DNA of 64,000 nucleotides from Polyangium mundeleinium (GTDB lineage Bacteria; Myxococcota_A; Polyangia; Polyangiales; Polyangiaceae): contig NZ_JAQNDO010000001.1 in NCBI RefSeq assembly GCF_028369105.1, forward strand, positions 7,844,501 to 7,908,500, read 5' to 3'. The notes under the pieces were generated by a model. That model saw only the letters and a program-made list of their open reading frames with translations. It did not search any database and was not told where the DNA came from. Positions 1-64,000 of the stretch are shown here, in pieces (position 1 is the stretch's first letter; the number at the start of each line of letters is the position of its first letter). Position numbers and translations under genes: made by a program.

Positions 1-1
1 A

Positions 2-328
2 TTGACGACGTTCAGCATCGCGAACGACGTGTCCAAATACTTCGCCATCATCCCGGCCGCGTTCGCCGCGACCTACCCGGCGCTCGGCGCGCTGAACGTG
101 ATGCGGCTGCATTCGCCGGCCACGGCCATCCTTTCGGCCGTGATCTTCAATGCGCTCGTCATCATCGCGCTCGTCCCCATCGCGCTCCGCGGCATCCGGT
201 ACCGCCCGGCGCCCGCGCCCGCGCTGCTGCGGCGGAATTTGCTCGTGTATGGGCTCGGCGGCGTGGTGCTGCCCTTCCCGTGCATCAAGGTCATCGACCT
301 CGTGCTCGCGGCCCTCGGCGTCGGCTGA
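2..328 (+). CDS. kdpB: KdpB potassium-transporting ATPase subunit, C-terminal part (cut by window edge)
   Basis: This is the last ~108 residues of KdpB, the P-type ATPase subunit that energises the KdpFABC high-affinity K+ pump in the inner membrane. The gene comes in from the left, so there is no start codon here and the DKTGT phosphorylation site and nucleotide-binding domain are not visible. The tail is diagnostic: [18 protein letters not shown] near the beginning, then a [20 protein letters not shown] membrane segment, then [13 protein letters not shown] and a final hydrophobic helix. The stop codon lies 12 nt before kdpC, with an AAAGGA ribosome binding site in the gap. Gene order (B, C, D, E) matches the classical kdp locus. 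Confidence 0.94.
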
Positions 329-340
329 AAGGAATCGACG

Positions 341-922
341 ATGAAATCGCTCCTCCGTCCCGCGATCACGTTGCTCGCCGCATTCACGCTCCTCACGGGC
401 GTGCTGTATCCGCTGCTCGTCACCGCCGTCGCGCAGGCGGCCTTCCCGGCACGCGCGAACGGCAGCCTGATTCGCGAAAGCGGGCGGGTCATCGGCTCCG
501 AGCTGATCGGGCAGCCGTTCGACGATCCGCGGTACTTCTGGGGTCGCCCGTCCGCGACGCCGAGCCATCCCTACAATGCGGCGGCGTCGAGCGGATCGAA
601 CCTCGGGCCGACGAACGGCGCGCTCCGGGACGCCGTCGCGGCACGGATCACGGCGCTCCGCGAGGCGGATCCGGGCAATGCCGCGCCCATCCCCGTCGAC
701 CTCGTCACGGCCTCGGGCAGCGGCCTCGACCCGCACATCTCGCCAGCCGCCGCCTCTTTCCAAATCGCCCGTGTCGCGCGGGCCCGCGGGCTCGACGAGG
801 CCCGCGTCCGTGCCCTCGTCGACGCGCACGTGGAGGGCCGTGTCCTCGGCGTCCTCGGCGAACCACGCGTGAACGTGTTACGCCTGAACCTCGCGCTCGA
901 CCAGGCGGCAGCTCATCCATGA
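341..922 (+). CDS. kdpC: KdpC, potassium-transporting ATPase subunit C
   Basis: KdpC is the small single-span subunit that assists K+ binding and assembly of the KdpFABC pump. The 193-residue length fits the family. An N-terminal membrane helix covers roughly residues 8-29, followed by a periplasmic domain with the family signatures [29 protein letters not shown] and [14 protein letters not shown]. The ATG is preceded by an AAAGGA site. The stop overlaps the kdpD start as ATGA, so translation of the pump and its sensor is probably coupled. Confidence 0.96.
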
Positions 923-3624
923 CCGATCCCGAAAGCCGACCCGATCCCGACGCGCTCGTCCGAAGGGCGCACGCCGAAGAGGGGCGCGAACAACGCGCGC
1001 GGCTCCGCGTCTTCTTCGGGTTCGCCCCCGGCGTCGGAAAGACGTACCGCATGCTCCAGGTCGCGCGGGAGCGGGCGATCGAGCAGAAGGTCGACGTCGT
1101 CGCCGGGATCGTGGAGACACACGGGCGCGCGGAGACGGAAGCCCTGCTCGAAGGGCTCGACGTGCTGCCGCGGCGCAAGGTGGAGTATCGCGGGCGCGCC
1201 CTCGACGAGCTCGACCTCGACGCCGCGCTCGCGCGAAGGCCCAAGATCCTCCTGCTCGACGAGCTCGCGCACACGAACGTCTCGGGATCACGGCACGCGA
1301 AGCGCTGGCAAGACGCGATCGAGCTGCTCGACGCGGGCATCGACGTCTACACGACCGTCAACGTGCAGCACGTCGAGAGCCTGAACGACGTGGTCGCGCA
1401 GATCACGGGCATCCAGGTCCGCGAGACGATCCCTGATTCGATCCTCGATCGCGCCGACGAGATCGAGCTCGTGGACATCGCGCCCGAGGAGCTGCTCGCG
1501 CGCCTGCGCGAAGGAAAAGTGTATCTACCGGAGCAGGCGAAACGCGCGGCCGCGCATTTCTTCCAGCGCGGCAACCTGCTCGCGCTGCGCGAGCTCGCGC
1601 TGCGGCGGACGGCGGAGCGCGTCGACGTGGACATGCGCGAGTATCGCGAGCAGCACGGCGTGATCACGCCCTGGCCTGCCGGCGAGCGGATCCTCGTGTG
1701 CATCAGCCCCGCGCCGAGCTCGGGCCGGCTTTTGCGCGCGGCGGCGCGGATGGCCGCGGGCCTGCGCGCGCCGTGGGTCGCCGCGTACGTCGCGTCGCCG
1801 GCGGCGAAGGCGCCGAGCGAGGCCGATCGGGCGCGGCTCGAAGCCCATTTGCGCCTCGCGGAGACGCTCGGCGGCGCCGTGACGCGGCTCTCCGGGGCGA
1901 GGATCTCCGAGTCGCTCCTGCGTTATGCGCGCAAGCACAACGTCACGCGCATCATCATCGGCAAGCCGACCCATTCTCGCCTCCGCGACCGGCTGCGCGG
2001 CTCGCTGCTCGACGAGGTCGTGCGCGGCAGCGGGGACGTGGACGTGCTCGTCATCAGCGGCAGCGAGAGCGCCGAGACCACGCCGGCCCCGCCGGAGCTG
2101 CCGAAGGAATCGGCGCGGCCCGTGATGTATGGGTCGGCCGTGCTGCTCGTCGCGGCCACCACCGTGCTCGCGGCGGCCGTGCGCGTGATCTACCCCGTCC
2201 CCGATCTCGAAGTGCTTTACGTGCTCTGCGTCATGCTCGCAGCCGTGCGCTTCGGGCGAGGCCCCTCCATCCTCGCGGCGGTCCTGGCGGTGGCTTGTTA
2301 CGATTTCTTCTTCGTCCCGCCGCTCCACACGTTCGACGTGGCCGATGCGAAGTATCTCCTGACGTTCGCCATGATGTTCGGCGTCAGCCTGCTCCTCAGC
2401 GCGCTGACGGCCCGCATCCAGCGGCAGGAGCAAGACGCGCGGCATCGCGAGGCGCAGACCGCCGCGCTTTACGATCTCAGCCGGGATCTCGCGGCGGCGG
2501 ACGATACCGGAGCGGTCGCCGCGGCCGTCGCGCGCCACGCCGAGCAGGTCTTCGAAGCGGCGGCGCACGTGCTGCAATCCGCGAACGACGGCGCGCTTCA
2601 GGCTGTCGCCGTCGCCCCGGCCGCGGCGTCCCTCGATTCGGCCGATCTCGCGGTCGCCCGCTGGGCCTTCGAGCACGCGCGTCCCTCGGGCCTGGGCACG
2701 GATACACTCCCGGGCTCGAAGGTCGTATGCGCGCCCCTTTCCGTGCGCGGCGCGCCGCTCGGCGTGCTCGTGCTCGCGCCGAAGAGCGCGACGCCGCTCG
2801 GGGCCGAGCAACGCGCGTTCCTCGACGCTTTCTGCAGGCAGGCGGCCTTCGCGTTCGAGCGGGTGCGGCTCACGAGCGAGGCGAACAGCGCGGCCCTGCG
2901 CGCGAAAACGGAGGAGATGCGGAGCTCGCTCCTCTCGGCGGTCTCGCACGACCTTCGCACGCCGCTCTCGGCGATCACGGGCTCGGCCACGGCGCTGCGC
3001 GACGACAGGGGCCTCGGCGAGAGCACCCGCGCCGAGCTGCTCGACTCGATCTGCGAGGAGGCCGAGCGGCTCGAACGGCTGGTCGCGAACCTGCTCGACA
3101 TGACGCGCCTCGAATCGGGCCCGGTGGCGCTGAAGCGCGCGTGGGTGCCGCTCGAAGAGCTCGTCGGCTCCGCGCTGACGCGGCTCGAACGAAAGCTCGG
3201 GGACCGGCCCGTGAACGTCGTGTTCCCCGAAGCGTTACCGCTCCTGTCCGTGGATCCCGTACTCTTCGAGCAGGTGTTCATCAACCTGTTCGAGAATGCA
3301 GCGCGCTACACGCCCGCGGGATCTCCGATCGAGGTCATCGCCCGCGGCGAGCCCGGCGGGGTCGTCGTCGAGGTGGCCGATGCGGGCCCGGGGCTGCCCG
3401 CGGGGAGCGAGTCGCGTATCTTCGAGAAGTTTTATCGCGGAGGGCATACGGGCACCGTGGGGGCGGGCCTCGGGCTCGCGATCTGCAAGGCGATCGTCGA
3501 GGCGCACGGCGGCACGATCGCCGCGGAGAACCGCGCCTCCGGCGGCGCGAACTTTCGTATTCACGTGCCGATCCCCGGCGTCGCCCCGCTCATCCCCGCG
3601 CACGTCGAGGAGGCGCGCCCATGA
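919..3624 (+). CDS. kdpD: KdpD, osmosensitive K+ channel sensor histidine kinase
   Basis: Membrane sensor kinase that activates kdp expression through KdpE when K+ is limiting. It has 901 residues, the usual KdpD length. Domains in order: an N-terminal KdpD domain with Walker A ([10 protein letters not shown], about residues 34-43) and [10 protein letters not shown]; a universal-stress-like domain (about 250-380) ending near DVDVLVIS; a four-helix DUF4118 membrane domain (about 400-500); a GAF-like region; a HisKA box SHDLRTPL with the phospho-acceptor His677; and an HATPase_c domain with [18 protein letters not shown] and GAGLGLAI. The ATG at 919 was chosen because it overlaps the kdpC stop as ATGA and gives a standard KdpD N-terminus; the longer open frame upstream runs through kdpC. 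Confidence 0.96.
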
Positions 3625-4340
3625 CGGACTTCCGCCCGCTCGTCCTCCTCGTCGAGGACGAACCTCAAATGCGCCGGTTCATGCGCGCGACGCTCACGTC
3701 GCACGGCTATCGCCTGCTCGAAGCGGGCACCTCCGCGGAGGCGCTCATGCTCGCGAGCACCCACAATCCGGAGCTCTTGCTGCTCGATCTCGGCCTGCCG
3801 GACGGCGACGGAATCGACCTCACGCGCCGGATCCGCGAATGGGGACGGATGCCCGTGATCGTCATCTCGGCGCGCGGGCGCGAGGATGACAAGGTGGCCG
3901 CGCTCGACGCGGGGGCGGACGATTACCTGACCAAACCCTTCGGCGTGAACGAGCTGCTCGCGCGGATGCGGGTCGCGCTCCGGCACGCGGCCGCGGGCGT
4001 TACGTCGAGCGGGGTGCAGACGATCGAGCTCGGCGAGCTCCGGGTCGATCTCGTGCGGCGCGAGGTGAAAAAAGGCGGCCAGGAAGTGCACCTCACGCCC
4101 ATCGAATACAAGCTCCTCGTGCTGCTCGCGCAGAACGCCGGGAAGGTGCTGACCCACCAGCACATCCTGAAAGAGGTATGGGGGCCGGCGTATGCGAACC
4201 AGCCGCATTACGTCCGGGTCCACATGGCCGAGCTGCGAAAGAAGATCGAGGCAAATCCAGCGCGGCCGAAGTGGCTCGTGACGGAGCCGGGCGTCGGGTA
4301 TCGGCTGCGGGATCGAAGCGTGGACGACGCGGGGGCGTAA
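3621..4340 (+). CDS. kdpE: KdpE, response regulator of potassium uptake
   Basis: OmpR-family response regulator paired with KdpD. The 239 residues comprise a receiver domain (VEDEPQMRRFMRA, phospho-acceptor Asp56 in LLLDLGLPDGDG, switch region VISARGREDDK, and the lysine in DDYLTKPF) and a C-terminal winged helix with LTPIEYKLLVLLAQNAGKVL and PGVGYRLR. The start overlaps the kdpD stop as ATGA. It is the last gene of the kdp operon visible here. The kdp promoter it would control lies off the left edge. Confidence 0.96.
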   Translation: MTDFRPLVLLVEDEPQMRRFMRATLTSHGYRLLEAGTSAEALMLASTHNPELLLLDLGLPDGDGIDLTRRIREWGRMPVIVISARGREDDKVAALDAGADDYLTKPFGVNELLARMRVALRHAAAGVTSSGVQTIELGELRVDLVRREVKKGGQEVHLTPIEYKLLVLLAQNAGKVLTHQHILKEVWGPAYANQPHYVRVHMAELRKKIEANPARPKWLVTEPGVGYRLRDRSVDDAGA

Positions 4341-4354
4341 GCGCCGTCCAGGGC

Positions 4355-4388
4355 CGGCGCCATTCCGGTCTGCCCGGGAAACATTCCC
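4355..4388 (+). promoter_or_regulatory. Candidate enhancer (upstream activator site) for a sigma-54 regulator
   Basis: GGGAAACATTCCC at 4376-4388 is a perfect GGGAA-N3-TTCCC palindrome of the same form as those at 10693-10725 and 16559-16593. Exactly 21 bp upstream (4355-4367) a degenerate copy keeps GG and TTCC. The site ends 36 bp before the -24 element at 4425. Role inferred from the shared pattern: binding of the NtrC-type regulator encoded at 18244-19611. Confidence 0.6.
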
Positions 4389-4424
4389 CCACGCGCGCGT
4401 GCGAAATCCCCACGCTCCCCCCCG

Positions 4425-4440
4425 TGGCATATTCTCTGCT
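4425..4440 (+). promoter_or_regulatory. Sigma-54 promoter (-24/-12) of the small Cys-rich lipoprotein gene
   Basis: TGGCATATTCTCTGCT has GG (4426-4427) and GC (4438-4439) separated by exactly 10 nt, the invariant feature of RpoN promoters. Transcription would begin near 4451, giving a short leader with a GGAGG ribosome binding site (4458-4462) before the GTG at 4471. Confidence 0.68.
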
Positions 4441-4470
4441 TTTGCGGACGAGCGGTTGGAGGTCCTCTAC

Positions 4471-4761
4471 GTGAAACCTTCCTTCACACGCTGGTTCGTT
4501 GTTTCCGTTGGAATCATCGTCACAGGGGCTGCCTGTGTGCCCGAGCCGAAATCGGTGCCGTGCTCGAACCAAGGCGACTGCGAGGGCAAGAACGTGGCGT
4601 TCCAGTACTGCCTCGAACGGCGCTGCGTCGAATGCGTGAGCGATGCGGGCTGCGGGATGGGCAATACATGCGTCGCTGGCCTCTGCGCGCGCTCCTGCAA
4701 GGACGGTCGTGATTGCCTCGACGGCTCTTCCTGCACGAGCGACCGCTGCACGCGCCTGTAG
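4471..4761 (+). CDS. Small Cys-rich lipoprotein, predicted member of the sigma-54 efflux regulon
   Basis: No named family is recognised. The start is taken as GTG at 4471 because GGAGG lies 8 nt upstream and the resulting N-terminus is a lipoprotein signal (positively charged start, hydrophobic stretch FVVSVGIIVTGAAC with lipobox TGAAC). The mature part of about 75 residues has 12 further cysteines in spaced pairs such as CLERRCVEC and CTSDRC, typical of disulfide-knotted or metal-binding extracytoplasmic domains. A sigma-54 promoter and a GGGAA-N3-TTCCC palindrome lie directly upstream. It is convergent with the heavy-metal RND pump gene (12 nt between stops). By analogy with ZraP in the ZraSR system it may bind metal outside the membrane; this is an inference, not a homology. 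Confidence 0.75.
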   Translation: MKPSFTRWFVVSVGIIVTGAACVPEPKSVPCSNQGDCEGKNVAFQYCLERRCVECVSDAGCGMGNTCVAGLCARSCKDGRDCLDGSSCTSDRCTRL

Positions 4762-4773
4762 CGTCTCTCTCCT

Positions 4774-7700
4774 CTAGCCCCCTGAGGCACCGGGGCAATC
4801 GACCGGCGAATACGCGCGGCCCTGTGCCTCCTCCACGGCGCGCTCGGCGAGGCGCTGGCCCGCGAGCGCGGCCCGGAGGACGCCGGGGAGCACGGCGAGC
4901 GTCGTGATCGTCCCGAAAAACATCCCGAAAATCACCACCGTGGCGAGCGGGCGCTGCACCTCGGCGCCCGCGCTCTCTGCGACCGCCATCGGCATGAAGC
5001 CGAGCGCCGCGACGGCGGCCGTCGTGAGCACCGCGCGCACGACCGCCGTCGCGCCACGCGTGACCGCCACGTCGAGCGCCTCGCCCGCAGACAAACGCCT
5101 GCGCACCTCGCTGGCGATCACCACCCCATTCAGCACCGCCACGCCGCCGAGCGCGATGAACCCGACCGCCGCCGACAGGCTGAAGGGCAACCCACGCGCG
5201 AGCAGGCCCAGCATGCCGCCCACGAGCGAGAGCGGCACCATCATGAAGACGGCCAGGGCAAGGCGCACGTTCTGGAACATCCAGAGCAGCATGCCGAAGA
5301 TGAGCACCACGACGGCCGGCACGAGCAGCGCGAGCCGCTTCTGCGCGCGCTCGAAATTCTCGAATTGCCCGCCCCACGCCATGTAATAGCCGGTCGGGAG
5401 CGGTACGTCGCGCTCGACGGCCGCCTTGGCTTCGTCGACCCAGGAGACCAGGTCGCGTCCCCGCAGGTTCACGTCGACACGCACCGTCCGTTCGCGATCC
5501 TGCCTTCGGATCGAGCTCGGTCCGTCCCCCTCGGCGAGCGTGACCACCTCCCGCAGCGGGACGCTGCGCCCGCGCGAGGTCTCCACGAACAGCTCGCCGA
5601 GCGCCGCCGCCGAAGGCTCGGACGGGGGATTCAGCACGCGCAGGTCGAACTTGCGCTGATCCTCGTAGATGTCGCCGACGCGCACGCCCTCGCGCGCCGC
5701 GCCGATCACGGTGAATGCATCCTCGACCCGCACGCCGTACCGCGCCATGCTCGCCCGGTCCGCGACAGCGCTGATCACGGGCTGGCCGAGGAGGCGCTCG
5801 ACCCGCACGTCGCCGGCGCCCTGGATCGCCTTCACCCGCGCGCCGATCCGGTCGGCGACCGCGGCGAGCTCCTCGATGTCGCTGCCGACCACCTTGATCG
5901 AGATGTCGGCGCGCGAGCCGCTGATGAGCTCATTCGTGCGGTCCTCGATGGGCTGCGAGACGGAGACGAACGTCCCCGGCACGCGGGCCTCGACCGTCTC
6001 CTTGAAGACCTCGGAGAGCTCGTCGAAATCGCGGGCCGTCGACCACTCCTCGGTCGGGCGGAGCCTCACGAGGATGTCCGTGTTGTCGTTGCCCACCGGA
6101 TCGATGGCGACCTCGGCGCGCCCGGTCATCCCGAGCGTGCTCACGACCTCGGGGAAGCCGTGCAGCACCTTCTCGGTCGCGAGGTCGAGCCGCCGCGCCT
6201 CGTCGAGCGAGATGCTCGGCGCGCGACGGATGGTCACCACCGCGTCGCCCTCGAAGATCCGGGGGACGAACTCCGCGCCGGCCTGGGCGAACCAGAACGT
6301 CGTCACGACGAAGGCCACCGCCGACGCGCCGAGCAGCGGCCATCGGAGCGCGACGGCACGTCCGACGATCCGCTCGTACCGCGCCGTGATCCACTCCATC
6401 CACCGCGGCCCATGGCCCTCGGCCGGCGGCACCAACGTGACGAGGAGCGCGGGGAAAAAGAGGACCGAATAGACGAGGGCGCCGAAGAGGGCGCACGCCA
6501 TGGTCAGGGCCATCGGCCGGAACATCTTTCCCTCGATGCCTTCGAGGAAGAGCAGCGGCACATACACGAGCATGATGATGGCCACGGCGAAGGCGACCGG
6601 CCGCGCCACCCCCTGCGCGGCTTCGGCATAGGCCCGCGCCCGCGCGTCGCCCGCGAGCTTTTGGCCCGCCACGGCCGCGATGACCGCTTCGAGCATCACG
6701 ATCGGCCCATCCACGAGGAAGCCGAAATCGATGGCGCCGAGGGACATCAGATCGCCCGTCACGCCGAAGGCGTGCATCCCGAGCACCGCCACCGTCATGG
6801 CCGCGGGGATCCCGAGGACGACCGCGAGCGCGCCGCGCAACGTGCCGAGGAAGAGCGCGAGCACGATCGTCACGACGATCACCCCCTCGGCCAGGTTCTT
6901 CAGCACGGTGCTGATCGTTCGGCCGACGAAATCGGCGCGATCGTAGACGACCTCAATCGACGCGCCGGGCGGCAGCTCCGCCTCGATTTCCTTCACCCGC
7001 TCCCCGACGGCGGCGACGACCTCGCGGCTGTTGCCGCCGAGGAGCATCATCACGATGCCCGTCACCGCCTCGCGTTCGCCTCCGTGGGTGATGACCCCAT
7101 ACCGCAGCGCCGCGCCGATCTGCACATCCGCGACGTGCTTGACGAGCACGGGCGCGCCGCCGTCGTCCGCGCGCAGCACCACGTTGGCGATGTCTTGCTC
7201 GTCGCGCAGCATGCCCTGCCCGCGCACGGTGAACGACTCCTCGCGCCGCTCGACGTAGCCGCCGCCCACATTGACGTTGGCGGTGCGGAGGGCCTCGATC
7301 ACATCCTGCACGGTCATGGATTGGGCGTTCAGGCGCGCCCGATCCACGACGACCTGGAACTGCTTGAGCTCCCCGCCCATCGTGTTGACCTCGATCACGC
7401 CGGGCACGCCGCGGAGCTTGGGCACGATCTCCCAGTCGAGCAGCGTCCGGAGCTGCATCGGCGAGTGCTGCGAGCTTCGCACGACGAACTGGAAGATCTC
7501 GCCGAGCCCCGAGGAGACGGGGGCGAGCTCGGGCGTGCCCGCCGAGGCCGGCAGCTCGCGCTCCACGGCGCGCAGGCGCTCCAGGACGAGCTGGCGCGCG
7601 AACCACACGTCCGTGCCGTCGGCGAAGACCACCGTCACGGCCGAAAGACCGCCGCGCGAGACGCTCCGCAGCTCGGTGCCGCCGGGAACGCCATTGAGCG

Positions 7701-7914
7701 CATTCTCGACCGGAATGGTCACGGTCCGCTCCACCTCGACGGCGGAGAGGCCCGAAGCGCTCGTGAGCACGGAGACCTGGATCGTCGAGACGTCCGGCAT
7801 CGCGTCGATGGGGAGCGCGCGCACGGCCACGGCCCCCACGCCGAGGAGCAACGCGAAAAGGACGAGCATCAGCGCCCGCAGGCGAATCGAGGCAAGGACG
7901 ATACGTGACAGCAT
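4774..7914 (-). CDS. Heavy-metal-type RND efflux pump, inner-membrane transporter (CzcA/CusA family)
   Basis: Proton-driven RND permease that exports metal ions through a tripartite channel. The 1046 residues match the family. The N-terminal helix is followed by the porter domain start PIDAMPDVSTIQV, as in CzcA/CusA. TM4 carries the HME-RND proton relay: Asp396 (AIDFGFLVDG), Asp402 and Glu409 (IVMLEAVI), with the same 6 and 7 residue spacing as D402/D408/E415 of CzcA. The C-terminal half repeats the fold (GGVAVLNGVVIASE). It is third in the operon outer membrane protein - adaptor - pump, 4 nt after the adaptor gene. Substrate (Zn/Co/Cd or Cu/Ag class) cannot be read from the sequence. Likely transcribed from the sigma-54 promoter at 10581-10596. 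Confidence 0.93.
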   Translation of the reverse strand: MLSRIVLASIRLRALMLVLFALLLGVGAVAVRALPIDAMPDVSTIQVSVLTSASGLSAVEVERTVTIPVENALNGVPGGTELRSVSRGGLSAVTVVFADGTDVWFARQLVLERLRAVERELPASAGTPELAPVSSGLGEIFQFVVRSSQHSPMQLRTLLDWEIVPKLRGVPGVIEVNTMGGELKQFQVVVDRARLNAQSMTVQDVIEALRTANVNVGGGYVERREESFTVRGQGMLRDEQDIANVVLRADDGGAPVLVKHVADVQIGAALRYGVITHGGEREAVTGIVMMLLGGNSREVVAAVGERVKEIEAELPPGASIEVVYDRADFVGRTISTVLKNLAEGVIVVTIVLALFLGTLRGALAVVLGIPAAMTVAVLGMHAFGVTGDLMSLGAIDFGFLVDGPIVMLEAVIAAVAGQKLAGDARARAYAEAAQGVARPVAFAVAIIMLVYVPLLFLEGIEGKMFRPMALTMACALFGALVYSVLFFPALLVTLVPPAEGHGPRWMEWITARYERIVGRAVALRWPLLGASAVAFVVTTFWFAQAGAEFVPRIFEGDAVVTIRRAPSISLDEARRLDLATEKVLHGFPEVVSTLGMTGRAEVAIDPVGNDNTDILVRLRPTEEWSTARDFDELSEVFKETVEARVPGTFVSVSQPIEDRTNELISGSRADISIKVVGSDIEELAAVADRIGARVKAIQGAGDVRVERLLGQPVISAVADRASMARYGVRVEDAFTVIGAAREGVRVGDIYEDQRKFDLRVLNPPSEPSAAALGELFVETSRGRSVPLREVVTLAEGDGPSSIRRQDRERTVRVDVNLRGRDLVSWVDEAKAAVERDVPLPTGYYMAWGGQFENFERAQKRLALLVPAVVVLIFGMLLWMFQNVRLALAVFMMVPLSLVGGMLGLLARGLPFSLSAAVGFIALGGVAVLNGVVIASEVRRRLSAGEALDVAVTRGATAVVRAVLTTAAVAALGFMPMAVAESAGAEVQRPLATVVIFGMFFGTITTLAVLPGVLRAALAGQRLAERAVEEAQGRAYSPVDCPGASGG

Positions 7915-7918
7915 GGTT

Positions 7919-9172
7919 TTACCGGTAAAGCTCGCTCTTCAGGGCAAACACGCCGCGGCTCACCACGAGCTGCCCCGCGGAGAGGCCCGCGGTGACGCCC
8001 TGGTGCGTGCCGTCGTTCGGGCCGAGCTCGATCATCGTCGGCACGACACGATCGGGGCTCTCGGCGAGGAACACCGTCGGCCGCCCGTCGATGTACGTGA
8101 CGGCCGTCATGGGCACGGTGAGCATCGTGCGCGAAGGGCCTGAGGCCTGGATGATCGCGGTCACGGATTGCCCCGGCCGGAGCTTCCGTTCTTGGTTCGA
8201 AACGGCGACACGCACCTCCGCCGTGCGCGTCACGGGATCCACGACATCACCGACGTGGGCGACACGACCGGGGATCGGCTCGCCGCCCACGCGCGTGATC
8301 TCCACCGGATCGTCCTTGTGGATCGCGTCGACGTTGCTTTCGAACACCGAGAGATCGACCCAGAGATGATCGAGGTTGGCGACGCGGAAAGCGATGAGGT
8401 GGGCGTCGACGGATTGGCCCGCGAAAATATGCCGCTCGACCACGGTCCCTTCGAGCGGCGCGCGCAGCATGTACACGCCAAACGGGCTGCCGGGGGAGCC
8501 GCTCATGGCGTGCACGCGTTGTCGCGCGGCTTCGAAGACCGCGCGTTGCTCCTCGTGCGTCGCGGTCGCGACCTCGTGCTCGCGCGCCGTCGACAGACCT
8601 CGCTCGGCGAGCTCGCGCTCACGTTTCTCGTTGATCGAGGCGGCCTTGCGATGCGCATTGGCCACGGCCACGCTGGCCTGCGCCGTGCCGAGGTCCGCGC
8701 TCTCGATTTCGGCGAGCACGTCCCCCTTCTTGACGCTGACGCCCTCGACCCTCGCGAGCGAGCGAACGAGCCCAGGGATCCGTGTCCCCACCGCGGCCAC
8801 GTGCGCCGGGTCGAAATCGACGGTGCCGACGACCTTGATCCGCGGGACGAGTGGCGAGAGGCGCACGGGCTCGGTCTCGATGCCCGCGCGTTCGCCAAAG
8901 GCCTTCGAGAACACGATGGCCTTGCCTTCGACGTGCGGGACGTCGGCCTTCGTCACGGGGACATCGGCCTCGCCATTGCCTCCGCGCAGCCACGCGAGCA
9001 CGCCGGCGGCCGCGAGCGCGGACAGGCCCGCGGCGATGCCCCAGCGCCCCCATCGCGGCCTGCGCTCCTGCGTGGGCGCTCGGGGGGGCTGCGTGTCGCC
9101 CTCCGGGAGGCCCTCGTCCGCGGGGAGCAGGGTCTCCGCGCCCTCGTCGATCGGGTTCGTCTCGTTTGTCAC
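7919..9172 (-). CDS. RND efflux periplasmic adaptor (CzcB-type membrane fusion protein)
   Basis: Periplasmic adaptor linking the RND pump to the outer membrane channel. The 417 residues include a short cytoplasmic N-terminus, a membrane anchor near residues 47-65 (WGIAAGLSALAAAGVLAWL), a barrel/lipoyl half (VDFDPAHVAAVG, GVSVKKGDVLAEIES), an alpha-hairpin (HRKAASINEKRERELAERG) and the second lipoyl half (LRAPLEGTVVERHIFAGQSV). The chosen GTG at 9172 overlaps the preceding gene's stop as GTGA and has GGGAG 7-8 nt upstream; an in-frame ATG 18 nt further up is the alternative. No His-rich metal-binding extension is seen. Confidence 0.92.
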   Translation of the reverse strand: MTNETNPIDEGAETLLPADEGLPEGDTQPPRAPTQERRPRWGRWGIAAGLSALAAAGVLAWLRGGNGEADVPVTKADVPHVEGKAIVFSKAFGERAGIETEPVRLSPLVPRIKVVGTVDFDPAHVAAVGTRIPGLVRSLARVEGVSVKKGDVLAEIESADLGTAQASVAVANAHRKAASINEKRERELAERGLSTAREHEVATATHEEQRAVFEAARQRVHAMSGSPGSPFGVYMLRAPLEGTVVERHIFAGQSVDAHLIAFRVANLDHLWVDLSVFESNVDAIHKDDPVEITRVGGEPIPGRVAHVGDVVDPVTRTAEVRVAVSNQERKLRPGQSVTAIIQASGPSRTMLTVPMTAVTYIDGRPTVFLAESPDRVVPTMIELGPNDGTHQGVTAGLSAGQLVVSRGVFALKSELYR

Positions 9173-10527
9173 GGCAATTCTCCCGTCCATGCGACGATGT
9201 CGCCGAGAATGGACCATTCCCGCGCGATGAGCTCCAGGCGTCGCAATCGCAAAAGCTCGAGGTCGCGGCGCGCGGTGAGCACGAGGAGCATCTCCCCCTT
9301 GCCGGCGGTCTTCGTGGCGATCGCCGCGTCGGCGGATGCTTGCGCCGCGGGCAGGGCGGTCGTGTCGATCACCTCGCGGGCGCGGCGCACCTCGGCGCGC
9401 TCGAGCTCGAGGCCCGAGAGGCCCTGCGTGACGAGGCGTCGCTTCACCTCGGCCTCGGAGAGCGCCCGCGCCCGCTCGGCGTCCGCGCGGGCGACCTCGG
9501 CTTGCTTGCGCCGCGCGAAAGGGAAGGTCCACGAGAGGCCGCCGCCGAAGCGCGGCTCGCCCAGGTCTCCGCGGCCCGCGGTCACGATCAAGTTCACAGG
9601 CGGGTGGGCCTCGATCGCCGCGCGCTGCCCCGCCCGCGCGTAAAAGCTCGCCTCGCGCGTCGAGGCGGCCACGTGGGGCGACGCGTCCGCGATCTGCGCG
9701 GCGCCGGCTTCTCCGTACGTCTCGCCCGGGACGGGGGGCATGGCGGACGCGCCGTCGGGTGGCTTGAACATGCGCCCCGTGGCGCGCGCGAGATCCACGA
9801 GCGCGCGCGTGAGATCGGCGCGGCTCTCCTGCAACATCACCATGTACCGCGCGTGCTCCATGCGCGCGAGCTTCTCCTCCTGCAGGGTCGCGTCGCCGGC
9901 TTCGCGCCGCTGCTGATACACCTCCGCCTCCGCGCCGGCGTCGCGCACGATCCCTTCGAGCGTGTGGACCCGCGCCCCCGCCACGAGCGCGGCACCATAG
10001 GCCCGCACGGCGTCGCCCTCGGCCGAGAACTGCGTCACCTCGAACAGGGTCCTTTGCCAGGCGACGAGCGCGTCCGCCTCGTCGATCCTCCGGGCCCGCT
10101 GCCCGGACACTTCGAGCGGAAGCCAGAGGTTCGCCTGCACGGCCGCGTCCTTCGTCACCCCCTGGAGGCCGCGGTCCACGAAGACCTCCAGGTAGGGGTT
10201 GTCGAGCGCCGAGAGCCGCGCGCCTGCGTACGAGGCCTGCGCGACGCCCACGCTTCCCCGTGCGCGCACGACCTCCGGGCCGCGTTCACGCGCGAGCGCC
10301 ATGGCGCGCCCGAGGGAAGGAAAGGCATCCGATGCGGGCAGCGCGGCGGCGTCCGGGGGGGACGCCGCGTCGCCGCGGAGGGCGGCAGAGGTCCTGGGGC
10401 GCTCGTCCGCGCCTGCCGCGCCGGCCGCGAGCAGGCTCGAAAGCAGCGCGGCCAGCACGGGCGAGCGCCGCCGCGCGCGTGAAAGGGCCGCCGCGCCCGA
10501 AATCAATTGGGTCGCAAACGATTTCAT
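9169..10527 (-). CDS. TolC/CzcC-family outer membrane efflux protein
   Basis: Outer membrane channel component of the first tripartite pump. 452 residues begin with a signal peptide (MKSFATQLISGAAALSRARRR, then the hydrophobic PVLAALLSSLLAAGAAGADE). The body has the two repeated long coiled-coil helices of the OEP family, for example YQQRREAGDATLQEEKLA and the C-terminal GKGEMLLVLTARRDLELL. It is the first gene of the operon and overlaps the adaptor start by 4 nt. The 250-nt leader region upstream carries a sigma-54 promoter about 55 nt from the start codon and a pair of palindromic enhancers. Confidence 0.9.
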   Translation of the reverse strand: MKSFATQLISGAAALSRARRRSPVLAALLSSLLAAGAAGADERPRTSAALRGDAASPPDAAALPASDAFPSLGRAMALARERGPEVVRARGSVGVAQASYAGARLSALDNPYLEVFVDRGLQGVTKDAAVQANLWLPLEVSGQRARRIDEADALVAWQRTLFEVTQFSAEGDAVRAYGAALVAGARVHTLEGIVRDAGAEAEVYQQRREAGDATLQEEKLARMEHARYMVMLQESRADLTRALVDLARATGRMFKPPDGASAMPPVPGETYGEAGAAQIADASPHVAASTREASFYARAGQRAAIEAHPPVNLIVTAGRGDLGEPRFGGGLSWTFPFARRKQAEVARADAERARALSEAEVKRRLVTQGLSGLELERAEVRRAREVIDTTALPAAQASADAAIATKTAGKGEMLLVLTARRDLELLRLRRLELIAREWSILGDIVAWTGELP

Positions 10528-10580
10528 CAGGCTGGTTCAACTCCGAAGGGGTGGCGTTAAAATGTCGTTCGAGCGGAGCA

Positions 10581-10596
10581 AGCAGCGGCAATGCCG
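10581..10596 (-). promoter_or_regulatory. Sigma-54 promoter (-24/-12) of the heavy-metal RND operon
   Basis: On the minus strand the sequence CGGCATTGCCGCTGCT has GG and GC exactly 10 nt apart. It matches the other three boxes in this window (YGGCAT-N6-TGCW). Predicted transcription start near 10570, leaving a leader of about 43 nt before the ATG at 10527. Confidence 0.6.
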
Positions 10597-10692
10597 AATG
10601 CCGAAGGAAGCGCGACCGCGACGAGGCGCAGAGCAGGACGCGTGCCACCGCAAAACGAGGCCCCAATCGAGCGCTGGGCCCACGCCCTGGCA

Positions 10693-10725
10693 GGGAATTT
10701 TTCCCAGCCGATCGGGAATTCTTCC
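10693..10725 (-). promoter_or_regulatory. Paired palindromic enhancer sites for the sigma-54 regulator
   Basis: Two GGGAA-N3-TTCC(C) palindromes: GGGAATTTTTCCC at 10693-10705 and GGGAATTCTTCC at 10714-10725, with start points 21 bp (two helical turns) apart. They lie about 100-130 bp upstream of the -24 element at 10595, a usual distance for NtrC-type activators. Within the 250-nt gap between the two RND operons no gene was seen. Confidence 0.62.
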
Positions 10726-10776
10726 TGCCGCTCGGCTGCGCGCAAAGCCGCGGTGGCTCTGGTAGGGGCCTTCCGT

Positions 10777-13700
10777 TCATTCGACGGGCAGCACGTCCTC
10801 GGTCCTTCGCTTGGCGAGAAACACGAACATCGAAGGCACGAGGAAGAGCGACAGGAAGGTGGACGAAGCAAGGCCGCCGGTGACGGCGAGGGCGAGGGGG
10901 CGGTTCGACTCCGTCCCGTGTTCGAGGCCGAGCGCCGTCGGGAGCAAGCTGATGATGGTGGCGAGGCTCGTCATGGCGATCGGGCTGAAGCGCGCGCGCC
11001 CGGCCTCGACGGCCGCTTCAAGGACGTCTTTCCCTTCCTGGAACGCGCGGTTCGCGTGGTCGACGAGCAAGATGCCGTTCGAGACGGCAATGCCGATGAC
11101 CATCAGGATCCCCATCAGCGCGGGAATGGAAAACCCCTCGCGCGCGCCGAGGAGCGCCGCGACGATGCCGACGAGGCACACGGGGATGGTGAACAACATG
11201 ACCAGCGGCAGGCGAAGCGATTTGAATTGAATGGTCATGATCATGAAGACGACCATGACGGCGAGGCCGAGCGCGACCCCGAGGCCGCCGAACGTCGTGC
11301 GCATGAGCTCGACCTGCCCGGCCATGGCGAAATGCACGTCGCGGGTGCGAGGATCCTGCCGGAGCCGCGCTTCGAGGTCGGCGGCGGCGCTGCCGAGATC
11401 CCGCCCCTCGGTCTGCATGAGGACGTGCGCGACGCGCTGGAGGTGGTTGCGCTCGATGGAGATGGGCCCCGCGGATCGCTCGATCGTGCCATAACTGCCG
11501 AGGGTGACGGCGCCCGAGGCCGTCGCGCGGATCGGGATCTCGCGGAGCCGGTCGGCCTCGCTCACGATCCCGCGATCGTACGCGGTGACCACGTAATACG
11601 ACTGGCCATTCGAGCCGTCGACCCAGACCGAGGGCGCATTGATGTTGCCGAGCGTCGCTTCGAGCGTCGTCTGCGCCGCGGCGCGCGCGGTCACGCCGAC
11701 GAGGCCGGCTTCCTGCCGGTCGGTGGCGAGGCGGAGCTCCGGGTACTCGAGGTCGAGCGTGGTGTAGATGTCGCGCACGCCCGGCACGGTCCGCGCGACC
11801 TCGGAGACGGCGCGGGCCTGGGCGTCGAGCTCTTCGAGGTTGTCGCCGCGCACCTCGACGACGAGCGGGGCCATGTATCCATTCGAGAAGACGCTGGCCA
11901 CGAGCCCGCCGGGCGCCTGCAAGAACTCCACGCCGGGAAAACGACGCGCGAGGATGCCGCGCATCTTGTCGGCGATCTCGCGCTGCGAATGCGAGCGCTT
12001 TTCGGGCGGCACGAGCGCGACACGGAGAAACCCCATGTGCGGGCCGGCGTTCGGGCTGTTCATCTTCGCGCGGGCCTTGCTCGGGGCCCCGACGTTCATG
12101 AGCACGAGCTCGACCTCGTCCTTGGGCAATTCCTCGCGGAGCGCCTGCCCGATCTCCTGGAAAATGCGCGTCGACTCTTCGAGCGAGGTCCCGGGCGCGA
12201 GGCGCACGTAGACGCGCTCCATCGATTCGTCGATCTCCGGGAAAAACGCGCTCGGAAGGCGAGTGGCGCCGTAGGCGCTGGCCACGACGAGCACGACGGC
12301 CGCGAGAACGACCGCGCCCCGGTGTTCGAGCGCCGCCCGGAGCGCCGCCGCATACGCCCCCGCGAGCCTCTCGACGGCCCGTTCGAGCCCACGCGCGAGT
12401 TTCCCCGGTTCGCCGTGGCCGAGCAGGTAACGGCAGGCGACGGGCGTCACCAGCATGCTCACGAAGTATCCGGCGACCATCGCCGAGGCGACGGTGAGCG
12501 CGAGCGGGGAAAAGAGCTTCTTCGCGAGCCCGGTCAAGAGGACGACCGGCAGGAGCACCGCGATCGTGCAGAGCGACGCGGCGAGCGCGGGCCCGGCGAC
12601 GAGGTTCGCGCCCCGGAGCGCGGCCGTCGCGTCGTCCTCACCGGCGAGCCGCCTGCGGTGAATGGATTCGAGCACGACGACCGAGATGTCGACGAGCGGC
12701 CCCATGGCGAGCGTCAGCCCGCCCAGCGTGAAGGCATTGAGGGATTGGCCGGTCGCGTAGAGCACGAGCAGGATGACCGCGAAGCTGAGCGGCACGGAGA
12801 TGGCCGCGATGAGCACCGAGCGCCCGCTCTGGAGGAAGATCAGGATGACGCCCGCGATGAGGAAAAGCGCCTGCACGATCTCGCGCCCGAGCCCCTTCAT
12901 CGCGCCCTCGACGAACGTCGATTGATCGAAGATGGGCTGCACGACCATCCCGGGCGGGAGCTCCGGCAGGTGCGCGAGCGCCTCGCGGATCGATTCGACG
13001 ATCTGCACCGTGTTCCCGCCGGGGATCCGCAGCACGTTGAGGTAGACGGCCGGTTTTCCATCGACGGAGACGAACTGCGTGGGGAGCGTGCCGCCGTCCT
13101 CGACCGTGGCCACGTCGCGCACGAGCACCGGGTGGCCGCCCACGATCTTCACGACGGCCTCGCCGATGTCCGAGACACGCGGCGCGACCGCGTTCGTATA
13201 GACATTCGCCTCGAAGCCCGCGCCCATGAAGCGGCCTGAGGGCAGGAGCGCGTTGGCCTTGTCCACCGCGGCGGCGATCTCGCCCGAGGTCACGCCGCGC
13301 GCCTCGGCGCGCACGGGGTCGACGACGACGTTGATCTGACGCTCGCGGCCGCCGTTCGGCGAGGCGCTGGCCACGCCCGGGATGCCTTCGATGATGGGCT
13401 CGACGGTGTTGACCGCAAAATCATAAAGCTGCGGCCCGGTGAGCCCGCCCCCGTGGACGGCGATCTGGATGAGCGGGGCGTTCGAGGGATCGTATTGCAA
13501 AACGAACGGCGGCAAGACGCCGAGCGTCTTCGGGACGGACGACATCGCGAACGCGACCTGCTGCTGCACCAGCGATTGCGCGGCGTTGAGGTCCGTCCCC
13601 CATTTGAGCCACACGTAAATGATGCTGAGGCTGTTTCGGGACTCGCTCTTGATGTGGTCGACGCCGGGCGTGGCCGCGATGAACTTTTCAAGGCGCCAGG

Positions 13701-13884
13701 TGATCGTCTTTTCGACGTCCTTGGGCCCGAGCCCCGAGGCGAGCGTGCCGACGATGAGCACGGGCGGCGTGAGCTCGGGGAAGGTGTCGACGGCCATCCG
13801 CGGCGTGACGACCGCGGAGAAGACCATCAATGCAATGCTGAGGACGAGCACCGCCAGCGGATTTCGGAGCGCGACGCGGGTCAT
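10777..13884 (-). CDS. RND efflux pump, inner-membrane transporter (AcrB/MdtB-like)
   Basis: 1035-residue RND permease of the second tripartite system. The N-terminus MTRVALRNPLAVLVLSIALM and porter start MAVDTFPELTPPVLIV are typical. The TM4 segment reads GPLVDISVVVLE, with Asp399 and Glu406; the second aspartate of the AcrB-type Asp-Asp pair is replaced by Ile, so it is neither a standard multidrug nor a standard heavy-metal relay. The C-terminal half shows GIAVSNGILLVDHANRA. The ATG overlaps the adaptor stop as ATGA. The genes are ordered outer membrane protein - adaptor - pump, as in the first system. Substrate unknown. Confidence 0.92.
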   Translation of the reverse strand: MTRVALRNPLAVLVLSIALMVFSAVVTPRMAVDTFPELTPPVLIVGTLASGLGPKDVEKTITWRLEKFIAATPGVDHIKSESRNSLSIIYVWLKWGTDLNAAQSLVQQQVAFAMSSVPKTLGVLPPFVLQYDPSNAPLIQIAVHGGGLTGPQLYDFAVNTVEPIIEGIPGVASASPNGGRERQINVVVDPVRAEARGVTSGEIAAAVDKANALLPSGRFMGAGFEANVYTNAVAPRVSDIGEAVVKIVGGHPVLVRDVATVEDGGTLPTQFVSVDGKPAVYLNVLRIPGGNTVQIVESIREALAHLPELPPGMVVQPIFDQSTFVEGAMKGLGREIVQALFLIAGVILIFLQSGRSVLIAAISVPLSFAVILLVLYATGQSLNAFTLGGLTLAMGPLVDISVVVLESIHRRRLAGEDDATAALRGANLVAGPALAASLCTIAVLLPVVLLTGLAKKLFSPLALTVASAMVAGYFVSMLVTPVACRYLLGHGEPGKLARGLERAVERLAGAYAAALRAALEHRGAVVLAAVVLVVASAYGATRLPSAFFPEIDESMERVYVRLAPGTSLEESTRIFQEIGQALREELPKDEVELVLMNVGAPSKARAKMNSPNAGPHMGFLRVALVPPEKRSHSQREIADKMRGILARRFPGVEFLQAPGGLVASVFSNGYMAPLVVEVRGDNLEELDAQARAVSEVARTVPGVRDIYTTLDLEYPELRLATDRQEAGLVGVTARAAAQTTLEATLGNINAPSVWVDGSNGQSYYVVTAYDRGIVSEADRLREIPIRATASGAVTLGSYGTIERSAGPISIERNHLQRVAHVLMQTEGRDLGSAAADLEARLRQDPRTRDVHFAMAGQVELMRTTFGGLGVALGLAVMVVFMIMTIQFKSLRLPLVMLFTIPVCLVGIVAALLGAREGFSIPALMGILMVIGIAVSNGILLVDHANRAFQEGKDVLEAAVEAGRARFSPIAMTSLATIISLLPTALGLEHGTESNRPLALAVTGGLASSTFLSLFLVPSMFVFLAKRRTEDVLPVE

Positions 13885-15053
13885 CGGACCGCGCCTCCCG
13901 AGGGCGCCGGCGCGGAAACGGGCACGAGGGACGGCACGGGCGCGGCAGAGCCTTCGACCTTCGCGCGCACCACGTCGCCATTGCGGATCTGCGCCCGGCC
14001 TTCGACCACGAGGAGGGAGCCGGGCAAGATCGAGGGCTCGACGAAGAGGCTCTTTCCGGTCTCGCCGAGGACACGCACCGTGGCCTTTCGCGCGATGTCT
14101 CCTTCGACGATGACCACGGTCGCCTTGGATCCGCGCACCGTCGCCGCGCGCAGCGGCAGCTCGATGGCGGGCGCGGGCGCGCCGACCTCGGTGAAGACCT
14201 CGGCCGTGGTCCCCACGGGCAACGTGCGCTCCGGGTCGGGTACGTCGATTTCGACGTGCAACGTACGGGTCACCGGATCCGCCGCCGGGGAGCGCCGCGC
14301 GACACGCGCCGCCATTTCTTTCCCCGTCGCGAGCAAGCGGAGCTTGACCTCGGCGCCCGGCGTGACCGCCTGGAAATCGACCTCGGGGACGTCGGCCGTG
14401 ACGCGGACGATGGCGCGATCGACCATCGAGACGAGCGCCGTCCCGGGCCGGACGAAGGTGCCGGGATCGAGGTTGCGCCGGGTGATTTCGCCGTCGAACG
14501 GCGCCTTGAGCACGCAATCGTTCACTTCGAGCGCCTTGCCCGCGAGCTCGGCCCGGAGCGCCCGGAGCTGCGCCTCGGCCGCGGCGCTCTGCGCGATCTT
14601 TTGCTCGGCCTCGTTCTTGGAGACGAATCCGTCGTCGACGAGGCCTTGCACGCGCGCCGCCTCGCTCGCGATGGCCCGCTGCCGCTGATCGAGCGCGCGG
14701 GCCTGCATGGCGACGCTCTGGCTCTCCGTGGACGCGCTCCGGCAATCGAGCGTCGCGAGCACCTGCCCGCGCTTGACGACGTCCCCCGGCCGCACGAGCA
14801 CCGTCTCGACATAGGCCGCGACGAGCTGCGGGCCGACGTTCGCCTCCTGCCACGGCGCGAGCGTGCCCACGAAGCGCCGCGTGGGCCGGTACGTGGCCTC
14901 GCGCGCCGGCACCACGGTCGCGCCCTTCGGCTGCGCCGAGAGTGGCGTCACGTTCGACGCCTTCGCCCGGACGAGCAGCGCCGCGCCTCCGCCGAGCGCC
15001 ACGAGCAGCGTCGCGCCGAGCGCCCCGATCAACCGCCGATCCATCCGCTTCAT
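13881..15053 (-). CDS. RND efflux periplasmic adaptor (AcrA/MdtA-like)
   Basis: 390-residue membrane fusion protein of the second pump. An N-terminal signal anchor (RLIGALGATLLVALGGGAAL) is followed by the lipoyl half PGDVVKRGQVLATLDCR, a helical hairpin (ALDQRQRAIASEAARVQG) and the second lipoyl half LKAPFDGEITRRNLDPGTFV. The start codon overlaps the stop of the outer membrane gene (TGATG), and the stop overlaps the pump start (ATGA), so the three proteins are translationally coupled. Confidence 0.91.
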   Translation of the reverse strand: MKRMDRRLIGALGATLLVALGGGAALLVRAKASNVTPLSAQPKGATVVPAREATYRPTRRFVGTLAPWQEANVGPQLVAAYVETVLVRPGDVVKRGQVLATLDCRSASTESQSVAMQARALDQRQRAIASEAARVQGLVDDGFVSKNEAEQKIAQSAAAEAQLRALRAELAGKALEVNDCVLKAPFDGEITRRNLDPGTFVRPGTALVSMVDRAIVRVTADVPEVDFQAVTPGAEVKLRLLATGKEMAARVARRSPAADPVTRTLHVEIDVPDPERTLPVGTTAEVFTEVGAPAPAIELPLRAATVRGSKATVVIVEGDIARKATVRVLGETGKSLFVEPSILPGSLLVVEGRAQIRNGDVVRAKVEGSAAPVPSLVPVSAPAPSGGAVR

Positions 15054-16474
15054 CAGCGCACCTCCGCCACGGCCCGCTGGAGCGCAGCCCGCGCCCTCGC
15101 CACGGCAAAACCACCAACCGCCCGCTCGACCTCGGCCTCGACCCGCAACGCCTCGGCGTCGACGAGCTCCAGCATCGTCCCGAGGCCGGCCTTGAACCGC
15201 GCCTCGGCCTGCTCGTGGTTCGCCCGTGCCGCAGCCGCCGCGCGCTCGAGGGCCCCGAGCGCCTGGCGCGCGGCCACGAGGCCGAGGTGGGCCTGCCGCA
15301 CGGCCGCCTCCTGCATCACGCGTGTCGCCTGGAGCTCCGCCTCGCGCACGTCCTCGACCTCGCGCAGCGCGTCGCGCCGGGCCACGAGCACCGGATCGTA
15401 GATCGGGACGCTCAGCACCACGCCCACGTCCCAGTTCGGCACGAGCGGCGCGAAGCCGTGCCCGCCCACGGTCGACCCATTCGACGGCGGCGCGCCGCCC
15501 GCGCGCCCCGAGATCGCGGCGGTCAGGAAGAGGTCCGGGCGCATCATCGCCGCGGCCGCGCGTGTCTCGGCCTTCGCGAGGTCGACCCGCGCCCTGGCCT
15601 CGTGCATCTCGGCGCTGCCTCTCCGCGCGCGTTCGAGCAGCTCGTCGAGGGATCCGAGCGCCTCCTCCTCGCTCGCCTCGTCGCCCGCGTCGAGCGCCGC
15701 GTCGGGCACGCCCACGACGGCCGCGAACACGGCCTGCGCGGCGGCGAGCGAGCCCTGGGCCCGCACCTTCGCGACCTCGAACCGCGCGACCTCGGCCTCG
15801 GCGCGGGCGAGCTCGACCGGCGTTCGAAGGCCCGCGCCGACGCCCGCGCGCGCCGCGTCCCGATGCGCCGCGGCCCTGCCCGCGGCTTCGTCGGCGGCTC
15901 GAGCGACCGATTTCGCCGCGCGCACGGCCCAGTACGCCTCGGTGACCTGCAAGGCCACGTCGAGCTTCGCGCCCTCGGCGCGCTGCCGTTCGAGCTCGGC
16001 CTGGGCGTCGAGGGCCGCGGTCTGCGCGGCGATCCGGCCAAAATCGAAGATCTCCTGCCGCACGCCGACCGCCACGAGGGTCGAGGCGTAGGGCGTGAAG
16101 TCCGGCTCGGGCGAGATGCGGGTCGCGCCGATCCGCGGCAGGTCGACGCGAGGGTTCGAGAGGATGGTCGCCGTGGAGTTGTTGACCGTCGAGCCGATGA
16201 TCTGCGCTGTCGCGCCGACGGAAGGAAGCCACTGCGCCCGGGGCACGAGCGCCGCGGCGCGCGCCGCCTGCACACGCGCCCGCACCACGAGGAGATCCGG
16301 ATTCCGCTTCTCGGCAAACGTGATCGCCTCGCGCAGCGAAAACGCCCGCACGCCCGGCGCCTCGGCGACGGCGACGGCGGCCTCCTGCGCGGACGAGGCA
16401 CGCGGCACGAGCAGCAGGCCGAGCGAAAGCAGAGCCATCCACCGCCACCGTACGGCGCGATCCTCGTGAAGCAT
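15053..16474 (-). CDS. TolC-family outer membrane efflux protein
   Basis: 473-residue outer membrane channel of the second pump. With the ATG at 16474 the N-terminus is basic followed by MALLSLGLLLVPRASSAQ, a good signal peptide; the body has the OEP coiled-coil repeats (SLREAITFAEKRNPDLLVVR and VRQEIFDFGRIAAQT). A sigma-54 box sits so close (predicted start of transcription near 16476) that the ATG at 16438, with GGTGG upstream and a 38-nt leader, is a real alternative start. It is divergent from the histidine kinase gene and shares its enhancer region. Confidence 0.88.
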   Translation of the reverse strand: MLHEDRAVRWRWMALLSLGLLLVPRASSAQEAAVAVAEAPGVRAFSLREAITFAEKRNPDLLVVRARVQAARAAALVPRAQWLPSVGATAQIIGSTVNNSTATILSNPRVDLPRIGATRISPEPDFTPYASTLVAVGVRQEIFDFGRIAAQTAALDAQAELERQRAEGAKLDVALQVTEAYWAVRAAKSVARAADEAAGRAAAHRDAARAGVGAGLRTPVELARAEAEVARFEVAKVRAQGSLAAAQAVFAAVVGVPDAALDAGDEASEEEALGSLDELLERARRGSAEMHEARARVDLAKAETRAAAAMMRPDLFLTAAISGRAGGAPPSNGSTVGGHGFAPLVPNWDVGVVLSVPIYDPVLVARRDALREVEDVREAELQATRVMQEAAVRQAHLGLVAARQALGALERAAAAARANHEQAEARFKAGLGTMLELVDAEALRVEAEVERAVGGFAVARARAALQRAVAEVR

Positions 16475-16486
16475 GCCAGCCGTAGG

Positions 16487-16502
16487 AGCACCAACGATGC
16501 CA
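16487..16502 (-). promoter_or_regulatory. Sigma-54 promoter (-24/-12) of the second RND operon
   Basis: Minus-strand TGGCATCGTTGGTGCT has the GG-N10-GC spacing (GG at 16501-16500, GC at 16489-16488). It faces away from the kinase promoter, and the palindromic enhancers lie between the two. Confidence 0.66.
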
Positions 16503-16558
16503 ACGGGTCCGGCGCGCCGAATCGCTGGAGATCCGGGGTTCGACCCTGGCCCCGGGAC

Positions 16559-16593
16559 GGGAAAATTTCCCCATCGGTCAGGGAATTTTTCCC
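16559..16593. promoter_or_regulatory. Paired palindromic enhancer sites shared by two divergent sigma-54 promoters
   Basis: GGGAAAATTTCCC (16559-16571) and GGGAATTTTTCCC (16581-16593) are perfect or near-perfect 13-bp palindromes, start points 22 bp apart. The second is extended by CA/TG. They lie 46-80 bp from the -24 element of the rightward kinase promoter and 57-92 bp from that of the leftward RND operon, so one activator oligomer could serve both. Confidence 0.68.
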
Positions 16594-16638
16594 TGCACGG
16601 GCTCCCGGCCCCGCGCAGGATGGAGCCTCGCTCCGCGG

Positions 16639-16654
16639 TGGCATGCGCGCTGCA
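16639..16654 (+). promoter_or_regulatory. Sigma-54 promoter (-24/-12) of the kinase/regulator pair
   Basis: TGGCATGCGCGCTGCA has GG (16640-16641) and GC (16652-16653) separated by 10 nt. Predicted transcription start near 16665, about 20 nt before the ATG at 16686. The presence of this box in front of its own regulator implies positive autoregulation. Confidence 0.66.
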
Positions 16655-16685
16655 GGCAGATCCGCCGCGGGAACACGCCCTCGCC

Positions 16686-18251
16686 ATGCGCTCCTCCTCG
16701 CCTCCCCTTCCCCTTCGGACGCTCCCTGCGCAGATCACGCGGTCGATCGGGCGCGGCTGGCTCGTCTGGACGGCGGCGCTCGGGGTCCTCGTGATCACGA
16801 CGCTCGCGCTGCTCGACGAGCAACGCGAGTACGAAGGCGCGCTCGTGGCCCTCACGCAGCAGCAGCAGATGCTCGCGCTCCTGCTCTCGGACGAGCTCGC
16901 GGCGCGGCTCGCGGCGGTGCGGCGGGATGCCCTCCTCGTGGCGGACGACGTCTCGGCCGGCCACGGGCCCTCGGAGGGGATGCGAAAGGCCTACCCGAGC
17001 ATCGAGATCCGCTCCGCGTCGGAGAGCGCGCCGAGCCTCCACCCGCCGCGGACGATGTCGGTACGCGTGCCCTCGACCGAAGGGCGCACCGTCGAGCTGA
17101 CGGTGCCCGTCGCGTGGGTCATGGGCCCCTCGGCGCGGATCGAGCGCCCGGACGAGCTCGTGGTCCTCGTCCGGCCGCCCGACGAGGAGCTGTGGCAAGC
17201 GGCCGACGGGCGGCAGATCCAGAGTGATCCGCTCACGCGCGCGGCGAACGAGGGCCACGACACGACGCGGATCGAGCGGGCCGACGCGGTCGCGCTCGGG
17301 CTGCCGGACCGAAGGGCCGTGGCCGCCGTGGACGCCACCGACACAGGGACGCTCGGCCGGTGGACGACCGCGGTCGTGGCGAGCGCGTCGCAGGAGCGAG
17401 ACCGCTGGGAGCGGGCCCGCAGCCGCCTGCTCATCGGCGTGCTCGTGCCGTGCGCGCTCATCGTCGCATTCGGCGCGACGGCCTTGCGGCGGCAGCGGCG
17501 CGAGCTCGAGCTCGAAAAGCAGCTCGCCCTCGCCGCGCTGGTCCGCGAGAGCGACGAGCAGCTCGCACGGGCGAGCCGCGCGGCCACGACAGGCACGCTG
17601 GCGATGGGAATCGCGCACGAGATCTCCACGCCGCTCGGGGTCATCGTCGGCCGCGCCGAGCAACTCGCGGCCCGCGTCGGCGAGGATCCGAAGGCGGCGC
17701 GCGCGGTGCGCACCATCGGCGAGCAGGCCGATCGCATCACCCAGGTCGTGCGGGGCTTTCTCGACCTCGCCCGCGGCGGCTCCCCCTCGCTGCGCCCCGT
17801 CGACCCGGGCGACGTCGCGCGTGGTGCCCTGCGCCTCGTGGAGCATCGGTTCGTCGCCGCGCGGGTCGCGCTCGTGACGCTCGTGGACGACGATTTGCCC
17901 ACGCTCGCGGGAGACCTGCGCCTGCTCGAACACGCGGTCGTGAACCTCCTGCTCAATGCCTGCGAGGCGAGCGGCCCCGGGATGCAGGTCGCGCTCTCGG
18001 TGCGCGGCGCGGAGGCGGGCGTCGATTTCGTCGTCGAGGACCGCGGCGCCGGCATCCGGCCCGAGGACATCGCCCGCGCGACCGAGCCCTTTTTCACGAC
18101 GAAGCCCCGAGGCTCGGGCCTCGGCCTCGCGATCGTCCACGAGATCGTGAACATCCACCGCGGCGCGCTCGTGCTCGAACCCCACGAGGGCGGCGGCACC
18201 CGCGCGCGCATTCACATCCCCGCCCAAGGCGAGGAGGGCCCCGATGCCTGA
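16686..18251 (+). CDS. Membrane sensor histidine kinase of a sigma-54 two-component system
   Basis: 521 residues. Two membrane helices (about 20-40, GWLVWTAALGVLVITTLALL; and about 247-267, LLIGVLVPCALIVAFGATAL) enclose a periplasmic sensor of roughly 200 residues. Then a HisKA box MGIAHEISTPLGVIVG with His311, and an HATPase domain with LLLNACEASGPG (N box), EDRGAGIRPED (G1) and GSGLGLAIVHEIV (G2). This layout is that of NtrB/ZraS-type kinases. The start at 16686 follows a sigma-54 promoter by about 20 nt; the longer open frame upstream covers the promoter and is rejected. Its end overlaps the regulator by 8 nt. The periplasmic ligand is unknown; metal or envelope stress is inferred from the efflux targets. 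Confidence 0.9.
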   Translation: MRSSSPPLPLRTLPAQITRSIGRGWLVWTAALGVLVITTLALLDEQREYEGALVALTQQQQMLALLLSDELAARLAAVRRDALLVADDVSAGHGPSEGMRKAYPSIEIRSASESAPSLHPPRTMSVRVPSTEGRTVELTVPVAWVMGPSARIERPDELVVLVRPPDEELWQAADGRQIQSDPLTRAANEGHDTTRIERADAVALGLPDRRAVAAVDATDTGTLGRWTTAVVASASQERDRWERARSRLLIGVLVPCALIVAFGATALRRQRRELELEKQLALAALVRESDEQLARASRAATTGTLAMGIAHEISTPLGVIVGRAEQLAARVGEDPKAARAVRTIGEQADRITQVVRGFLDLARGGSPSLRPVDPGDVARGALRLVEHRFVAARVALVTLVDDDLPTLAGDLRLLEHAVVNLLLNACEASGPGMQVALSVRGAEAGVDFVVEDRGAGIRPEDIARATEPFFTTKPRGSGLGLAIVHEIVNIHRGALVLEPHEGGGTRARIHIPAQGEEGPDA

Positions 18252-19611
18252 TCGATCCCACGCCCCGCACGTCGTCATCGTGGACGACAAGCTCGAAATG
18301 GCCGAGATGCTCGCCGACGGCCTCGCCGAGCACGGTGTTTCGGCATTCGCCGTGGCCACGGGCAAGCAAGCCCTCGCGCGCATCGAGGCAGAGCCGGTCG
18401 ACGCGCTCGTGACGGACCTGCGCATGCCCGGAATGGACGGCATCGAGCTCTTGACCGCCGCGCGCCGCGCCGTGCCGGATCTGCCGGTGCTCGTGATGAC
18501 CGCCTATGGCGCCCTGGAGACCGCCATCGAATCGATCCGGCGCGGCGCCTACCATTACCTGACGAAACCCTTCAAGCTCGACGAGCTCGTCGTGTATCTG
18601 AACCGCGCCCTCGACGAGTCGCGCATCCGGCGCGAGGCCCGCACGCTCCGAAAGTCGCTGCGCGACGAGGCGACGAAGGCAGGCATCATCGCGCGGAGCC
18701 CCGCAATGCGCGCCGCGCTCGACGTGCTCGCCCGGGTGGCGCCGAGCGACGCGCCCGTGCTGCTCATGGGCCCCACGGGCGCGGGGAAAGGTCTGCTCGC
18801 CCGATATCTGCACGCCGAGAGCGGCCGCGCGCGGGGCCCCTTCATCACGGTCAATTGCGCCGCCCTGCCCGAGCCGCTGCTCGAAAGCGAGCTATTCGGC
18901 CACGCCAAGGGCGCATTCACCGGTGCAACCACGCGCCGCCTCGGTCTTTTCGCCGAAGCCGAAGGCGGCACCATGTTCCTCGACGAGATCGGCGAAATGG
19001 CGCCCTCCCTGCAAGCAAAGCTGCTCGACGTGCTCGAACGGCGCGTCGTCCGCCCCGTCGGCGCAACCAAGGAGGCGCCCATCGACGTGCGAATCGTCAC
19101 GGCCACACACCGCGACCTGCGCCGCCGCGTCGCCGAGGGGCTCTTTCGAGAGGATCTGCTCTACCGGCTCGACGTCGTCCCCGTCAACGTGCCCCCCCTG
19201 CGCGAGCGTCGCGAAGATCTCCCCGAGCTCGCCGCCGAGCTGCTCGCCAAAGCACGCGCACGCCACCCCACCTCCCACGTCGAGCGTCTCTCACGCGAGT
19301 GCATGCTCGCCATGCTCGCGTATCCCTGGCCCGGCAACGTACGCGAGCTCGCGCACGCCATGGAGCGTCTCGTATTGCTCGGCCACGGGCCCGAGGCGCA
19401 ATTCGCCGACGCAGCGTTGCCGCAAGCAGCCCCAGGAGAAGCACAAGGCCCCCATTTCGTCGGCCCCGTGCTGCCCCTGCGCGAAGTGCAGCAACGTTAC
19501 GCCCGCTGGGCCCTCGCCGAGCTCGGCAGCAACAAATCACGCACAGCCGATCGTCTGGGCATCGACGTCAAAACGCTCGCCAAATACCTCGCCGACGACG
19601 CGTCGGATTGA
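18244..19611 (+). CDS. NtrC-family sigma-54-dependent response regulator
   Basis: 455 residues with the full NtrC layout: receiver domain (VDDKLEMAEMLADGL; phospho-acceptor Asp58 in VTDLRMPGMDG; lysine in YHYLTKPF), AAA+ ATPase with Walker A GPTGAGKG, the sigma-54 contact loop GAFTGA, Walker B GGTMFLDEIGEM and the arginine-finger region LRERREDLPELA, and a C-terminal Fis-type helix-turn-helix (ELGSNKSRTADRLGIDVKTL). It must act on RpoN promoters. The four -24/-12 boxes with GGGAA-N3-TTCCC palindromes in this window are the natural candidates for its targets, including its own operon. Confidence 0.94.
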   Translation: MPDRSHAPHVVIVDDKLEMAEMLADGLAEHGVSAFAVATGKQALARIEAEPVDALVTDLRMPGMDGIELLTAARRAVPDLPVLVMTAYGALETAIESIRRGAYHYLTKPFKLDELVVYLNRALDESRIRREARTLRKSLRDEATKAGIIARSPAMRAALDVLARVAPSDAPVLLMGPTGAGKGLLARYLHAESGRARGPFITVNCAALPEPLLESELFGHAKGAFTGATTRRLGLFAEAEGGTMFLDEIGEMAPSLQAKLLDVLERRVVRPVGATKEAPIDVRIVTATHRDLRRRVAEGLFREDLLYRLDVVPVNVPPLRERREDLPELAAELLAKARARHPTSHVERLSRECMLAMLAYPWPGNVRELAHAMERLVLLGHGPEAQFADAALPQAAPGEAQGPHFVGPVLPLREVQQRYARWALAELGSNKSRTADRLGIDVKTLAKYLADDASD

Positions 19612-19624
19612 GCCGCATGCTGAA

Positions 19625-19971
19625 GGCGCGGAGCTGGGGCTTTGCCCCAGGCCCCACCGGGGCTGTCCGCCCCTGGACCCGGACCAGCGCAAGCGCTGGA
19701 CTCGGGGTCGATGAACTGCGCGGTGCGCAGTTCATCGAACAGCCGCTGGCAAGACCGCGAACGATCCTGCCAATCAAGGCCGCAGCGCTGCCGGTTCAAC
19801 TGGCAACGTTGGCGTCGCCAGGTTGAGACCCACCTCCAGGGTCTTGCCACCGGCCCATGGGAAGAACTGCGCACCGCGCAGTTCTTCCCCCTTCGGTCCA
19901 GGCCGTGCCTGGTCCGGGTCGAGGGGCGGACAGCCCCCGCGGGGTCCGGGGCAGAGCCCCGGCGCGACGCC
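19625..19971 (+). repeat. Dispersed nested-palindrome element, copy 1 (two inverted arms)
   Basis: Non-coding element of 347 bp directly after the NtrC-type gene. Two arms face each other, and each carries three hairpins in the same order from the outside in. H1: CTGGGGC/GCCCCAG left and CCGGGGC/GCCCCGG right. H2: CCAGCGC/GCGCTGG left and CCAGGC/GCCTGG right. H3 is a 31-bp palindrome, 19708-19738 with arm TCGATGAACTGCGC and 19859-19889 with arm GGGAAGAACTGCGC, each with a 3-nt loop. Stems differ between arms by paired changes. A spacer of about 90 bp separates the arms. No open frame with gene-like features was found. The remaining bases up to 20264 hold no recognised feature apart from the ribosome binding site of the next gene. 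Confidence 0.85.
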
Positions 19972-20264
19972 TGGACGAGCAGCCGCTTTCTCCGCTTCTT
20001 CCCTCTTGTCGCGGAAGCCATCGAGCGCGAGCGCTCGCGGACGGGAGGGGCTCGCCAAGGATTCGGCGAATGTCCCGCTTGTGCCGCAAACACGTGAAAC
20101 CGAAGGCTCGGATGCGGGCATCGGAGTCGGCGAAGCATAGGCGCGCGGTACCTCGAACAGCCGCCCAGCCGCACCGCTTGCCCCGGTCGATTCGCGGTTG
20201 TTCGCCCGTGCCGGCGCGTCGTAGAGCCCATCCCTATTTTGGCATATGCATTGAAAGGACCATC

Positions 20265-21740
20265 ATGTCGATTGTTCGAGCCATCCCGCGTTGGGTCGTG
20301 ACGGCCGGCGCCGCCGTGGCGGTCGTCCCCGCCTCGGCCGTCCCCGCACGGGCCGCGGACGGCGTGACGCCGTCCACGTTCTCCGCGTCGCTCGAGCCTG
20401 GGGAGCACGTCACCATTACGAAGACCGTCACCACGCCGGAGATCCTTCCCAAGCCGGACATCTACTTCCTGGCCGACACCACCGGGAGCATGACCCCGGT
20501 GCTCGAAAACGTCATCGCCAATGCCGAGACCATCCTGGCCGCGGTCGATGCCACCGCCAATGACCCGCGCTACGGCGCCGGCCAGTACCGGGACTTCCCG
20601 ACCGGCGGCGGCTTCGCCTATCGCAATGACGCCGCCATCCCGTCGACGGACGACAATGGCGCCGCCGCGCTGGCGGCCATCGGGGCGTGGACCGCGTCTG
20701 GCGGCGGCGACTTCCCGGAGGCGAACCTGTTCGCCCTGCACAAGCTGGTGACCGAGGCCGGCTTCCGGCCCGATTCGAGCGGGATCGTCGTCTGGTTTGG
20801 CGACGCTCCCGGACACGACCCCGTGTGCTCGGCGATCTCCGGCGAGGCGACCGTCACCGAGGCCTCCGTGATTGCGGAGCTGCAGGCCGCCAACATCCAG
20901 GTCATTGCCGTGTCCAGCACGACCGGTGTCCCCGACGGCCTTGATGGCGACCCCGTCGCCAGCTCGTCCGACTACGAAGTCTGCGGCAGCCCCGGCGGCA
21001 GCCCGGGACAGGCCACCCGCATCGCGAATGCCACCGGCGGGCTCGTGTTCAAGGACGTCGCGCCGGAAGATGTGGCGGACGCCATCCTGGCCGGTCTGGC
21101 CAGCCTGCCGGTGACCGTGACACCCACGGCGACCTGTGACAGTGGCTTGACCGCGACGTTCGACCCCGCGGAGGAGACGGTGCTCAGCGGCACCACCGTC
21201 ACGTTTGCCGAGACGCTGACGCTCGACGCGGGCGTGACCCACCCCGCCGCCCTGACGTGCACCGTGGACTTCCTCCTCAATGGCCTGTCGGCCGGCGCGG
21301 CGTTCGTCGAGACGAATACGATCCAGCCGATCCTCAACCAGCCACCGGTGTGCACGGGCGTCAGGGCCGGCCCGAGTGAGCTGTGGTCGCCGAACCACAA
21401 GTTCGTCACCGTCGTGCTGAGCGGCGCCACCGACCCCGACGGGGACGCGACCACCCTGACGATCACCGGGGTGACGCAGGACGAGGCGCTCAACGGCACC
21501 GGGGACGGCGACACCACGCCCGATGCCGCCTGGGTGAGCAACGCCGTCCGGGACCGGGTGAAGGTGCGGGCCGAGCGCAGCGGGGGCGGTGACGGCCGCG
21601 TCTATCGGATCTCGTTCACCGTCCGCGACGAGAACGGCGACACGTGCACCGGCACCACGAACGTCGGGGTCCCGCACGACCAGGGCCACGGCCCGGCCGT
21701 GGACACGACGTCGGTCGTCGTGAACTCGTTCGGGAGCTGA
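20265..21740 (+). CDS. Secreted protein with von Willebrand factor A domain
   Basis: 491 residues. The signal peptide (RAIPRWVVTAGAAVAVVPAS, cleavage near ARA-AD) shows export. A VWA domain spans about residues 65-285 with a MIDAS-type motif DTTGSM, followed by a Gly-rich region and an ATGGLVFKDV segment as in integrin-beta-like VWA proteins. After it come a short Cys-containing beta domain (TVTPTATCDSGLTATFDP) and a C-terminal region with PPVCTGVRAGPSELWSPNHK and DPDGDATTLTITGV, resembling extracellular beta-sandwich repeats. The ATG has an AAAGGA site 5 nt upstream (20254-20259). It stands alone between a repeat element and an opposing gene. Probably binds a ligand through a metal ion at the cell surface; the partner is unknown. 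Confidence 0.82.
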   Translation: MSIVRAIPRWVVTAGAAVAVVPASAVPARAADGVTPSTFSASLEPGEHVTITKTVTTPEILPKPDIYFLADTTGSMTPVLENVIANAETILAAVDATANDPRYGAGQYRDFPTGGGFAYRNDAAIPSTDDNGAAALAAIGAWTASGGGDFPEANLFALHKLVTEAGFRPDSSGIVVWFGDAPGHDPVCSAISGEATVTEASVIAELQAANIQVIAVSSTTGVPDGLDGDPVASSSDYEVCGSPGGSPGQATRIANATGGLVFKDVAPEDVADAILAGLASLPVTVTPTATCDSGLTATFDPAEETVLSGTTVTFAETLTLDAGVTHPAALTCTVDFLLNGLSAGAAFVETNTIQPILNQPPVCTGVRAGPSELWSPNHKFVTVVLSGATDPDGDATTLTITGVTQDEALNGTGDGDTTPDAAWVSNAVRDRVKVRAERSGGGDGRVYRISFTVRDENGDTCTGTTNVGVPHDQGHGPAVDTTSVVVNSFGS

Positions 21741-21786
21741 TGGATCCTGCGTGCCGGTGGCGTCCCGCGTGACGGCGCTCGAGGGT

Positions 21787-23133
21787 CTACGACGGAGACC
21801 TCGCCCCTTTCGACCCGAGCTGCCGGATCGCAAAGCCGAGGCCATCGCGCAACGTCGCCAGCGTGCGCACGCGCGACAAATCGAGGCCGAGGGAAATCAT
21901 CGTTTGCGCCACGGTCGGCCGGATTCCGGTGATGATTCCTTCTGCGCCGAGGAGCCGCACGGCGCTGAGGATGTTCAGCATGTGCGCGGCGGTCGCCGTG
22001 TCGACGACTTCGACGCCTGTCAGGTCGAGGATCGCGAAGCGCGATTGTGTGCGGGCGACGGCGGCGAGCAGGTCGTCCGTCACCCGCGCGGCGCGGCGGC
22101 TATCGACGACGCCCACCATGGGCAGCGTGAGCACGTGATCCCATACCTGGATGATCGGCGTCTCCAGATTGAGGATCACCTCCTGCTGCCGCTGGATCAG
22201 GGCGAGCTTCCCCTCCAGCTCCAGCTTGGCCTTGTGGGGCTCGGTCACGTTCACGCTCATGCCGATCACGCCCGAGATGCGCTTGTCTTCCTCGGCGACG
22301 GGGACCATCCAGTGCTCCCAGATGACCCCTTCCCCATCGTCGATGACATGAACGTGGTTGCCTGCGAGCGCGCGTTGCAGGTGGTCACCGGAATAGATCT
22401 CGAAGAAATTCTGCCCGACGAGTTGTCCCCGCGTGAGGCCCGCCGATTCCACGCCGCGGCCGTCGTGGAAGGTGCAGATTCCTTTGTCGTCGATGGCCCA
22501 GACGACCACGTCCAGGTTGTCGAGGAACCCCTGGAGGATCCGCGCGAGCCGGAGCCTGTCCTTTTCCGCGGCGATGCGTTGTGCGTCGGCATTTCGCCGA
22601 CGCTCCCGCTCGGCCTCGTATCGTTTCCGCACGCCGACGTCGCCGAACACGACCACGGCGCCCAGGAGCTCGCCGTCCTTGTCACGAATGGGCCGGCCGG
22701 ACACCGACAGGGATACGCCCTCCGGCAGCGCCTCGCTCCGCGCGAGCATCCCCACGCCTTCCGTGATCTCGCCTCGGAGGGCTCGTTGCAGGGGAAACTC
22801 GCTCGACGGGAACGGGGTCACGCCGTCCGGGAGAAAGACGTGATAGGTGTCCGCCCAATCCGCGGGCTGGAGGTGGGCCAAGCCTGCCCCGAGCATCTTC
22901 GTCGCCGCGTCATTGCAGTGGACGAGCCTGCCCTCGTGGTCGGAGATGATGACGGCGTCGGCGAGATCTCGAAACGCCGCCCGGAGGACCGCGAGCTCGC
23001 CCTCCGGGTCGGGCGCGCGCTCCTCACGCGGCGGGCCGTCCCCGGCCGGTGCTGTCGCGGCGAGGCGCGCCGAAAGCTCGGCGACCTGCGCGCGGAGCGC
23101 CGCGCATTCCTCTTCCAACCCAGGGTGCGACAT
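21787..23133 (-). CDS. PAS-PAS-STAS signalling protein (RsbR-like)
   Basis: 448 residues, no membrane segment. A short coiled coil at the N-terminus (ALRAQVAELSARLAA) leads to PAS 1 (about 45-155, with ISDHEGRLVHCNDAA and GRPIRDKDGELLGAVVVFGD), a linker helix, PAS 2 (about 185-295, with WAIDDKGICTFHDGRG), and a C-terminal STAS domain (about 325-440) containing DLTGVEVVDTATAAHMLNI, close to the RsbR/stressosome consensus around the phosphorylated Thr/Ser. Such proteins relay a sensed signal by partner switching. No kinase or anti-sigma partner is encoded next to it here. It is convergent with the VWA gene. Confidence 0.88.
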   Translation of the reverse strand: MSHPGLEEECAALRAQVAELSARLAATAPAGDGPPREERAPDPEGELAVLRAAFRDLADAVIISDHEGRLVHCNDAATKMLGAGLAHLQPADWADTYHVFLPDGVTPFPSSEFPLQRALRGEITEGVGMLARSEALPEGVSLSVSGRPIRDKDGELLGAVVVFGDVGVRKRYEAERERRRNADAQRIAAEKDRLRLARILQGFLDNLDVVVWAIDDKGICTFHDGRGVESAGLTRGQLVGQNFFEIYSGDHLQRALAGNHVHVIDDGEGVIWEHWMVPVAEEDKRISGVIGMSVNVTEPHKAKLELEGKLALIQRQQEVILNLETPIIQVWDHVLTLPMVGVVDSRRAARVTDDLLAAVARTQSRFAILDLTGVEVVDTATAAHMLNILSAVRLLGAEGIITGIRPTVAQTMISLGLDLSRVRTLATLRDGLGFAIRQLGSKGARSPS

Positions 23134-23273
23134 GACATCTTTCCTCGTGCCCCGGGATGGATCGTCGTGGGCACATAAGCCTTTGACGATAGCAGCCGAT
23201 TTCCTGGATCGTCAACGTGACGGGGGTGCCAGAAGCGTGCCTGCGCCGCGGTTTTCCGCCTTCGGAGCGCGGG

Positions 23274-23867
23274 TCACTTCGGCGCGGCGGCGTTCACGGT
23301 TCCGGCCTCGGCGGGCTTCTGCGCCTTGGCGGCCTCTTCGGCGACCTTTTTGAGGTTGCCGAGGCCATTCTCGAAGTCCTTCCCGATCATCGCGTCCATG
23401 TCCATGAACAGGCAAAACATCTTCCCGATGAAGTCGTTCTCGCCGCTCATGAACCAGGTGATCTTCGTGTCGTTCCCTGCCGCCTCGACCTTGAATCCAT
23501 TGTCGGTCTTGGACGCGAACGGCTTCAGGAATTCGAGCTTGATGTCCAGGCGCTCGTTCGGCTTGATGGCGGCGATCGTCATCCGGCCCGCGCCGACGTC
23601 GTCGTTTCCTTCCCATTCGTAGACGGCGCCGACCTCGCCTTGCGTGCCGCCGAACGTCGTCTTCATGTTGGGATCGAGCTTCGCCCAGGGCGACCAGGCC
23701 TCCCACGTCCGAAAGTCCTTGACCCGGTTGAACACGAGGTCCACCGGCGCCGCGATGGTGGCGTGGCGCTCGACCTGATACGCGGACGGGCGCGTCGCGA
23801 CCACGATCAAGAACACGACGATCACGGCCGCGAGACCGAGCCCCACGCGAATGGCGACCTTTTTCAA
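23274..23867 (-). CDS. SRPBCC-family protein with N-terminal membrane anchor
   Basis: 197 residues. The start is TTG at 23867, set by a GGGAGG ribosome binding site 5 nt upstream. An N-terminal helix (VGLGLAAVIVVFLIVVA) is followed by a START/polyketide-cyclase-like domain (YQVERHATIAAPVDLVFNRV, DFRTWEAWSPWAKLDPNMK, GAVYEWEGNDDVGAGRMTI). Such domains bind hydrophobic ligands; the ligand cannot be told. The C-terminus is Ala/Lys/Glu rich. The ribosome binding site lies in one arm of a long palindrome that also covers the predicted -10, so expression is probably controlled by a repressor. Confidence 0.85.
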   Translation of the reverse strand: MKKVAIRVGLGLAAVIVVFLIVVATRPSAYQVERHATIAAPVDLVFNRVKDFRTWEAWSPWAKLDPNMKTTFGGTQGEVGAVYEWEGNDDVGAGRMTIAAIKPNERLDIKLEFLKPFASKTDNGFKVEAAGNDTKITWFMSGENDFIGKMFCLFMDMDAMIGKDFENGLGNLKKVAEEAAKAQKPAEAGTVNAAAPK

Positions 23868-23872
23868 TGAAA

Positions 23873-23909
23873 CCTCCCTCTGTCGGACAAACCGTCCTAC
23901 AGAGGGAGG
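23873..23909. promoter_or_regulatory. Long palindrome, candidate repressor operator over promoter and ribosome binding site
   Basis: Arms of 16 bp (CCTCCCTCTGTCGGAC at 23873-23888 and the complement of CCTCCCTCTGTAGGAC at 23894-23909) with one mismatch and a 5-bp centre. The inner core has the look of a TetR-type operator. The proximal arm contains the GGGAGG ribosome binding site of the SRPBCC gene, the distal arm the predicted -10. Confidence 0.6.
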
Positions 23910-23922
23910 GTAGACGCGTCAA
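23894..23922 (-). promoter_or_regulatory. Predicted sigma-70-type promoter of the SRPBCC gene
   Basis: Minus strand: -35 TTGACG (23922-23917), 17-nt spacer, -10 TAGGAC (23899-23894). The -10 is a weak match. The box lies inside and beside the palindrome at 23873-23909, with transcription predicted to begin within it. Confidence 0.4.
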
Positions 23923-23976
23923 GAATGGAAACGCCCACGCCGATGCCGCGCAGGTTCGTCCCGGTAAAACGACGCG

Positions 23977-25038
23977 TCAGCCGACCGACGCTCCGCTCCC
24001 CCCGCGGCGAAGCCGGCGTCGCCTCCCCTCGGCCCACGCCCGCAGCGCGAAACGAAGGGGATGGCCGCCGGTGAGCGCCGACGCCACGTCCCACAACGCA
24101 ACGATTTCACTCGTGCCACGCGGACGGACGAACCAGACCGGCTCCCATGCGTCCGGCGCGAAGCGGGCGCGGAATGCGCGCAGGCCCTCGAAATCGTAGA
24201 TGTCGTGCCCGAGGCGCCGCAGGATCTGCAATCCCTGCGGCAAGGGCCCCGCGAGCGGGACGAGGCCCATCGTGACCCGCCTGCACGAAGCGCCCGCGAG
24301 CCCCCGCATCGCCGCGTCCACGAGGAGCTCGACCGTCCCGTTCGGCGCGTCGTCCGCGCGGAGAATGTCCTCGAAAAACCAGCCGCCCCGGCCGGGCACC
24401 GGCACCGCCACGAGCACGGCGACCAGACGCTCGCCCCGCTCGGCGACGACGTAAAGCCGCTCGGAGGGCCTGAAAAAGAGGTCCACCGAGAGCAAAAACC
24501 CCAAGGGGCCGCCCCTCCTCCCCGCGAGCCAGCGCGCCGAGAGCGCCTCGATGGCCGCGCCGAGCGCGCCCCCGAGCTCCTCCACCCGGGCGACACGCGC
24601 CCGCACGCCCTTGGCGCGCGCGCGGCGGATCTGCTCGCGCAAACTCCTGCGCCCGGCGAGCACCCGATCCCATTGCAGCGGATCCCAAACCGGCTGCCGG
24701 CCGAGGGGCAATCGCTCGAAGAAGCCGTCACGCGGAAACTCCTCGACCGCGCAGAACCCGGCGCGTCGCCCCGCCCTGCGCGCCGCCTGCACGAATGCGC
24801 GCGCGACGCGCCCCGTCTGCTCGGGCACGCAAAGCGGCGAGCCGACCGCGAGCCACGCCTGGCCCGTGTCCGCGAAGGCGACCCAGGCCCCCGCGCCGTC
24901 GCTCCATGCGCGCATCCCGGGCGCGAGGGACTGGAACGCCACCGTCTCGCGGCCGAAGCAAAACACGGCCTCGGCGAGCGTGGACGGCGTGGGGGCGCGC
25001 GGGAGGGGCGGCGCCGGGGGATCGACGCCGGGGATCAT
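23977..25038 (-). CDS. DUF2156 protein, phosphatidylglycerol lysyltransferase C-terminal domain family
   Basis: 353 residues, no membrane helices. It resembles the soluble GNAT-like domain of MprF-type aminoacyl-lipid transferases: AVFCFGRETVAFQSLAPGM, WVAFADTGQAWLAVGSPLC, LREQIRRARAKGVRARV, FFRPSERLYVVAERGERLV and the C-terminal VTMGLVPLAGPLPQGLQILR with LGHDIYDFEGLRAFRARFAP. The membrane flippase part is absent, so whether it modifies lipids or another substrate is open. The ATG overlaps the stop of the MarR gene as ATGA, making this a two-gene coupled operon. Confidence 0.82.
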   Translation of the reverse strand: MIPGVDPPAPPLPRAPTPSTLAEAVFCFGRETVAFQSLAPGMRAWSDGAGAWVAFADTGQAWLAVGSPLCVPEQTGRVARAFVQAARRAGRRAGFCAVEEFPRDGFFERLPLGRQPVWDPLQWDRVLAGRRSLREQIRRARAKGVRARVARVEELGGALGAAIEALSARWLAGRRGGPLGFLLSVDLFFRPSERLYVVAERGERLVAVLVAVPVPGRGGWFFEDILRADDAPNGTVELLVDAAMRGLAGASCRRVTMGLVPLAGPLPQGLQILRRLGHDIYDFEGLRAFRARFAPDAWEPVWFVRPRGTSEIVALWDVASALTGGHPLRFALRAWAEGRRRRLRRGGSGASVG

Positions 25039-25556
25039 GCCTTCCGCCGGCGCGGGCGGGCTGGCTCCGGTTCGAAGAACATGGGCGCGGGCTCCTCGGG
25101 CGCGCCCATGGCGGTGGCCATGTGCGCGAGGCCCCGCGTGAGCGCCGCGAGCTCGTCCGCGGGCAGGGCGGTGAGCGCGGCGATGAGCTTGAGCTGGACA
25201 GGCGGTGGGGTCTCGCGGAGCAGGGTGCTGCCGGCGGGGGTGATGACGACCTCGGCGCGGCGCGCGTCGTCCGGCGAGACGTGGCGCGCGGCGAGGCCAC
25301 GCTGGACGAGGCGCGCGACCACGACGGAGACGGAGCTCGGGTCGGTGGAGGTGCGGGCCGCGAGCTCGGCGATGGAGAAACGCTTGCCGCTCGCGAGCTC
25401 GCCGAGGACGAAGAGCTGCGCCCCGCTCACGCCGTGCGCCTTTTCCACGGCCGTCGACGAGAGCCGAAGCGCCCGCACAACGTGGCGGAGGGCGTCGAGC
25501 GCCGCAGTCACCTCGGGGTTCCCGGCGGAGGCCGGATCCGATCCATGGGAGCCCAT
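25035..25556 (-). CDS. MarR-family transcriptional regulator
   Basis: 173 residues. A winged-helix core (about 45-115) reads VSGAQLFVLGELASGKRFSI, then ELAARTSTDPSSVSVVVARL as the recognition helix, and VSPDDARRAEVVITPAGSTLL as the wing, followed by a helical dimerisation region. The C-terminus is Pro/Arg rich. The ATG at 25556 is the only one giving a normal MarR length; the open frame upstream runs into repeat sequence. It is first in a coupled pair with the DUF2156 gene and may control that operon. Confidence 0.88.
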   Translation of the reverse strand: MGSHGSDPASAGNPEVTAALDALRHVVRALRLSSTAVEKAHGVSGAQLFVLGELASGKRFSIAELAARTSTDPSSVSVVVARLVQRGLAARHVSPDDARRAEVVITPAGSTLLRETPPPVQLKLIAALTALPADELAALTRGLAHMATAMGAPEEPAPMFFEPEPARPRRRKA

Positions 25557-25614
25557 GCTTTTGCTGAACAGCGTAGAGCCGGACGGACCCTCCCGCAACG
25601 GTGTCTGTCCCGAA

Positions 25615-25770
25615 GGCGCCGCGCCGGGGCGCTGCCCCGGTCCCCGCGGGGGCTGTCCGCCCCTCGACCCGGACCAGGCACGGCCTGGACCGAGGGGGAA
25701 GAACTGCGCGATGCGCAGTTCTTCCAACGGGCCGGTGGCAAGACCAGGGACCAGGTTGCCAGTTGAAAAG
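25615..25770 (+). repeat. Dispersed nested-palindrome element, copy 3, left arm
   Basis: One arm of the repeat family, pointing right. H1 CCGGGGC/GCCCCGG (loop GCT), the CCGCGGGGGCTGTCCGCCCC segment, H2 (arms CCAGGC and GCCTGG), then H3 at 25697-25725 (arm GGAAGAACTGCGC with loop GAT). It continues into spacer sequence containing GGTTGCCAGTTGAA, also present in copy 1. Its partner arm lies 1.05 kb away at 26825-27004 in opposite orientation. The stretch 25557-25614 before it holds nothing recognised apart from the MarR gene's upstream region. Confidence 0.83.
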
Positions 25771-25825
25771 GCAGCAGGAAGGTCGCGAGGCGCTCCAAAG
25801 GCCGTTCCGATCACCCGGCATTGCG

Positions 25826-26170
25826 ATCGCTCCCCCTCCAAGCACGCCTCCAGACGCCGGGACCTCGCTTCGCTCCCCCTCCAACCGCTCCTCCAGACGC
25901 CGGGACCTCGCTTCGCTCCCGCTCCAAGCCTTTCTCCAGACGCCGGGACCTCGCTTCGCTCCCCCTCCAACCGCTCCTCCGGACGCTCGGACCTGTTGTT
26001 GCTCCCGCTCCAACCGCTCCTCCAGACGCCGGGACCCCGCTTCGCTCCCGCTCCAAGCCTTTCTCCAGACGCTCGGACCTGTCGTTGCTCCCACGCCAAG
26101 CGTTCCTCCAGACGCCGGGACCCCGCTTCGCTCCCGCTCCAAGCCTTTCTCCAGACGCCCGGACCCCTCT
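25826..26170. repeat. 43-bp minisatellite, eight tandem copies
   Basis: The motif CAGACG (CGGACG once) recurs at 25851, 25894, 25937, 25980, 26023, 26066, 26109 and 26152, exactly 43 bp each time. Each unit has the form CTCCAGACGCCGGGACC, then CGCTTCGCTCCC, then a CTCCAAGCC or CTCCAACCG variant block. Units alternate between variants, and two carry a TGTTGTT/TGTCGTT version of the middle. 43 is not a multiple of 3, so open frames through the array cycle through all frames; it is treated as non-coding. It ends about 50 bp before the HAD gene. Confidence 0.9.
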
Positions 26171-26218
26171 TCGGCGCCTCCCCTTCCCCGCCCCGCCCCC
26201 CGCTGCCATCCTCCCGCC

Positions 26219-26821
26219 GTGTCCCCAAGGCCGCAGCTCATCTTCTTCGACGTCATGGACACCCTCGTCCGCGACCCCTTCCACGACGTCATGCCTTCGT
26301 TCCTCGGGATGAGCCTGCCCGAGCTGCTCCAGCGCAAGCACCCCACAGCCTGGGTCGACTTCGAACTCGGGCGTATCGACGAGCCCACCTTCCTCGCCCG
26401 CTTCCTGCCCGGCCGCTCCTTCGACGCCGAAGGCTTCTGCAAAGTCGTACGCGAGAGCTACCACCTCCTGCCCGGCATCCGCGACCTGCTCCAAGACCTG
26501 CGCCAAACCGCGCCCGGCGTGCGTCTCTACGCCCTCTCGAACTACCCGCCCTGGTACCGCTGGATCGCCGAGCGCTGCGACCTCGACGAGCTGCTCGACG
26601 GCGCCTTCCTCTCCTACGAAACCGGCGCGCGCAAACCCGACCCCGCGGCCTACCTCGTCCCCTGCAAGCGCCTCGGCGAAGAGCCCGCACAAGCCCTCTT
26701 CATCGACGACCGCGCCAAAAACTGCGAAGGCGCCCGCGCCATCGGCATGCAGGCGATCGTGTTCAACAGCGCCAACCAGCTCCGCGAAGAACTCGCGCAG
26801 CGAGGGCTTGTCGCAGGCTAG
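26219..26821 (+). CDS. HAD-superfamily hydrolase, subfamily IA
   Basis: 200 residues from a GTG start. All four HAD motifs are present: motif I FFDVMDTLV (nucleophile Asp11, acid/base Asp14), motif II ALSNYP, motif III lysine in TGARKPDPAAYL, motif IV FIDDRAKN. The cap is the short alpha-helical type (FLGMSLPELLQRKHPTAWVD). Substrate is likely a small phosphorylated metabolite but cannot be named. There is no clear ribosome binding site, and the minisatellite lies just upstream; GTG was chosen because it gives a standard N-terminus just before motif I. Confidence 0.88.
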   Translation: MSPRPQLIFFDVMDTLVRDPFHDVMPSFLGMSLPELLQRKHPTAWVDFELGRIDEPTFLARFLPGRSFDAEGFCKVVRESYHLLPGIRDLLQDLRQTAPGVRLYALSNYPPWYRWIAERCDLDELLDGAFLSYETGARKPDPAAYLVPCKRLGEEPAQALFIDDRAKNCEGARAIGMQAIVFNSANQLREELAQRGLVAG

Positions 26822-26824
26822 CCG

Positions 26825-27004
26825 GGGTTTCACCGGCAGCGCGCACGTCGCCCGCTTGAACCCCACCTCCCTGGTCTTGCCACCGGCCCGTTGGAAGAAC
26901 TGCGCATCGCGCAGTTCTTCCACCCTCGGTCCAGGCCGTGCCTGGTTCGGGTCGAGGGGCGAACAGCCCCCGCGGGGACCGGGGCAGAGCCCCGGCGCGA
27001 CGCC
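26825..27004 (-). repeat. Dispersed nested-palindrome element, copy 3, right arm
   Basis: Arm of the repeat family pointing left, starting 3 bp after the HAD stop codon. From the inside out: spacer similar to copy 2 (CACCGGCAGCG, CCCACCTCC), H3 at 26892-26922 (arm TGGAAGAACTGCGC with loop ATC), H2 CCAGGC/GCCTGG, then H1 of the CCGGGGC/GCCCCGG type. Together with 25615-25770 it brackets the minisatellite and the HAD gene. The position suggests a terminator-like role for the HAD transcript. The bases 27005-27088 hold only the next gene's leader. Confidence 0.83.
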
Positions 27005-27088
27005 CCCGATGAAACCGTGGAAGCTTGCCGGCCTTCTGCCCCTGCTTCTATGCTGGCGGCGTTCTGCTGGTTTTTTGTGCGGAGAGCC

Positions 27089-27640
27089 ATGTACGCGTCG
27101 CTGGTCGAGCATGTTGGGACGGGGAAGATGATTCGGCTCGAGCGCCGTTTGTCGGGCGAGCCGTCGCTGCATGGGTACCTCCTCGGGCTTGGGCCGGAGC
27201 TTGGGCTCATCCACTGCTTTGATGACTTCGAGCCGGATGGGTACACGCTCTTCCGCTTGGAGGACGTGCTTGCGCATGAGCGTGGTGCTCATGAGGAGCA
27301 CTGGGATCGCATGCTTGCGAGCGAGGGACTGCTCGGGGGGCTGCGTCTTCCGTTCGAGGTCGACTTGCGCGGTTTTTCTTCGGCGCTTCGATCGGTCCAG
27401 GGGCACCACGCGGACGTCATCATCGAGTGCGAGGATGAGGGCGACGAGGACGGGGACTTCTACCTGGGCCGGCTGCTCGAGGTCGGCGAGGAGAACATCC
27501 TCTTGCATTACGTCGATGCGCTTGGACGCTGGGATGAGTCGCCGACGATGATCCCTGCCGAGCGGATCACGAAGGTCCAGTTCGACACGCCTTACTTGCG
27601 ACGCTTCATGCGGTACACGGCGCCGTTCCCGACGCATTGA
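27089..27640 (+). CDS. Hypothetical acidic protein
   Basis: 183 residues; no family recognised. The start ATG at 27089 has GGAG 4 nt upstream. No signal peptide or membrane helix. It is acidic (IIECEDEGDEDGDFYLGRLL) with alternating beta-like segments (LGPELGLIHCFDDFEPDGYT, NILLHYVDALGRW) and a C-terminal ITKVQFDTPYLRRFMRY, which resembles the small beta-barrel tails seen in WYL-like or Sm-like regulatory domains; that likeness is only suggestive. Its 3' end overlaps the convergent glycosyltransferase gene by 35 bp. Confidence 0.75.
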   Translation: MYASLVEHVGTGKMIRLERRLSGEPSLHGYLLGLGPELGLIHCFDDFEPDGYTLFRLEDVLAHERGAHEEHWDRMLASEGLLGGLRLPFEVDLRGFSSALRSVQGHHADVIIECEDEGDEDGDFYLGRLLEVGEENILLHYVDALGRWDESPTMIPAERITKVQFDTPYLRRFMRYTAPFPTH

Positions 27641-28985
27641 GACGACCGTAGAGGTGCGCGTAGAGGCTCGCCGGGCGAGCCCAGCCCGGCGCGGCGTGTA
27701 GGACGCGACGACGGAGCGACGTGGCCTCGGGGCCGCTGAGGTGCGCGAGGGCGCGGCGGACCGCGAGGACGAGGGCGTCGGCGCTTGGTGTGTCGAAGAG
27801 GACGCCTGTGCCGCGGCCTGGGTGCATGGCTTCGTCGAGGATCGTGTCTGCGAGACCGCCTGTGCGACGTGCGACGGGCAGCACGCCGTAGCGCTGGGCC
27901 TCGAACTGCACGACGCCGCAGGGCTCGAAGCGGGAGGGCATGATCAAGACGTCGGCGGCTGCGAGCAGGCGGCGCGCGATCGGGTCCGGGATGGCGCCGA
28001 GGAAACGCGCGTGGGCGGGGTGCGCGGCGGCTGCGACGGCGAGGGCTCGTTCGAGGGGGGCGTCGCCGGCGCCGGCCATGACGATGGTCGCGCCGGCGCG
28101 GCAGAGGTCGGGGATCGCTGCGGCCACGAGGTCTGCGCCTTTTTGCGGCACGACGCGGCCGAGCGAGGCCACGAGCGGGCGCGCCGTGTCCATGTCGAGC
28201 CCGGTCTCTGCGAGGAAGGCGCGCTTGCAGAGTGCCTTGCCTGCGAGGTCGTCGGGGCCGAAGGGCGCGGCGAGGGCCGGGTCGCGCGCGGGATCCCAGG
28301 CGTCGAGGTCGATGCCGTTCGTGATGCCGAGGATGCCGCGGCCGTCGCGTTGGGCGCGCGCGCGGAGGACGCCGTCGAGCAGCTCGCCGTGTGCAGGATC
28401 GAGGATCTCGCGCGCGTACGTGGGGGAGACCGTGGTGATGGCGTCGGCGGCGAGGAGGCCGGCCTTGAGCAGGTTCACGCGGCCGTGGAACTCGAGCGCG
28501 TCCGGGTGGAAGTGCGAGGGGCCGAGGCCGAGGGACACAAGCGTCTCCTTCGGGAAGACGCCCTGGAAGGCGAGGTTGTGGATCGTGAGCACGGTGCGCG
28601 GGCGCGGACCTCGGGCCTCGCGGAGCAGGTACGGGACGGCTGCGCCGGGCCAGTCGTGCACGTGGACGACGTCGAAGCCCTCGGCCATCGCGGCGGCCGC
28701 GCGCGCGAAGAGGGCGAAGCGGCGCGCGGTCTCGTGCTCGCCGTCGCCCTCGCGGCCGTAGGGGCCGAGGTGCGCGGGGAGGTCGGGGAGCACGACGACA
28801 CGGGCGCGGACGCCGGGCGCGATCGGGATCTCCGGTTCGAGGGGCCTGCCTGGGGGCGCGGGGATCACGACGGTGACGTCGTGCCCGAGGCGCGCGAGGG
28901 CGCGGGCGAGCCCGGCGACGCCGTCCGCGATGCCGCCGAAGCGGACGAGGGGCGCGAGCTCGGCCGCGACGTGGAGGAGCTTCAA
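27606..28985 (-). CDS. glgA: GlgA-like glycogen/starch synthase (GT5 family)
   Basis: 459 residues of a GT-B glycosyltransferase that would add glucose from (A/U)DP-glucose to alpha-1,4-glucan. The N-terminus KLLHVAAELAPLVRFGGIAD aligns with the MKxLxVxxExxPxxKxGGLxD start of GlgA, but the usual Lys of KxGG is Arg. Other family motifs: DVVHVHDWPG, TIHNLAFQGVFP, ITTVSPTYAREI, ILGITNGIDLDAWDP, SLGRVVPQKG and the C-terminal MPSRFEPCGVVQFEAQRYG. The TTG at 28985 was chosen because it starts exactly at the family N-terminus and lies 7 nt after the preceding stop; no strong ribosome binding site is seen. Likely co-transcribed with the Cys-rich lipoprotein gene upstream, which may be chance. Confidence 0.85.
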   Translation of the reverse strand: MKLLHVAAELAPLVRFGGIADGVAGLARALARLGHDVTVVIPAPPGRPLEPEIPIAPGVRARVVVLPDLPAHLGPYGREGDGEHETARRFALFARAAAAMAEGFDVVHVHDWPGAAVPYLLREARGPRPRTVLTIHNLAFQGVFPKETLVSLGLGPSHFHPDALEFHGRVNLLKAGLLAADAITTVSPTYAREILDPAHGELLDGVLRARAQRDGRGILGITNGIDLDAWDPARDPALAAPFGPDDLAGKALCKRAFLAETGLDMDTARPLVASLGRVVPQKGADLVAAAIPDLCRAGATIVMAGAGDAPLERALAVAAAAHPAHARFLGAIPDPIARRLLAAADVLIMPSRFEPCGVVQFEAQRYGVLPVARRTGGLADTILDEAMHPGRGTGVLFDTPSADALVLAVRRALAHLSGPEATSLRRRVLHAAPGWARPASLYAHLYGRLNASGTAPCTA

Positions 28986-28992
28986 GGGCAGC

Positions 28993-30456
28993 TCAGGGCG
29001 GGCACTTGCCGCCGCAGTCCGCGGGGCAGGTGCACTGGTTCTCGCTCTTCGCGGTGCAGGTGCCGTCGCCGCACGTGCCGGTGCAGGCGCCACAATCCTG
29101 GAGGCAGTCCAGGCAGGTCTCGAAGGGCTGGCAGACGCCGTCGCCGCAGAAGCCGACGCAGTCCGCCCCGCAGGTGACGGTCTCGCTGCAGTGGCAGATG
29201 CCGTCGCCGCACTTGGGCCCGCAGTCCGCGACGCAGCCCATGCACGTCTCGCCGGTCTCGCAGGAGCCGTTGCCGCAGCACGCGCCGGTGCAGTCCTGCG
29301 CGCAGGTCAGGCAGGTCTCGCCGAAGTTGCAGACGCCGTCGCCGCAGCAAGCGCCGCAGTCCGCCGCGCAGCTCTGGCAGGTCTCGCCGGTGCCGCAGGA
29401 CTTGTTGCCGCAGAGCTCGCCGCAGTCCTTGGGGCAGTTCGACTTCGTCTCGCCCGCCGAGCAGGTGCCGTTGCCACAGGCGACGGGGCAATCGGTCGGG
29501 CACTTGGCGTGGTTCTCGAAGTTCTGGCAGACGCCGTCCCCGCAAGCCGGGCACGCGCCGCAGTCCTCGACGCACGCGCCGCAGAGGATCTCGGCGGCCT
29601 CGCAGACGTCGTTGCCACAGCAATCGCAGTCGTCGTAGCAGGTGGAGCACTTCTCGCCGAAGTTGCAGGCGCCGTCGCCGCAGCAGGCGCCGCAGTCCGC
29701 GGAGCAGTTCGAGCAGTTCTCGCCGAAGTTCGTGTCGCACTTGCCGTTCGAGCAACACGCGCCGCAGTCGTCGTCGCAGTTCGCGCAGTTCTCGCCGAAG
29801 CCCGTGTCACACGTGCCATTGCCGCAGCAGACGCCGCAGTCGCCGGGGCAGTTCGCGCACGTCTCGGTGCCTTCGCAGACGTCGTCGCCGCAGTTGCACG
29901 GGCAATCCACGAGGCAGGAGCCACACGACTCGCCAGGCACACACGCGCCGTCGCCGCAGTTGATCTGCGGGATGCACGCAGGCGTGCCGCTGCCCGGAGG
30001 CTTCTCCTCGCAGGCGTACCCCGTCGGGCAAGGGTGTTCGATGCAAACACACGGCAAGCTGAGCGGGACGACGCCCATCGTGCCCGCAGGGAACTCGGTG
30101 AACATCGTCTCGGAGGAAACAGTGTCGTCATCCCGCGCAAGGTCGAACGTGGCCGACGCGCGGTGCTTCGTGCCCTCGGGATCCGAGAGCGAGATGCGGC
30201 GCGCAATCGGGAGCTCAGCAGCACTCGCGACAGGGATGGTCTCCGTGAGGTCGATGCGATCCCCCGTCTCCACCTGCACCGTGACGGAGCGAAGGCGCGC
30301 CGCACATTCGGTGCCGACGCCCATCACAAGCGTGACGTCGGTGGTCGCCGAAGGCGCGACGTCGCTGCCGCACTGCAAGCCGAACACGGCAAGGAAAAGG
30401 GCGAGCGCAGCGACGACAACGCCACGAAGCGCAAGAGGAGCAGTCGGCCGGGACAT
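28993..30456 (-). CDS. Cys-rich modular lipoprotein with 14 CGDG-type repeats
   Basis: 487 residues. An export signal (MSRPTAPLALRGVVVAALAL) ends in FGLQCGS, a lipobox-like site with an unusual Gln before the Cys. A beta-rich domain (about 35-150, TDVTLVMGVGTECAARLRSV) is followed by about 14 tandem modules of 20-25 residues of the form CG(D/N)GxC-xxGExCxxCxxDCG. The dense paired cysteines predict a rigid, disulfide-stitched extracellular rod. Such modules are common in myxobacterial surface proteins; function unknown. Start ATG 30456 chosen over an in-frame TTG 18 nt upstream. Confidence 0.82.
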   Translation of the reverse strand: MSRPTAPLALRGVVVAALALFLAVFGLQCGSDVAPSATTDVTLVMGVGTECAARLRSVTVQVETGDRIDLTETIPVASAAELPIARRISLSDPEGTKHRASATFDLARDDDTVSSETMFTEFPAGTMGVVPLSLPCVCIEHPCPTGYACEEKPPGSGTPACIPQINCGDGACVPGESCGSCLVDCPCNCGDDVCEGTETCANCPGDCGVCCGNGTCDTGFGENCANCDDDCGACCSNGKCDTNFGENCSNCSADCGACCGDGACNFGEKCSTCYDDCDCCGNDVCEAAEILCGACVEDCGACPACGDGVCQNFENHAKCPTDCPVACGNGTCSAGETKSNCPKDCGELCGNKSCGTGETCQSCAADCGACCGDGVCNFGETCLTCAQDCTGACCGNGSCETGETCMGCVADCGPKCGDGICHCSETVTCGADCVGFCGDGVCQPFETCLDCLQDCGACTGTCGDGTCTAKSENQCTCPADCGGKCPP

Positions 30457-30511
30457 GTCCCATCGTCGCGCCAATCGCAGGGCTTTCGCAATCCGAACGG
30501 GCTCGTCATAG

Positions 30512-30857
30512 GGCGCGGAGCTGGGGCTTTGCCCCAGGCCCCAGCAGGGGCTATCCGCCCCTGCACCCGGACCAGCCAGGGGCTGGACCCGGGGTCGATG
30601 AACTGCGCGATGCGCAGTTCATCGAACAGCCGGTGGCAAGACCGCAAACGACCCTGCCAACAGCAACCGCAGCGCCGCAGGTTCACCCGGCAGCGTGCGC
30701 GTCGCCGGCTTGGAACCCACCTCCATGGTCTTGCCACCGGCCCGTTGGAAGAACTGCGCGGAGCGCAGTTCTTCCACCCTCGGTCCAGGCCGTGCCTGGT
30801 CCGGGTCGAGGGGCGGACAGCCCCCGCGGGGTCCGGGGCAGCGCCCCGGCGCGACGG
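30512..30857 (+). repeat. Dispersed nested-palindrome element, copy 2 (two inverted arms)
   Basis: 346 bp, same layout and orientation as copy 1. Left arm: H1 CTGGGGC/GCCCCAG, H2 CCAGCC/GGCTGG, H3 at 30595-30625 (arm TCGATGAACTGCGC, loop GAT). Right arm: H3 at 30746-30776 (arm TGGAAGAACTGCGC, loop GGA), H2 CCAGGC/GCCTGG, H1 CCGGGGC/GCCCCGG. It lies in the 412-bp gap between two leftward lipoprotein genes. Apart from a short AGCTC repeat at 30859-30875 nothing else is seen in that gap. Confidence 0.86.
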
Positions 30858-30868
30858 CTCAGCTCAGC

Positions 30869-31579
30869 TCAGCTCCCGAGCGCGCAGGCTGAGGACAGCC
30901 TCGTGCCGCAGCACGTCGAAGCGCCGCACACCTGGCCTGTGGTGGAGAGGCCCGCGCCACAGGAGAAGCCGGCGCCGCATCCGCACGAGGACGGGCCCGC
31001 GTCGACGTCCCCACCGTCGCCAGCGTCATCGCCTGCGTCATCGCCTGCGTCGTCGCCTGCGTCGTCGCTGGGGCCTGCGTCTGCGTCGTCGCATCCGCAT
31101 ACGGAGCCGACGTGGAAGACGAGCTTGCGCGTCGCGGCTTCGCAGAAGTCCGTGTCGATGGTTTGGATGTCGCCGAGGATGGGCGGCAGGGGCGAGGGGC
31201 AAGCGAACTCCTTGCCCGGCCCCGCGTTCTCCTGGCCCTTCAGGGTTGCGAAGGAGAGGACCTCGATGTTGATGCGCTCGGAGGCTGGGTTTTCCGCGTC
31301 GCGCTTGAGGACGAAGCTCGCCGGGGTGTCGCCCGTGAGGTTCACGCAGAGCGCGGCGACCTCGGTGCTGCCCTTCGTGACGACGATGCGCGCGGCGCCG
31401 GGCTTCGCGGGGGTCTCCACGGGGACGAGCTCGACGAGCAGGTAACTCGGGTTCCCGGCGTCGTCCGATCCACACGCCGAGACGAGGATGCCGGTCGTCG
31501 CCAGGAGGGATGCGCCCACGGCGAGGGCGAGGGCCGCGCGCCGGCGAGAACGGGGCATGTCGCGAGCGGCGTCGGGCAT
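30869..31579 (-). CDS. Lipoprotein with Asp-Ala-Gly repeat and Cys-rich tail
   Basis: 236 residues. Signal peptide with lipobox VSACG (after RRAALALAVGASLLATTGIL). A compact beta domain follows (YLLVELVPVETPAKPGAARI and INIEVLSFATLKGQENAGP), then a low-complexity run of DDAG units (about residues 170-195) and a Cys-rich tail (CGCGAGFSCGAG, STCCGTRL). The ATG at 31579 overlaps the stop of the upstream gene (TGATG), so it is the third member of a coupled operon with the kinase and PEGA protein. A second ATG at 31558 is possible. Function unknown. Confidence 0.8.
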   Translation of the reverse strand: MPDAARDMPRSRRRAALALAVGASLLATTGILVSACGSDDAGNPSYLLVELVPVETPAKPGAARIVVTKGSTEVAALCVNLTGDTPASFVLKRDAENPASERINIEVLSFATLKGQENAGPGKEFACPSPLPPILGDIQTIDTDFCEAATRKLVFHVGSVCGCDDADAGPSDDAGDDAGDDAGDDAGDGGDVDAGPSSCGCGAGFSCGAGLSTTGQVCGASTCCGTRLSSACALGS

Positions 31580-32364
31580 CAGAACCTCACGATGGCGGGG
31601 AAGACGCGGTCGACGGTGCTCGTCGGGGGCAAGGCCGCGGCGGGCGTCTCGGGGCTCGTGACGACGACGATCGTGGTCGCCACGGCCGCGCCGACCACGA
31701 CGGCTCCGACGGTGCCCCAGAACCAGGGCCGCTTGTAGAAGGGCGGATCCTTGGGCTTGGGCGCCTCGGTCGTCGCGGAGCGCGGCGCGGTGAGCGTGAG
31801 GGCCGTGTCGCCCTGCGCGAGCGTCTTCGTGACCGTGGTCGTGTCGTGCCCCTTGGCGCCGATCACGAAGACGTGTTTGCCGGGGTCGAGCTCGGCGCGG
31901 CCGTCGGCGGCGAGCTTGATGGGCGCGCCGTCGACGGTGACGTCCGCGTTTGCGGGGCTCGTCTGGAGCTCGATGCGGACGATCTTGCCCGAGACCTCTT
32001 CGCGCAGCTTGTCGATCTCGGTCTTGAGCGAGGGCTTGATGGGCGCCTTGCGCGTCTCGGCGTCGACGACGGCGCCGTCGAGGATGTCACGTGCCTCGAC
32101 GTACCGGCCGAGGGCGCGGAGCGAGGCGGCGATGTTGAAGCGGACGCTCGTCGAGGGGCTGATGTCGTCGGACTTGCGGAAGGCTTCGAGGGCCTCGGCC
32201 CATTTGCCCTCGTCGCTGAGCGCGAGGCCCTGGTCGAAGAGGGCGCGCGCTTCGCGCTGCTCGGGCGTGGGTTTGGTAGGGCCCGCGCCGAGCGCGACGG
32301 GCGCGACGAGCAGACATGCGACGACGGGGGCGACGGCGAGCCATCGCAGCGGCGAACGAGGCAT
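31579..32364 (-). CDS. TPR and PEGA domain membrane protein
   Basis: 261 residues. Signal peptide (LRWLAVAPVVACLLVAPVAL), a TPR-like helical region (about 30-110, ALFDQGLALSDEGKWAEALE and SVRFNIAASLRALGRYVEAR), a PEGA domain (about 130-195, RIELQTSPANADVTVDGAPI and DPGKHVFVIGAKGHDTTT), and a C-terminal membrane helix (FWGTVGAVVVGAAVATTIVV). PEGA/TPR proteins are frequent partners of myxobacterial Ser/Thr kinases. The start overlaps the kinase stop and the end overlaps the lipoprotein start, both as TGATG. Confidence 0.87.
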   Translation of the reverse strand: MPRSPLRWLAVAPVVACLLVAPVALGAGPTKPTPEQREARALFDQGLALSDEGKWAEALEAFRKSDDISPSTSVRFNIAASLRALGRYVEARDILDGAVVDAETRKAPIKPSLKTEIDKLREEVSGKIVRIELQTSPANADVTVDGAPIKLAADGRAELDPGKHVFVIGAKGHDTTTVTKTLAQGDTALTLTAPRSATTEAPKPKDPPFYKRPWFWGTVGAVVVGAAVATTIVVVTSPETPAAALPPTSTVDRVFPAIVRF

Positions 32365-33971
32365 CAGTCGTAGCTCCGGACGAGAGGTCCGCCCTTCTTC
32401 GTCGGCGGGGGCGAGGACGTCGAGCCCGCCTTTGGGGCCGTCGCGCCGGCCTTCGCCGAAGGCTTGGCCGACGCGGCCAGCGGATCCGGCGCGGCCGAGG
32501 ATGAGGGCAGCACAGCGGGGATCACCGAGGACGACGGCGCAGGCACGAAGACGACGACCGACGCGGGCGCTGCGGCCGCGATCTGCGCGTCGTCGCCGCC
32601 GCCACGCGCGTGGAGGAGGACGAACGCGCCGCCGCCGAGGAGCAGCGTGACGAACACGGCGAGGAAGACGTGGAGCATCGAATACGCGCCGCGCGGACGC
32701 GCCGTCCCGAGCCCGAGCGCGTGCGGGTCGCTCTGCGCGATGCCCGGGATCGACGAGCTCGTCGTGCCGCTCTGCTCCGGGCCGATCGGGAACGGCACGT
32801 AGCTGCTCGGCGCCGGGGTGTGCCCTTGCGGGCCGGGGATCTGCGGGGCCTGCCCGGGCGTGAGCGTCCCGAGCCGCGCGCTTGGCGGGGCCGGCGTCGC
32901 GAGCTGCCCGGCGGGATGGGACGGCGGCGTGAACACGCCCGGCGTCAGCGTGTTGAGGCGCGGCGCCGAGCTCATCTGCGCGCGCGGGGCATTGCTCGCG
33001 ACGCGCGCGAGCAGGGCCTTGCGCCACGCGCACCGCTCCGGGAACGTCTCGGCGATCCACGCCGCGGCCGAGGCAGCATCGTGCGGGGCGCCGCGGGCGC
33101 GCGCCCAGGCGCGGAGATCGTTCTCCACGGCGAGGGCCGTCGGATATCGCTCGGCCCGTTCGCGCGCCATCGTGCGCATCACGATGGGATCGAGCGAGGC
33201 GTGGATCACGTCGCGCACCTGGCTCGGCGGCTCCACGACTGCGCTCTGGAGCGCCATGATCGTCTCGAGATCCGAATTCCGCGCGAAGGGCGAGTTGCCC
33301 GTGCAGAGCTCGTAGAGCATCACGCCGAGGCTGAAGACGTCGACGGTCCGATCGACGGCCGCGCCGCGGAACGTCTCGGGGGCCATATACGGGAGCTTTC
33401 CCTTCAGCTCGCCGTGGGAGGTCTGCACCATGCGCTGCTTCGCCTTCGCGACGCCGAAGTCGAAGAGCATCGGGTGCCCCGCGTCCGAGAGGATCACGTT
33501 GGAGGTCGAAACGTCGCGGTGGATGATCTCCAGCGACTCGCCTTCGAGGTTCTTCGCCTCGTGCGCGGCGTGCAGCGCGGAGGCGACCTCGGCGCCGATC
33601 CACGCGACCATCCAGTCGGGGAACGCCGTGCCGTGGTTCTTGCGGATGTCCCGCAGCATGCGCTGCAGCGGGTCGCCGTTCGCGTAGTCGAGGACGACGA
33701 AGTGGTTTCCCGCTTCGGAGCCGACGTCGATCGTCGAAATGATGTTCGGGTGCCGGATGGCCGCAGCGACGTTGGCCTCGTCGTGCAGCATCAGGATGAA
33801 GGTCTCGTCCTCGGCGAGGAACGGGTGGATGCGCTTGACCGCCACGGGTTTGACGAACCCGCCGGGCGCGACGAAGCGCGCGAGGAAGACCTCACCCATG
33901 CCGCCGGACGCGAGTCGCTCTACGATCTCGTAGCGACCGAGGCGCTCGGGGACGTCCTGGGACTCCGACAT
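32364..33971 (-). CDS. Eukaryote-like membrane Ser/Thr protein kinase
   Basis: 535 residues. Kinase domain about 12-275: Gly-rich loop LASGGMGEVFLARF, VAIK-type lysine in KPVAVKRIHPFL, catalytic loop IIHRDVSTSNVIL (HRD), DFGVAK, and the APE-type segment GKLPYMAPETFRG. A Pro/Thr-rich linker leads to one membrane helix near residue 445 (VFLAVFVTLLLGGGAFVLL) and a short Ser/Ala/Pro-rich extracytoplasmic tail. The HRD loop has the catalytic Asp, so it should be active. The ATG at 33971 gives the usual short N-terminus. First gene of a three-gene coupled operon; substrates unknown. Confidence 0.92.
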   Translation of the reverse strand: MSESQDVPERLGRYEIVERLASGGMGEVFLARFVAPGGFVKPVAVKRIHPFLAEDETFILMLHDEANVAAAIRHPNIISTIDVGSEAGNHFVVLDYANGDPLQRMLRDIRKNHGTAFPDWMVAWIGAEVASALHAAHEAKNLEGESLEIIHRDVSTSNVILSDAGHPMLFDFGVAKAKQRMVQTSHGELKGKLPYMAPETFRGAAVDRTVDVFSLGVMLYELCTGNSPFARNSDLETIMALQSAVVEPPSQVRDVIHASLDPIVMRTMARERAERYPTALAVENDLRAWARARGAPHDAASAAAWIAETFPERCAWRKALLARVASNAPRAQMSSAPRLNTLTPGVFTPPSHPAGQLATPAPPSARLGTLTPGQAPQIPGPQGHTPAPSSYVPFPIGPEQSGTTSSSIPGIAQSDPHALGLGTARPRGAYSMLHVFLAVFVTLLLGGGAFVLLHARGGGDDAQIAAAAPASVVVFVPAPSSSVIPAVLPSSSAAPDPLAASAKPSAKAGATAPKAGSTSSPPPTKKGGPLVRSYD

Positions 33972-34062
33972 GGGATCCCGAGGGTACACCTTTGCCGCTC
34001 TCGCCACAAACACCCGGCGCTACGAGATCGGCAGTCTTTCGACGATCCGGCTGACCCGGCGG

Positions 34063-35217
34063 TCAGTGTTTTGCGTCGACGGCGCCGGGGCCGAGCAACG
34101 TGCCGCACATGGTTTTGCAGAGGATGTCGTGCGCGGCGCAGGTGCACTGTCCCTGCTTCTTCTGGTCGAGCTTCTTCTGCATCTCGGCGATGGTGAACCC
34201 GGCCCGCTTCTCGACCTTCTGGACGGTCCACTTGTCCCGGATCTGCCACGGCGTACGAGCGTCGGTGGGTTTGCCGTCGGCCTCGGCGCAGCAGCGGAAG
34301 CTCAAGAAATAATAATAAAAATCCTCGTCGTGTGTGTAGACCTTGGGGCGGCACTGGTTGCGGACGCCCTTGTACCAGGGGCCGCCGGTGTGGACGCTGT
34401 CGTAGAGCGCATGCCGCGAGCCCTTGGGTTGCTCGCTCGCGACGACCTCGTCGGTGTTGGCCGGCATGTCGGCGACGCCGAAATCGCTGATGCAATTCGC
34501 CTGCGAGCCGCTCGGGACGCCCTTCCAAAGGCGCGCGAGCTCGTCTCCGTCCCGCGCGGCGACCTTCTTCATGTTGGGATCGTCCCAGAGGTGGTCGCCG
34601 TTGCACTTGGCCGCGTCGCGCACGTAGCCGTGCGGGAACGGCTTCATCTCGGGGCCTTCGCAGGCGAAGTTCCACTCGGACTCGGTGCACATGCGCTTGC
34701 CCACGGAGGCGCACTTGATCTGCGCCTGGTGGAAGCGATTCATGACCTCGGGCCGCACGCCCTTCTGGTTCGGCCATTCATAGGTGTCGACGCAGTAGCG
34801 CTTCTTCACCTTCTTGCCGACGCATTTGCTCGTCGGCTCGAACTCCTCGCACACGGTCTTCTTGTTCGATTTGTCGAACCAGCTCTTCTTGCACTTGTGC
34901 TCGACCTCGGTGCAGTACTCGCCCTCGACGAGCTTCATGTCGGGCGGGCACGCCGAAGGCTCGGGCGAAGCCACGGGCGTGGGCGCAGGCGTGGCCATGG
35001 CGCTCGTCGCCGGCGCGGGCTCGGCGGTCTTCGGGGTCGTGTCTGCGGGCGCCGCGTCCGCGGGCTTTTCGGTGGGGATGGCGGCCGCAGGGGGCGGCGC
35101 AGGAGGCGGGGGCGGCGGCGGAGAGCCGCCCATCACGGGCTCGGGAGCGGCGGCGGAACACGCGGCGACGAAGACGAGGGCCGCGACGATCGAAGGGAGG
35201 GACGAGACGATCCGCAT
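34063..35217 (-). CDS. Lipoprotein with formylglycine-generating-enzyme (SUMF1/FGE-sulfatase) fold
   Basis: 384 residues. Lipobox FVAACS after the N-terminal hydrophobic stretch, a Pro/Ala-rich linker (about 25-85), then an FGE-like domain beginning CPPDMKLVEGEYC. Typical elements are YCVDTYEWPNQKGVRP, GKRMCTESEWNFACEGPEM, the FPHG and CNGD segments, and FYYYFLSFRCCAE near the end. The fold is widespread in secreted bacterial proteins that are not sulfatase activators, so catalysis is not implied. No sulfatase is encoded nearby. Confidence 0.84.
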   Translation of the reverse strand: MRIVSSLPSIVAALVFVAACSAAAPEPVMGGSPPPPPPPAPPPAAAIPTEKPADAAPADTTPKTAEPAPATSAMATPAPTPVASPEPSACPPDMKLVEGEYCTEVEHKCKKSWFDKSNKKTVCEEFEPTSKCVGKKVKKRYCVDTYEWPNQKGVRPEVMNRFHQAQIKCASVGKRMCTESEWNFACEGPEMKPFPHGYVRDAAKCNGDHLWDDPNMKKVAARDGDELARLWKGVPSGSQANCISDFGVADMPANTDEVVASEQPKGSRHALYDSVHTGGPWYKGVRNQCRPKVYTHDEDFYYYFLSFRCCAEADGKPTDARTPWQIRDKWTVQKVEKRAGFTIAEMQKKLDQKKQGQCTCAAHDILCKTMCGTLLGPGAVDAKH

Positions 35218-35257
35218 ACCCGCCCTCCCATAGTCGAGCGGGGATCGGGCGCCAGCC

Positions 35258-36688
35258 TCATTTCGGCGGGACGGGCGGCTCGTCGTCGGGCTGGATGCAA
35301 GCCGAGAGGTCGAAGAGCATGAAGAGCAGCGCCTTCTCCTGCGGCGAGAGATCCGTCGTCTTGCACCCGTTCGGGAACGCAGCGCCGATCTCGTCGCCCG
35401 AGGAGACGTGAATGTCGCTGAAGACGACGCGGCCGCACTGGTTCTCCTCGGCCACGCCGATCGGCGTGTTGAACGTGAGGTACTGGACCGAGCCCGGGTT
35501 TTCTCCGTAAATCCAGCGGCGCGAGATGGCCGGATTGACCTCGTCGACCGTGTGCTGTCCTTCCTTGATGACGAGCTGGCCAGCGGTGGTCGAGGCGTTG
35601 ACGTTGACGAGCCAGTCGCGGAGCGCGGCGCCCTTGGGGAAGGAGTCGTCGATCTTCGCGGTGAAGGGGTTCGCGAGGTCGGGCTGGTGGTTGAAGACGG
35701 CCGTGTCCGGGAAGGGATCGGGGCCCTGTTCGAGCCAGTAGTTGTGCCAGTGCGAGGCGAAGATGCGCCCGCCCTGGGAGGCGTAATCGAACATGGCCTG
35801 ACGCGCGGCCGCGGGCTTCTGCGAGCCGTTCTGAGCGGCCTCGCAGGCCATGAGGATGACGTCGTACTTCTTGAGGCTGTCGACGTTGGCCCAAAGCGTG
35901 GTCGCGGCGGCGAACGAGGCGCCGTTGTTGAGCGACGCGGCGTACTTGTTCGAGCCGCCGGGGCCCGAGAAGAGCTGGACACGGCCATTGCCGTCCGCAG
36001 GCGTGAACTCGGCGTCGTCGATGCCGATCTTGCGCAGGAGGCACTCGAGCGGATCAGCGCCGCCGGTGGTGAGCGCGATGTGCGGGATATCTCCCTCGGA
36101 CTGGTTGCGCGGCAGGCGCGTGACGTTGGCGTCGGTGAGCGCGTTGTCGACGCACTCGGTGACCTCGGGCAGGATGATCTGCCGGCGCCACTTGCCGACC
36201 TGGATCACGAGCGGGATGTCCTTGCCGACAGGGACGTCCTCCAGGACGAACCTGCCCTGGGTGTCCGTGAGCGCAGTGACCACCGGGTCACCGGAGAGCA
36301 CGGAGCCGCATTGATCGCAGCTCGCGCCTGCGGGGAGCGGCTTCAGCTCCTCGTTCGGGATGTAGACGGTGACGTTGTAGAGCGGGGTTTTGCCGGCCGG
36401 ATCGTAGACCTTGCCGGTCACCGTGGTCTTGGCGCCGCCGGCGCAGTTGACCTGCTGGCATTCGAGGTTCGAACAAGGCGGCCCGCCGCCCGTGAAGATG
36501 CCGCCGACGCCGTCGGCACCCGTGCCGCCCTGGCCCATGCCGCCCATGCCGCCCTGGGCCGTGCCCGCCGATCCGCCCGAGCCAGTGGGCGTGGAGCTGC
36601 CACCCCCGCCACAAGCGCCCGCCGAAAGCCCGACGAGGATCGCCAAGGTCGCGCCGATCCCGACGCAAACCGCGTGTTTGCCTCTCAT
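35258..36688 (-). CDS. Secreted lipoprotein with carboxypeptidase-like regulatory domain
   Basis: 476 residues. Signal peptide with lipobox LSAGAC, a Gly-rich linker (about 25-75), a short Cys-containing segment and a carboxypeptidase-regulatory-like beta domain (about 85-200, [20 protein letters not shown] and [20 protein letters not shown]). The second half resembles glutamine-amidotransferase-like/ThuA-type folds ([35 protein letters not shown]). No catalytic motif can be named. The start ATG 36688 has GGGAGAGG upstream. A similar architecture is common in myxobacteria; function unknown. Confidence 0.82.
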
Positions 36689-36891
36689 GTTGCTGCCTCT
36701 CTCCCGGCGCCGCGGCGCCAAGCAAAGAACCCGAGCGCGCACCGAGCAAGGCAGCGATCGCAGCTCACCCGGCCGTCTGCATTGTGCATCAGCCGCGAGA
36801 GCACTGCATCGCCGTCACGTGAGGGACGGGAGAGGCGTTCTTCGGAGGACGCCGCCTCGAAGGGGAGGCAGCGTCCGGCGATGAATCGTAG

Positions 36892-36964
36892 TGCCCAGGG
36901 TCGGAATCGAACCAACCACACGCGGATTTTCAATCCGCTGCTCTACCAACTGAGCTACCTGGGC
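36892..36964 (-). tRNA. tRNA-Phe (anticodon GAA)
   Basis: 73-nt cloverleaf on the minus strand. The acceptor stem GCCCAGG pairs with CCTGGGC, discriminator A. The D arm has AGCTCAGTTGGTAGAGC, the anticodon stem GCGGA/TCCGC encloses loop TTGAAAA with anticodon GAA, and the T arm has GGTTCGATTCC. CCA is not encoded. The surrounding 36689-37027 has no gene; a GGCGCC/GGCGCC palindrome lies near 36700. Confidence 0.97.
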
Positions 36965-37027
36965 GTCGTCCGTGGTTGCTCTTGCGAGCTCCGCGGACCG
37001 CGTACGTTACGCGGACCGTCTTCTAAG

Positions 37028-38122
37028 TCAAGCGTCCAATCGTTCTTCCACGACAATTTTTTCATCCGCGGGAACGGGCAGCGGGCTCGGGGCCTCCGTC
37101 GAAGGGTTTTTCGCGGGGTTTTCCGCAAGGAGGTCGTCGACCGGCGCCGGGGGCTCGGCCGGATCGGCGGCGGAAGGAAGCGCGGCCCGCGGGGGCTCGG
37201 CGTCGTCGTCGGCAGGGGATGCAGGGAGCGAGACCGGGACGACTGGCTCGTTCGTCGTCTGGGGGAGGACACGATCGACGTGGCGGAGGGCCGCCGCGAG
37301 CCAGGAAGCGCGGAGGAACAAGACCGCCAGCACGGATGCTTGGTGCACCAAGAATGCGGCGAAGACCTGCGCCTTGCGCTCGACGCCGATGCGGGAGCCG
37401 AGGACGACCGCAGCGCCGAGGAACACGGCGCCGAGCGCAGCACGCCAGAACCAACCGGCGAGGAGCGCGAGCGGAGCACTGCGAACAGCCGCGAAGGCGC
37501 GCTTGATGGAGGCACGCATGCCGAGCTCGCCACGGACGGCCGCGGCGCGCGCGATGTCGTGGAAGACGGAGACGAGGAGGACGAGGATGATCGCGGCGGC
37601 GACGAAGCCGACGCGCACCTGATCCGCGGCGCGCAAGTCGATCGTCTGCCTGCGCGCGAAGGCGTTGCCGATGGCGATCATGACGCCGCCGAGCAGCGCC
37701 TCGATCAGCGCCGCAGCGCCGAGCAGGAGCGAGAAGGTGCCGAGGGGGCGGAGCGCCCACGCGCCGAGATCACGGGCGGCGACGCGGCCCTTCGCGCCGA
37801 GCGCGCCGAGGAGCGCGCCGAGCGGCAAGAGGCTGACGAAGCAGACGAGAACGAAGAGCAGGAGCGTGCTCGCGCTCGAAGGGCGGAGAGCTCCGGTTGA
37901 ACGGCGCAACGCTTCGAGGAGGAGCAGGCCGCCTTGATCGAAGAGCACGGCGTCGCCACGCGGGTAGCCGGAGACGGCGCCGCCGAGCGTGACGGCGAAG
38001 GGCCACGCGAGCAGGAAGGCCGCGACGAGGCGGAACGCGTAGACGAGCAACACGACCCCGGGGCGCTTGCGCGCGAGGGGTCTGTCTTCGATCGTGCCTT
38101 GCGCGTGGTTCATGGTGCTCAC
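37028..38122 (-). CDS. Hypothetical multi-span membrane protein
   Basis: 364 residues with about six membrane helices (for example LLVYAFRLVAAFLLAWPFAV, TLLLFVLVCFVSLLPLGALL, AAAIILVLLVSVFHDIA, AGWFWRAALGAVFLGAAVVL) and a long acidic, Pro/Ala-rich cytoplasmic tail from about residue 290. No family recognised. The GTG at 38122 overlaps the M1 peptidase stop as GTGA; an ATG at 38113 is equally possible. Last gene of the coupled Hsp70/J-protein/peptidase run. Confidence 0.75.
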   Translation of the reverse strand: MSTMNHAQGTIEDRPLARKRPGVVLLVYAFRLVAAFLLAWPFAVTLGGAVSGYPRGDAVLFDQGGLLLLEALRRSTGALRPSSASTLLLFVLVCFVSLLPLGALLGALGAKGRVAARDLGAWALRPLGTFSLLLGAAALIEALLGGVMIAIGNAFARRQTIDLRAADQVRVGFVAAAIILVLLVSVFHDIARAAAVRGELGMRASIKRAFAAVRSAPLALLAGWFWRAALGAVFLGAAVVLGSRIGVERKAQVFAAFLVHQASVLAVLFLRASWLAAALRHVDRVLPQTTNEPVVPVSLPASPADDDAEPPRAALPSAADPAEPPAPVDDLLAENPAKNPSTEAPSPLPVPADEKIVVEERLDA

Positions 38123-40182
38123 GGAGCGAGGAGCCAGAGGAGGAGCTCGGCGCCGAACATGCCACGCTCGAGCACACGCGAGCCGACGCCGCCGCCTCGC
38201 TCGTTCTGCGCGTTGTTCAAGAGGTCGTCGTCGAGCAGCACGCGATGCTCGGGATCGATGATGGCCCCGACGAGCCGGCGTTCGCCCTCGTAGTCGACCT
38301 CGTGCGTGACGCCCTTGCCTTCCCAGCGCACGCGCTTCGTCGAGCCGTCCTCCATCACGAGGTCGATGTCGACGGGGAAGACGAGCGTGCCGCGGCGCCG
38401 GACGAGGACACGGCCGCGGTAGCCGTACGTGTCGAGCACGGGCGCGGCGGAGGGGCTCTGCGGATCGCCGAACAGGCCGCCGAGCGGCTCCATCCGGTTC
38501 GAGCTGATCTCGGCGACGGAGTAGTCGACCCAGCCGCGCTCGAAGATCGCCTGACGCGCGGCGAGCTCAGCGTCGGGCCCGAGCGTGTCGCGGAGGATGC
38601 CGAGGAGCTCCTCGGGCCCAGGGTGGCGGAAGCGGTAGCGGCGCGTGTAACGGCCGATCGCCTCGCGGACGCGATCCGGGCCGTAGACGCCCGCGAGCGT
38701 GTTCAAGATGGTGGCCGTGCGCGAGTAGACGAGCGAGCCGTAGTCGCTGCCGCTCGCGAAGCGCGCGGCGGACTGCGCGACGGCGTCGTTGTGCTCGACC
38801 TCGGCGGCGGCGACGCGGTAGGCTGAGGGGAGCGCGACACCAAAGCCCCCCGGCAAGCGCAGCGCCGAATTGCCGGGCCAGCGCGCCTCCATGGACTCGC
38901 CCTCCGCGTACGTGTTGAGGCCCTCGTCGAGGAACGGGAAGGCATGCTCGTTCGTCGCGACGAGCCCGTAGAACCACTGATGCCCGAGCTCGTGGAGGGT
39001 CACGCCTTCGATGGCGCGCGCGCCCGTCTCGGGTGTCCACCACGCGCCGCCCGTGGTGATCAGCGTGGGGTACTCCATGCCGCCGGCTTCACCGGCGCCG
39101 CGCGGCGGATGCACGATCGTGACCGTGCCGTACGGGTACTTTCCGTACGCCGCGCCGAAGTGCTCGAGCCCGAACCGGACCGCGTCGAGCTCGATCGTCG
39201 CGACGCGATCGAAGCCCGGCGGATAGAGGCAACGAAGCGCGACGCCGTCCGCTGTCGTCGCCGTGACCTCGCGGAAGTGATCCCACGCGGTGAACGCGAA
39301 GTCGTGCACGTCCTCCTGCAGGAAGCGGCGCTCGATGCGGCCGCCCTTCGCGGTCTCCTTGTCGAGCCTGCCGGTCGCGCCGATGACGAAGCCCTCGGGC
39401 GCGTCGATCGTGACGTCGTAGTTGCCGTAGTCCGCGTAAAACTCCGAGAAGCGATAGAACGGGAAGTGCGCCCAGCGCCCATCGGGCTCGATCTTCGCGA
39501 GCTTGGGGAACCACTGCGCGACCATGTGGAAGCTCTCGGCGAACCCGGTCCGCAGCGTGACGCTCGGCAGATCGGAGACGAACGCGACGTCGAGCGTGAG
39601 CGTCTCGCCTGGCTCGATCGCGCGCGGCAAGGGCACGCGGATGTCGGTCTCGTCGTCGGGATCGCCGGGCGTGTGGCGATCGGCCTTGTCCCAAAGCTCG
39701 CTGTCGAGCTCGCGTGCGAAGAGCTTCGAGACGCGGATCCAGCCGTAGTCGGCGAGCGCGCCGCCGCCGCGGAAGCCCCGCGCGCGCTGCCGCATGTAGT
39801 TCGTCTTCTCGTTCTTGAAGGCGTTCAGGTAGAGGTGCAGCCAGATCTCGCGCTGCGGGATGTGCGAGGCGTTGCGCCAGACGATCGTGCCCTCGCCACG
39901 CACCTGGTGGAGCGTCGGATCGAGCGTGGCGCGCAGCGTGTAGCTCGCGACGGGATCCGCGTGCGCGGCCATGGGCTCGGCGGCGAACGCTGGGAGCGCG
40001 CCGGAGCCCGCGCTGCTCGGAGGGATCACGGCTTCGGCGAGCTCGACGCCCGCCGCAGCGGGAGGCTCTGCCGAGACGCTCGCAGTCGCCGCGAGCGCTG
40101 CGCCGTAGGTCGCGCCGAGGCCCACGGCGATGGCGAGGGCCGTCCGGCCCCACCCACCCCGCCCCCCCTGTCGTTGGTTCAT
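38119..40182 (-). CDS. Secreted M1-family zinc metallopeptidase
   Basis: 687 residues with an N-terminal signal sequence (RTALAIAVGLGATYGAALAA). M1 layout: an N-terminal beta domain (YTLRATLDPTLHQVRGEGTI), then the catalytic domain with HELGH (His397, Glu398, His401) followed after 18 residues by Glu420 in FLDEGLNTYAE, the complete HExxH-x18-E zinc site. The usual GxMEN exopeptidase motif appears as EAGGMEYPTL, closer to cold-active or membrane M1 proteins than to aminopeptidase N. A C-terminal beta region (RGRVLVRRRGTLVFPVDIDL) follows. Both ends overlap neighbours by 4 nt. Confidence 0.9.
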   Translation of the reverse strand: MNQRQGGRGGWGRTALAIAVGLGATYGAALAATASVSAEPPAAAGVELAEAVIPPSSAGSGALPAFAAEPMAAHADPVASYTLRATLDPTLHQVRGEGTIVWRNASHIPQREIWLHLYLNAFKNEKTNYMRQRARGFRGGGALADYGWIRVSKLFARELDSELWDKADRHTPGDPDDETDIRVPLPRAIEPGETLTLDVAFVSDLPSVTLRTGFAESFHMVAQWFPKLAKIEPDGRWAHFPFYRFSEFYADYGNYDVTIDAPEGFVIGATGRLDKETAKGGRIERRFLQEDVHDFAFTAWDHFREVTATTADGVALRCLYPPGFDRVATIELDAVRFGLEHFGAAYGKYPYGTVTIVHPPRGAGEAGGMEYPTLITTGGAWWTPETGARAIEGVTLHELGHQWFYGLVATNEHAFPFLDEGLNTYAEGESMEARWPGNSALRLPGGFGVALPSAYRVAAAEVEHNDAVAQSAARFASGSDYGSLVYSRTATILNTLAGVYGPDRVREAIGRYTRRYRFRHPGPEELLGILRDTLGPDAELAARQAIFERGWVDYSVAEISSNRMEPLGGLFGDPQSPSAAPVLDTYGYRGRVLVRRRGTLVFPVDIDLVMEDGSTKRVRWEGKGVTHEVDYEGERRLVGAIIDPEHRVLLDDDLLNNAQNERGGGVGSRVLERGMFGAELLLWLLAP

Positions 40183-41690
40183 CGTCTTCCTCTCGGGAAC
40201 GTCGCGAGATCGAGCTTGTTCGCCACGAGCAGATCGTGGACGACCCGCAGCACCTCGATCGTCGGCAGGCCCGTGGCGCCGATGATGTCTTCGATCGAGG
40301 CCGCGCCGTCGATCGAAGCGACGATCATGCGCCCACGCTCGTCGAGGCCCCGCGCGAGCTCCTCGATGGAGGCCCTGAGCCGCGGCACGTGGCTCATCTC
40401 GCCGATGCGCGCCATGTACTTCTGCTTCAGCATCTGCCGCGAACTCTCGGCGTAGCTGAGCGCGCCGATGTTGTCCGGAGCGTCCGCGAGGATCGCCTCC
40501 GCGAGCGCGAGCGCGGCGCGATGATCCCCGGCCTCGTAACGTGACCGCACCTCGTTGAGCCGCTCGCTCACGGGCACGCTCGGCACGGGCGAGGAGCGCT
40601 CGCCCGACATGAGCGACTCGGCGCTGCGTGATCCCGTCTCGGATCCACGCCTGCGGTGCGACGGACGCCCTGCATTGCTCGGCGGCGCGGGCGGCGGCGC
40701 GTCCAGCGTGGGCTTCACGGTCCGCGTCGGCGTGAGGCGTGACGCGAGGCGCGGACGCTCGTCGATCGGGCGAGGGCGAGGCGTCTCCTCGGGCGCCGGC
40801 GTGGGCGTCGGCGCTGGCGCGGGTACACGCGCGCGCATGGGCTCTTCCGCCGGGCGTGAGCGCGGAGGCTCTTCCGTCGGACGCGAGCGCGGAGGTTCTT
40901 CCGTCGGGCGTGAGCGCGGAGGCTCCGTTTCGAGCGTCCGCGGCGGCGGCTCGGTCTCGATCGTGTCTCGCGCGCGAAAGAACTCCACGCCGAGCTCCTC
41001 GAACACGGCATCCGCGGTGTCGAGCGCGCGCGCCGTGAGCGACGACGACGATTCGCGCGCGGCGATGCCGCGATAGAGCGGCTCGTGCTCTTCGAGCAGC
41101 CCGGGGGCCACGCCCGGGAGCGTGTCCTGATCGAGCATCGGCGGTGGCATCGTGGCGAGATCGTCCTGCCGCATGTCGACGGTGTCGTCGCCACGCGGCG
41201 GCATCGTCTTCGCGTCGTCCCGCTGCGGCGGCTCGGTGTCGTCGCCGCGCGGCGGGATCGTCTTCGCCTCGTGGAGCGGCCGCGGCGGGATCGTGTCGTC
41301 GCCGCGCGGCGGGATCGTCTTTGCGTCGTCGCCGCGCGGCCGCACCGTGTCCACGTCGCTCGCCGGCGGCGGGATCGTCTCGGCGGCCGCGGAGGAGGAC
41401 CCGCGCGGCTCGTCGCTCGCCTCGGGCCGCATCATCTGCTCGACGAGCTGCTCCATGGGAATGGGCGGCGGCAACGTCTCGCGCTCCTGGATGAACTCCG
41501 GCAGCGGTTCGGCGTCGCCAAACGAGACCGAGACCACGGGCTGCGGCGGACGCACGGTGTCACCGGCGAGGCCGAGGCCTCGCGGCACGACTGGCTTCCG
41601 CGCGCCGCGATCCGCGGCGGCCTTGCCTTCCGGGCCCAGTCCCTGGTCTCCGGTCTCTTCGTTCGATCGTTCGGGAGGCTTTTGCGACAT
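40179..41690 (-). CDS. Proline-rich repeat protein with C-terminal winged-helix-like module
   Basis: 503 residues, cytoplasmic by sequence. Residues about 100-190 contain repeated TIPPRGDD-type units and 280-320 repeats of EEPPRSRPT. A TPR-like helix pair follows (RSRYEAGDHRAALALAEAIL), and the end (about 440-500) reads RMIVASIDGAASIEDIIGAT then LPTIEVLRVVHDLLVANKL, very like the N-terminal segment of the J-domain protein in the same operon. 28 nt downstream of the Hsp70 gene and 4-nt overlap with the peptidase. No catalytic motif; perhaps a scaffold. Confidence 0.78.
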   Translation of the reverse strand: MSQKPPERSNEETGDQGLGPEGKAAADRGARKPVVPRGLGLAGDTVRPPQPVVSVSFGDAEPLPEFIQERETLPPPIPMEQLVEQMMRPEASDEPRGSSSAAAETIPPPASDVDTVRPRGDDAKTIPPRGDDTIPPRPLHEAKTIPPRGDDTEPPQRDDAKTMPPRGDDTVDMRQDDLATMPPPMLDQDTLPGVAPGLLEEHEPLYRGIAARESSSSLTARALDTADAVFEELGVEFFRARDTIETEPPPRTLETEPPRSRPTEEPPRSRPTEEPPRSRPAEEPMRARVPAPAPTPTPAPEETPRPRPIDERPRLASRLTPTRTVKPTLDAPPPAPPSNAGRPSHRRRGSETGSRSAESLMSGERSSPVPSVPVSERLNEVRSRYEAGDHRAALALAEAILADAPDNIGALSYAESSRQMLKQKYMARIGEMSHVPRLRASIEELARGLDERGRMIVASIDGAASIEDIIGATGLPTIEVLRVVHDLLVANKLDLATFPRGRR

Positions 41691-41718
41691 CACACCCCGA
41701 CCAAGCGTCGCGCCGTGC

Positions 41719-43548
41719 TCACCCTTGCGGCCTGGCGATGACGCCCTTGAACATCCGGTGCGTGCGGGCGAGCGAGTCCATCTGACCACGAAGCGCGGTC
41801 AAATCCTTACGGGCGATCGCATCGCGGCAACGCTCGAGGATGGCGCGCGCCTTCTCGATGGCGTCACGCCCGAAATCGCTGGACTGAACGATGGCCTGTA
41901 CCTTCGGGAACATCTTCTCGATGTCCGCGATGACCTTCTCGGCTTCCTGCTTGACCCCTTCGAATTCGTCGTTCGAGCGACGCTCGACGAGGTACTCCTT
42001 GGCGGCCTCCATCATCGCGCCGACCTCCTCCTTCGTGAGGCCGCTGGAAGCCGTGACCTGGATCGACTGCTGCTGGCCGGTCTCGAGGTCCTTCGCGCCG
42101 ACGGAGACGATGCCGTCGCTGTCGATGGCGAACGTCACCTCGATCTCGACCTGACCCTTCGGCGCGCGCCGGAGCCCCGTGAGGACGAACTCGCCGAGCA
42201 GCTCGTTGCCCTCAGCCTGCGCGCTCTCGCCCTGCATGACCAGGATCTTCACGGCCGTCTGGTTGTCGCGGCTCGTCGTGAAGATCTTCGACCGGCTCGT
42301 GGGCACGGTCGTGTTCATCGGGATGAGCTCATCGAAGTTCGACCCGTGCGTCATGATGCCGAGCGCGTGCGGCGTGACGTCGAGCAGCACCATCTGCTTC
42401 GACTCGTCGACGAGCGCGGCGCCCTGCACGGCCGCGCCGAGCGCGACGACCTCGTCGGGGTGCACGCCCTTGCAAGGCTCGCGGCCGAAGAACTGGCGCA
42501 CGGCCTCCTGCACACGCGGCATGCGCGTCATGCCACCGACGAGGATCACGTCCTCGATCTCCTCGCGCTCGATGCGCGCGTCCTCGAGCGTCTGGCGGCA
42601 GATCTCGATGCAGCGCTCGACGAGGTCGCCGCAGAGCGACTCCATCGAATCGCGCGTGAGCGTGCGCTGGAGGTGCAAGGCCTCGTTGCGCCCGCTCGAG
42701 ATGATGAACGGCAGGTTGATCTCGGTCTCGCGCACGCCCGAGAGCTCGCACTTGGCCTTCTCGGCGGCGTCCTTGAGCCGCTGCAGGGCCATGCGGTCCT
42801 GCCGGAGATCGACGCTCGTCTGATCGCGGAAGCCCTGCACGAGCCAGTCGATGATCCGCGCGTCGAAGTCCTCGCCGCCGAGGAACGTGTCGCCTGCCGT
42901 CGCGATGACCTTGAAGACGCCGCCTGCGCCGATCTCCAGGATGGAGATGTCGAAGGTGCCGCCGCCGAGATCAAAGACCGCGATGGTCTTCTCGACGTTG
43001 CGCTCGAAGCCATACGCGAGCGCGGCGGCGGTCGGCTCGTTGACGATGCGGATGACGTCGAGCCCCGCGATCTGCCCCGCGTCCTTCGTGGCCTGGCGCT
43101 GGCCATCGTTGAAGTACGCGGGCACGGTGATGACGGCCTTCGTGACGGGCTCCGAGAGGTAGTCCTCCGCGAAGAGCTTCATCTCCTGCAGCACCATCGC
43201 GCTGATCTCGGGGACCGAGTAGGTCTTGTCGCGGAGCTGGATCCGCACGTCGCCGTGCGGCCCCTCGACGATGCGATACGACGCCGAGAGCATCGCGTGC
43301 TTGACCTGCGAGGACGAGTACTTGCGCCCGATGAGGCGCTTGGCGGCGTAGACCGTGTTCTCCGCGTTCGTGATCGCCTGCCGCTTCGCGATGTGACCGA
43401 CGAGGCGCTTGCCAGCCTCGGTGATCGCCACCATCGAAGGGGTCGTCTTGTAACCGCCGCGGTTGGGGATGACGGTCGGTACGCCGTCCTCGACGATGGC
43501 TACGCACGAGTTCGTGGTGCCGAGATCGATTCCGATGACGCGCTCCAT
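41719..43548 (-). CDS. Hsp70 (DnaK-family) chaperone
   Basis: 609 residues. ATPase domain signatures: [62 protein letters not shown] and [16 protein letters not shown]. The substrate-binding domain is present ([30 protein letters not shown]) and a shortened C-terminal lid. The normal DnaK tail with EEVD/GGDDD is missing. Given its neighbours this is probably a dedicated paralogue rather than the housekeeping DnaK; no grpE is nearby. Confidence 0.93.
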
Positions 43549-43623
43549 CGATTCAGGTGCTCCGTGGAGGGGGGTGCCGGGGAGAGTCGTGCAAAAGTAC
43601 GGCGAGACCGCTGCCGCCGGGGA

Positions 43624-45309
43624 TCATTTCTCCGGTTCGCCGCCGTCTGGTTTCTTCATCTGCGCGCGAAGCTGCGCGATCGCCTCACGCATCCTAGCAT
43701 CGTTCGGCGAAAGCTCGGCGGCGCGCTCCATCTCGACCCGCGCGGTCGTCTCCAGCCCGGCTGCCATGTAGGCCCGCGCCAGGGTGAGCCTGTACTCGCC
43801 GACACCAGGCGCAAGCTTCACCGCGCGCCGTGCGAAATCGAGGGCGCGGCGGTTGTTCTGGCCGCTCTTGAGTGTGCAAAACGCTACGCGCTCGTGAGGT
43901 CGGGGGTCATCTCCCCTCGCTTTGCAGACGTTCGCGAAACTCATGGCCGCCTCCGACCAGCGGCCCTGGCTGGCCTCGTATTCGGCCTGCCGCAAAAAGC
44001 CCTCCGCAAGCTCCGCCGCCGCCTGCTGCTGGGCCTCGGTCGCCTTGCGCGCGAGGCCCTCGTCCTCGGGCGCGAGAGCCACCGCGAGCCGATAGGCGTT
44101 CGCCGCGGCCGCGAGATCCCTCCGCTCGAGGGCCACCTTCGCCGCCAGCACGTACCGCTCGAGTTGCAGCCGCCGCGCCTCGTTCCTCGTCGCGTCATAG
44201 CGGCGGAAGGGATCCCCCGCGGGCTGGGAAGGCGTCGCGGGCGCGGTAGAGCCGCCGGCCATGTCGGGCACCGCGCGCCGGAGTGAATGGCTCGCGAGCT
44301 TCGCGCTGAAGGAACGGCGCATCCGCACGCTCTCCGGGCTCCCGCTCACATCCTCGCCAACGAGGCGCCCAGGCAACGTCGGAGGCCCGCTCCCCGGCGT
44401 ATCCTCGGCGGCTGCGACGACCGCGGGGATGTCGGTCGGATCGTGCTCCAGGAGCGCGGCCATCGTCCGGTTTCGACGCGTCTGCTCGAGGTACGCGTCG
44501 TACTCCGCGCGGCGCTGCTTCGACGTGAGCACGTCGTGCGCGAGCGTGAGCCTGTCGAAGATCGCCTCGATCCGTTGCTTGAACGTGCCGAGCTTCTTCC
44601 GGAAGTACTTGTCGGGATGGAACTCCGGCGCGAGCACCCAGTACGCGCTCTTGATCTGCTTCTTGTCCGCGTCGATGGGGACGCCGAGCAGCTCGTAGTG
44701 GTTGCGCTCGTCGAGCGCGTTGTAGAGCTCGATGACCCGCTTCTTCTTCGCGTGATCGAGATCGACGGGCTCTTCGAGCTCCGGATCGACGATCCGCGGC
44801 TGCTCGACCGTGAGTTCGATCGCGCGCCGTGTTGCGGGCGGCGCGTCGACGCCCGCGTCGACGCCGCTGCGGCGCTCGGCCGAGAGCTCGATGCTACGCC
44901 GGGTCGGCGGCGGCAGATCCGCGAGCGGCTCGAAGCTCCGGCGGCTCGCGGGCGGCGCATCGACCGTCGGCTCGAACCTCCGCGACGACGGCCCCGCGCC
45001 GAAGCTGCCTTCGAAACTGCGGCTCGGCGGGCCCTCGGTTCCCCGGCTCGACGCGGCGCCCGAGGCCGGCGCCACGCTCGGGTGCGCGCGACGGGACACC
45101 GGGGCCCTCGGCTCGTTGAAGTCGACGGCGCCGAGCACGAAGAGCCGATCCAGCGCAGTCGTCACCTCGGCTTGCGAGAGGCCGGTGATGAGCGAGAGCT
45201 CACGCTCGCTCACCACGCCGTCGATGCGCGAGAGCAGGTAAGCCTCGTCGGGCCTGAGCGGCAGCGACTTGATGTCGCACCCGGGCACCGGCCTAGGAAC
45301 ACGCACCAT
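43624..45309 (-). CDS. J-domain protein with winged-helix and TPR regions (Hsp70 co-chaperone)
   Basis: 561 residues. N-terminal winged-helix-like module (about 15-65, LPLRPDEAYLLSRIDGVVSE and LSQAEVTTALDRLFVLGAV), a low-complexity linker with SRRSFEPL-type repeats, and a J domain (about 205-275) with NHYELLGVPIDADKKQIKSA and the HPD motif in EFHPDKYFRKKLG, then a C-terminal TPR-like region (about 370-555, EYRLTLARAYMAAGLETTAR). It lacks the Cys-rich zinc region of DnaJ. 75 nt upstream of the Hsp70 gene; the two are expected to work together. Confidence 0.88.
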   Translation of the reverse strand: MVRVPRPVPGCDIKSLPLRPDEAYLLSRIDGVVSERELSLITGLSQAEVTTALDRLFVLGAVDFNEPRAPVSRRAHPSVAPASGAASSRGTEGPPSRSFEGSFGAGPSSRRFEPTVDAPPASRRSFEPLADLPPPTRRSIELSAERRSGVDAGVDAPPATRRAIELTVEQPRIVDPELEEPVDLDHAKKKRVIELYNALDERNHYELLGVPIDADKKQIKSAYWVLAPEFHPDKYFRKKLGTFKQRIEAIFDRLTLAHDVLTSKQRRAEYDAYLEQTRRNRTMAALLEHDPTDIPAVVAAAEDTPGSGPPTLPGRLVGEDVSGSPESVRMRRSFSAKLASHSLRRAVPDMAGGSTAPATPSQPAGDPFRRYDATRNEARRLQLERYVLAAKVALERRDLAAAANAYRLAVALAPEDEGLARKATEAQQQAAAELAEGFLRQAEYEASQGRWSEAAMSFANVCKARGDDPRPHERVAFCTLKSGQNNRRALDFARRAVKLAPGVGEYRLTLARAYMAAGLETTARVEMERAAELSPNDARMREAIAQLRAQMKKPDGGEPEK

Positions 45310-45350
45310 GGGGGAACCGGACGTAGCGGACGCGAAACCGAGCGTTCAGT

Positions 45351-46325
45351 CTAGTGAGGATCGAGCGCGCCCCGCAACGCAACCGGACGCCCGAGAGGCA
45401 CGAAGCTCCCGAGCCACGCCTCCGGCCATGCTGCAATGCGTCGTTCGAGCTCTGCCGTGATTCTCGTCATGAGAACGCCCTCGGCGCAAGAATCCGGACC
45501 AAGATCGTCGAGGGGAACGCGGGAGATCTGGACGATCGGGAGCGACGAACCCGCGGCGTTCGACCCCGACGCAGCCGGCGCGCACGTGCCCACGACCACC
45601 GCGGCTCGACGCGCGAGCGCGATCCGTGCGGGGCCGATCGGAACAAGGACATCCGCGCCGAAGAGGCGTCGGGTGACCGAGGGTACACGCGCGGGGACAT
45701 CGACGAGAAATCCCACGGCGCGGCCTTTTGCAAGCTCGCGTGCGATGGACAGCGCGGCGCCGCGCCGGCCCCGGTAGAGTGAACGAACCCCTCGCGGACG
45801 ACGCAGCCGCTCGTAGAGCTCGGTGAAGCGCGGGTCGTAGCTCTCGCGCGCGACCGTGGCCACCGGGAATCCCTCCTCGACGAGGAGCGCGGCCATGCGC
45901 TCCCAGGGCCCGAGGTGCGCTGCGACGAACACCACGCCGCGCCCCTCCGCGAGCGCCTCCGCGAACACCCGATGCGACGCCGGATCGAGAGAGAGCCGCG
46001 CGCCTGCGCGCTCGCCCGGCCGCAAGAGATCGAGCGTGTCGGCGAGCATCTCCGCGACGGTCGTGAAGACACTTTGAGCACGAACGTTTGAGGGACCGAG
46101 CCCGGCTTCGAGCCTCGTCGTGACGATCCGCCGCGTGCGCGGGAGGACGACGTACGCGACGAGCCCGAGCGCGCGACAAACGGCTCGGAGAGCACGCCGC
46201 GGGAGGAGCAACGCGAAGGCCAGAAGGGCCCGCACGAGGACGTACACGACGTCGTTCTTCAGCCGTTGCCGCGGGGTCCACGTCCCTCCCTCGCGGACGT
46301 CGGCGACGGGCTCTTCGCTCGCCAC
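45351..46325 (-). CDS. Lipid A-type lysophospholipid acyltransferase (LpxL/HtrB family)
   Basis: 324 residues. N-terminal hydrophobic segment (VLVRALLAFALLLPRRALR) and the acyltransferase catalytic motif in VFVAAHLGPWERMAALLVEE (H-x4-D/E type, His followed by Glu). Downstream is the family's LVDVPARVPSVTRRLFGAD block that usually reads xxDqxxxxxxGvxvxFfG. It would add a secondary acyl chain to a lipid A precursor in the inner membrane; the acyl donor cannot be told. GTG start 8 nt after the lipoprotein stop, so it is likely part of the sigma factor operon. Confidence 0.86.
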   Translation of the reverse strand: MASEEPVADVREGGTWTPRQRLKNDVVYVLVRALLAFALLLPRRALRAVCRALGLVAYVVLPRTRRIVTTRLEAGLGPSNVRAQSVFTTVAEMLADTLDLLRPGERAGARLSLDPASHRVFAEALAEGRGVVFVAAHLGPWERMAALLVEEGFPVATVARESYDPRFTELYERLRRPRGVRSLYRGRRGAALSIARELAKGRAVGFLVDVPARVPSVTRRLFGADVLVPIGPARIALARRAAVVVGTCAPAASGSNAAGSSLPIVQISRVPLDDLGPDSCAEGVLMTRITAELERRIAAWPEAWLGSFVPLGRPVALRGALDPH

Positions 46326-46333
46326 GCGCGTGC

Positions 46334-46924
46334 TCAGCGCGCGCCGCCGTCGCCGAGCGCCGAGGAGATCACCTGATCCTGGATCCGCACGGCCTCGTCG
46401 AACGCATCCATCGCGGCCTTGCGCGCGCGATCGCGATCGGCGCCCTCGGGAAGCGACTTCGCGCGCCGCTCCTCGACGAGCCCACGCACCTCGAAGAGGT
46501 GGCCACGGAAGTACGTCGTCTCCTGTGCCAGCGCGAGCCCCGCGTCGACGTCGCGAAGCGCCGTGTCGAACTCGCTGCGCGCGCTGCGCAGATCAGCGAG
46601 GCGTGCGTACGTGTCCGAGAGGACCTCGCTCGCCTCGGGCAGAGGCGTCGCGCCGCCGGGGCGCGCGCCGCCCGTGAGCGATTCCAGTGAGGCGATCGCG
46701 CCTGCCACGTCGCCCGAGGCCTCCGCGAGATCGGCCTTGTGGTGCGCGGCGCGCGCCTTCGACAGGAACGCGAGCAGCACCGAGTCGACGACCGGCGTGG
46801 CACCTGGCTCGCACGCCGAAGGCTGCGTCGCTGCGCGCTCCGATCGCGCGCAGCTCACGCCGACGGCGCTCATCACCGCGAGCACGAGCGCCGCGATCGT
46901 GATCTTCGCCGAGCTGCGCTTCAT
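46334..46924 (-). CDS. Hypothetical TPR-like lipoprotein
   Basis: 196 residues. Signal peptide with lipobox-like VGVSCA after KITIAALVLAVMSA. The mature part is helical with repeated Ala-rich pairs (FLSKARAAHHKADLAEASGD, YARLADLRSARSEFDTALRD, YFRGHLFEVRGLVEERRAKS), like TPR repeats. No family named. The ATG overlaps the previous stop as ATGA. Confidence 0.78.
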   Translation of the reverse strand: MKRSSAKITIAALVLAVMSAVGVSCARSERAATQPSACEPGATPVVDSVLLAFLSKARAAHHKADLAEASGDVAGAIASLESLTGGARPGGATPLPEASEVLSDTYARLADLRSARSEFDTALRDVDAGLALAQETTYFRGHLFEVRGLVEERRAKSLPEGADRDRARKAAMDAFDEAVRIQDQVISSALGDGGAR

Positions 46925-47631
46925 CGCACACCCCACAAGGCGAAGCGGTTCTGCCGGAGCTCCGTGGCGCGCGCGCTCGCGATGCGATCGACGCGCGCCG
47001 ACGCGCCGCCGACACGCGGGAACGGCGTGTCGAAGAGCTCGCCTGCCGAGCGCGATCGCTGAAGCTCCGAAGCCTCCGCGACCGTGCTCTCCGTCGAAGG
47101 ACGCAGCGTGAGCACGAAGCCCGCAGCCGCTGCGACCGCCATGACGACCGCCGCCGTGACGACCGAAAGCACGCGCCCCTTGCGCGGCTGCGCCGACGTT
47201 CGTCCGAGCGCGCGCGCGATGAGCGCCTCGTTCCGGAGCGGCTCGATCGCGCGCGGCTTGTGCGCCGCGACGAGCGCCTCCGCCAGCTCCGCGAGCGGCG
47301 CCCTCCGTTCCTCTCCACGAGGCGCGTCGAGCGCATCACGCAACCGTGTGGCACCCGCGCGCTCGGAGGCCGTCGGCGGCTCGTCCTCGCTCTCGGCGCG
47401 CGCCTCGCTCTTGCCGAGCGCGCGCTCGATCAGCGCGTCGTTCAGCGCGTCGTCGAGCGACGCCGGCGCGCTCGCCGATCGCAGCACCACGGCGAGCGGG
47501 TGCTCTCCCTTCTCCAGCGACGCGCGGAGCGCCTCGGCCTCCGCGAGCTCCTCGGGCGACGGCGGCGACTCGTCCTCGAACGCCACGCGCTCGTCCGGAC
47601 GAACCAACCTGAGCTTGTGCTCCCTTTTCAT
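46921..47631 (-). CDS. Single-span membrane protein, possible anti-sigma factor
   Basis: 236 residues. A long acidic/basic cytoplasmic N-terminal half with two similar Ala/Leu/Glu-rich segments (LDDALNDALIERALGKSEAR and IEPLRNEALIARALGRTSAQ), then one membrane helix near 155-175 (VVTAAVVMAVAAAAGFVLTL) and a short periplasmic tail. The layout, and the coupling (ATGA overlap) to an ECF sigma factor, suggest it holds that sigma factor; no HxxxCxxC ZAS motif is present, so this is inference. Confidence 0.7.
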   Translation of the reverse strand: MKREHKLRLVRPDERVAFEDESPPSPEELAEAEALRASLEKGEHPLAVVLRSASAPASLDDALNDALIERALGKSEARAESEDEPPTASERAGATRLRDALDAPRGEERRAPLAELAEALVAAHKPRAIEPLRNEALIARALGRTSAQPRKGRVLSVVTAAVVMAVAAAAGFVLTLRPSTESTVAEASELQRSRSAGELFDTPFPRVGGASARVDRIASARATELRQNRFALWGVR

Positions 47632-48272
47632 CGCGGAGCCTCCCTCGACGCGAGCTTGCCCTCGGCCACGCGAGGCACGTCGATCGCCTTCTTCAGCGCT
47701 GCGAGCGCGCGGTGCAGCACCACGTCGAACGTCGAGACCGTCACGCCGAGCGCGCTCGCCACCTCTTCGCGGGATCGCTCTTCGAGCACGCGCAGCCGGA
47801 TCGCCTCGGCGTACCGCGGATGGATCGATCGCAAGGCCGCTTCGACCCGCGCGCGCGCCTCGGCGAGGTCACGCTTCTCGCAGAGCTCTGCCTCGCCGTT
47901 TGTCTGTGGATCGGCCTCGGCCGCGTCGATCTCGCGCTGCAGATCGTCTGGCTCGTAGAGCGTCTCGCGCTTGCGTGATCGCAGGATGTCGTACGCGATG
48001 CGCAGACCCACGACGCGCAGCCACGGGTAGACGCCCGCGTCTTGCCACTGGAACTGATGGAACCGCTCCACGACGCGCGCGTACGTCTCGGCGAGCGCGT
48101 CCTGCGCGAGCGCCTCGCGCCCGAGACGCGGCAGCAGCACCGAGCGGTAGAGGATCGGCCCGTAGCGACGCAGGAGCTGCCCGAGCGCCGCGCGATCCCC
48201 GGCCCTCGCGCGCTCGCAGAGCTCGCGCTCTGCTTCGAGATCCGTACGCGCAACGGCCACGGACGCCACCAT
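47628..48272 (-). CDS. ECF-family RNA polymerase sigma factor
   Basis: 214 residues. Sigma region 2 (about 15-85): ELCERARAGDRAALGQLLRR, DALAETYARVVERFHQFQW and WLRVVGLRIAYDILRSRKR. Sigma region 4 (about 150-200): ALRSIHPRYAEAIRLRVLEE and REEVASALGVTVSTFDVVLH. ATG 48272 gives the usual ECF N-terminus; an ATG at 48380 would add 36 residues of Pro/Arg-rich sequence. It leads an operon with the membrane protein, the lipoprotein and probably the acyltransferase, suggesting an envelope response. Confidence 0.88.
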   Translation of the reverse strand: MVASVAVARTDLEAERELCERARAGDRAALGQLLRRYGPILYRSVLLPRLGREALAQDALAETYARVVERFHQFQWQDAGVYPWLRVVGLRIAYDILRSRKRETLYEPDDLQREIDAAEADPQTNGEAELCEKRDLAEARARVEAALRSIHPRYAEAIRLRVLEERSREEVASALGVTVSTFDVVLHRALAALKKAIDVPRVAEGKLASREAPR

Positions 48273-48578
48273 ACCTGGACTCGGCCTCGGCCGCACAGCC
48301 TGGACCGGCGACGGCTTCTCCGCGCGCGGCAAGGGCACCGGACGACGACCGAGCCCGACCGCGAGCAGAAGCGCCGCCATCGGATCCTGGGCGGGCGGCG
48401 CGAGCGGACGGAACGCGAGGGCTAACGCTTGCACGCCCGGAGAACGGCCTTTGCCGCTCGACCTTACGGGCGATCGCCACCACATTGAGCCCCGGCGCGC
48501 GGTCACGCGCCCCATCCTCCGGCCTCGAACGGATTTTCTCGCTGCAAAGGCCGGAGTTTCCACCAAGGGAGCGACGAC
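48273..48578. other. Intergenic region between divergent sigma factor and rhomboid genes
   Basis: 306 nt without a supported gene. It must hold the promoters of both directions, but no convincing -35/-10 or -24/-12 pair was found by eye. The only clear element is an AAGGGAG ribosome binding site just before the TTG at 48579. Confidence 0.5.
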
Positions 48579-49541
48579 TTGACCGAAGAAGCTCACTCCT
48601 CGCGGACGAAGGCGGTGCCCTGCGCGCGCTGCGGCGCGCTGAACGGAGCCGGCTTCGATCGCTGCGTCCGCTGCGGGCAGGCGCTCTCCACCGTCGCTCG
48701 TTCCGTCGATCGCCTCGGCGCGCGGCTCGATCCGGACGCGCTCCTCGCCTCGAAGCTCGTGATTGGGCTCACGCTCCTGGTGTTTGCGGCGCAGGTGTAT
48801 GTCGCGCTCCGCACGCGGGGCTCCGAGGACGCGCTCTCGGCGCTGCTTCGCCCGGCGCCGATCGACACCCTCCGGTTCGGGGCGGTCCACGTGCTGCTCG
48901 TCTTTGCGGAGCCGTGGCGGCTCGTCTCCGCGATCTTCGTGCATTTCGGCGCCTTGCACCTGCTCGGCAACATGTTCGTGCTCTCGTGGCTCGGCCGGAT
49001 CGCCGAGCCCGCGGTGGGGCCAGCGCGCTTCCTCCTGACGTACGTCGCGGCGGGCGTCTTCGGGTTCGTCGCCTCGATGGCCTACACGCTCCTCTTTGAT
49101 CCCTCGGGCGGGGCCCTCACGGCGGGCGCGAGCGGCGCCGTCTTCGGGATCATGGGGCTCGTGCTGGGGATGCTGTATCGACAGCGAAACCCGCAGTGGA
49201 AGCGGTTCGCCCTGCAAGCCGTGCTCCTCAACGTGGTGCTCGGCTTCGCCATCAACCAGGCGAACGTCGGCCTGCTCATCAACAACATCGCCCACCTGGG
49301 CGGCCTCGCCGTCGGGATCCTGCTCGGCGTGATTTTTGCTCGACCCGTGCGAGTTTCCAGCGGGAGCGGGAAATCCGACCTCGGGATGAACGTCGCCGCG
49401 GGTCTCGGCCTGCTCACGTGCGTGGCTTCGCTCGTCCTGGCACAGCTCTCGCCGACGTGGCGCGAGCTGCAACAGAGCGAAGAGCGTTCGTCGCGACGTG
49501 CGGTTCAAACGGGGGCTGTCGATTTCCAGACGAAGCGGTGA
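48579..49541 (+). CDS. Rhomboid-family intramembrane serine protease with zinc-ribbon N-terminus
   Basis: 320 residues from a TTG start preceded by GGGAG at 7-8 nt. A cytoplasmic zinc ribbon comes first (CARCGALNGAGFDRCVRCG, two CxxC pairs). The rhomboid core follows: FVHFGALHLLGNMFVLSWLG, the catalytic serine Ser185 in TAGASGAVFGIMG, and the catalytic histidine His239 in NNIAHLGGLAVGILLG. About seven helices, the last (AAGLGLLTCVASLVLAQ) after the core. The protease cleaves membrane proteins within the bilayer; substrates unknown. Confidence 0.92.
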   Translation: MTEEAHSSRTKAVPCARCGALNGAGFDRCVRCGQALSTVARSVDRLGARLDPDALLASKLVIGLTLLVFAAQVYVALRTRGSEDALSALLRPAPIDTLRFGAVHVLLVFAEPWRLVSAIFVHFGALHLLGNMFVLSWLGRIAEPAVGPARFLLTYVAAGVFGFVASMAYTLLFDPSGGALTAGASGAVFGIMGLVLGMLYRQRNPQWKRFALQAVLLNVVLGFAINQANVGLLINNIAHLGGLAVGILLGVIFARPVRVSSGSGKSDLGMNVAAGLGLLTCVASLVLAQLSPTWRELQQSEERSSRRAVQTGAVDFQTKR

Positions 49542-49600
49542 TTGCAAATTCGGCTCTGACCGTCTACCGCCTCGTATCGATTTCTTCCCCAGGAGACGCC

Positions 49601-50311
49601 ATGTCGCACAGCTCGCTTCGGCTCGCCCTTCTCGCCTCCGCGGTCGCCCTTGGCGGCTGCACCGTCTACGTCAACAACCGCCCGCCGACGAACCAGCAGC
49701 AGCAGCAAGCGCAGCCGGCACGGCAGCCGTCCCGCGGCATCCGCCGCCCGACGAACGCTCAGCGGCCCACCACCACGACGCCGACCGGCACACAAACCGG
49801 GACCACCAAGCCCGTCGTCGAGCCCCCGCGCATCAACGGCCGCACCGCCTTCGGCAACGGCTCGCTCGGCGCCTTCAAGGGCTACGCGTACGTGATCCCC
49901 GACACGACGACGAAGCTGCCGGACCTCTCGAAGATGGTCCCCTTCGCGACGCTGCTCACCGACAGCTTCATCGTCCAGCGCCAGGAGTTCTCCGGCGGCT
50001 TCCCCGGCGTCCTCGCCCAGGAAGAGTGGTTCGCGATTCGTTACGAGGGTGCCTTCGACGTCCCGCGCGACTCCCCCTACACGTTCAAGCTCGTCTCCGA
50101 CGACGGCGCCATCCTCTACATCGATGGCGAGAAGCTCGTCGACAACGACGGCCTGCACGCGCCCCAGGAGGCCGCGGGCACGAAGACCCTCAAGACCGGC
50201 CGCCACCAGCTCCGCCTCGATTACATGCAGGGCAAGAAGGGTACGGTCGCTCTCACCCTCTCGGTGGGTGAAGGCGACGCCGCGCCGCGTCCCCTCGTGG
50301 GCGTTCGCTAG
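49601..50311 (+). CDS. PA14-domain lipoprotein
   Basis: 236 residues. Signal peptide with lipobox LGGCT, a Gln/Pro/Thr-rich linker (about 25-70), and a PA14 domain (about 85-225): GSLGAFKGYAYVIPDTTTKL, WFAIRYEGAFDVPRDSPYTF, VSDDGAILYIDGEKLVDNDG and HQLRLDYMQGKKGTVALTL. PA14 domains bind carbohydrates or act as spacers. AGGAGA lies 5 nt before the ATG. Exposed on the outer envelope; ligand unknown. Confidence 0.87.
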   Translation: MSHSSLRLALLASAVALGGCTVYVNNRPPTNQQQQQAQPARQPSRGIRRPTNAQRPTTTTPTGTQTGTTKPVVEPPRINGRTAFGNGSLGAFKGYAYVIPDTTTKLPDLSKMVPFATLLTDSFIVQRQEFSGGFPGVLAQEEWFAIRYEGAFDVPRDSPYTFKLVSDDGAILYIDGEKLVDNDGLHAPQEAAGTKTLKTGRHQLRLDYMQGKKGTVALTLSVGEGDAAPRPLVGVR

Positions 50312-50443
50312 CTCTCTCGCGCGCGCATCTCCCCACGATCCCGACTCTCTCCGCCCTTCGTTCGCCCAACCCCTCGCAAGCGCCTTCGATCCTGCGGCTT
50401 ATTCGACGCGGCGGGTGGCCATGATGCTATCGTCGCCTCGCGT

Positions 50444-51928
50444 ATGGCGTCGGTGAACCCGCTCTCGCGGGAGCTCGTCTTCAAGATCGTCTATTACGGC
50501 CCGGGGCTCGGCGGGAAGACGACCACGCTCGAGTACATCCACGCGACGGCCAAGCCCGAGCACCGCGGCAAGCTCGTCTCGCTCGCGACGCCCGTCGACC
50601 GCACGCTCTACTTCGACTTCCTACCGATGCGCCTGCCGCCCATCCGCGGCATGAACGTGCGGCTGCAACTCTTCACCGTCCCCGGGCAGGTCTACTTCAA
50701 CGCGACCCGCAAGCTCGTGCTCACGGGCTCCGACGGCATCGTGTTCGTGAGCGACTCGCAAATCGCGCGCGCCGACGCGAACCTCGAGAGCTTCGACAAC
50801 CTGCGCGACAACCTCGCCGATCAAGGCCGAAACGTCGCGGACATGCCCATCGTCTTCCAGCACAACAAGCGCGACCTGCCCGACGTGCTCCCCATGGAGG
50901 AGCTCGACAGGATGCTGAACCGCTTCCGCGCGCCATCCCTGCCCGCGTCGGCGAAGACGGGCATGGGCGTGTACGAGACGCTGGAGCGGATCACGCAGGT
51001 CGTGCTCGCGGCGTTCGAGTCGCAGATCCCCGAGTCCGTGCGCGCCGCCGCCGCAGAGGCCTATGATCCGGCCGAAGAAGGGCTCGCCGCGGCGCTGCGC
51101 GACGCCTCGCGCAGCGATCGTCCGCCCGTGAGCGCCGCGATGATCAACCGCGTGGCCCCGAGCCGCGCTTGGGGCAGCGTGCCGCCCGACACGGGCATCG
51201 AGGAGCCCGAGGAGCTGAAGAGCCCCGCGATGCGCCCGCCTCCCCTGCCCGTCACGAGCTTCCCCGAGGCCCAGGAAGAGCCCACGCCGTCGAGCGCGCA
51301 GCTCGCGATCGCGCCGCCCGCCGAGGCGCCGATCCTGCCGAAGACGGAGTCCGTGCGGCCCGCGCCGCCCCCGTCCGTGCAGTCCCCGCCCACGGCTGGC
51401 AGGCCGCGCGCGCCCGAGTCGGTTCGCAGCCGGACGCGTGGCTCCGTCTTCCCTCCGCCGAAGCCGTTCGCGCCGCTCGTCCCGCAAGCGCCGGCGCCTC
51501 CGCCGTCAGCGCCGGCCACGAACCAAACGTCCGTGAACATCGCGGCGAAGGCCGAAGCTGCCGTGCACGTCGAGGCGCCGAGGGGCACCGGGCTTTCGTT
51601 CGCGGAGCTCTGGCCCGACGGCGATCACGCGCTCGTGCACAACGTCGAAGCGTCCATCGCGAGCGGTCGCTACGCCGAGGCGATCGAGCAGTGTGATGGG
51701 CTCGTGGCGCGCCAGCTCGCGAGCGCCGCGAGCTTGTTCGGCGCCTCGGATGCGCCGCGGGATCCTGGGGCGGTGCCGCTCTTGCTCGGGCTCGATGGAC
51801 GCCGGTACCTGTCCTTCCGCGCGACCGTGCGCACGGCGCGCGGGGGCGGAAAGATGACCGCGCGCGACGCGCTCGCGGCCTACGCGTTCGCGGTCGACGC
51901 GCGGCTCGCGCGAAGCTCGATTCGCTGA
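50444..51928 (+). CDS. MglA-like small GTPase with long proline-rich C-terminal extension
   Basis: 494 residues. GTPase domain about 1-195: P-loop YYGPGLGGKTTTLEYIH, switch region LVSLATPVDRTLYFDFLP, LFTVPGQVYFNATRKLVL (with V/P in the DxxG position, as in MglA-type proteins), and the base-specificity motif HNKRDLP. The rest (about 200-390) is Pro/Ala/Ser-rich and disordered, ending in a folded helical domain (about 390-490, SFAELWPDGDHALVHNVEAS). MglA sets cell polarity and motility in Myxococcus; this longer paralogue probably acts in polarity or cell-surface traffic. It is convergent with the rod-shape operon. Confidence 0.88.
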   Translation: MASVNPLSRELVFKIVYYGPGLGGKTTTLEYIHATAKPEHRGKLVSLATPVDRTLYFDFLPMRLPPIRGMNVRLQLFTVPGQVYFNATRKLVLTGSDGIVFVSDSQIARADANLESFDNLRDNLADQGRNVADMPIVFQHNKRDLPDVLPMEELDRMLNRFRAPSLPASAKTGMGVYETLERITQVVLAAFESQIPESVRAAAAEAYDPAEEGLAAALRDASRSDRPPVSAAMINRVAPSRAWGSVPPDTGIEEPEELKSPAMRPPPLPVTSFPEAQEEPTPSSAQLAIAPPAEAPILPKTESVRPAPPPSVQSPPTAGRPRAPESVRSRTRGSVFPPPKPFAPLVPQAPAPPPSAPATNQTSVNIAAKAEAAVHVEAPRGTGLSFAELWPDGDHALVHNVEASIASGRYAEAIEQCDGLVARQLASAASLFGASDAPRDPGAVPLLLGLDGRRYLSFRATVRTARGGGKMTARDALAAYAFAVDARLARSSIR

Positions 51929-51932
51929 AGGA

Positions 51933-51948
51933 ACCGCCTAGAGGCGGT
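51933..51948. terminator. Short hairpin at a convergent gene junction
   Basis: ACCGCCTAGAGGCGGT is a 16-nt palindrome spanning the 3' ends of the MglA-like gene and rodA, including the rodA stop codon. No T-run follows on either side, so termination is possible but unproven. Confidence 0.35.
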
Positions 51949-53071
51949 CCGGAGCGGGGACGACCGAGTAGCGGCGCATGGACACGTTCATGAGCAGCGC
52001 GACGCACATGAGCATCGTGGTCACGCTGGAGCCGCCGTAGGAAAAGAGCGGCAAGGTCACGCCGACGACGGGGAGGATGCCGCAGACCATCCCTGCGTTG
52101 ATGAACGCATGCCAGAAGAGGATCGCGCCGCAACCGACGCCGAGCACGGCGCCGAAGCGATCCTTGGCGAGCGAGGCGATGCGGATCGACCACAAGCAGA
52201 GGAACCCGTAGAGCAAGACGAGCAGCACGCTGCCGGCGAAGCCCCACTCCTCCGCGAACACTGGGAACGGGAAGTCCGAGAACTGGTCGGGCAGGAAGTT
52301 GAACTGGTTCTGCGTGCCCTTCATGTACCCGTTGCCGAAGAGCCCGCCGTTGCCGATGGCCACGCGGGAGTGATGCGCGTGCCAGCCGGTCTTGAGGATG
52401 TCGTCCTCGGGCCGCAAAAAGACGGTCACGCGCGCCTTCTGGTAGTCGAGCAGGACGTAGTACCAAACGATGGGCGCCGCGGCTGCGACCGTCACGATGA
52501 AGGTGAGCACGCTCTTCCACCGGACCCGCGTGAGCGCGGCGATCATGAGGAAGACGAGGACGTGGATCGACGCGGTGCCGAGATCGGGCTGCTTCAGGAT
52601 GAGCAGCGCGGGCACGCCCGTGAGCAGCGCGGGGACGAGCAGGTCCTTCAACGTGCGCCCTTCGCTGCGTGGATCGTCGTGAAGGAACTTCGCCAGCGCG
52701 ATGACGAGGAAGACCTTCATGAACTCGCTCGGCTGGAAGCGGAAGGACCCGAACTCGATCCAGCGCTTGGAGCCGCGCAAGTCCTTCGCGAAGACGAAGA
52801 CCAGGATGAGCGAGAAGACGCCGAAGGTGTAGATGGCGTAGCCGAGACGCTCGAGGTGGCGATAGTCGATGGCGACGAGGATCCCGCCGAGGATGCCGCC
52901 GAGCACGAGCCAGTAGATCTGGCTGATGTAGAGCTCGGCGCGCACACCCTGGTAGACGCTCGTCGCGCTGTAGAGGTTGACCACGCCGAGCACGGCGATG
53001 AGCGCCGCAGCGATGAAGAGTGGCCAGTCGAAGTGATCCCTCGCCCGGGGCGAGACGTCGCCGCGAATCAA
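51938..53071 (-). CDS. rodA: RodA, SEDS-family peptidoglycan glycosyltransferase of the elongasome
   Basis: 377 residues, about ten membrane helices. Family signatures: GSKRWIEFGSFRFQPSEFMK, LLILKQPDLGTA, the extracellular loop with NQFNFLPDQFSDFPFPVFAE and the C-terminal GVTLPLFSYGGSSVTTMLM. It polymerises lipid II in the lateral wall together with PBP2. The TTG start overlaps the mrdA stop as TTGA, the last gene of the mre operon. Confidence 0.95.
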   Translation of the reverse strand: MIRGDVSPRARDHFDWPLFIAAALIAVLGVVNLYSATSVYQGVRAELYISQIYWLVLGGILGGILVAIDYRHLERLGYAIYTFGVFSLILVFVFAKDLRGSKRWIEFGSFRFQPSEFMKVFLVIALAKFLHDDPRSEGRTLKDLLVPALLTGVPALLILKQPDLGTASIHVLVFLMIAALTRVRWKSVLTFIVTVAAAAPIVWYYVLLDYQKARVTVFLRPEDDILKTGWHAHHSRVAIGNGGLFGNGYMKGTQNQFNFLPDQFSDFPFPVFAEEWGFAGSVLLVLLYGFLCLWSIRIASLAKDRFGAVLGVGCGAILFWHAFINAGMVCGILPVVGVTLPLFSYGGSSVTTMLMCVALLMNVSMRRYSVVPAPDRL

Positions 53072-55017
53072 GGCGTACCTCCACGATCGGGCTTCGGTTG
53101 CGTGCGTGCGCTACCGCCGTTGTTCCCACCGGCGCGCGTAACACGCTCGCGCGAGAGCTCGTTGTAGGCGCGGACGACCTCGAAGGCGACGGGGGCCGCG
53201 TGCTTACCACCGGCGCCGCCGTGCTCGACCAGGACCACGACCGCGACCTCGGGCGCGCGGGATGGCGAGTAGCCCGCGAACCACGCGTGCTCGCGGTTGA
53301 AGTACCACACGCGCTCGGCCTCGGCGCCGCGCGCGAGCTTGTGCGAGACCTGCGCGGTGCCCGTCTTGCCCGCCATGTCGACGCCGAGCACGCGTGCCTT
53401 GAAGGCGGTGCCCGCCTCGGAGTTCACGCCCGCGTAGAGCGCCTTCTGCACGAGCGAGAGGTTCTCGGGGCTCACGTCGATCTGCCGCCGCACGCGCGGC
53501 GCGAACTCCTGCACCACCGTGCCCGCGCTCGTCTCGACCGCGCGCACGATCTGCGGCTGGTAGAGCGTGCCGCCGTTGGCGAGCGCCGCGTACGCGAGCG
53601 CGAGCTGGAGGACGGTCACCGTCGTCGCGCCCTGCCCAATCGCCGCGTTGAGGCCAAAGCCGAGCCGGAACTGGCCCTTGTTGCGCAGGGTCATCCAGGC
53701 GCGCGTCGGCATGCGCCCCGCCGCCTCCGCGTTCACGCCGAGACCCGTCCTCGCGCCGAGGCCGAAGCGCTGCCCCATCTCGGCGATGACGTCCATGCCC
53801 ACGCCGAGCTCGGCCGCGAGGCGGTAGAAGTAGACGTTGCACGACTCCGCGATCGCCTTGTGCAGATCCACCGGTCCGTGGACGTGCGTGCACCGGAACG
53901 GGCGCTTGCCGAAGGTGAGCCCGCCGCGGCAGTTCGTCGCCGCGCGAGGATCGATGAGCCCCTTCTCCAGCGCGGCGAGCGCCGTGAAGGGCTTGAACGT
54001 CGAGCCCGGCGGGTACGCGCCAGAGATCGTCTTGTCCAGCGCGGGCTTGAGCGGGTCCGAGTAGAGCCTGCGGAACGCGTCGCGGATGACCTGCTTGCCC
54101 GATCCGCCCGAGAGCGCGTTCGGGTCGTAGCTCGGCTTCGAGTAGAGGCCGATGATGCGACCCGTGCGCACGTCGATGAGCGCGACGCCGCCCGCGAGCT
54201 CAGGGCGCATCGCCTTCTCGATCGCGCGCTGGATGTCGGCGTCGAGCGTGAGCCGCAGATCGCGACCCGGGATCGGATCGACGCGCCGCGGATCCTCGAT
54301 GATCCCCTCACCGCCCGGCCTTCGCCGTCCCCTCGCGTCGACGAGCACCTTCTCCCAGCCGCGCGTGCCGCGCAGGTAGCTCTCCCACGCGCGCTCGATG
54401 CCCGTCGCGCCGACACGATCGCCCTCGACGTAGCCCGCGCTGCGGAGCTGGTTCAGCTTCTCCGCGTCGACCTCGACCATGTAGCCGAGCGCGTGCGCGC
54501 CGACCTCTTCGTACGGGTAATAGCGGACCGGCACGGGCACGACGTCGACCGCGGGAAGCTCCGCGTCATGTGTGCGCAGCGTGGCCACGGCGTCGCGCGA
54601 GATGTCTTCCTTCAGCAGGATCTGCTGGCTCTTCCGGGGCCCATCGCTCGCGCGAAGCGTGGTGAGCAGCGCTTCGAGCCGCGCGCGCTCGTCCACGCCG
54701 ACCCCGAGGTACTCGACGAGCTTCGGCCAGACGACCTGCATGTCGATCCTCTCGGGGACGACGTAGAGGTTGTACGAGGGCCGGCTCGCCGCGAGGATCT
54801 TGCCGCTCCGATCGCGGATGAGGCCACGCGTCGTCGCGAGCGTGACGCGACGGACGATGTTCTCGCGGGCGATCGCTTTGTTGTCGTCGCCCTCGATGAT
54901 CTGGAGCAGGAACAGGCGCCCGATGAGGATGAGCTGGAGCACCACCATCGCGAGCGCGATCCAGCGGAAGCGGCGCCTGAACTCGCTGACGTCGGAGCGC
55001 TGAACGACGAGGCTCAT
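53068..55017 (-). CDS. mrdA: PBP2 (MrdA), elongation-specific class B penicillin-binding protein
   Basis: 649 residues. N-terminal membrane anchor (IALAMVVLQLILIGRLFLLQ), a PBP dimer domain with RDRSGKILAASRPSYNLYVV, and the transpeptidase domain: SxxK in PPGSTFKPFTAL (catalytic Ser339), SxN in AESCNVYFYRLA, and KTG (551-553) in AGKTGTAQV. Cross-links new peptidoglycan during side-wall growth, as partner of RodA. The start overlaps mreD as ATGA. Confidence 0.95.
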   Translation of the reverse strand: MSLVVQRSDVSEFRRRFRWIALAMVVLQLILIGRLFLLQIIEGDDNKAIARENIVRRVTLATTRGLIRDRSGKILAASRPSYNLYVVPERIDMQVVWPKLVEYLGVGVDERARLEALLTTLRASDGPRKSQQILLKEDISRDAVATLRTHDAELPAVDVVPVPVRYYPYEEVGAHALGYMVEVDAEKLNQLRSAGYVEGDRVGATGIERAWESYLRGTRGWEKVLVDARGRRRPGGEGIIEDPRRVDPIPGRDLRLTLDADIQRAIEKAMRPELAGGVALIDVRTGRIIGLYSKPSYDPNALSGGSGKQVIRDAFRRLYSDPLKPALDKTISGAYPPGSTFKPFTALAALEKGLIDPRAATNCRGGLTFGKRPFRCTHVHGPVDLHKAIAESCNVYFYRLAAELGVGMDVIAEMGQRFGLGARTGLGVNAEAAGRMPTRAWMTLRNKGQFRLGFGLNAAIGQGATTVTVLQLALAYAALANGGTLYQPQIVRAVETSAGTVVQEFAPRVRRQIDVSPENLSLVQKALYAGVNSEAGTAFKARVLGVDMAGKTGTAQVSHKLARGAEAERVWYFNREHAWFAGYSPSRAPEVAVVVLVEHGGAGGKHAAPVAFEVVRAYNELSRERVTRAGGNNGGSARTQPKPDRGGTP

Positions 55018-55541
55018 CGCTGACCTCCTTCCCCGGGTCTCGGCACGTTGATGGTCGCTTGATGCACGCGCTCGGCGAGGCTGAAGACGAGTGGCGCGAA
55101 GATCGCTGTGCCGATCGCGTGCGGCGCGACGAGCGTCGCCAGCGCGCGCGGCCTCGCCGTGTCGGTCCCGAAGATCGCCGTCAGCACGATGATGAGCACG
55201 CCTTCGAGCAGCGCGAAGGCGAAGGCGAGCGCGACCTTGGTGAGGAGCGTCTGCGCGGCGAGGCGCACGCCCGCGGCGCGCGCGACGACGAACGTGGCGA
55301 CCGTGATGAAGGTGAACAGACCGATGGGCGCGGCCGAAAACAGATCGAGCAGGTAGCCGAGCAAGAACGCGAGCGCCGCGCCGCGGGCGATCGAGTACTC
55401 GTGCACGCCCATGAACACCACGAGCGGCAGGAGCAGGCTCGGCGTGATCCCCGCGATCTGCAGCCGCCCGATCAGCCGGTAGAGGTTCGACTGGATGACG
55501 AGAAGGGCGATGCCGACAGCGAGAAATGCGGTGTTTCGCAT
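55014..55541 (-). CDS. mreD: MreD, rod-shape-determining membrane protein
   Basis: 175 residues with about five hydrophobic helices (FLAVGIALLVIQSNLYRLIG, LLLPLVVFMGVHEYSIARGA, ALAFLLGYLLDLFSAAPIGL). Size and position, 24 nt after mreC and before mrdA, fit MreD, which anchors MreB/MreC to the membrane. Sequence conservation of MreD is low, so context carries much of the call. Confidence 0.88.
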   Translation of the reverse strand: MRNTAFLAVGIALLVIQSNLYRLIGRLQIAGITPSLLLPLVVFMGVHEYSIARGAALAFLLGYLLDLFSAAPIGLFTFITVATFVVARAAGVRLAAQTLLTKVALAFAFALLEGVLIIVLTAIFGTDTARPRALATLVAPHAIGTAIFAPLVFSLAERVHQATINVPRPGEGGQR

Positions 55542-55565
55542 CGTCCTCTCTCCTCCCCTCCGACC

Positions 55566-56453
55566 TTACCGCCGCGGCGTGGAAGAGCCAGCCGCGCCTG
55601 GCGTGGGCGCCTGGGGCTGGGCCTCCTCCGGAGGCGCGGAGGTGACGATGAGCACCTCTTCGAGCCGCGAGAAATCCACGGCAGGCGTCGCGTAGACCTG
55701 CTGGTAGATGCCGAAGTCCCGCTTCACGACCTGCGTCACCTTGCCGACGGGAATGCCCTTCGGATACCGCTTCCCGACGCCGCTCGTGACGAGCAGATCG
55801 CCGACCTCCACCTCGTCGGTGCGCTGCACGTACTCCACGCTGCAGAGGTACTTCGCCTCGTCGCCCGTCCCGCGGACGAACCCACGCGCGCCCGTCCGCT
55901 GCACGACGACGTCGACGCCGCTGCCCGCGTCGACGATGAGCCGCACGTCGATCGTGTCGCCCGAGACCTTGAGCGTCGTGCCCACGACGCCGTCGGGCGA
56001 GATCACGGGCTGGCTCGGCCTGACGTCGTTCGATTCGCTGTCGAGGGTGACGCGCGCGACGCGGAAGAACTCGTTCGTGTTCTTGCCCGTGACCACCGCG
56101 CTCACGACGTCGGTGCGGACGCTCGTGCGCAGATCGAGCAGGCGCCGGAGCCTCCGGTTCTCCTCTTCGAGCGACTCGAGCTTGCGCACACGCTCGCGGA
56201 GGCGCGCGTTCTGTGAGGCGATGCGCGCGTTGTCCTCCTTGACGTCGACCAGGTAGATGTAGTCGCCCCAGATGTTCGAGAGCCCGCGCGCGAGCGTCGC
56301 CGCGGCGTACTGGAGGGGCGTGGCGATCCGGACGATCACCTTGTCGGCGCCCGTGACCTTCCCGGGATCACGCATGCTGGCCCGGAGGAACCAGAACGGC
56401 ACCGCCAGGGCGAGCAGGACGATGGCCAGGTCGCGGTATCGCTTGAAGTTCAT
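55566..56453 (-). CDS. mreC: MreC, periplasmic rod-shape scaffold protein
   Basis: 295 residues. N-terminal membrane helix (LAIVLLALAVPFWFLRA), a coiled coil (about 75-110, ARIASQNARLRERVRKLESL), then two beta-barrel halves (VVTGKNTNEFFRVARVTLDS, GVVGTTLKVSGDTIDVRLIV, VGDLLVTSGVGKRYPKGIPV). ATG 56453 places the helix right at the N-terminus as in other MreC; a GTG at 56528 would add 25 residues. The C-terminus is Pro/Ala rich. 123 nt separate it from mreB. Confidence 0.93.
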   Translation of the reverse strand: MNFKRYRDLAIVLLALAVPFWFLRASMRDPGKVTGADKVIVRIATPLQYAAATLARGLSNIWGDYIYLVDVKEDNARIASQNARLRERVRKLESLEEENRRLRRLLDLRTSVRTDVVSAVVTGKNTNEFFRVARVTLDSESNDVRPSQPVISPDGVVGTTLKVSGDTIDVRLIVDAGSGVDVVVQRTGARGFVRGTGDEAKYLCSVEYVQRTDEVEVGDLLVTSGVGKRYPKGIPVGKVTQVVKRDFGIYQQVYATPAVDFSRLEEVLIVTSAPPEEAQPQAPTPGAAGSSTPRR

Positions 56454-56576
56454 GCGTCGAGCGGCGAGGCCGCCGGGAAAGCGGCTCGGATCACGCGGGA
56501 GAGGTCCCCGCTCTTCCCTCGATGCCACGAGAGACGCGCGGACGCTACCTGCACACGCGCTCCGGTCAACAGGCTG

Positions 56577-57683
<1,107 letters not shown>

Positions 57684-57753
57684 CTATCATCCATGGTGGG
57701 TGGTCGCAACGAGAGCACCTGCTCAGGTCGGGCACACCCGTTCAGCAGCAAGC

Positions 57754-57790
57754 ACGGGTGAACCCATGGCCATGCCATGGATCCACCCGT
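57754..57790. terminator. Imperfect hairpin downstream of rpmG
   Basis: ACGGGTG (57754-57760) pairs with CACCCGT (57784-57790), and the inner CCATGG blocks (57764-57769 and 57775-57780) pair as well, giving a stem of about 16 bp with two mismatches and a 5-nt loop. It lies 43 nt after the rpmG stop on the minus strand and before mreB. There is no T-run. The rest of the 221-nt gap 57612-57832 shows no gene. Confidence 0.4.
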
Positions 57791-57832
57791 CAATCACGTT
57801 CGCACATGCACAGGCAGATCCGAGAAGGCCGA

Positions 57833-57994
57833 TCAGCCCTTCGAGATCTTGCCTTCCTTGTGCTCGTAGTGCTTGCGGCACACCGGACAGAACTTCTTGA
57901 TGACGAACTTGTCCGACATCGTCCGCTTGTTCTTCGTCGTGTGGTAGTTCGCCCGGCTGCAATTGCCGCACGTCAGCTTGATGATGTCGCGCAT
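57833..57994 (-). CDS. rpmG: 50S ribosomal protein L33
   Basis: 53 residues: [20 protein letters not shown] then [20 protein letters not shown] and [13 protein letters not shown]. Two CxxC pairs (CGNC, CPVC) show the zinc-binding C+ form of L33. GGAGAG lies 4-5 nt before the ATG. It binds near the E site of the large ribosomal subunit. It sits alone upstream of mreB, not next to rpmB or secE. Confidence 0.97.
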
Positions 57995-58118
57995 GGCTCT
58001 CTCCTGAAACTCACCGGTTTCGCGCCGGCTCGGTCACGGGCACGCTCACGTGCGAGCGCGCTGCGAAACGCCGCTCTCCACAACCCCGCCGCGACGGGGG
58101 GGCCCGAAGGAGGGCGGT

Positions 58119-58146
58119 AACCTACGGAATTTCCCGCCGCTGTCAA
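58119..58146 (-). promoter_or_regulatory. Predicted sigma-70 promoter of rpmG
   Basis: Minus strand: -35 TTGACA (58146-58141, perfect consensus), 16-nt spacer, -10 TAGGTT (58124-58119). Predicted start near 58112, leaving a leader of about 118 nt. Confidence 0.6.
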
Positions 58147-58233
58147 CGTCGGCGAGCACGACCTTCGGCAAAGATCGCAAACGAGCCGTGACGGGCGAGC
58201 TCGAGCCGATGCTCGGACGCTCGCCCAGCCCGA

Positions 58234-59151
<918 letters not shown>

Positions 59152-59573
59152 CGAAAAACCTGCGCACCATCGATCCTAGCGCCTCGCCTTCGAGGCTCGC
59201 GCCCTCTTGCTCGCCTCGAACGCTCTCCCTGAGAGGCGCGTCTCGCATCACGATGGCGAGGAGCGTACCTCCTGGGACGAGCTACAGCCCACGATATATG
59301 GCCCACTTCCCGCGTCAAGGGAGCCTCTCGCGGCCCGTTCGTCCCCGCGCGTCGATTCCTCCGCGAGAGGCCCCTCGAGCCCCTGCCCGGCCCGCGGCAT
59401 CACCCCCTCCCCGCCTGGTCGTTCGCTCGCTGAAAACCGCGTCGCGAAGCGCTCTACGCAGCGAAAAAACAGGCAAAGATGCGCTTTGACGCCCGGGCGA
59501 CCGGGACGGAGGATCCGCTTGCGTCGCCAGACGTAAATCGTGTTACGACCCGTTCCCCGAGGTTCAAAACGCG
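59152..59573. other. Divergent intergenic region
   Basis: 422 nt between the leftward RRM gene and the rightward desaturase-like gene, with no supported gene. A sigma-70 promoter for the RRM gene is visible at 59291-59318. For the rightward gene only a weak TTGACG at 59486 without a good -10 was seen. The RRM transcript would have an untranslated leader of about 130 nt, as in many cold-induced RNA-binding genes. Confidence 0.5.
59291..59318 (-). promoter_or_regulatory. Predicted sigma-70 promoter of the RRM protein gene
   Basis: Minus strand: -35 TTGACG (59318-59313), 16-nt spacer, -10 TATCGT (59296-59291). Predicted start near 59284. Confidence 0.55.
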
Positions 59574-60458
59574 ATGGCGGAGCACTTCAACATCGAGCGC
59601 TTGATGGATATGTCCGGCAGGGTCGACCTTTCGGACATCGACTGGTCCGAGGTCCCGAAGCACCCGATGACCCCCGAGGCGATCCGTTGCCTGCGGTATT
59701 TCCTGCTGACGGAGAACTCGACATTTTTTTATGTCAAGGCCCTCATGTCCACGGACGCCGTGTACGAGGAGCCGGAGATCGCGCCTTTCCTCTGCGTCTG
59801 GATGTACGAGGAGGAGTTCCACGGACGTGCGTTCCGCAGCTTCATGGAAGCGCTGGGCGAGCCCCTTTCCCCGACGTACCGGCGCGACATGTTCCTGTCG
59901 CGGAGCCCCGGCGAGCGGCTCGACGAGTTCGGCCAGAACATGCTCGGGAAGATCTTCCCGGACCACTGGCCCGCCGTGCACATGACCTGGGGCACGATCC
60001 AGGAGTTCACGACGTACAGCGCCTACCAGGCGCTCATCGAGCGGATCGATCACCCGATCCTCAACAAGATCTGCCAGCGGATCATGAAGCAGGAGCTGCG
60101 GCACTACGCGTTCTACCGCGAGCACGCCAAGCGCCGCCTGCAACGCGACCCGATGACCCGCAAGGTCGTCTCGACGGCGCTGAAGCTCGCCTGGACGCCC
60201 GTCGGTGATGGTATGTGCCCCAAGGAAGAGGTCGTCCACGCGATCCGCTTCCTGCTCGACGGCGTGGGCAGCAAGTCGATCGCGCGCATCGAGCAGAAGA
60301 TCCGCGAGCTGCCCGGGCTCGAGTGGTTCGACCTGTTCACGAAGTTCGCCGAGCGCCACAACATCCGGCAAGCACCCGACGCCTGGTTCCCGCGGAACTT
60401 CCGCGCCAAGAGCCAGTCGAAGGTCGAAGCCGAGCCCGCGCTCTTCGACGCCGAGTGA
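59574..60458 (+). CDS. Acyl-ACP desaturase-like di-iron protein
   Basis: 294 residues, ferritin-like four-helix bundle. Two ExxH motifs typical of di-iron oxidases: EEFH in VWMYEEEFHGRAFRSF and ELRH in MKQELRHYAFYREHAK. Additional carboxylate ligands could be the Glu in LLTENSTFFYVKAL and the one in TIQEFTTYSAYQAL. The spacing fits the FA_desaturase_2 family, which introduces a double bond into ACP-bound acyl chains, but other ferritin-like oxidases share the pattern. Start ATG at 59574; CGAGG upstream is a weak ribosome binding site. Confidence 0.78.
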   Translation: MAEHFNIERLMDMSGRVDLSDIDWSEVPKHPMTPEAIRCLRYFLLTENSTFFYVKALMSTDAVYEEPEIAPFLCVWMYEEEFHGRAFRSFMEALGEPLSPTYRRDMFLSRSPGERLDEFGQNMLGKIFPDHWPAVHMTWGTIQEFTTYSAYQALIERIDHPILNKICQRIMKQELRHYAFYREHAKRRLQRDPMTRKVVSTALKLAWTPVGDGMCPKEEVVHAIRFLLDGVGSKSIARIEQKIRELPGLEWFDLFTKFAERHNIRQAPDAWFPRNFRAKSQSKVEAEPALFDAE

Positions 60459-60469
60459 GGTTCGACAGG

Positions 60470-60512
60470 TCCACGCGACGCGAGCCACGAACCGCGTGGA
60501 TCACGTCGCGTG
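60470..60512. terminator. Hairpin region at a convergent junction
   Basis: CACGCGACG (60472-60480) pairs with CGTCGCGTG (60504-60512), and an overlapping alternative stem pairs TCCACGCG (60470-60477) with CGCGTGGA (60493-60500). It lies between the 3' ends of the desaturase-like gene and lgt. No T-run. Confidence 0.4.
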
Positions 60513-60528
60513 ACGCCCGTGCGGCCCT

Positions 60529-61491
60529 CTAGCTCTCCTGCCCCGCCGCGTCGCTGCTCTCGCCGCTCTCCCCCGTAGTCGTGTTCTCCGCAGGGCGAGC
60601 CTTCTTCTTGCGCTTCTTCTTGCCAGCCGCGGGCGGCGCGCCGTCACTCGGCGCCGCCTGGTTCTTGGCGAGCACGAACGTGAAGTACGCGCCGATGGCG
60701 AAGAGGCCGAAGCACGCCCACTGCGCCGGCGTCAGCCCGCCGTACCGAGGATCGCCGCCGAGCATGCTCGCGCCCTCTTCCTCGCGGAAGAAGTCGAGCA
60801 CGAAGCGCACGGGCGCGTAGGCCATGCAGATGACGCCGGTGAAGTACCCCGGCGGCCGCGGACCACGACGCCAGAGCAGCGTGACGATGATCGCGAGCGG
60901 AATCGTCAGGACGAACTCGTAAAGGCCGAGGTCGTAGCGGCCGACCCAGCCGCTGCCCATCGGGTACCGAACCGCGAACCATGCGTCGGAGAGGCGGCCC
61001 GGATGATCGTGCACGACGGAGCAACCGGCGCGGCCGAAGATCCAGGCGATCGGGAAGGTCGCGACAACGACGTCCGCGTACGCGAGGATCTTCTCGCGCT
61101 TGATGAACTTGTAGGCGAAGCAGCCGAGGATCGCGCCGATGAACCCGCCGTAGCTCGACAGGCCATCCCAGAGCATCAGCAGGTAGAGCGGATCCTTCGC
61201 GACGCGCTGCGGGTGGTAGAAGATCGCGTCGAGGACGTGCCCGCCGACGAACCCCGCGGCGACGACCCAGAAGATGAACTCGTTCATCTTCTTCGTGTCG
61301 AGGTTGCGCTCCTTCGCGCGGTGCATCGTGATGACCGAGCCGATGTAGACGCCGAGCGCGACGAGCGTGCCGAACGGCTTGATCGACGGCGGCCTCGTCG
61401 CGTCGAAGAGCTTGCCCAGGACGGGGACGTCGAGCAGGAAACCGAGCGGGATCTCGGGGAGCGAGATGTAGGGGATCAGCGGCTCTGCCAC
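60529..61491 (-). CDS. lgt: Prolipoprotein diacylglyceryl transferase-family protein
   Basis: 320 residues. Lgt moves diacylglycerol from phosphatidylglycerol to the lipobox Cys, the first step of lipoprotein maturation in the inner membrane. Seen: IPLGFLLDVPVLGKL, the helix VALGVYIGSVITMHRAKE, GLSSYGGFIGAILG, and the catalytic loop FGRAGCSVVHDHPGRLSDAW where the usual GRxGNxxNxE reads HDHPG. YAPVRFVLDFFREEE matches the essential Arg region near the C-terminus. A Lys-rich cytoplasmic tail (GKKKRKKKARP) is unusual. GTG start. The HDHPG variant makes the exact activity less certain. Confidence 0.83.
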   Translation of the reverse strand: MAEPLIPYISLPEIPLGFLLDVPVLGKLFDATRPPSIKPFGTLVALGVYIGSVITMHRAKERNLDTKKMNEFIFWVVAAGFVGGHVLDAIFYHPQRVAKDPLYLLMLWDGLSSYGGFIGAILGCFAYKFIKREKILAYADVVVATFPIAWIFGRAGCSVVHDHPGRLSDAWFAVRYPMGSGWVGRYDLGLYEFVLTIPLAIIVTLLWRRGPRPPGYFTGVICMAYAPVRFVLDFFREEEGASMLGGDPRYGGLTPAQWACFGLFAIGAYFTFVLAKNQAAPSDGAPPAAGKKKRKKKARPAENTTTGESGESSDAAGQES

Positions 61492-61619
61492 GCGGACGTG
61501 CGTAGCGCAGCGCGCGCGCCGACGCCATGGACGCGCGCGCTGCGCCGGACGCTTCTGCGCCGGAGGCCCCCGCCCCAGCGAAGGGTGACGTCGAACACGG
61601 GCTCTGATAAGACCTCGGC

Positions 61620-62372
61620 GTGCGAGCGCTGTCCTTGCCCGGCTGCGCCTGCCGGGCGGCGTTCCAGTTCGGCGTGCTCTCGCGCCTCGTGGCCGCGGGC
61701 GAGCGCTTTGATCTCGTGGCGGGGGCCTCGTCGGGATCCATCTCCGGCGCGGCGCTCGTCGCGGGTCTCGCAGCCGTGGGGCCGGACCTCTGGCGATCGA
61801 TGGCGAAAACGCCCGTCGTGTCGCGGCGCTACCTGCGGAGCGAGCGGAGCCCGTTCGGGATGAGCGGAGTGCTGCGCGGCGCGCTCGAGCGGTTCTTGCC
61901 GGAAGAAAAGCTGCACGGGACGGAGACCGAGCTGCTCGTGGCGACGACCCACGCGCGGCGCTTCTTCGCGGGGAAGAAGGACGCGCTCGTGGTGCACTCG
62001 AACCACGAGCGGCGCGACATGCACGACGTGCTCGTGGCCTCGTGCTTCATCCCCGTCGTGTACGCCCGCGTGCCGCGGCTCGACGGAGAGGTGCACCTCG
62101 ATGGAGGGGCCGCGGACAACACGCTGATCGACGCGCTCGTTGCGCGCGGCGCGACGGACATCACGGTGATCTCGCCGTTCCCGGGCGGAAAGATCGCGCG
62201 CACGCTTTTCTCGTCCGAGGAGCCTCCGACGGCGCCGCCGCACGTGCGCCTGCGTCTGCTCTTCCCCGAGCGTCCGCTCAGGCAGCGTCACTTCGACTTC
62301 GATCCGGGACCCATGGAAGAGGCGCTCACGATGCCGCACCGCTCGGTCGTCATCGAGCCGAGGAGCCATTGA
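61620..62372 (+). CDS. Patatin-like phospholipase family protein
   Basis: 250 residues from a GTG start. Nucleophile elbow GASSGS (G-x-S-x-G) at about residues 40-45, catalytic Asp in LDGGAADNTLIDAL. The oxyanion loop (GCACRAAFQFGVLSRL) lacks the usual GGG but keeps Arg. A Ser-Asp dyad acyl hydrolase on phospholipids is expected. 4 nt before the molybdenum cofactor gene, so possibly co-transcribed by chance. Confidence 0.85.
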   Translation: MRALSLPGCACRAAFQFGVLSRLVAAGERFDLVAGASSGSISGAALVAGLAAVGPDLWRSMAKTPVVSRRYLRSERSPFGMSGVLRGALERFLPEEKLHGTETELLVATTHARRFFAGKKDALVVHSNHERRDMHDVLVASCFIPVVYARVPRLDGEVHLDGGAADNTLIDALVARGATDITVISPFPGGKIARTLFSSEEPPTAPPHVRLRLLFPERPLRQRHFDFDPGPMEEALTMPHRSVVIEPRSH

Positions 62373-62376
62373 ATTT

Positions 62377-62925
62377 ATGAGCACAAACCAACAACCCGAG
62401 GCCTTCAGGGTCGCCACGTTCACGCTCAGCGACACGCGCACGCCGAACGACGACGTGGGCGGCCGCCTGCTCGTCGATCGTCTGCGCGCGGCGGGCTTTT
62501 CCATCGTATCGCACGTGATCCTGCGCGAGGAGCCGGACGAGATCCGCGAGGCGATCACGCACGTGTGCGACGCGGACGCCGCGGACGCGATCGTGCTGAC
62601 GGGAGGGACGGGGATCGCGCCGCGCGACCGCACGATCGAGGTGATCGAGCCCATGCTCGACAAGACGATCGACGGCTTCGGCGAGGCGTTTCGCAGGCTC
62701 TCGTGGGATCAGATCGGGCCCCGTGCGATCCTGTCGCGCGCGATCGCTGGCGTGGTACGAGGCAAGGTGATCGCAGCGCTGCCGGGTAGCCCGAGCGCCG
62801 TCGAGCTCGCGGTGGACGCGCTGCTCGCGCCGACGTTGTCGCACGCGATCGCGCTCGCCTCGGGGCGGGGCGGCAAGCACGCCGCACACGGTCCTCCCCA
62901 CGGCAAGCACGGGAGAAAGCACTGA
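62377..62925 (+). CDS. moaB: Molybdenum cofactor biosynthesis protein (MoaB/MogA family)
   Basis: 182 residues. MPT-binding fold: FTLSDTRTPNDDVGGRLLVD, the GGTG loop in IVLTGGTGIAPRDRTIEVIE and ALPGSPSAVELAVDALL. These proteins adenylylate molybdopterin before molybdenum insertion; MoaB and MogA cannot be told apart by eye. A Gly/His-rich tail (GGKHAAHGPPHGKHGRKH) may bind metal. Coupled to moeA by a TGATG overlap. Confidence 0.9.
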   Translation: MSTNQQPEAFRVATFTLSDTRTPNDDVGGRLLVDRLRAAGFSIVSHVILREEPDEIREAITHVCDADAADAIVLTGGTGIAPRDRTIEVIEPMLDKTIDGFGEAFRRLSWDQIGPRAILSRAIAGVVRGKVIAALPGSPSAVELAVDALLAPTLSHAIALASGRGGKHAAHGPPHGKHGRKH

Positions 62926-64000
62926 TGCTTTCCTATCGCGACGCTCTCGCGCGCCTGCTCGCCGCGGCGCGGCCCGTGGGCAAGGAGCGCGTGAGCGTCG
63001 ATCATGCCGCCGGGCGCGTGCTCGCCGAGGACCTCGTCGCGCGCGCGCCGATGCCAGCGTTCGATCACAGCTCCATGGATGGCTACGCGGTGCGCGCCGC
63101 GGACTTCGAGGGAGCCGGGCCGTTCGAGTTGCCCGTGGTCGGAGAGAGCTCGGCTGGCGGTGAGAGGCCCGCGCTCGCGCCGAAGACGGCGTGCCGGATC
63201 TTCACGGGCGCACGGCTGCCCGAAGGCGCGGACGCCGTGATCATGCAGGAGAACGTCGAACGGCGCGGCGACGTGATCGTGATGCGGGAAGCGCCGCGCG
63301 CGGGCGCGTGGATCCGCCTGCGTGGCTCGGATCTCGCGGAGGGCGCGGTGGCGATCGCGCAGGGCGCGCGGATGACGCCGGGCCACGCCGCGCTCGCGGC
63401 GGCGCTCGATCGTCCTTTCGTGCTCGTCTCGCAGCGGCCCGTGGTGACGATCCTGTGCTCGGGCGACGAGCTGCGATCGCCGGGTGAGCCGGGCAAACCC
63501 GGGTCGATCGCGGAGTCGAACGGCGTGTTCGTCGCGGCGGCGGCGCGGCAGATCGGCGCGATCGCGCGGGTCGGCGCGTACGTACCGGACGACCTCGACG
63601 TCGCGCGCGCGGCGGTCGTGGAAGCGCTGCGCGGCAGTGATCTCTTGGTGACGATCGGCGGCGTGAGCGTGGGCGATCGTGACGTGATGCGGCCCGCGTT
63701 CGAGGCGGCCGGCGTGACGCTCGATTTCTGGCGCGTGGCGCTCAAACCCGGCAAGCCTATCGCCGTCGGTCGCGCGGGGGACACGCACGTGCTCGGGTTG
63801 CCAGGGAACCCCGCGAGCGCTTCGCTCACGTGGCTGCTCTTCGGCGCGCCGCTCGTGCGGGCGTTGCAAGGGGATCCGGCGCCGCTCCCGCGGCGCGAGC
63901 GCGTGGTGGTGGCGGGCGCGTACGAGCGCACGCCCGGACGCGAAGAGTTCGTCCGCGCGCGGATCGAACCAGGCGCGGTCCCGGCGCGCGCGCGGATCCT
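62925..64000 (+). CDS. moeA: MoeA molybdopterin molybdenumtransferase, cut by right edge
   Basis: About 358 residues are visible and the frame runs off the right edge. MLSYRDALARLLAAARPVGK starts it; FDHSSMDGYAVRAADF matches the conserved SxMDGYA segment, FTGARLPEGADAVIMQENVE and ILCSGDELRSPGEP the central domain, and TIGGVSVGDRDVMRPAFE the MPT-binding domain with GGVSxGD. LGLPGNPASASLTWLLFG is the final core motif. MoeA inserts molybdenum into adenylated molybdopterin, directly downstream of MoaB/MogA in the pathway and here in the operon (TGATG overlap). Confidence 0.95.
   Translation, partial: MLSYRDALARLLAAARPVGKERVSVDHAAGRVLAEDLVARAPMPAFDHSSMDGYAVRAADFEGAGPFELPVVGESSAGGERPALAPKTACRIFTGARLPEGADAVIMQENVERRGDVIVMREAPRAGAWIRLRGSDLAEGAVAIAQGARMTPGHAALAAALDRPFVLVSQRPVVTILCSGDELRSPGEPGKPGSIAESNGVFVAAAARQIGAIARVGAYVPDDLDVARAAVVEALRGSDLLVTIGGVSVGDRDVMRPAFEAAGVTLDFWRVALKPGKPIAVGRAGDTHVLGLPGNPASASLTWLLFGAPLVRALQGDPAPLPRRERVVVAGAYERTPGREEFVRARIEPGAVPARARI

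Follow-up and report, generated by a model that had tools for sequence, protein, structure and literature searches.

Hairpin-armed intergenic elements in Polyangium as a probable genus-wide MITE family with a Tn5-like insertion sequence partner

The hairpin arms described here probably belong to a genus-wide family of small mobile DNA elements (MITEs) in Polyangium. The explanation that best fits the data as a whole, and that we hold with the same good confidence, joins these MITEs to a Tn5-like insertion sequence (IS) as their partner, to targeting of hairpin tips, and to ends that have since decayed. Under this proposal, a Tn5-like transposase would recognise the same short ends on the IS and on the MITEs and would move the latter in trans by cut-and-paste. 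A preference for the tips of DNA hairpins would bring the MITEs into terminator-like palindromes beside stop codons and would bring the IS into the hairpins of the MITEs themselves, which would thereby serve as landing pads. The ends would decay afterwards, and what preserves the arms would be either conversion among copies or selection acting on the palindromes. If this is correct, one traceable system links the way in which bacterial MITEs stay in safe places to the reason why IS elements seek palindromes, and the same system bears on how structured repeats keep their pairing while the sequence changes.

Hairpin arms in the window and their spread

The window, the whole 64,000-nucleotide stretch of the Polyangium mundeleinium genome that was analysed, contains six arms, each formed by four hairpins termed H1, H1b, H2, and H3. 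An initial annotation had placed six arms at the same positions, and all are recovered there by a covariance model built from 59 distinct arms, which include these six. It had read three hairpins per arm; H1, H2, and H3 are as it described, down to every stem variant that it quoted, and the one it missed is H1b, located between H1 and H2.

Two elements carry both arms. Element 1 comprises an L-type arm on the forward strand (19622 to 19739), an inner region with no strand assigned (19740 to 19857), and an R-type arm on the reverse strand (19858 to 19974), and a forward-strand ORF ends upstream of it at 19611. Element 4 likewise has an L-type arm on the forward strand (30509 to 30626), an unstranded inner region (30627 to 30744), and an R-type arm on the reverse strand (30745 to 30861). 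The other two elements have a single R-type arm: element 2 on the forward strand (25612 to 25727, with a tail to approximately 25770) and element 3 on the reverse strand (26891 to 27007, with a tail back to approximately 26825). Just before element 3 lies a forward-strand ORF whose stop ends at 26821 and which, on reading its translation, we take to be a putative HAD-like hydrolase. The core palindrome of H3, GAACTGCGCNNNGCGCAGTTC, occurs six times in the window compared to 0.13 times expected from shuffles. Folding of the double-arm elements is 13-14 standard deviations below that of shuffled sequences, and folding of the single-arm elements is about 3 below.

The sites of these elements are occupied differently in sister species, which are represented by five further genomes of the genus (G085 to G089). 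The site of element 2 is filled in G086 and G087 and empty in G088 and G085, and that of element 3 is filled in G088 and G087 and empty in G086 and G085. This independent filling rules out a single composite element at 25612 to 27007 with a gene between its arms. For element 4 (30509 to 30861), the whole element is missing at the site in G086, G087, and G088 and is present in G085.

Two other repeat features were observed in this region. Between the arm of element 2 and the next ORF is a tandem array with a period of 43 nt (25750 to 26222), and a reverse-strand ORF that appears cysteine-rich by eye (28993 to 30474) covers DNA repeats that mostly recur every 63-72 nt.

Further copies, a lack of which the initial annotation had said would count against a family, are numerous. 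There are 177 exact H3 cores in the 13.25-Mb genome from which the window comes (G000), forming part of at least 103 merged elements, and the reversed control gives none. The five other genus genomes hold 248, 183, 431, 480, and 37 cores (183 being the count for G086), and a single core was found in one of 102 other genomes of the taxonomic family. The covariance-model search that had been proposed, in which up to 33 candidates per genome were scored, gave matches in all six genus genomes and weak matches in two of the 102 others. A scan of named genomes returned at least 120 stretches, of which 8 are from unrelated taxa and 112 from Polyangium, the latter being, among the matches listed, Polyangium fumosum DSM 14668 and Polyangium sp. 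15x6, 6x1, and y55x31. The results support a structured, non-coding family that is dispersed in the genome and has inverted arms whose hairpins covary. The available portions of the open-licence literature on MITEs in Polyangium and other myxobacteria yielded no description of this hairpin-arm family.

Base pairing is preserved throughout. In the 59 arms, the 35 base pairs of the structure hold in 96.6% of cells and 14 of the 35 are changed on both sides in some arms, compared to 33-47% of cells paired when the structure is slid by one to three columns. For the best 150 of 193 arm matches, drawn from named loci, 97.6% of cells are paired, double changes occur in 18 of 35 pairs, and sliding leaves 34-46%. 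The weak spot is H1b, whose two outermost pairs are broken in 57 and 43 of the 150 arms. Letters present in no more than two of these arms are equally rare in unpaired columns (14 of 5,237) and in stems (30 of 9,563), and what the covariation therefore demonstrates is pairing in the source hairpins rather than selection at the RNA level on each copy. On the same grounds, covariation was no longer taken to prove that every copy is under selection. The earlier statement that compensating changes maintain pairing holds in this restricted sense, since most of these changes separate whole-hairpin types, of which there is a limited number.

Strong folds and covariation are also what a structured non-coding RNA or a cis-regulatory RNA family would exhibit. 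We regard such an identity as very improbable, given that the rare letters are no rarer in stems than in loops, that outside one column pair only a single cell among the 150 arms holds a wobble pair, and that the best-preserved copies carry transposon ends and target repeats (see below). Moreover, an Rfam search of window positions 19500 to 31000 with E values up to 10 produced four matches, none of which reaches its gathering score; the match overlapping element 4, Gammaretro_CES, scores 21 bits against a gathering score of 93 (E = 9.9). The initial annotation had allowed for pairing either in RNA or as DNA cruciforms. Nothing in these results supports a transcript, and the insertion of IS copies at hairpin tips points to DNA.

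Terminal repeats and the partner insertion sequence

The best-preserved copies are bounded by the terminal inverted repeat CTGAGCATKGGTCTCATC. A full copy of approximately 350 nt consists of this repeat, a four-hairpin arm, an inner stretch, a different arm in inverted orientation, and a second terminal repeat. The repeat corresponds to an end motif that was first seen outside some arms and is present in all six genus genomes. Searches with CTGAGCATGGGTCTCAT at no more than two mismatches gave 37, 70, 18, 36, 44, and 11 matches in G000 and in G085 to G089, respectively, and none with the reversed control. The 37 matches in G000, which include IS ends, compare with at least 103 merged elements, and thus most copies have no recognisable ends. 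No end motif was found in the window, and the copies there are presumably old family members whose ends have decayed. By eye, GGTTTCATC, which adjoins element 3 on its outer side (27008 to 27016, reverse strand), is a possible remnant of the terminal repeat.

Target repeats accompany many of the preserved ends. Among 36 candidate end pairs, 10 have flanks matching at 8 or 9 of 9 letters, compared to 0.4 in shuffled pairings, and at most two match when shifted by one to four letters. Fifteen pairs are MITE-sized, with both ends within three mismatches and with TGA at end letters 2-4 not required. They span 344-396 bp, too short for a 475-aa gene, and are taken as non-coding on this ground. Nine of the 15 have target repeats, seven at 8-9 of 9 letters and two as 10-letter repeats with a shift of one nucleotide; the other six have good ends and no target repeat, and they include the two pairs that lack TGA at end letters 2-4 (in L351 and L353). 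A wider list of 87 end pairs consists mostly of chance pairs with four to six mismatches at one end. In 1.48 Mb taken from five genomes, 66 elements were found, several of them with empty sites in sister species, in a comparison restricted to elements whose two flanks could both be aligned.

Two unusual units were noted among the end pairs. One, of 1,011 bp (L302:930-1940), has both ends and a perfect 9-bp target repeat; an arm starts at either end, and the unit contains a single H3 core. It exceeds the usual length by about 650 bp, and such ends may therefore carry cargo. The other, an end pair lacking a target repeat (L353:595-950), begins right after CGCCGGGGTTT, the start of the H1 hairpin of an arm, and is possibly a MITE inside an arm.

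The ends of the best-preserved MITEs also bound an IS of 1,504 bp whose product is a transposase of 475 aa. This protein contains the Pfam domains Tnp_DNA_bind, DDE_Tnp_1, and Dimer_Tnp_Tn5, matches the NCBIfam IS4 model at 240.6 bits (cut-off 160), and has as its best match among solved structures the Tn5 transposase 1mus (7.7e-31). The YREK motif of DDE transposases is represented by YSQRWRIEDFFRTWK. The reading frame is open in L300 and in L304 to L306. Three copies (L300, L304, and one at 8.04 Mb) measure 1,503-1,504 bp and have target repeats matching at 8 or 9 of 9 letters; L306 has no target repeat. The initial annotation had reported no transposase nearby, which is accurate for the window and fails for the genome, where four full-length IS copies without stops encode proteins of 100% (rounded) identity. 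The nearest of these, at 8.04 Mb, is about 134 kb past the end of the window. One full-length copy is present in G087, 16 partial matches in G085 are located mostly at contig ends, and fragments occur in G088 and G089. A search of G086, which has 183 H3 cores, returned no transposase match. Many contigs of G085 break at the IS, and its copy number in that genome is uncertain for this reason.

On these sequence features, the IS is a member of the IS4 family and of its IS50 (Tn5-like) subgroup, an assignment that the YREK signature, the length, and the repeat size all fit. In the sections of PMC2266710 that were available, this subgroup is given a length of 1,350-1,550 bp, direct repeats of 8-9 bp, and ends of the form CW------Y---CA-A--W-, and by eye the Polyangium ends agree with six of the seven conserved letters. 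The likeness extends to ends beginning with CT, a Y-(2)-R-(3)-E-(6)-K spacing, repeats mostly of 9 bp, and Tn5-type domains. Against what those sections describe, the Polyangium IS differs in that its copies are mostly in hairpin tips and that more than 100 MITE copies accompany it in its own genome. The shared ends and repeat length lead us to infer that the MITEs are mobilised in trans by the 475-aa transposase.

Bacterial MITEs, as portrayed in the accessible part of PMC10969869, are short, non-coding, intergenic, typically AT-rich elements that form stem-loops and have terminal inverted repeats and target repeats that wane with time, and they are kin to resident IS elements thought to act on them in trans. 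The Polyangium elements resemble this description in being short, non-coding, intergenic, IS-related, and able to form stem-loops, and in having terminal inverted repeats and target repeats. They depart from it in being GC-rich, in having two dissimilar multi-hairpin arms, in sharing only about the outer 20 nt with the IS, and in containing hairpins that are insertion sites of their own partner.

Target sites and placement in the genome

Most of the IS copies examined lie in MITE arms. Among 27 distinct IS end flanks from the loci examined, several of which in G085 may be the two ends of one copy, a script identified 22 as arm sequence (18 in H2 and four in H1b), and the right flank of L300, missed by the script, reads as H2 by eye to give 23. 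Most of the insertions in arms are at the tip of H2, and the target repeat GGCACGGCC is the middle of an R-type H2. The four flanks outside arms come from three places.

A similar tendency is seen, less uniformly, at MITE target sites. When the flanks of ten MITE insertions are joined, one of them being the 1,011-bp unit, the stems at the insertion point are 8, 3, 4, 3, 4, 9, 8, 8, 5, and 2 bp. Four of the sites are hairpins of 8-9 bp, and the other six, with stems of 2-5 bp, are not hairpins. For 2,055 intergenic control points the mean stem is 3.04 and 1.7% reach 7 or more, giving p = 0.0006 for stem length and p = 0.07 for folding energy. Tn5 transposase is a standard laboratory enzyme, and a natural relative that prefers hairpin tips, if this is one, would for that reason be directly testable in vitro.

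The closest precedent for hairpin targeting is provided by ISRm22 and other IS elements that target REP sequences. The accessible text of PMC1525189 describes ISRm22 as an IS4-family element of Sinorhizobium meliloti with nine copies in REP palindromes, and ISPsy8 as inserting at a hairpin axis. The Polyangium targets differ in being hairpins inside MITEs that bear the ends of the IS itself, a link for which that text gave no counterpart.

Elements lie close to the 3ˊ ends of genes. According to a home-made, unbenchmarked gene predictor, with gaps of at least 20 bp counted, 24 of the 66 elements are located between convergent genes, 33 between tandem genes, and seven between divergent genes, and two overlap predicted genes. 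Convergent gaps make up 22 of 62 filled gaps compared to 106 of 732 unfilled ones, and an element lies within 27 nt of 48 of 81 neighbouring gene 3ˊ ends and of 9 of 47 gene starts. This enrichment beside stop codons and between convergent genes would also be expected if the elements were retained as transcription terminators or insulators between genes, with mobility accounting only for their origin. The occupation of some sites in four or five species, even though in 8 of 12 comparisons the element varies more than both of its flanks, as if any copy sufficed, also agrees with such a role. We nevertheless think it rather unlikely, since several sites are empty in sister species and no run of T nucleotides was seen by eye after the hairpins in the window. 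Moreover, a preference for hairpin targets may itself account for elements hugging gene 3ˊ ends, giving the same placement without selection.

On the chromosome, element density climbs with distance from dnaA (11.65 Mb). None of the 103 merged elements is within 1.3 Mb of this gene, and the counts per tenth of the distance from dnaA to its antipode are 0, 0, 1, 7, 5, 12, 19, 18, 19, and 22, based on 162 of the 177 palindromes (three of a set of 103 and 12 with other loops were left out). No replication-strand bias of element orientation was apparent by eye in the strand listing. Such a gradient could arise if the palindromes marked the terminus half of the chromosome and were bound by an organising protein. 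This seems a distant prospect to us, given that the gradient comes from one genome, that filled sites vary between species, and that class B arms have another hairpin in place of the H3 core (see below). Moreover, the circular mean of the elements is at 6.4 Mb compared to 5.0 Mb for the dnaA antipode, and the gradient is accounted for just as well by an insertion bias or by selection against copies that land near the origin.

Exchange of hairpins and independence of the arms

In 8 of 12 comparisons at shared sites, four of which concern a single site, the element in its better orientation diverges more than both flanks; for example, at G000:7966521 compared with G085 the element value is 0.86 and the flanks are 0.99 and 0.97. 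In two of the 12, the element aligns better when inverted. Either insertion occurs at these sites more than once or one copy can overwrite another. Given this divergence and the fact that one-sided changes are almost absent, it looks as if whole hairpins are replaced rather than compensated step by step.

The composition of the arms is that of mosaics drawn from a limited set, as judged from 150 aligned rows, in which hairpin types occur in 96 distinct combinations. The covariance model itself gave 151 rows, 100 of which were taken as arms for the locus comparison; the alignment of these rows contained partial and opposite-strand matches and did not enter the pair counts. In full copies an L-type arm faces an R-type arm in inverse orientation, and in the 44 elements with both arms among the 150 rows the two arms differ in H3 and H1b in all 44 cases, in H1 in 41, and in H2 in 37. 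Pairs within an arm are formed in 97% of cells compared to 84% for pairs between the two arms, and where both arms differ the local pairs still hold in 88% of cells. When only distances below 200 are considered, with overlapping loci possibly counted twice, the spacing of H3 cores is 151 nt in 19 of 27 distances in G000 and 117-121 nt in 34 of 64 in the other genomes.

Among 33 pairs from G000, mean identity is 88-89% for the arms, 82% for the inner part, and 27-28%, or near random, for the outer 30 nt, and the stems of the R arm are almost invariant. Private letters amount to 1.8% in the R arm and 0.8% in the L arm compared to 2.2% in the inner part, a difference too small to prove special upkeep of the arms. 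The hairpins may be maintained by conversion, by being selected as landing pads, or by use as terminators. A more specific proposal, which we offer tentatively and with less than even confidence, is that a Tn5-type transposase picks its target by DNA shape, namely an extruded hairpin tip, and that the MITEs build and multiply its landing sites. The two arms would then have to differ because identical arms would create a harmful long palindrome, and short hairpins would be swapped as cassettes.

Class B single-arm elements, exemplified by L182:2334-2448 and found in 15 other cases, have the same H1-H1b-H2 head, with the end hairpin CATCGACCGC/GCGGTCGATG in place of H3. Arms thus occur in single-arm elements that have a different H3, some of them between quite different ends, which indicates that arms are not tied to the Tn5-like transposase. 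It is conceivable, though we would not favour it, that the arm, with its H1-H1b-H2 head and a variable H3, forms an independent palindromic unit of REP-like kind that spreads by a mechanism of its own and that the Tn5-like ends and a second MITE type have merely captured. The same head does recur in class A elements, both paired and single, and in class B singles, the arms are alike next to near-random outer flanks, and the Tn5-like ends are absent from most copies. However, among the junctions listed there is no end-less copy with a repeated junction of its own, and the best-preserved copies end in IS ends, more than half of the MITE-sized ones with target repeats. In addition, a search for the Y1 (RAYT-type) transposase (PF01797) returned no matches in G000, G086, and G087, and one, one, and two in G085, G088, and G089. 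A REP-RAYT system was rejected for the genome of the window on this basis.

Judging from the portions of PMC3116915 and PMC2817692 at hand, the arms share with REP/REPIN-RAYT systems and BIMEs a high copy number, an intergenic location, palindromes in inverted pairs, and a mosaic structure. They differ from these in lacking a Y1 transposase in their own genome, in forming much longer units, and in the DDE-type ends and 9-bp repeats that their best-preserved copies carry.

A second small MITE of about 123 bp, with ends AGAGGGTGTTCCACAG, is present in all six genus genomes (for example, at G000:C1:3380369-3380491). Some class B arms sit between AGAGGGTGTTCCACAG ends with a 3-bp TGA/TCA repeat, which we take to resemble IS5-type TNA targets. 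Duplication of a TGA stop codon upon insertion would account for two class B insertions, and this idea was rejected for class A. At two shared sites, class B elements are inverted between species, and one of these inversions was confirmed by a separate comparison.
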